From the NCBI GenBank assembly GCA_003224135.1, contig QHYO01000260.1:1-10511 (forward strand): a stretch of DNA of 10,511 bases, read 5' to 3'. Made by a program: the position numbers and the translations under genes. The DNA is from Acidobacteriota bacterium. GTDB taxonomy: Bacteria; Acidobacteriota; Terriglobia; Acidiferrales; UBA7541. Shown piece after piece: positions 1 through 10,511 of the stretch; position 1 is the first letter of the stretch; the number at the start of each line of letters is the position of its first letter. The notes under the pieces were generated by a model. The model saw only the letters and a program-made list of their open reading frames with translations. It was not told the origin of the DNA and made no database searches.

Positions 1-2728
1 CGGGACGTTTACTTCGACAGATTCAGCTGCGTACCAACAAATGCTGCACGATGTGAACGATCTTCACGCGGGCGGATTTATTCTCGTTACGCGGATCACG
101 CCACTGGGAATTGAGAAAAGCCAGACTTACCCGTCCGCTGTGTTGAGCAATCAACTGCAGACGCAATCGAAATTGCCGCTGCTGATCGGAGCGGACTTCG
201 AGCGCGGGTCGGCGATGCGCCTCGATGAAGGAACTTCATTCCCCACGCAAATGGCTATCGCGGCGGGCGGCGAACCTCGCGACGCTTACACGATGGGGAA
301 AATTACCGCCCTCGAAGCACGACAAGCGGGAGTGCATTGGATCTACGCTCCGGTGGCCGACGTGAACAACAATCCGGGCAATCCGATTATCAATACTCGG
401 TCGTTCGGCGAAGATCCCGCGCGCGTTTCGGAATTTGTTTCGGCGTATGTGCGTGGCGTGGAAGAAAATGGCGGACTGGCAACGGCGAAGCATTTCCCGG
501 GGCATGGTGATACGGCCGCTGATTCACATATCGACTTGCCGGTTATTCACGCGGACCGGCAAAGGCTCGAATCGCTGGAATTTGTTCCCTTCCGTGCGGC
601 CATTGCCGCCGGCGTTGGCAGCATCATGACGGGCCACCTGAACGTACCTGCGCTCGAGCCGGATTCCAACACGCCGGCAACTCTGTCTTCACACATTCTC
701 ACTGAAGTCTTGCGCAAGGACCTTGGCTTTCAGGGTCTGGTGGTTACCGACGCGATGGACATGGGTGGCATTACCGTTCGGTTCGCTCCCGGCGAGGCTG
801 CGGTACGCGCAGTCCTTGCGGGCACCGATTGCCTGCTGATGCCCCCTGTCCCCGACGCCGCGTTCGAGGCACTTCAGCGTGCCGTCAAGTCCGGGCGCAT
901 TTCGCGAGAACGGCTCGATGTATCCGTGCGACGCATCCTTGAAGCGAAGGCGCGACTCGGACTCAACAAAAAACGCTTAGTGGATGTGAACGCGATCAAC
1001 GAACATTTTGGCGAGACAGCCTGGCAGAAACAAGCTCAGGAAATTTCCGATCGCGGTGTCACGCTGTTGCGCGATACGCCGCGTCGCCTTCCTCTTGACG
1101 CGAGCAAGCCGTCACGTGCGCTGCTGCTGGCGTTTTATGCGGATCCCGAGCCGTATCCTGGTGAAGATCTTGAACGAGAACTGCGCCGTCGATTCGATTC
1201 AGTGACGACCGTTCGCGCCGATACGCGTTTTCGCGATGCCAGCAACCTGAAGCTTCCGCCACCTGATTCCTACGACGTGGCGATTCTGGCGCTCTTTGTG
1301 CGCGTGAGCGACCGCAAAGGCAACGTGGATGTCCCGGCGGAACAGGCTGCTCTTGCCGAGCAGGTATACAAATCGGCTAAGCCTGTAGTCACGCTCGGAT
1401 TTGGAAGTCCTTACTTGATCGAGCGATTCCCGCAGGCTGAAACATGGCTTGGCGCGTTCGGCATCAGTGACGTCGCGCAAATCTCCATGGCGCGGGCATT
1501 GTTCGGCGAGATTGCCGTGCGCGGGCACTTGCCTGTAACGATTCCCGGTGTGCAATTGAAAGCCGGATATGGAATTGAAGTGGCAGCCGATCCGATGAAG
1601 TTGCAACCGATGGATGTGCGGGGCCAGGCGCAACTTCAGCCAGCCTTTGATGTTGTCGAGGCAGCAATCAAGGACAAAGCATTTCCGGGAGCGACGCTTG
1701 CAATCGGATACCGCGGCAAAGTTTCGCTGCGCTCTTTCGGAAAATTCGCGTACGACGCCAAGGCTTCTGATGTGGCCATCAACACGATGTACGACATTGC
1801 GTCGCTCACAAAAGTTGTAGCGACCACCACGATCGTCGCGAAACTTGTCGAAGGCGACGTTCCTGTTCCACTTGACCTTGACGCGAACATCGAACGCTAT
1901 TTACCGGAATGGGCAAGCGGCCCGCAGCCAGAATGGCGCCATCGAGTCACGGTGCGTCATCTGCTGACGCATACTTCCGGGCTGCCCCCGTTCAGGGAAT
2001 ACTGGCGCGCCTCGAAGACCAAGCAGGACACGCTGGACAAGATTTTCGCTGAGCCGCTCGACTACCAACCCGGAACAAAGGAAGTGTATTCAGATCTGGG
2101 AATCATTCTGATGGCCGAAATTATTGAGCGCTTAACGGGCAAACCACTCGACGTCCTGGCACGCGAATGCGTTTTTTCGCCGCTTGAGATGTCCAGCACG
2201 ATGTATAGACCGGCGAAAAAACTTTGGCCGACGATTGCGCCGACAGAGATCGACAACCAGTATCGCCATCGGCTGATTCAAGGCGAAGTGCACGATGAGA
2301 ATGCCGCGGCGATTGGCGGCGTCTCCGGCCACGCAGGAGTTTTTAGCACTGCGCCCGACCTCGCGTCGTTCTGCCAAATGCTCCTGAATGGGGGAGTTTA
2401 CGCGCACCAGCGCATCCTGCGGCGCGCGACGGTCGCCGAATTCACTGTGCCGCAGGAACTTTCCGGCGGTACTCGCACGCTTGGCTGGGCGGTACCAACC
2501 GAAGGTGGCTCGAGCGGCCACTTTATGGGCCCACACACGTTCGGCCATACTGGGTTCACTGGCACGTCCATCTGGATCGATCCAGATCGCCAGTTATTTG
2601 TCGTGCTCCTAACGAATCGCGTCCACCCGACCCGCGAGAATCAGAAACTCGCGAAAGTTCGGCCGGCGCTCCACGACGCAGTCATGCAGTCTCTCGGCCT
2701 CGTAACGCCCGTAACATCACACAAATAG
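1..2728 (+). CDS. nagZ: NagZ-type GH3 beta-N-acetylglucosaminidase fused to a serine beta-lactamase-like (AmiE-like) domain, 5' partial
   Basis: The open frame runs in from the window edge (first full codon at base 2), and the residues before the ATG at 41 fit the GH3 fold, so 41 is probably internal and the true start and any signal peptide are outside. Numbering from that Met, the GH3 domain covers about 1-330. It has the NagZ loop KHFPGHGDT at 150-158 followed by DSH at 161-163 (the His/Asp acid-base element) and the nucleophile region TDAMDM with Asp237. A GH3 C-terminal-like region follows to about 520. The last 370 residues form a serine hydrolase domain with SLTK (Ser588, Lys591), YSD (Tyr683) and HTG (836-838), the three active-site motifs of class C beta-lactamase relatives. 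NagZ removes GlcNAc from muropeptides. The second domain resembles the Bacillus AmiE/YbbE group of MurNAc-L-Ala amidases, but esterase or D-Ala-peptidase activity is possible. It converges with the murU-like gene, 23 bp away. The fusion architecture is known in other bacteria. Confidence 0.9.
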   Translation, partial: GTFTSTDSAAYQQMLHDVNDLHAGGFILVTRITPLGIEKSQTYPSAVLSNQLQTQSKLPLLIGADFERGSAMRLDEGTSFPTQMAIAAGGEPRDAYTMGKITALEARQAGVHWIYAPVADVNNNPGNPIINTRSFGEDPARVSEFVSAYVRGVEENGGLATAKHFPGHGDTAADSHIDLPVIHADRQRLESLEFVPFRAAIAAGVGSIMTGHLNVPALEPDSNTPATLSSHILTEVLRKDLGFQGLVVTDAMDMGGITVRFAPGEAAVRAVLAGTDCLLMPPVPDAAFEALQRAVKSGRISRERLDVSVRRILEAKARLGLNKKRLVDVNAINEHFGETAWQKQAQEISDRGVTLLRDTPRRLPLDASKPSRALLLAFYADPEPYPGEDLERELRRRFDSVTTVRADTRFRDASNLKLPPPDSYDVAILALFVRVSDRKGNVDVPAEQAALAEQVYKSAKPVVTLGFGSPYLIERFPQAETWLGAFGISDVAQISMARALFGEIAVRGHLPVTIPGVQLKAGYGIEVAADPMKLQPMDVRGQAQLQPAFDVVEAAIKDKAFPGATLAIGYRGKVSLRSFGKFAYDAKASDVAINTMYDIASLTKVVATTTIVAKLVEGDVPVPLDLDANIERYLPEWASGPQPEWRHRVTVRHLLTHTSGLPPFREYWRASKTKQDTLDKIFAEPLDYQPGTKEVYSDLGIILMAEIIERLTGKPLDVLARECVFSPLEMSSTMYRPAKKLWPTIAPTEIDNQYRHRLIQGEVHDENAAAIGGVSGHAGVFSTAPDLASFCQMLLNGGVYAHQRILRRATVAEFTVPQELSGGTRTLGWAVPTEGGSSGHFMGPHTFGHTGFTGTSIWIDPDRQLFVVLLTNRVHPTRENQKLAKVRPALHDAVMQSLGLVTPVTSHK

Positions 2729-2751
2729 CTTCTGTTTCTTCCTCATAGACG

Positions 2752-3501
2752 CTATTGGAGAAAAACTTTCTCAGCCAGGTCGTGGGCGGCCTGGCGAATA
2801 CTGTCGGGTTTGCCGAGGTCGCGCCAATAGTATTCATCGGCGTGGAAGGCGCGAATCTTTTCTCCCTGCGCGGCAAGCCGAAGATAGCTGTCGATGATGG
2901 AGAAGACACCTTCTTCCGTCATCAGCGTGAGCAGCTGCGGAGAAATTACGTGGATGCCGGAAAAAGCCAGCGGCTCGAGGTGAGGCGCGACGCGGACAAT
3001 TTCGGGCTCGCGATCACGTCCGACTCGGCGGCCGCAAAGCTGATCGTTGTCGTCAAAAAGCAGCTGCCTGGAACTCTCACGCTTCTGCACTGCCACGGTA
3101 ACCAAAGAACTAGAATCCTCGTGCTGTTGCACGATGCGCGCCAAGTCAATTGTGCTTAGTACGTCCACGTTGTGCAGAATGAATGGCTCGGAGCCGCTGG
3201 ACGCATGTTCGAGGAAAAACCATGCCGCCTTCTTCAAGCCGCCGCCCGTGTCGAGCAACACATCTTCGCGCGAAACTTCAATTCGCATTTCAAAATTGCT
3301 GTTCGCTTTCAGGTAGTCGACGAGCATGTCCGCGAAGTGATGGACGTTGACAATCACTTCGTTTACGCCGAACGTTCGCAAGCGCGAGAGGGTAATTTCG
3401 AGCAGGGTGCGGCCTGCGATCTCTACCAGAGCCTTCGGACGGTCAGCGCTCAGCGGACGGAGGCGCGTGCCGAGTCCCGCAGCCAACACCATTGCTTTCA
3501 T
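2752..3501 (-). CDS. murU: MurU-like sugar-1-phosphate nucleotidyltransferase (probable MurNAc-1-phosphate uridylyltransferase)
   Basis: A 249-residue protein of the nucleotidyltransferase family that joins a sugar-1-phosphate to an NTP. The N-terminal signature GLGTRLRPLS (9-18) with PKAL (22-25, Lys23) binds the nucleotide. DTGGG (84-88), NVD with Asp113 as likely metal ligand, FSGIHVIS (180-187) and the closing YYWRDLGKPDSI (224-235) complete the fold. It lacks the left-handed beta-helix acyltransferase domain of GlmU, which fits MurU or a GDP-mannose/dTDP-glucose type enzyme. The MurU call (MurNAc-1-P plus UTP to UDP-MurNAc) rests mainly on context: the gene lies 24 bp downstream of the AmgK-like kinase on the same strand and within a peptidoglycan recycling locus. 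The ATG at 3501 is preceded by a weak AAAGG about 6 nt upstream, and translation may be coupled to the upstream gene. Substrate is unproven; a mannose-1-phosphate guanylyltransferase is the main alternative. Confidence 0.8.
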   Translation of the reverse strand: MKAMVLAAGLGTRLRPLSADRPKALVEIAGRTLLEITLSRLRTFGVNEVIVNVHHFADMLVDYLKANSNFEMRIEVSREDVLLDTGGGLKKAAWFFLEHASSGSEPFILHNVDVLSTIDLARIVQQHEDSSSLVTVAVQKRESSRQLLFDDNDQLCGRRVGRDREPEIVRVAPHLEPLAFSGIHVISPQLLTLMTEEGVFSIIDSYLRLAAQGEKIRAFHADEYYWRDLGKPDSIRQAAHDLAEKVFLQ

Positions 3502-3525
3502 CGACGGCCTTTCACTGCGGCGCCT

Positions 3526-4953
3526 TCATTGACCAAGCGCCTCCAAGCCAAGGTGCCGAACCTCCACGTGCAAGCCTTTTCGGGCGCGTAAACGCTTCGC
3601 TAGTTGCTCCGCCAGAAAAACCGAGCGATGCTGTCCGCCGGTACAACCGAATGACACCATCAAGTTCTTAAATTTCCGCTCCTCGTAACTGCTGACAGTC
3701 GCGTCCACAAGCGACATCACGCTCGCGAGAAACTGATGCACGTTTTCCTGCTGATTGAGATAGTCGATGACCGGCTGGTCCTTGCCAGTCAGCGGCTTAA
3801 ACCGCTCTTCCCGTCCGGGATTTGGCAGGCTGCGCCCATCAAACACGAATCCACCGCCGTTTCCGGTTTCATCTTTCGGCAAGCCCTTGTGAAAGGAAAA
3901 ACTGAAAATGCGAACGGTGAGATTGTCAGCTTCGCCGGCCAGACTCTGCAACTTTTCTGACGCCAGCATGCTCTTGAAGGCGCCCATCAGCGTCGGTAGT
4001 TCAATCGGCAATTCCGCGTGATGAAGAAGCCAGCGAAGATTTTTCAGCGCGTAGGGAACGCTTTGCAGAAAATGTGCTCGGCGTTCGTAAAATCCGCGAA
4101 AGCCGTACGCCCCCAGGGCCTGTAAAATACGCACGTAAACATAGGCGTAGTAGTGCCTGACAAACGCGTCGCGTTCGATCTGGATGTAAGGGCCGAGCGC
4201 GTCGAGATAGTGGTGGAGCAGTTGCTGACGAATTTCTGGAGGCAGGTCAGCCTTGGCATCATACAAAAGTGATGCGATGTCATATTGCAAAGCGCCCTTG
4301 CGGCCACCCTGATAGTCCACGAAAAACGGCGCGCCGTCGCGCAACATCACGTTGCGAGATTGAAAATCCCTGTAGAGAAAATAGTCACAGTCTGCGGTGA
4401 GCAAAAAATCGGTCAGTCGGCCAAAATCGCTTTCCAATGCGGATTCGCTAAACGGGATTCCCGCAAGCCGCAGAAAATAATATTTGAAATAATTCAAATC
4501 CCAGGTGATTGATTGGCGGTCAAAACTCGGGCATGGGTAGCAAACGCTGTAATCCAAATCGCGCCCAGCTTCCACTTGAAAACGCGGTAGCAAAGCAACC
4601 ACGTCCTTGTAAGCGTCCACCACTTGCGGCGAAATTTCTTCGTTTTTGCGGTTTTTGGACAGGAATTCAAACAGCGTGGTGTCGCCCAGATCTTCTTCGA
4701 GATATGCGCCCTGGTCCAAATCTTCGGCGTAGATTTCGGGAACGGGCAGGCCGTGTGTGCGAAAGTGCTTGGAAAACGAAAGAAACGCGGCGTTTTCTTC
4801 GCGCACGCCGTAGAGAATGCCGACGGCGCTCGCTTTATTATTCGAAAGCCGGATAATCTTGCGCCCAGAACCGCCTAGTTCTCCTTGCAGCGGCTGCACT
4901 CGTTCCGCTGGCGAGTAAAAATGCTGCTCGAATAGCTTTTTCAACACATCCAT
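3526..4953 (-). CDS. AmgK-like aminoglycoside-phosphotransferase-fold sugar kinase fused to a RapZ C-terminal domain
   Basis: The frame is open to an ATG at 5037, but the ATG at 4953 is preferred (475 residues): similarity to the kinase begins at MDVLKKLFEQ, and the extra 28 residues cross the divergent promoter region. Residues 1 to about 330 form an APH-fold kinase with the catalytic loop YRDFQSRN (Asp196, Asn201) and the metal site VDYQGG (Asp213). The usual His of the HRD motif is Tyr here. Residues from about 345 match the C-terminal half of RapZ: a FVFDGRSLPNP block, then LTGKDQPV, then GCTGGQHRSV with Cys437, His442 and Arg443, the loop that in E. coli RapZ binds glucosamine-6-phosphate. 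The RapZ N-terminal ATPase half is absent, and the basic KRK end used for RNA binding is replaced by a neutral tail. AmgK phosphorylates MurNAc or GlcNAc at the anomeric position. A role ahead of MurU is inferred from the neighbouring gene. Related kinase-RapZ-C fusions occur in Bacteroidota as I recall them. Confidence 0.82.
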   Translation of the reverse strand: MDVLKKLFEQHFYSPAERVQPLQGELGGSGRKIIRLSNNKASAVGILYGVREENAAFLSFSKHFRTHGLPVPEIYAEDLDQGAYLEEDLGDTTLFEFLSKNRKNEEISPQVVDAYKDVVALLPRFQVEAGRDLDYSVCYPCPSFDRQSITWDLNYFKYYFLRLAGIPFSESALESDFGRLTDFLLTADCDYFLYRDFQSRNVMLRDGAPFFVDYQGGRKGALQYDIASLLYDAKADLPPEIRQQLLHHYLDALGPYIQIERDAFVRHYYAYVYVRILQALGAYGFRGFYERRAHFLQSVPYALKNLRWLLHHAELPIELPTLMGAFKSMLASEKLQSLAGEADNLTVRIFSFSFHKGLPKDETGNGGGFVFDGRSLPNPGREERFKPLTGKDQPVIDYLNQQENVHQFLASVMSLVDATVSSYEERKFKNLMVSFGCTGGQHRSVFLAEQLAKRLRARKGLHVEVRHLGLEALGQ

Positions 4954-5043
4954 GTAGTCAGTCCCGGCATATCTCGGTTTTTGAAGATTCCTCAAGAATT
5001 GTACTTTTCCAGAATAGCTGATTCCTGATGAAACCATCGTGCA

Positions 5044-5059
5044 ACAACTCTAGGGTTGT
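5044..5059. promoter_or_regulatory. Palindromic operator-like site ACAACTCTAGGGTTGT
   Basis: The two half-sites ACAAC and GTTGT are exact inverted repeats around a CTAG core, with one mismatched pair (T/G). The site sits in the divergent region, about 40 bp upstream of the possible kinase -10 box and about 150 bp upstream of the murQ -10 box. Symmetry and place suit a dimeric regulator of the recycling genes. No regulator gene is present in the window and only one copy was found by eye, so chance is a real alternative. Confidence 0.3.
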
Positions 5060-5182
5060 CCATGGAATTAGCGCCGGGCCAATTGGTGCAGGTCGAAGCG
5101 GTCGCGGGCCAGTGGCAGGCTGCGTTGGACCTTGCCAAGTAGCGCGCTCTCGCTGCAAATGGCGTGTTTTTTGCGCCACGCG

Positions 5183-5213
5183 TTGGCTGTGTCTTCGCAC
5201 ACACCTATATAAT
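5183..5213 (+). promoter_or_regulatory. Putative murQ promoter with consensus -10 TATAAT
   Basis: TATAAT at 5208-5213 matches the housekeeping -10 consensus exactly. The best -35 candidate is TTGGCT at 5183-5188 with a longish 19-bp spacer, so the -10 is the stronger half. The expected transcription start, about 7 nt after the -10, falls at or next to the GTG at 5220 proposed as the murQ start codon. Confidence 0.5.
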
Positions 5214-5219
5214 GAGTGC

Positions 5220-6140
5220 GTGCCATTTCGACACGTTTCATCTAAACGCGCGGACCAACGCCTGACCGAACGCCGCAATCCTGCTTCGACAAATCTCGAC
5301 CGACTTTCCGCTGAAGCGATTGTGCGTCTGATGAATCGCGAGGACAGCAAAATCGCAACAGCCGTCGCACGAGAAATCCGATCGATCGCACGCGCAGTTG
5401 ATGCGATCGTGCACAGTATTCAGCGTGGCGGGCGTCTGTTCTACGTGGGCGCGGGTTCGAGTGGCCGGTTGGGCGTTCTGGATGCCGCGGAATGTGCGCC
5501 AACGTTTGGCACTTCGCGTAAATTAGTCCAGGCGCTGATTGCAGGAGGACGGCGCGCTGTGACGAACGCGGTTGAAGGCGCGGAGGACTTGGTTCGAAAT
5601 GGTGAACTGGATTTGCGAGCCAAAAAATTGACGCCAAAAGACGTGGTCATTGGAATTGCCGCGAGTGGCACCACCCCGTACGTGCTAGGCGCGTTGAAGT
5701 ATGCGCGAAAATGCAAGGCGACGACGGTGGCGGTGACTGCCAATCGCAACATGCCCGTCGCTCGGATTGCGAAAATCTTGATCGCACCGGAGGTCGGCCC
5801 TGAAGTACTGACGGGATCCACTCGGCTGAAGGCCGGCACAGCGCAAAAAATGGTTCTCAACATGCTATCTACTGCCGCGATGGTGCGGTTAGGACATGCA
5901 TATGAAAACCTGATGATCGATCTTCTGGATACAAATGAAAAGCTGTCCGAGCGTTCGGTTCGGATATTGGCAGAAGCAAGCGGGAAAGATCTGTCCGCTG
6001 CCAAACACGCGCTGCGGCAATCCGGACACAATTTGCGTGTGGCGCTGGTCATGCTGAAAAAGAAGGTAGATGCGCCAAGCGCAAAGCTAATGCTGAAAAC
6101 CTCTATGGGCAATCTGCGCCTGGCCCTGGGGGAGTCGTAG
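5220..6140 (+). CDS. murQ: N-acetylmuramic acid 6-phosphate etherase
   Basis: MurQ cleaves the lactyl ether of MurNAc-6-phosphate to give GlcNAc-6-phosphate and D-lactate in the cytoplasm. From the chosen GTG the protein is 306 residues, close to the usual 300. The family opening TERRNPASTNLDRL is at 16-29. The SIS domain has the phosphosugar loop VGAGSSGRLG (76-85) followed by DAAECAPTFG (88-97), with Glu91 matching the catalytic acid, and AVEGAED (117-123) holds the second conserved glutamate. The C-terminal helical segment (about 250-306) is the small UBA/CUE-like region typical of MurQ. The frame stays open upstream to an ATG at 5028, but those 64 residues are Cys/Arg-rich, unlike the family, and overlap the promoter. 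A CTG at 5262 would start right at the conserved opening and is a rarer alternative. murA follows after 73 bp and is probably cotranscribed. No MurNAc-6-P producing kinase or PTS gene is visible. Confidence 0.93.
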   Translation: MPFRHVSSKRADQRLTERRNPASTNLDRLSAEAIVRLMNREDSKIATAVAREIRSIARAVDAIVHSIQRGGRLFYVGAGSSGRLGVLDAAECAPTFGTSRKLVQALIAGGRRAVTNAVEGAEDLVRNGELDLRAKKLTPKDVVIGIAASGTTPYVLGALKYARKCKATTVAVTANRNMPVARIAKILIAPEVGPEVLTGSTRLKAGTAQKMVLNMLSTAAMVRLGHAYENLMIDLLDTNEKLSERSVRILAEASGKDLSAAKHALRQSGHNLRVALVMLKKKVDAPSAKLMLKTSMGNLRLALGES

Positions 6141-6202
6141 CGGCCGTTTGGTGCGGTTGTTTCTTCCGGGCCGCGCGCGGGGTACGAAGGCAAACTGCTT
6201 TT

Positions 6203-6210
6203 GGAAGAGG
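6203..6210 (+). promoter_or_regulatory. Ribosome binding site deciding the murA start
   Basis: The purine run GGAAGAGG lies just before the ATG at 6214 (6 nt from the end of GGAAG). This site and the exact MurA N-terminus MDKFVITGGKPL place the start at 6214 rather than at an upstream in-frame GTG/ATG around 6148. Confidence 0.6.
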
Positions 6211-6213
6211 CTC

Positions 6214-7497
6214 ATGGACAAATTTGTCATCACCGGCGGTAAACCTCTCCACGGCACCGTGGCGATCAGCGGCGCAAAAAATTCCGCATTGCCCGCGATG
6301 GCCGCCTCCCTGCTGACCGCCGAGCGCCTTGCCCTTCACAATGTGGCCATGGTGCGGGACATCATCACGATGGGAAAGCTTCTTGCCTACATGGGAGCGA
6401 GTGTCACCACCAGCGAATTTCCCGCGGCTGACTACAGTTTTCAAGCGCACACCATCAGCGACGCGGTCGCGCCCTACGAGCTCGTGAAAACCATGCGTGC
6501 ATCCATCCTGACGCTGGGCCCGGCATTGGCGCGAACCGGCGTCGCGCGCGTGTCGCTACCCGGTGGATGCGCGATTGGCGCGCGCCCAGTGGACTTGCAT
6601 CTGACGGCTCTGGAAAAAATGGGCGCGGAGATTGCTACGTCGCACGGCTACATTGAAGCGCGTGCCCCGAAGGGCGGCCGGCTTAAAGGCGGTCACGTCG
6701 TTTTCGAAAAAATCACCGTCACCGGGACGGAAAACATTCTGATGGCGGCAACGCTCGCGGACGGCGAAACGATCCTCGAAAACTCGGCGCGCGAGCCGGA
6801 AGTAACCGATCTGATTGTGCTGCTTCGCAAAATGGGCGCCAGGATTTCGGGCGATGAAACTTCCACGCTTCGTGTTCAAGGCGTGGCAGCGCTTCACGGC
6901 GCGGAACATTTCGTGATCCCGGATCGCATCGAGGCGGGCACGTTCCTAGTCGCGGGAGCAATCACGAATGGGGATTTAACGCTTACCAATTGCGAGCCGC
7001 GGCACCTGGGCGCCGTGATCAGTACGCTTCGCGACGCGGGTGTGTCTATCGAAGAATCGGCCGCGGGAACATTGCGCGTGCGCGGCGGCGGAAAGCTTGT
7101 TGCAGCAGATGTGACCACTGAGGAATACCCCGGCTTTGCCACTGACATGCAGGCTCAATACATGGCACTTGCCACACAGGCGGAAGGCGCATCCACCATC
7201 ACGGAGACGATTTTTGAAAACCGCTATCTTCATGCGAGCGAAATGATTCGTATGGGCGCGCATATTTCGATCGATGGCCGTCACGCTATCGTGCGAGGCC
7301 CCGCACAGCTTAGCGGAACGACCGTCCAGGCTTCCGACCTTCGCGCCAGCGCCGGCCTGGTGCTGGCTGCGCTGGTTGCCAACGGCGAAACCACCATCGA
7401 ACGCGTTTATCACATTGACCGCGGATACGAACGCATCGTGGAAAAACTCAGCGCCGTCGGGGCAAACATTGGGCGCGTCCACGCGCCCAGCTCCTAA
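6214..7497 (+). CDS. murA: UDP-N-acetylglucosamine 1-carboxyvinyltransferase
   Basis: MurA transfers enolpyruvate from PEP to UDP-GlcNAc, the committed cytoplasmic step of peptidoglycan synthesis. The protein is 427 residues against 419 in E. coli. GAKNSALP gives Lys22 and Asn23 at the same numbers as in E. coli. The PEP-site Cys is present as Cys119 in LPGGCAIGARPVDLH, so the enzyme is predicted to be fosfomycin-sensitive, unlike Cys-to-Asp variants. MRASILTLGP, GFATDMQAQ (the conserved Asp) and the C-terminal DLRASAGL with RGYERIVEKL are all intact. It follows murQ on the same strand, so recycling (MurQ output via GlcNAc-6-P) and re-entry into UDP-MurNAc synthesis would be coexpressed. The gap before it contains a GC-only palindrome (CCGCGCGCGG, 6171-6180) with no clear terminator form. 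Confidence 0.97.
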   Translation: MDKFVITGGKPLHGTVAISGAKNSALPAMAASLLTAERLALHNVAMVRDIITMGKLLAYMGASVTTSEFPAADYSFQAHTISDAVAPYELVKTMRASILTLGPALARTGVARVSLPGGCAIGARPVDLHLTALEKMGAEIATSHGYIEARAPKGGRLKGGHVVFEKITVTGTENILMAATLADGETILENSAREPEVTDLIVLLRKMGARISGDETSTLRVQGVAALHGAEHFVIPDRIEAGTFLVAGAITNGDLTLTNCEPRHLGAVISTLRDAGVSIEESAAGTLRVRGGGKLVAADVTTEEYPGFATDMQAQYMALATQAEGASTITETIFENRYLHASEMIRMGAHISIDGRHAIVRGPAQLSGTTVQASDLRASAGLVLAALVANGETTIERVYHIDRGYERIVEKLSAVGANIGRVHAPSS

Positions 7498-7502
7498 GCA
7501 TT

Positions 7503-7529
7503 TTGCCGGAAGCGGTCCTCTGCTACACT
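7503..7529 (+). promoter_or_regulatory. Possible extended -10 promoter for the CADD-family gene
   Basis: TGCTACACT at 7521-7529 reads as an extended -10 element (TG, one base, TACACT). Weak -35 candidates lie at 7501-7508 (TTTTGC with a 17-bp spacer or TTGCCG with 15). Transcription would begin near 7536, some 65 nt before the start codon. Readthrough from murA is equally possible. Confidence 0.3.
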
Positions 7530-7586
7530 TTACTTCATCATTCTTCGGCGCGGTGTGAATGAATCGTTGCCGACTAGGTCAATCGC

Positions 7587-7594
7587 GGAGGGTG
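7587..7594 (+). promoter_or_regulatory. Strong Shine-Dalgarno for the CADD-family gene
   Basis: GGAGGGTG is a near-ideal anti-16S match, with 9 nt between GGAGG and the ATG at 7601. It selects 7601 over the in-frame ATG at 7559, which would add 14 residues foreign to the family and would leave this site inside the coding region. Confidence 0.7.
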
Positions 7595-7600
7595 CTTAGC

Positions 7601-8272
7601 ATGTCCAACACACAGCTTCTGGAAAAAATCGACGCTGCCATCGCGGAAAAGAACCTTCTTAAGCATCCGTTTTACCAGGACTGGCAGGCCGGCAAACTTT
7701 CTCGGGAATCTCTTCAGCTCTACGCCGCTCAGTACTACCGCCACGTGGATGCCTTCCCGAAGCATTTGCGCGTCCTCGCGGCGCGTGCCGATGAATCGCT
7801 GAAACCTGTGGTCCTGGAAAATCTCGCCGAAGAAGAGAATCCGGCAGCTCCGCATCCGCAATTGTGGCGGGACTTTGCGGCAGCCCTCGGCGTCAGCGAA
7901 GAGGACATCACGTCGTCGCCGTCACTTCCTGGGACGCAGAACGTGGTTCACACCTTTCGCGATATTTGTGCCAATCGTTCGATTGCCGAAGCCGTAGCCG
8001 CGCTGTATGCCTACGAAGCGCAGGTTCCTGAAATTGCGACGACGAAGATGGATGGATTAAACCGGTTCTACGCAATTAACGATGCCAAGGGCACTGCGTA
8101 CTTTGCCGTCCACGAAGAAACCGACAAGGCGCACCGCGCGGCATGGCGCAATTGGCTTGGCGAAAACGCCAACGGGAACGAAGAGCAGATCCTCGCGTCC
8201 ACTCGCGACGCTCTCAACGCGCTTTGGGGAGCGCTGGACGCCGTCCACTCGGGATCCTGCGCTAAGCACTAG
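7601..8272 (+). CDS. CADD-family putative folate metabolism protein (PqqC/TenA-like fold; possible self-sacrificing p-aminobenzoate synthase)
   Basis: The 223-residue, all-helical protein resembles Chlamydia CADD (CT610), a heme-oxygenase-like dimetal protein that makes p-aminobenzoate for folate from its own tyrosine side chain. The opening HPFYQDW (22-28) carries Tyr25 at the place of the chlamydial sacrificed Tyr27. YAAQYYRHVDAFPKHL (41-56) follows. The metal-ligand pattern is complete by alignment from memory: Glu78 in EEEN, His85, Glu139 in YEAQVP, and His171, Asp175 and His178 in HEETDKAH. Lys149 in TTKMDGL matches the lysine proposed as amine donor. The start is set by the Shine-Dalgarno at 7587. 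It lies 103 bp after murA on the same strand and converges with pnp. No folate gene is nearby, and the peptidoglycan context does not explain it. PqqC-like or TenA-like enzymes are less likely given the specific matches. Confidence 0.85.
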   Translation: MSNTQLLEKIDAAIAEKNLLKHPFYQDWQAGKLSRESLQLYAAQYYRHVDAFPKHLRVLAARADESLKPVVLENLAEEENPAAPHPQLWRDFAAALGVSEEDITSSPSLPGTQNVVHTFRDICANRSIAEAVAALYAYEAQVPEIATTKMDGLNRFYAINDAKGTAYFAVHEETDKAHRAAWRNWLGENANGNEEQILASTRDALNALWGALDAVHSGSCAKH

Positions 8273-8296
8273 AACAAACCAATAAAACGAAGGCGA

Positions 8297-8327
8297 AGAG
8301 CACAGACTGCCGCCAGACCTGCGCTCT
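8297..8327 (+). other. Inverted repeat downstream of the CADD-family gene
   Basis: AGAGCACAG (8297-8305) pairs with CTGCGCTCT (8319-8327) over 9 positions with a single A/C mismatch and a 13-nt loop. A tiny AGCC/GGCT stem follows at 8329-8341. There is no T-run after either, so it is not a classical intrinsic terminator. It could mark a factor-dependent 3' end or stabilise the message. Confidence 0.3.
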
Positions 8328-8417
8328 AAGCCGTTTGGGCTCAACAAAACTGGAACTATCATCCCTCTTTTGTGGCGAAGGTTTGGACGCTTTTGCGCCG
8401 CTTCGCGAGCGTCTGAT

Positions 8418-8448
8418 AAACAAAAGCGCCCCCGGTTGCTCCGGAGGC
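8418..8448 (-). terminator. Rho-independent terminator of pnp
   Basis: On the minus strand, 30 nt past the pnp stop codon, GCCTCCGG (8448-8441) pairs over all 8 positions with CCGGGGGC (8435-8428), including one G-U wobble, around a 5-nt loop. The stem is followed by GCTTTTGTTT (8427-8418). This is a standard intrinsic terminator. Read on the plus strand the wobble becomes an A/C mismatch and the following T content is weak, so it is mainly a leftward terminator. Confidence 0.8.
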
Positions 8449-8477
8449 CTCTTGTAATTGCATTGGATGACCTGGAG

Positions 8478-10511
8478 TTATTCGGCGGCCGAAGCGCCGC
8501 CGCCGCTGCTGCTGCTTGCCGTTTCTTTCTTCTGCGCCTTTTCGCGGGCTTCCTTGATCAGCGCTTTGCGGGAAAGGCGAACCTTGTTGCCCTCGATCGA
8601 AAGCACTTTGACCAGCACCTGGTCGCCAAGTTTCAGTTCGTCGCGCACGTCACGGATCCGTTGTTCGGAAATTTCGCTGATGTGCAACAAGCCGTCGGTT
8701 CCGGGGAACAATTCGACGAACGCGCCGAATTCCGCCAGCCGCACGACTTTGCCGAGATAGGTCTTGCCGATTTCCGCGCTGGCCGTGACGTCGCGGACCA
8801 TCTGCAAAGCGGCATCGCCGCCCGAGCCGCTCGTAGCGAAGATATGAACCGTGCCGTCTTCGTGCACGTCGATCTTGACGCCAGTCGCTTCGATGATGGA
8901 TTTGATTTTCTTTCCGCCCGGACCGATCAGGTCGCGAATCTTGTCCGTAGGAATGGACAACTTGAAGAGACGCGGCGCGTACGCGGAGATGGTTGTGCGC
9001 GCTTCGCTGAGCGTCGCGTCCATAATATCCAAAATCTCCAGGCGAGCTTTTTTGGCCTGAGCCAGCGCTTCACGCATCATTGGAATGCTGATGCCGCCAA
9101 CTTTGATGTCCATTTGCAGGGCGGTGATCCCGGCGCGCGTGCCGGCAACTTTGAAGTCCATGTCGCCGTAATGATCTTCCGCGCCCGCGATGTCCGTCAT
9201 GACCGCGTATTTGCCGTTGTCCCCAACGACCAGGCCCATCGCGATACCCGCACAAGGGGATTTCAGCGGCACGCCAGCGTCCATCATGGCGAGAGAACCG
9301 CCGCAGACAGTGGCCATTGAGGATGATCCGTTCGACTCAAGAATGTCGCTGACCAGACGCATCGCATATGGGAATTCCGTTTCGGGCGGTAGCAGGCTTT
9401 GCAGCGCGCGTTCGGCCAAAGCACCGTGACCGATTTCACGGCGACCCGGCCCGCGTACTGGCTTCACTTCGCCAACGCTGAACGGCGGGAAATTGTAGTG
9501 CAGCATGAAGCGTTTGTGCTGGTCCTGAGCAAACAGCAGATCCAGCCGTTGCTGGTCTTCTTTTGTTCCCAAGGTTAGCGTCGCCAGCGCCTGAGTTTCT
9601 CCGCGCGTGAACAGTGCGGAACCATGAACTCGTGGCAGCAAGCCTACTTCGCAGGTGATCTTGCGGATCTTGTCAAACGCCCGTCCATCTGGACGGCGGC
9701 GCACATTCAAAATCTCGTCGCGGAAGATGTCTTCTTTCAGCCGGTCGAAGGCGCGCTTGGTCAGCTTCAGCTTTTCTTCGTCCTCTTCAGGAATCGCTTC
9801 CGCCACTTTAGCTTTCAGCTCGTCTACGAGGTGGTAGCTCTCTTTCTTCGGGTGCTTCTCGGTGTTCAGCGCATCCTTCAAGTCCGCACCGATGGTTTTC
9901 TTCAACGTATCGTAAATAGCCTGGTCGAATGGCCATGGCTCGACTTCCACCTTCTTCGGTTTTAGCTGCTCGTGCAGTATCTTGATCGCGGCCACGATCT
10001 TCTTCACCTGCGCGTGGCCAAATTCCAATGCTTCCACGACGGTCTCTTCGGACACTTCAAGCGCGCCGGACTCCACCATCATGATGGCGTCTTCGCTCCC
10101 CGCAATGACGATGTTCAGCAAGCTCGTCTTCTGTTCTGCCACGGTCGGGTTTGCAACAAGTTGACCGTTTACCAATCCCACGCGAACCGCTGCGATGGGA
10201 GTCGGAAATGGCAGGTCGCTGCAGTACGCCGCAGCCGCCGCTCCAGTGACCGCGATGACGTCGGGGTCATTGTCGCTGTCCGCGGACAGCACCATCGAGT
10301 TCACCTGGGTTTCATTCCGCCATGATTCGGGAAACAACGGGCGCATTGGCCGGTCAATCAAGCGCGAGGTCAATATTTCCTTTTCTGTCGGACGGCCTTC
10401 CCTCTTGAAAAATCCACCGGGAATCTTTCCGGCCGAGTACGTATTCTCGCGATAGTCCACCGTCAACGGCAAGAAGTCCTTGTCATTCGCCTTGGTCGCC
10501 ATGCACGCCGT
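8478..10511 (-). CDS. pnp: Polyribonucleotide nucleotidyltransferase (PNPase), 5' partial
   Basis: PNPase degrades RNA 3' to 5' by phosphorolysis as a trimer and works in the RNA degradosome. The frame continues past the last ATG (10502) to the window edge, and the residues TAC before it fit the family, so that Met is internal. About 40 N-terminal residues are missing, judged by matching the catalytic aspartates to E. coli Asp486 and Asp492. Numbering from the internal Met: the first RNase PH domain carries FFKREGRP (31-38) and RLIDRPMRPLFP (47-58); a helical linker covers about 155-260; the second RNase PH domain has the phosphate-site segment VRGPGRREIGHG (349-360), SSSMATVCGG, and Asp443 and Asp449 in AEDHYGDMDF. 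KH follows (about 514-572, with IGPGGKKIKSII) and then S1 (about 577-647). The tail is Ser/Gly/Ala-rich. A clear terminator lies just downstream. Its promoter and the usual upstream rpsO would be outside the window. Confidence 0.97.
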   Translation of the reverse strand, partial: TACMATKANDKDFLPLTVDYRENTYSAGKIPGGFFKREGRPTEKEILTSRLIDRPMRPLFPESWRNETQVNSMVLSADSDNDPDVIAVTGAAAAAYCSDLPFPTPIAAVRVGLVNGQLVANPTVAEQKTSLLNIVIAGSEDAIMMVESGALEVSEETVVEALEFGHAQVKKIVAAIKILHEQLKPKKVEVEPWPFDQAIYDTLKKTIGADLKDALNTEKHPKKESYHLVDELKAKVAEAIPEEDEEKLKLTKRAFDRLKEDIFRDEILNVRRRPDGRAFDKIRKITCEVGLLPRVHGSALFTRGETQALATLTLGTKEDQQRLDLLFAQDQHKRFMLHYNFPPFSVGEVKPVRGPGRREIGHGALAERALQSLLPPETEFPYAMRLVSDILESNGSSSMATVCGGSLAMMDAGVPLKSPCAGIAMGLVVGDNGKYAVMTDIAGAEDHYGDMDFKVAGTRAGITALQMDIKVGGISIPMMREALAQAKKARLEILDIMDATLSEARTTISAYAPRLFKLSIPTDKIRDLIGPGGKKIKSIIEATGVKIDVHEDGTVHIFATSGSGGDAALQMVRDVTASAEIGKTYLGKVVRLAEFGAFVELFPGTDGLLHISEISEQRIRDVRDELKLGDQVLVKVLSIEGNKVRLSRKALIKEAREKAQKKETASSSSGGGASAAE

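Follow-up and report, generated by a model that had tools for sequence, protein, structure and literature searches.

The locus described here raises the question of what the C-terminal domain of RapZ (RapZ-C) does when it forms a single polypeptide with a sugar kinase. The window, that is, the whole stretch of DNA analysed, spans 10,511 nucleotides of a contig from an Acidobacteriota bacterium, and the gene in question (3526-4953) is located on its minus strand, the plus-strand frame at this place being full of stops. A first-pass annotation, made from the letters alone, had described an APH-fold kinase followed by a RapZ-C-like domain with the GCTGGQHRSV loop, devoid of both the ATPase half of RapZ and its basic C-terminal end, and had suggested that the fused domain senses glucosamine-6-phosphate (GlcN6P) or a related hexosamine phosphate and tunes the kinase without any RNA. 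The gene and its parts are as follows:

3526..4953 (stop codon included), minus strand: whole gene of the kinase-RapZ-C fusion, 475 aa (ORF, Pfam, PDB and homologue lengths)
3994..4953, minus strand: AmgK-like APH-fold kinase, residues 1-320, with catalytic YRDFQSRN (194-201) and VDYQGG (212-217)
3550..3918, minus strand: RapZ C-terminal domain, residues 346-468 (Pfam PF22740)
3853..3870, minus strand: Gly-rich insert, five extra residues relative to RapZ, about 362-367 (alignments to RapZ)
3814..3816, minus strand: Gly at residue 380, aligned with His190 in the pocket of E. coli RapZ
3622..3645, minus strand: phosphate-pocket loop C-T-G-G-Q-H-R-S, residues 437-444 (C-x5-R-S), equivalent to E. 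coli C247-S254

The frame could open at 5037, and the ATG at 4953 gives the 475 aa that represent the commonest homologue length (59 of 120, these being the best 120 of 8000 scored). Both halves are recognised by Pfam, with an APH match at residues 52-252 (E 4.9e-11) and a RapZ_C match (PF22740) at 346-468 (E 9.3e-36) that scores 123.1 bits against a gathering cut-off of 27 and covers positions 2-118 of the 121 in the profile. A sequence comparison with the PDB ranked E. coli RapZ (E 3.6e-22) and the APH-fold entry 3csv (E 2.3e-17) highest, the loop GCTGGQHRSV occupies residues 436-445, and in fold searches the predicted fold of the C-domain matches RapZ-C closely. The ATPase half of RapZ is absent, since model NF003828 reaches 117.8 bits against a cut-off of 244 and is matched at profile positions 148-275 only, and so is the basic tail, with E. 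coli K281-R282-K283 aligned to A-L-G. The architecture first read from the sequence was thus confirmed by Pfam, by the PDB matches and by conserved relatives, the missing parts by the partial NF003828 match and the A-L-G tail, and the fold comparison proposed at that time also came out in its favour; such an architecture is far beyond chance. At the level of the kinase half, the similarity to AmgK, the anomeric MurNAc/GlcNAc kinase of Pseudomonas and Caulobacter, consists of the APH fold, a weak model match (E 1.3e-16) and a MurU-like partner gene, and from this kinship the fusion kinase may be specific for MurNAc. Unlike AmgK, it falls below the NCBIfam AmgK equivalog cut-offs (60.8 of 500 bits and 51.8 of 550 bits), carries RapZ-C and belongs to its own clade on the kinase tree.

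The neighbouring genes point to a peptidoglycan-recycling setting:

2752..3501, minus strand: MurU-like sugar-1-phosphate nucleotidyltransferase, 249 aa, 24 bp downstream of the fusion (NTP_transferase, E 4.7e-26)
5028..6140, plus strand: MurQ, MurNAc-6-phosphate etherase, divergent from the fusion (TIGR00274, 360 bits, cut-off 302)
6148..7497, plus strand: MurA (TIGR01072, over cut-off)
41..2728, plus strand: GH3 (NagZ-like) hydrolase fused to a beta-lactamase/PBP4B-type domain (profile matches)

Against the MurU model, the MurU-like neighbour gives E 4.5e-34 and 118.3 bits, below the equivalog cut-off of 250. The true start of MurQ is probably near 5250, because the family match begins at ORF residue 76-79, and the GH3 fusion frame is open at the left edge of the window. 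Only four of the 80 loci compared, the best of 587 confirmed, have a GH3 match in their examined flanks, and downstream of MurA lies a TENA/PqqC-fold gene (7559-8272, plus strand) that exceeds the cut-off of a CADD-family putative folate protein model. The genome to which the window belongs (804 contigs, 85% complete) also contains AnmK and a separate complete RapZ.

In MurNAc salvage by the AmgK-MurU route, we know of no enzyme assigned to the MurNAc-6-phosphate (MurNAc-6P) phosphatase step outside Proteobacteria. This route makes UDP-MurNAc, bypassing the de novo step blocked by fosfomycin, and in Pseudomonas MupP is the HAD-family MurNAc-6-phosphate phosphatase (PMC5371407). For Caulobacter, an enumeration within one study lists AnmK, MupP, AmgK and MurU, and not MurQ (PMC13046382).

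The kinase-RapZ-C fusion is real, widespread and conserved. As had been supposed, it exists elsewhere: both domains are present in 120 of the 120 homologues listed (the best 120 of 8000 scored), and among aligned relatives PF22740 is matched in 55 of 55 and APH in 54 of 55. According to their record titles, the best 80 of 587 confirmed loci belong to Acidobacteria, KSB1, Calditrichota, Neomarinimicrobia, Elusimicrobia, Ignavibacteria, Bacteroidetes, Deferribacteres, Opitutia and other MAGs. The genome-neighbourhood survey that the first-pass annotation had called for found a MurU-like gene downstream on the same strand in 73 of these 80 loci, which, along with the MurU-like and MurQ neighbours in the window, bears out the proposed tie to MurNAc salvage. 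The gap between both genes is -30 to 150 bp in 70 of the 73 (median -4 bp), with L047 (-441, in an odd frame), L049 (286) and L067 (325) as exceptions. Among the seven loci without a MurU match, three (L038, L040, L076) have merely 0-109 bp of contig downstream, and in the remaining four (L063, L066, L069, L077) MurU was not found by profile on the surrounding DNA. When neighbours were clustered more loosely, MurU formed a group spanning 59 loci, and every other neighbour was confined to six loci at most. The fusion is unmentioned in the titles and abstract openings of the open-licence PMC literature found by search, and its function seems undescribed.

On a midpoint-rooted kinase tree of 80 rows, with several long branches and many open forks within the fusion clade, the fusion kinases make up one side of a 100/99 branch; one RapZ-C-less member (G155) falls inside this clade and 13 other RapZ-C-less rows (11 genomes) fall outside. 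This topology makes a single, ancient origin of the fusion probable, and fusion samples are accordingly not independent. Of 48 fusion genomes, mostly MAGs, 26 gave no RapZ-C match besides the fusion, so the fusion seems not to depend on RapZ; this and the missing RNA-binding tail agree with the earlier suggestion of a domain that acts without RNA.

Other arrangements of the same domains were also observed. In L129 (7630-8136, minus strand), a standalone 168-aa RapZ-C of the fusion type keeps the Gly-rich insert and an intact loop; neither kinase nor MurU was found across this 16-kb stretch, and its genome (G343) has no other fusion-protein match. In two Verrucomicrobiota genomes, a single frame joins an N-terminal MurU-like part to a C-terminal AmgK-like kinase (L123, 1483-3237, and L125, 1450-3444, both minus strand); these frames of 585-665 aa are devoid of RapZ-C, and comparable frame lengths are seen for many other kinase matches in Verrucomicrobiota. 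A complete fusion with MurU occurs on the human-gut record MT836462 (L126, 2906-5174, plus strand), filed as 'Bacteriophage sp.' and probably a bacterial contig in view of these two genes. A phage origin of RapZ-C was considered and dropped: out of 63 matching phage records, the three examined were this human-gut contig with fusion and MurU, a Salmonella chromosome contig and a Microcystis phage record, the last with a longer RapZ-like gene adjoining a 'gluconeogenesis factor' gene.

The residues of the fused domain have been compared with the pocket of its E. coli counterpart. In RapZ, the GlcN6P/phosphate pocket is reported to comprise H190, T248, G249, H252 and R253 (PMC5737377), and His190 is cited among the residues essential for GlmZ cleavage (PMC9841335). 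It has been described that E. coli RapZ-C binds GlcN6P with a KD of 10 nM and responds to it, and that full-length RapZ gives no response to Glc6P or GlcN (PMC7073468). In the alignment, C247, T248, G249, H252, R253 and S254 correspond to C437, T438, G439, H442, R443 and S444, and D176, D182, R184 and H190 to D361, D372, R374 and G380, so that four pocket residues (T438, G439, H442, R443) are kept and the fifth is replaced by Gly380. C437, H442, R443, S444, D361, D372, D392 and G380 are invariant in 55 of 55 aligned fusions, and the loop residues T438, G439 and G440 are invariant as well. The His190 position is thereby Gly in every aligned fusion and His in all ten readable RapZ copies (the one of the same genome, eight from fusion genomes and one from Salmonella), two more copies having been missed by the pattern. 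The Gly-rich insert, placed at 363-367 by one alignment and at 362-366 by another, precedes the second strand of the domain; the aligned fusions have it, whereas E. coli RapZ, the RapZ of the same genome and the RapZ copies compared do not, and G364, G366, G367 and G368 of this region are invariant. The insert may contribute to the shape of the ligand site in which RapZ has His190. Compared with E. coli RapZ-C (PDB 5o5s, PF22740), the fused domain thus differs in this substitution and insert, in the lost ATPase half and tail, and in being joined to a kinase and adjoining MurU. The change of His190 to an invariant Gly and the Gly-rich insert weaken the GlcN6P-sensing role that had been proposed for the domain.

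The conserved loop presents a different similarity. The phosphate loop of cysteine (PTP-type) phosphatases is C-x5-R-[ST] with Gly at C+3, and CTGGQHRS of the fusion has this same spacing, with no variation among fusions at C, R, S or the C+3 Gly. This resemblance appears to be a likeness of the loop only, as judged by sequence: no PTP or cysteine-phosphatase fold was found among the top 50 C-domain fold matches listed, and the LMW-PTP sequence match to the fusion amounts to 12 bits (E 0.54), aligned on the loop. Regarding RapZ itself, E. coli RapZ activity is reported to be abolished by C247A and also by C247S, its authors considering that the -SH group of Cys247 may have a specialised catalytic function, and altered GlcN6P density has been reported. 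Among RapZ relatives, B. subtilis YvcJ, a full-length protein with Walker motifs unlike the fusion, 'exhibits NTPase and phosphatase activities' (PMC7525490), and ATPase and phosphatase activity is ascribed to X. campestris HpaP in a cited title. The essential Cys247, the altered GlcN6P density and the phosphatase activity of YvcJ are hints that fit a phosphatase reading of RapZ-C. To our knowledge, the phosphatase activity of YvcJ has been assigned to neither half of the protein.

Genome content provides new evidence on this point. If RapZ-C were a MurNAc-6P phosphatase, kinases bearing it would be expected to live with AnmK, the maker of MurNAc-6P, RapZ-C-less kinases to lack AnmK or to occur with MupP, and AnmK-positive genomes without MurQ to need the fusion or MupP. 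In a Bacteroidota sample of 148 genomes of at least 90% completeness, where genomes with only weak SIS-domain matches were taken as MurQ-negative, AnmK is present in 15 of 20 fusion genomes versus 0 of 30 with a RapZ-C-less kinase (Fisher p 7e-9, genomes treated as independent). AnmK is common across the phylum (89 of 98 genomes without kinase match; 104 of 148 in the whole sample), therefore the contrast is only with RapZ-C-less kinases, with no enrichment over the phylum. The fusion is found in 7 of 7 AnmK-positive MurQ-negative genomes versus 8 of 97 that have both (p 3e-7, genomes again treated as independent), and MurQ or the fusion is present in every AnmK-positive Bacteroidota genome sampled. 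The 36 genomes lacking both AnmK and MurQ comprise five with the fusion, 30 with a RapZ-C-less kinase and one with neither; the eight with MurQ and no AnmK carry no kinase. Both p values include G130, an anchor genome selected on account of its fusion. Removing it leaves p 2e-8 for the AnmK contrast and the fusion in 6 of 6 AnmK-positive MurQ-negative genomes (p 2e-6), and further collapsing one cluster of three such genomes leaves 4 of 4 (p 1e-4). The 30 RapZ-C-less kinases may represent a small number of lineages, the match is interrupted by a stop codon in two of the 20 fusions (G177, G241), and the five AnmK-less fusions diverge close to the base of the clade, where resolution is poor.

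In the 48 named fusion genomes, AnmK is over cut-off in 44 and a strong MurQ match is found in 37; AnmK is present in nine of the 11 without strong MurQ, absences that are soft because these genomes are mostly MAGs, and in G136 a contig end may truncate MurQ. The AnmK-positive MurQ-negative fusions of this set belong to Acidobacteria, Bacteroidetes, Neomarinimicrobia and other MAGs. Among 144 Verrucomicrobiota genomes, AnmK is over cut-off in five and in 0 of 62 with a kinase-part match lacking RapZ-C, and the single fusion genome is the anchor G125, where AnmK is not over cut-off. Among 99 Acidobacteriota genomes, AnmK occurs in 3 of 3 with the fusion (the genome of the window included), in 13 of 61 with RapZ-C-less kinases among the matches listed, and in 21 of the other 35. 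In G155 (L108, 2590-4301, plus strand), a kinase of the fusion clade stops short of RapZ-C, with a four-base overlap with MurU; MurU is kept there, and the genome lacks AnmK and MurQ. We regard the association between fusion and AnmK as real. A GlcN6P sensor does not predict the AnmK/MurQ company of kinases with and without RapZ-C, another respect in which the role first proposed fared poorly.

The best explanation, to which we give about an even chance of being right, is that the fusion is a bifunctional peptidoglycan-recycling enzyme in which RapZ-C dephosphorylates MurNAc-6P and the kinase makes MurNAc-1-phosphate. AnmK would convert anhydro-MurNAc into MurNAc-6-phosphate, and the RapZ-C half would remove the 6-phosphate, the job of MupP in Pseudomonas. 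MupP would then share with the fusion the proposed reaction and the place in the pathway and belongs to an unrelated family, no HAD family being found among the Pfam and NCBIfam matches of the fusion. Cys437 would be the probable nucleophile attacking phosphorus, Arg443 and the amides of the 438-442 loop would hold the phosphate, and an Asp (361 or 372) or His442 are candidates for the general acid. The kinase half would then phosphorylate the anomeric carbon to give MurNAc-1-phosphate, which the neighbouring MurU-like enzyme would turn into UDP-MurNAc; alternatively, the kinase could act first and the phosphatase afterwards, via a 1,6-bisphosphate. We infer both activities and the substrate, direction and order of these reactions from domains, predicted fold, invariant residues, the gene pair with MurU and the co-occurrence with AnmK, which are directly supported. 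The enzymatic reading is the simplest one of the fusion-AnmK association, and it is supported by the Bacteroidota contrasts (AnmK with fusions and not with RapZ-C-less kinases, the fusion in all AnmK-positive MurQ-negative genomes). The RapZ-C-less fusion-clade kinase of G155, a genome without AnmK and MurQ, and the invariance of C437, H442, R443, S444, D361 and D372 also count for the phosphatase, and the downstream MurU-like gene in most of the best 80 loci for the bifunctional enzyme. Against the phosphatase count the AnmK-less fusions that keep an intact loop (5 of 20 in Bacteroidota, 4 of the 48 named genomes), the AnmK-bearing genomes among the listed RapZ-C-less Acidobacteriota kinases and, as far as predicted folds go, the lack of a cysteine-phosphatase fold among the top 50 matches listed; against the bifunctional enzyme count the kinase and MurU-like scores far below the NCBIfam equivalog cut-offs. 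MurNAc-6P has another outlet in the window and in the named genomes with strong MurQ, and a separate HAD phosphatase (MupP, model NF009696) may exist in fusion genomes.

Four other explanations have to be weighed against this bifunctional enzyme. RapZ-C could be an allosteric sensor of a hexosamine phosphate (GlcN6P, MurNAc-6P or GlcNAc-6P) that tunes the attached kinase without chemistry of its own, in line with the GlcN6P binding and response of the E. coli domain (PMC7073468), the four retained pocket residues and the close fold match. Nonetheless, the invariant Gly in place of His190 argues against it, simple binding needs no invariant Cys, a GlcN6P sensor offers no reason for the AnmK/MurQ pattern, and a MurNAc-6P sensor fits that pattern but requires an unseen MurNAc-6P phosphatase; we consider such a sensor rather unlikely, its GlcN6P version being possible and not favoured. 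The same loop evidence would serve a phosphatase for another sugar phosphate (GlcNAc-6P, GlcN6P or a bisphosphate by-product) or one that cleans up side reactions of the kinase, a proposal to which the naming of the AmgK family for both MurNAc and GlcNAc and the absence of AnmK from some fusion genomes lend weight. It leaves unexplained why all seven sampled AnmK-positive MurQ-negative Bacteroidota carry the fusion, and we find it improbable.

A role of RapZ-C mainly as a dimerisation or docking module for the kinase or MurU, with a structural loop that merely looks catalytic, would agree with the dimeric state of RapZ-C in crystals (PMC5737377), and conservation alone cannot separate structure from catalysis. 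Its probability is nevertheless low, given pocket-loop residues identical in 55 of 55 aligned fusions, an AnmK/MurQ pattern that it does not explain, and the standalone fusion-type RapZ-C with neither kinase nor MurU found on its stretch. Finally, RNA regulation of the kinase, similar to that of RapZ with GlmY/GlmZ, would be in keeping with the kinship of RapZ-C to a domain that binds RNA; at the K170 position, 29 of 55 fusions have K, 17 have H, 8 have R and 1 has Q (H355 in the window), and the K194 and R196 positions are basic in the window (R384, K386) and variable across the family. However, the basic tail is missing, the window protein has Q, F and Q in place of R211, R238 and K251, 44 of 55 fusions carry Q at the K251 position, and the RNA-binding tail has been described as confined to Enterobacteriaceae (PMC7073468), which makes this explanation very improbable.

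Returning to the bifunctional enzyme, if the fusion fills the MurNAc-6P phosphatase step, the AmgK-MurU pathway would be closed in at least eight phyla. It can be tentatively proposed, as an idea that we hold to be somewhat less probable than its opposite, that RapZ-C constitutes a new class of cysteine-dependent sugar-phosphate phosphatases, with a PTP-like loop on a phosphofructokinase-like fold, in which the MurNAc-6P role would be original and the GlcN6P sensing and RNA binding of E. coli would have come later. If true, this would explain the essential cysteine of E. coli RapZ, and the sensor would be a former, or even current, phosphatase.
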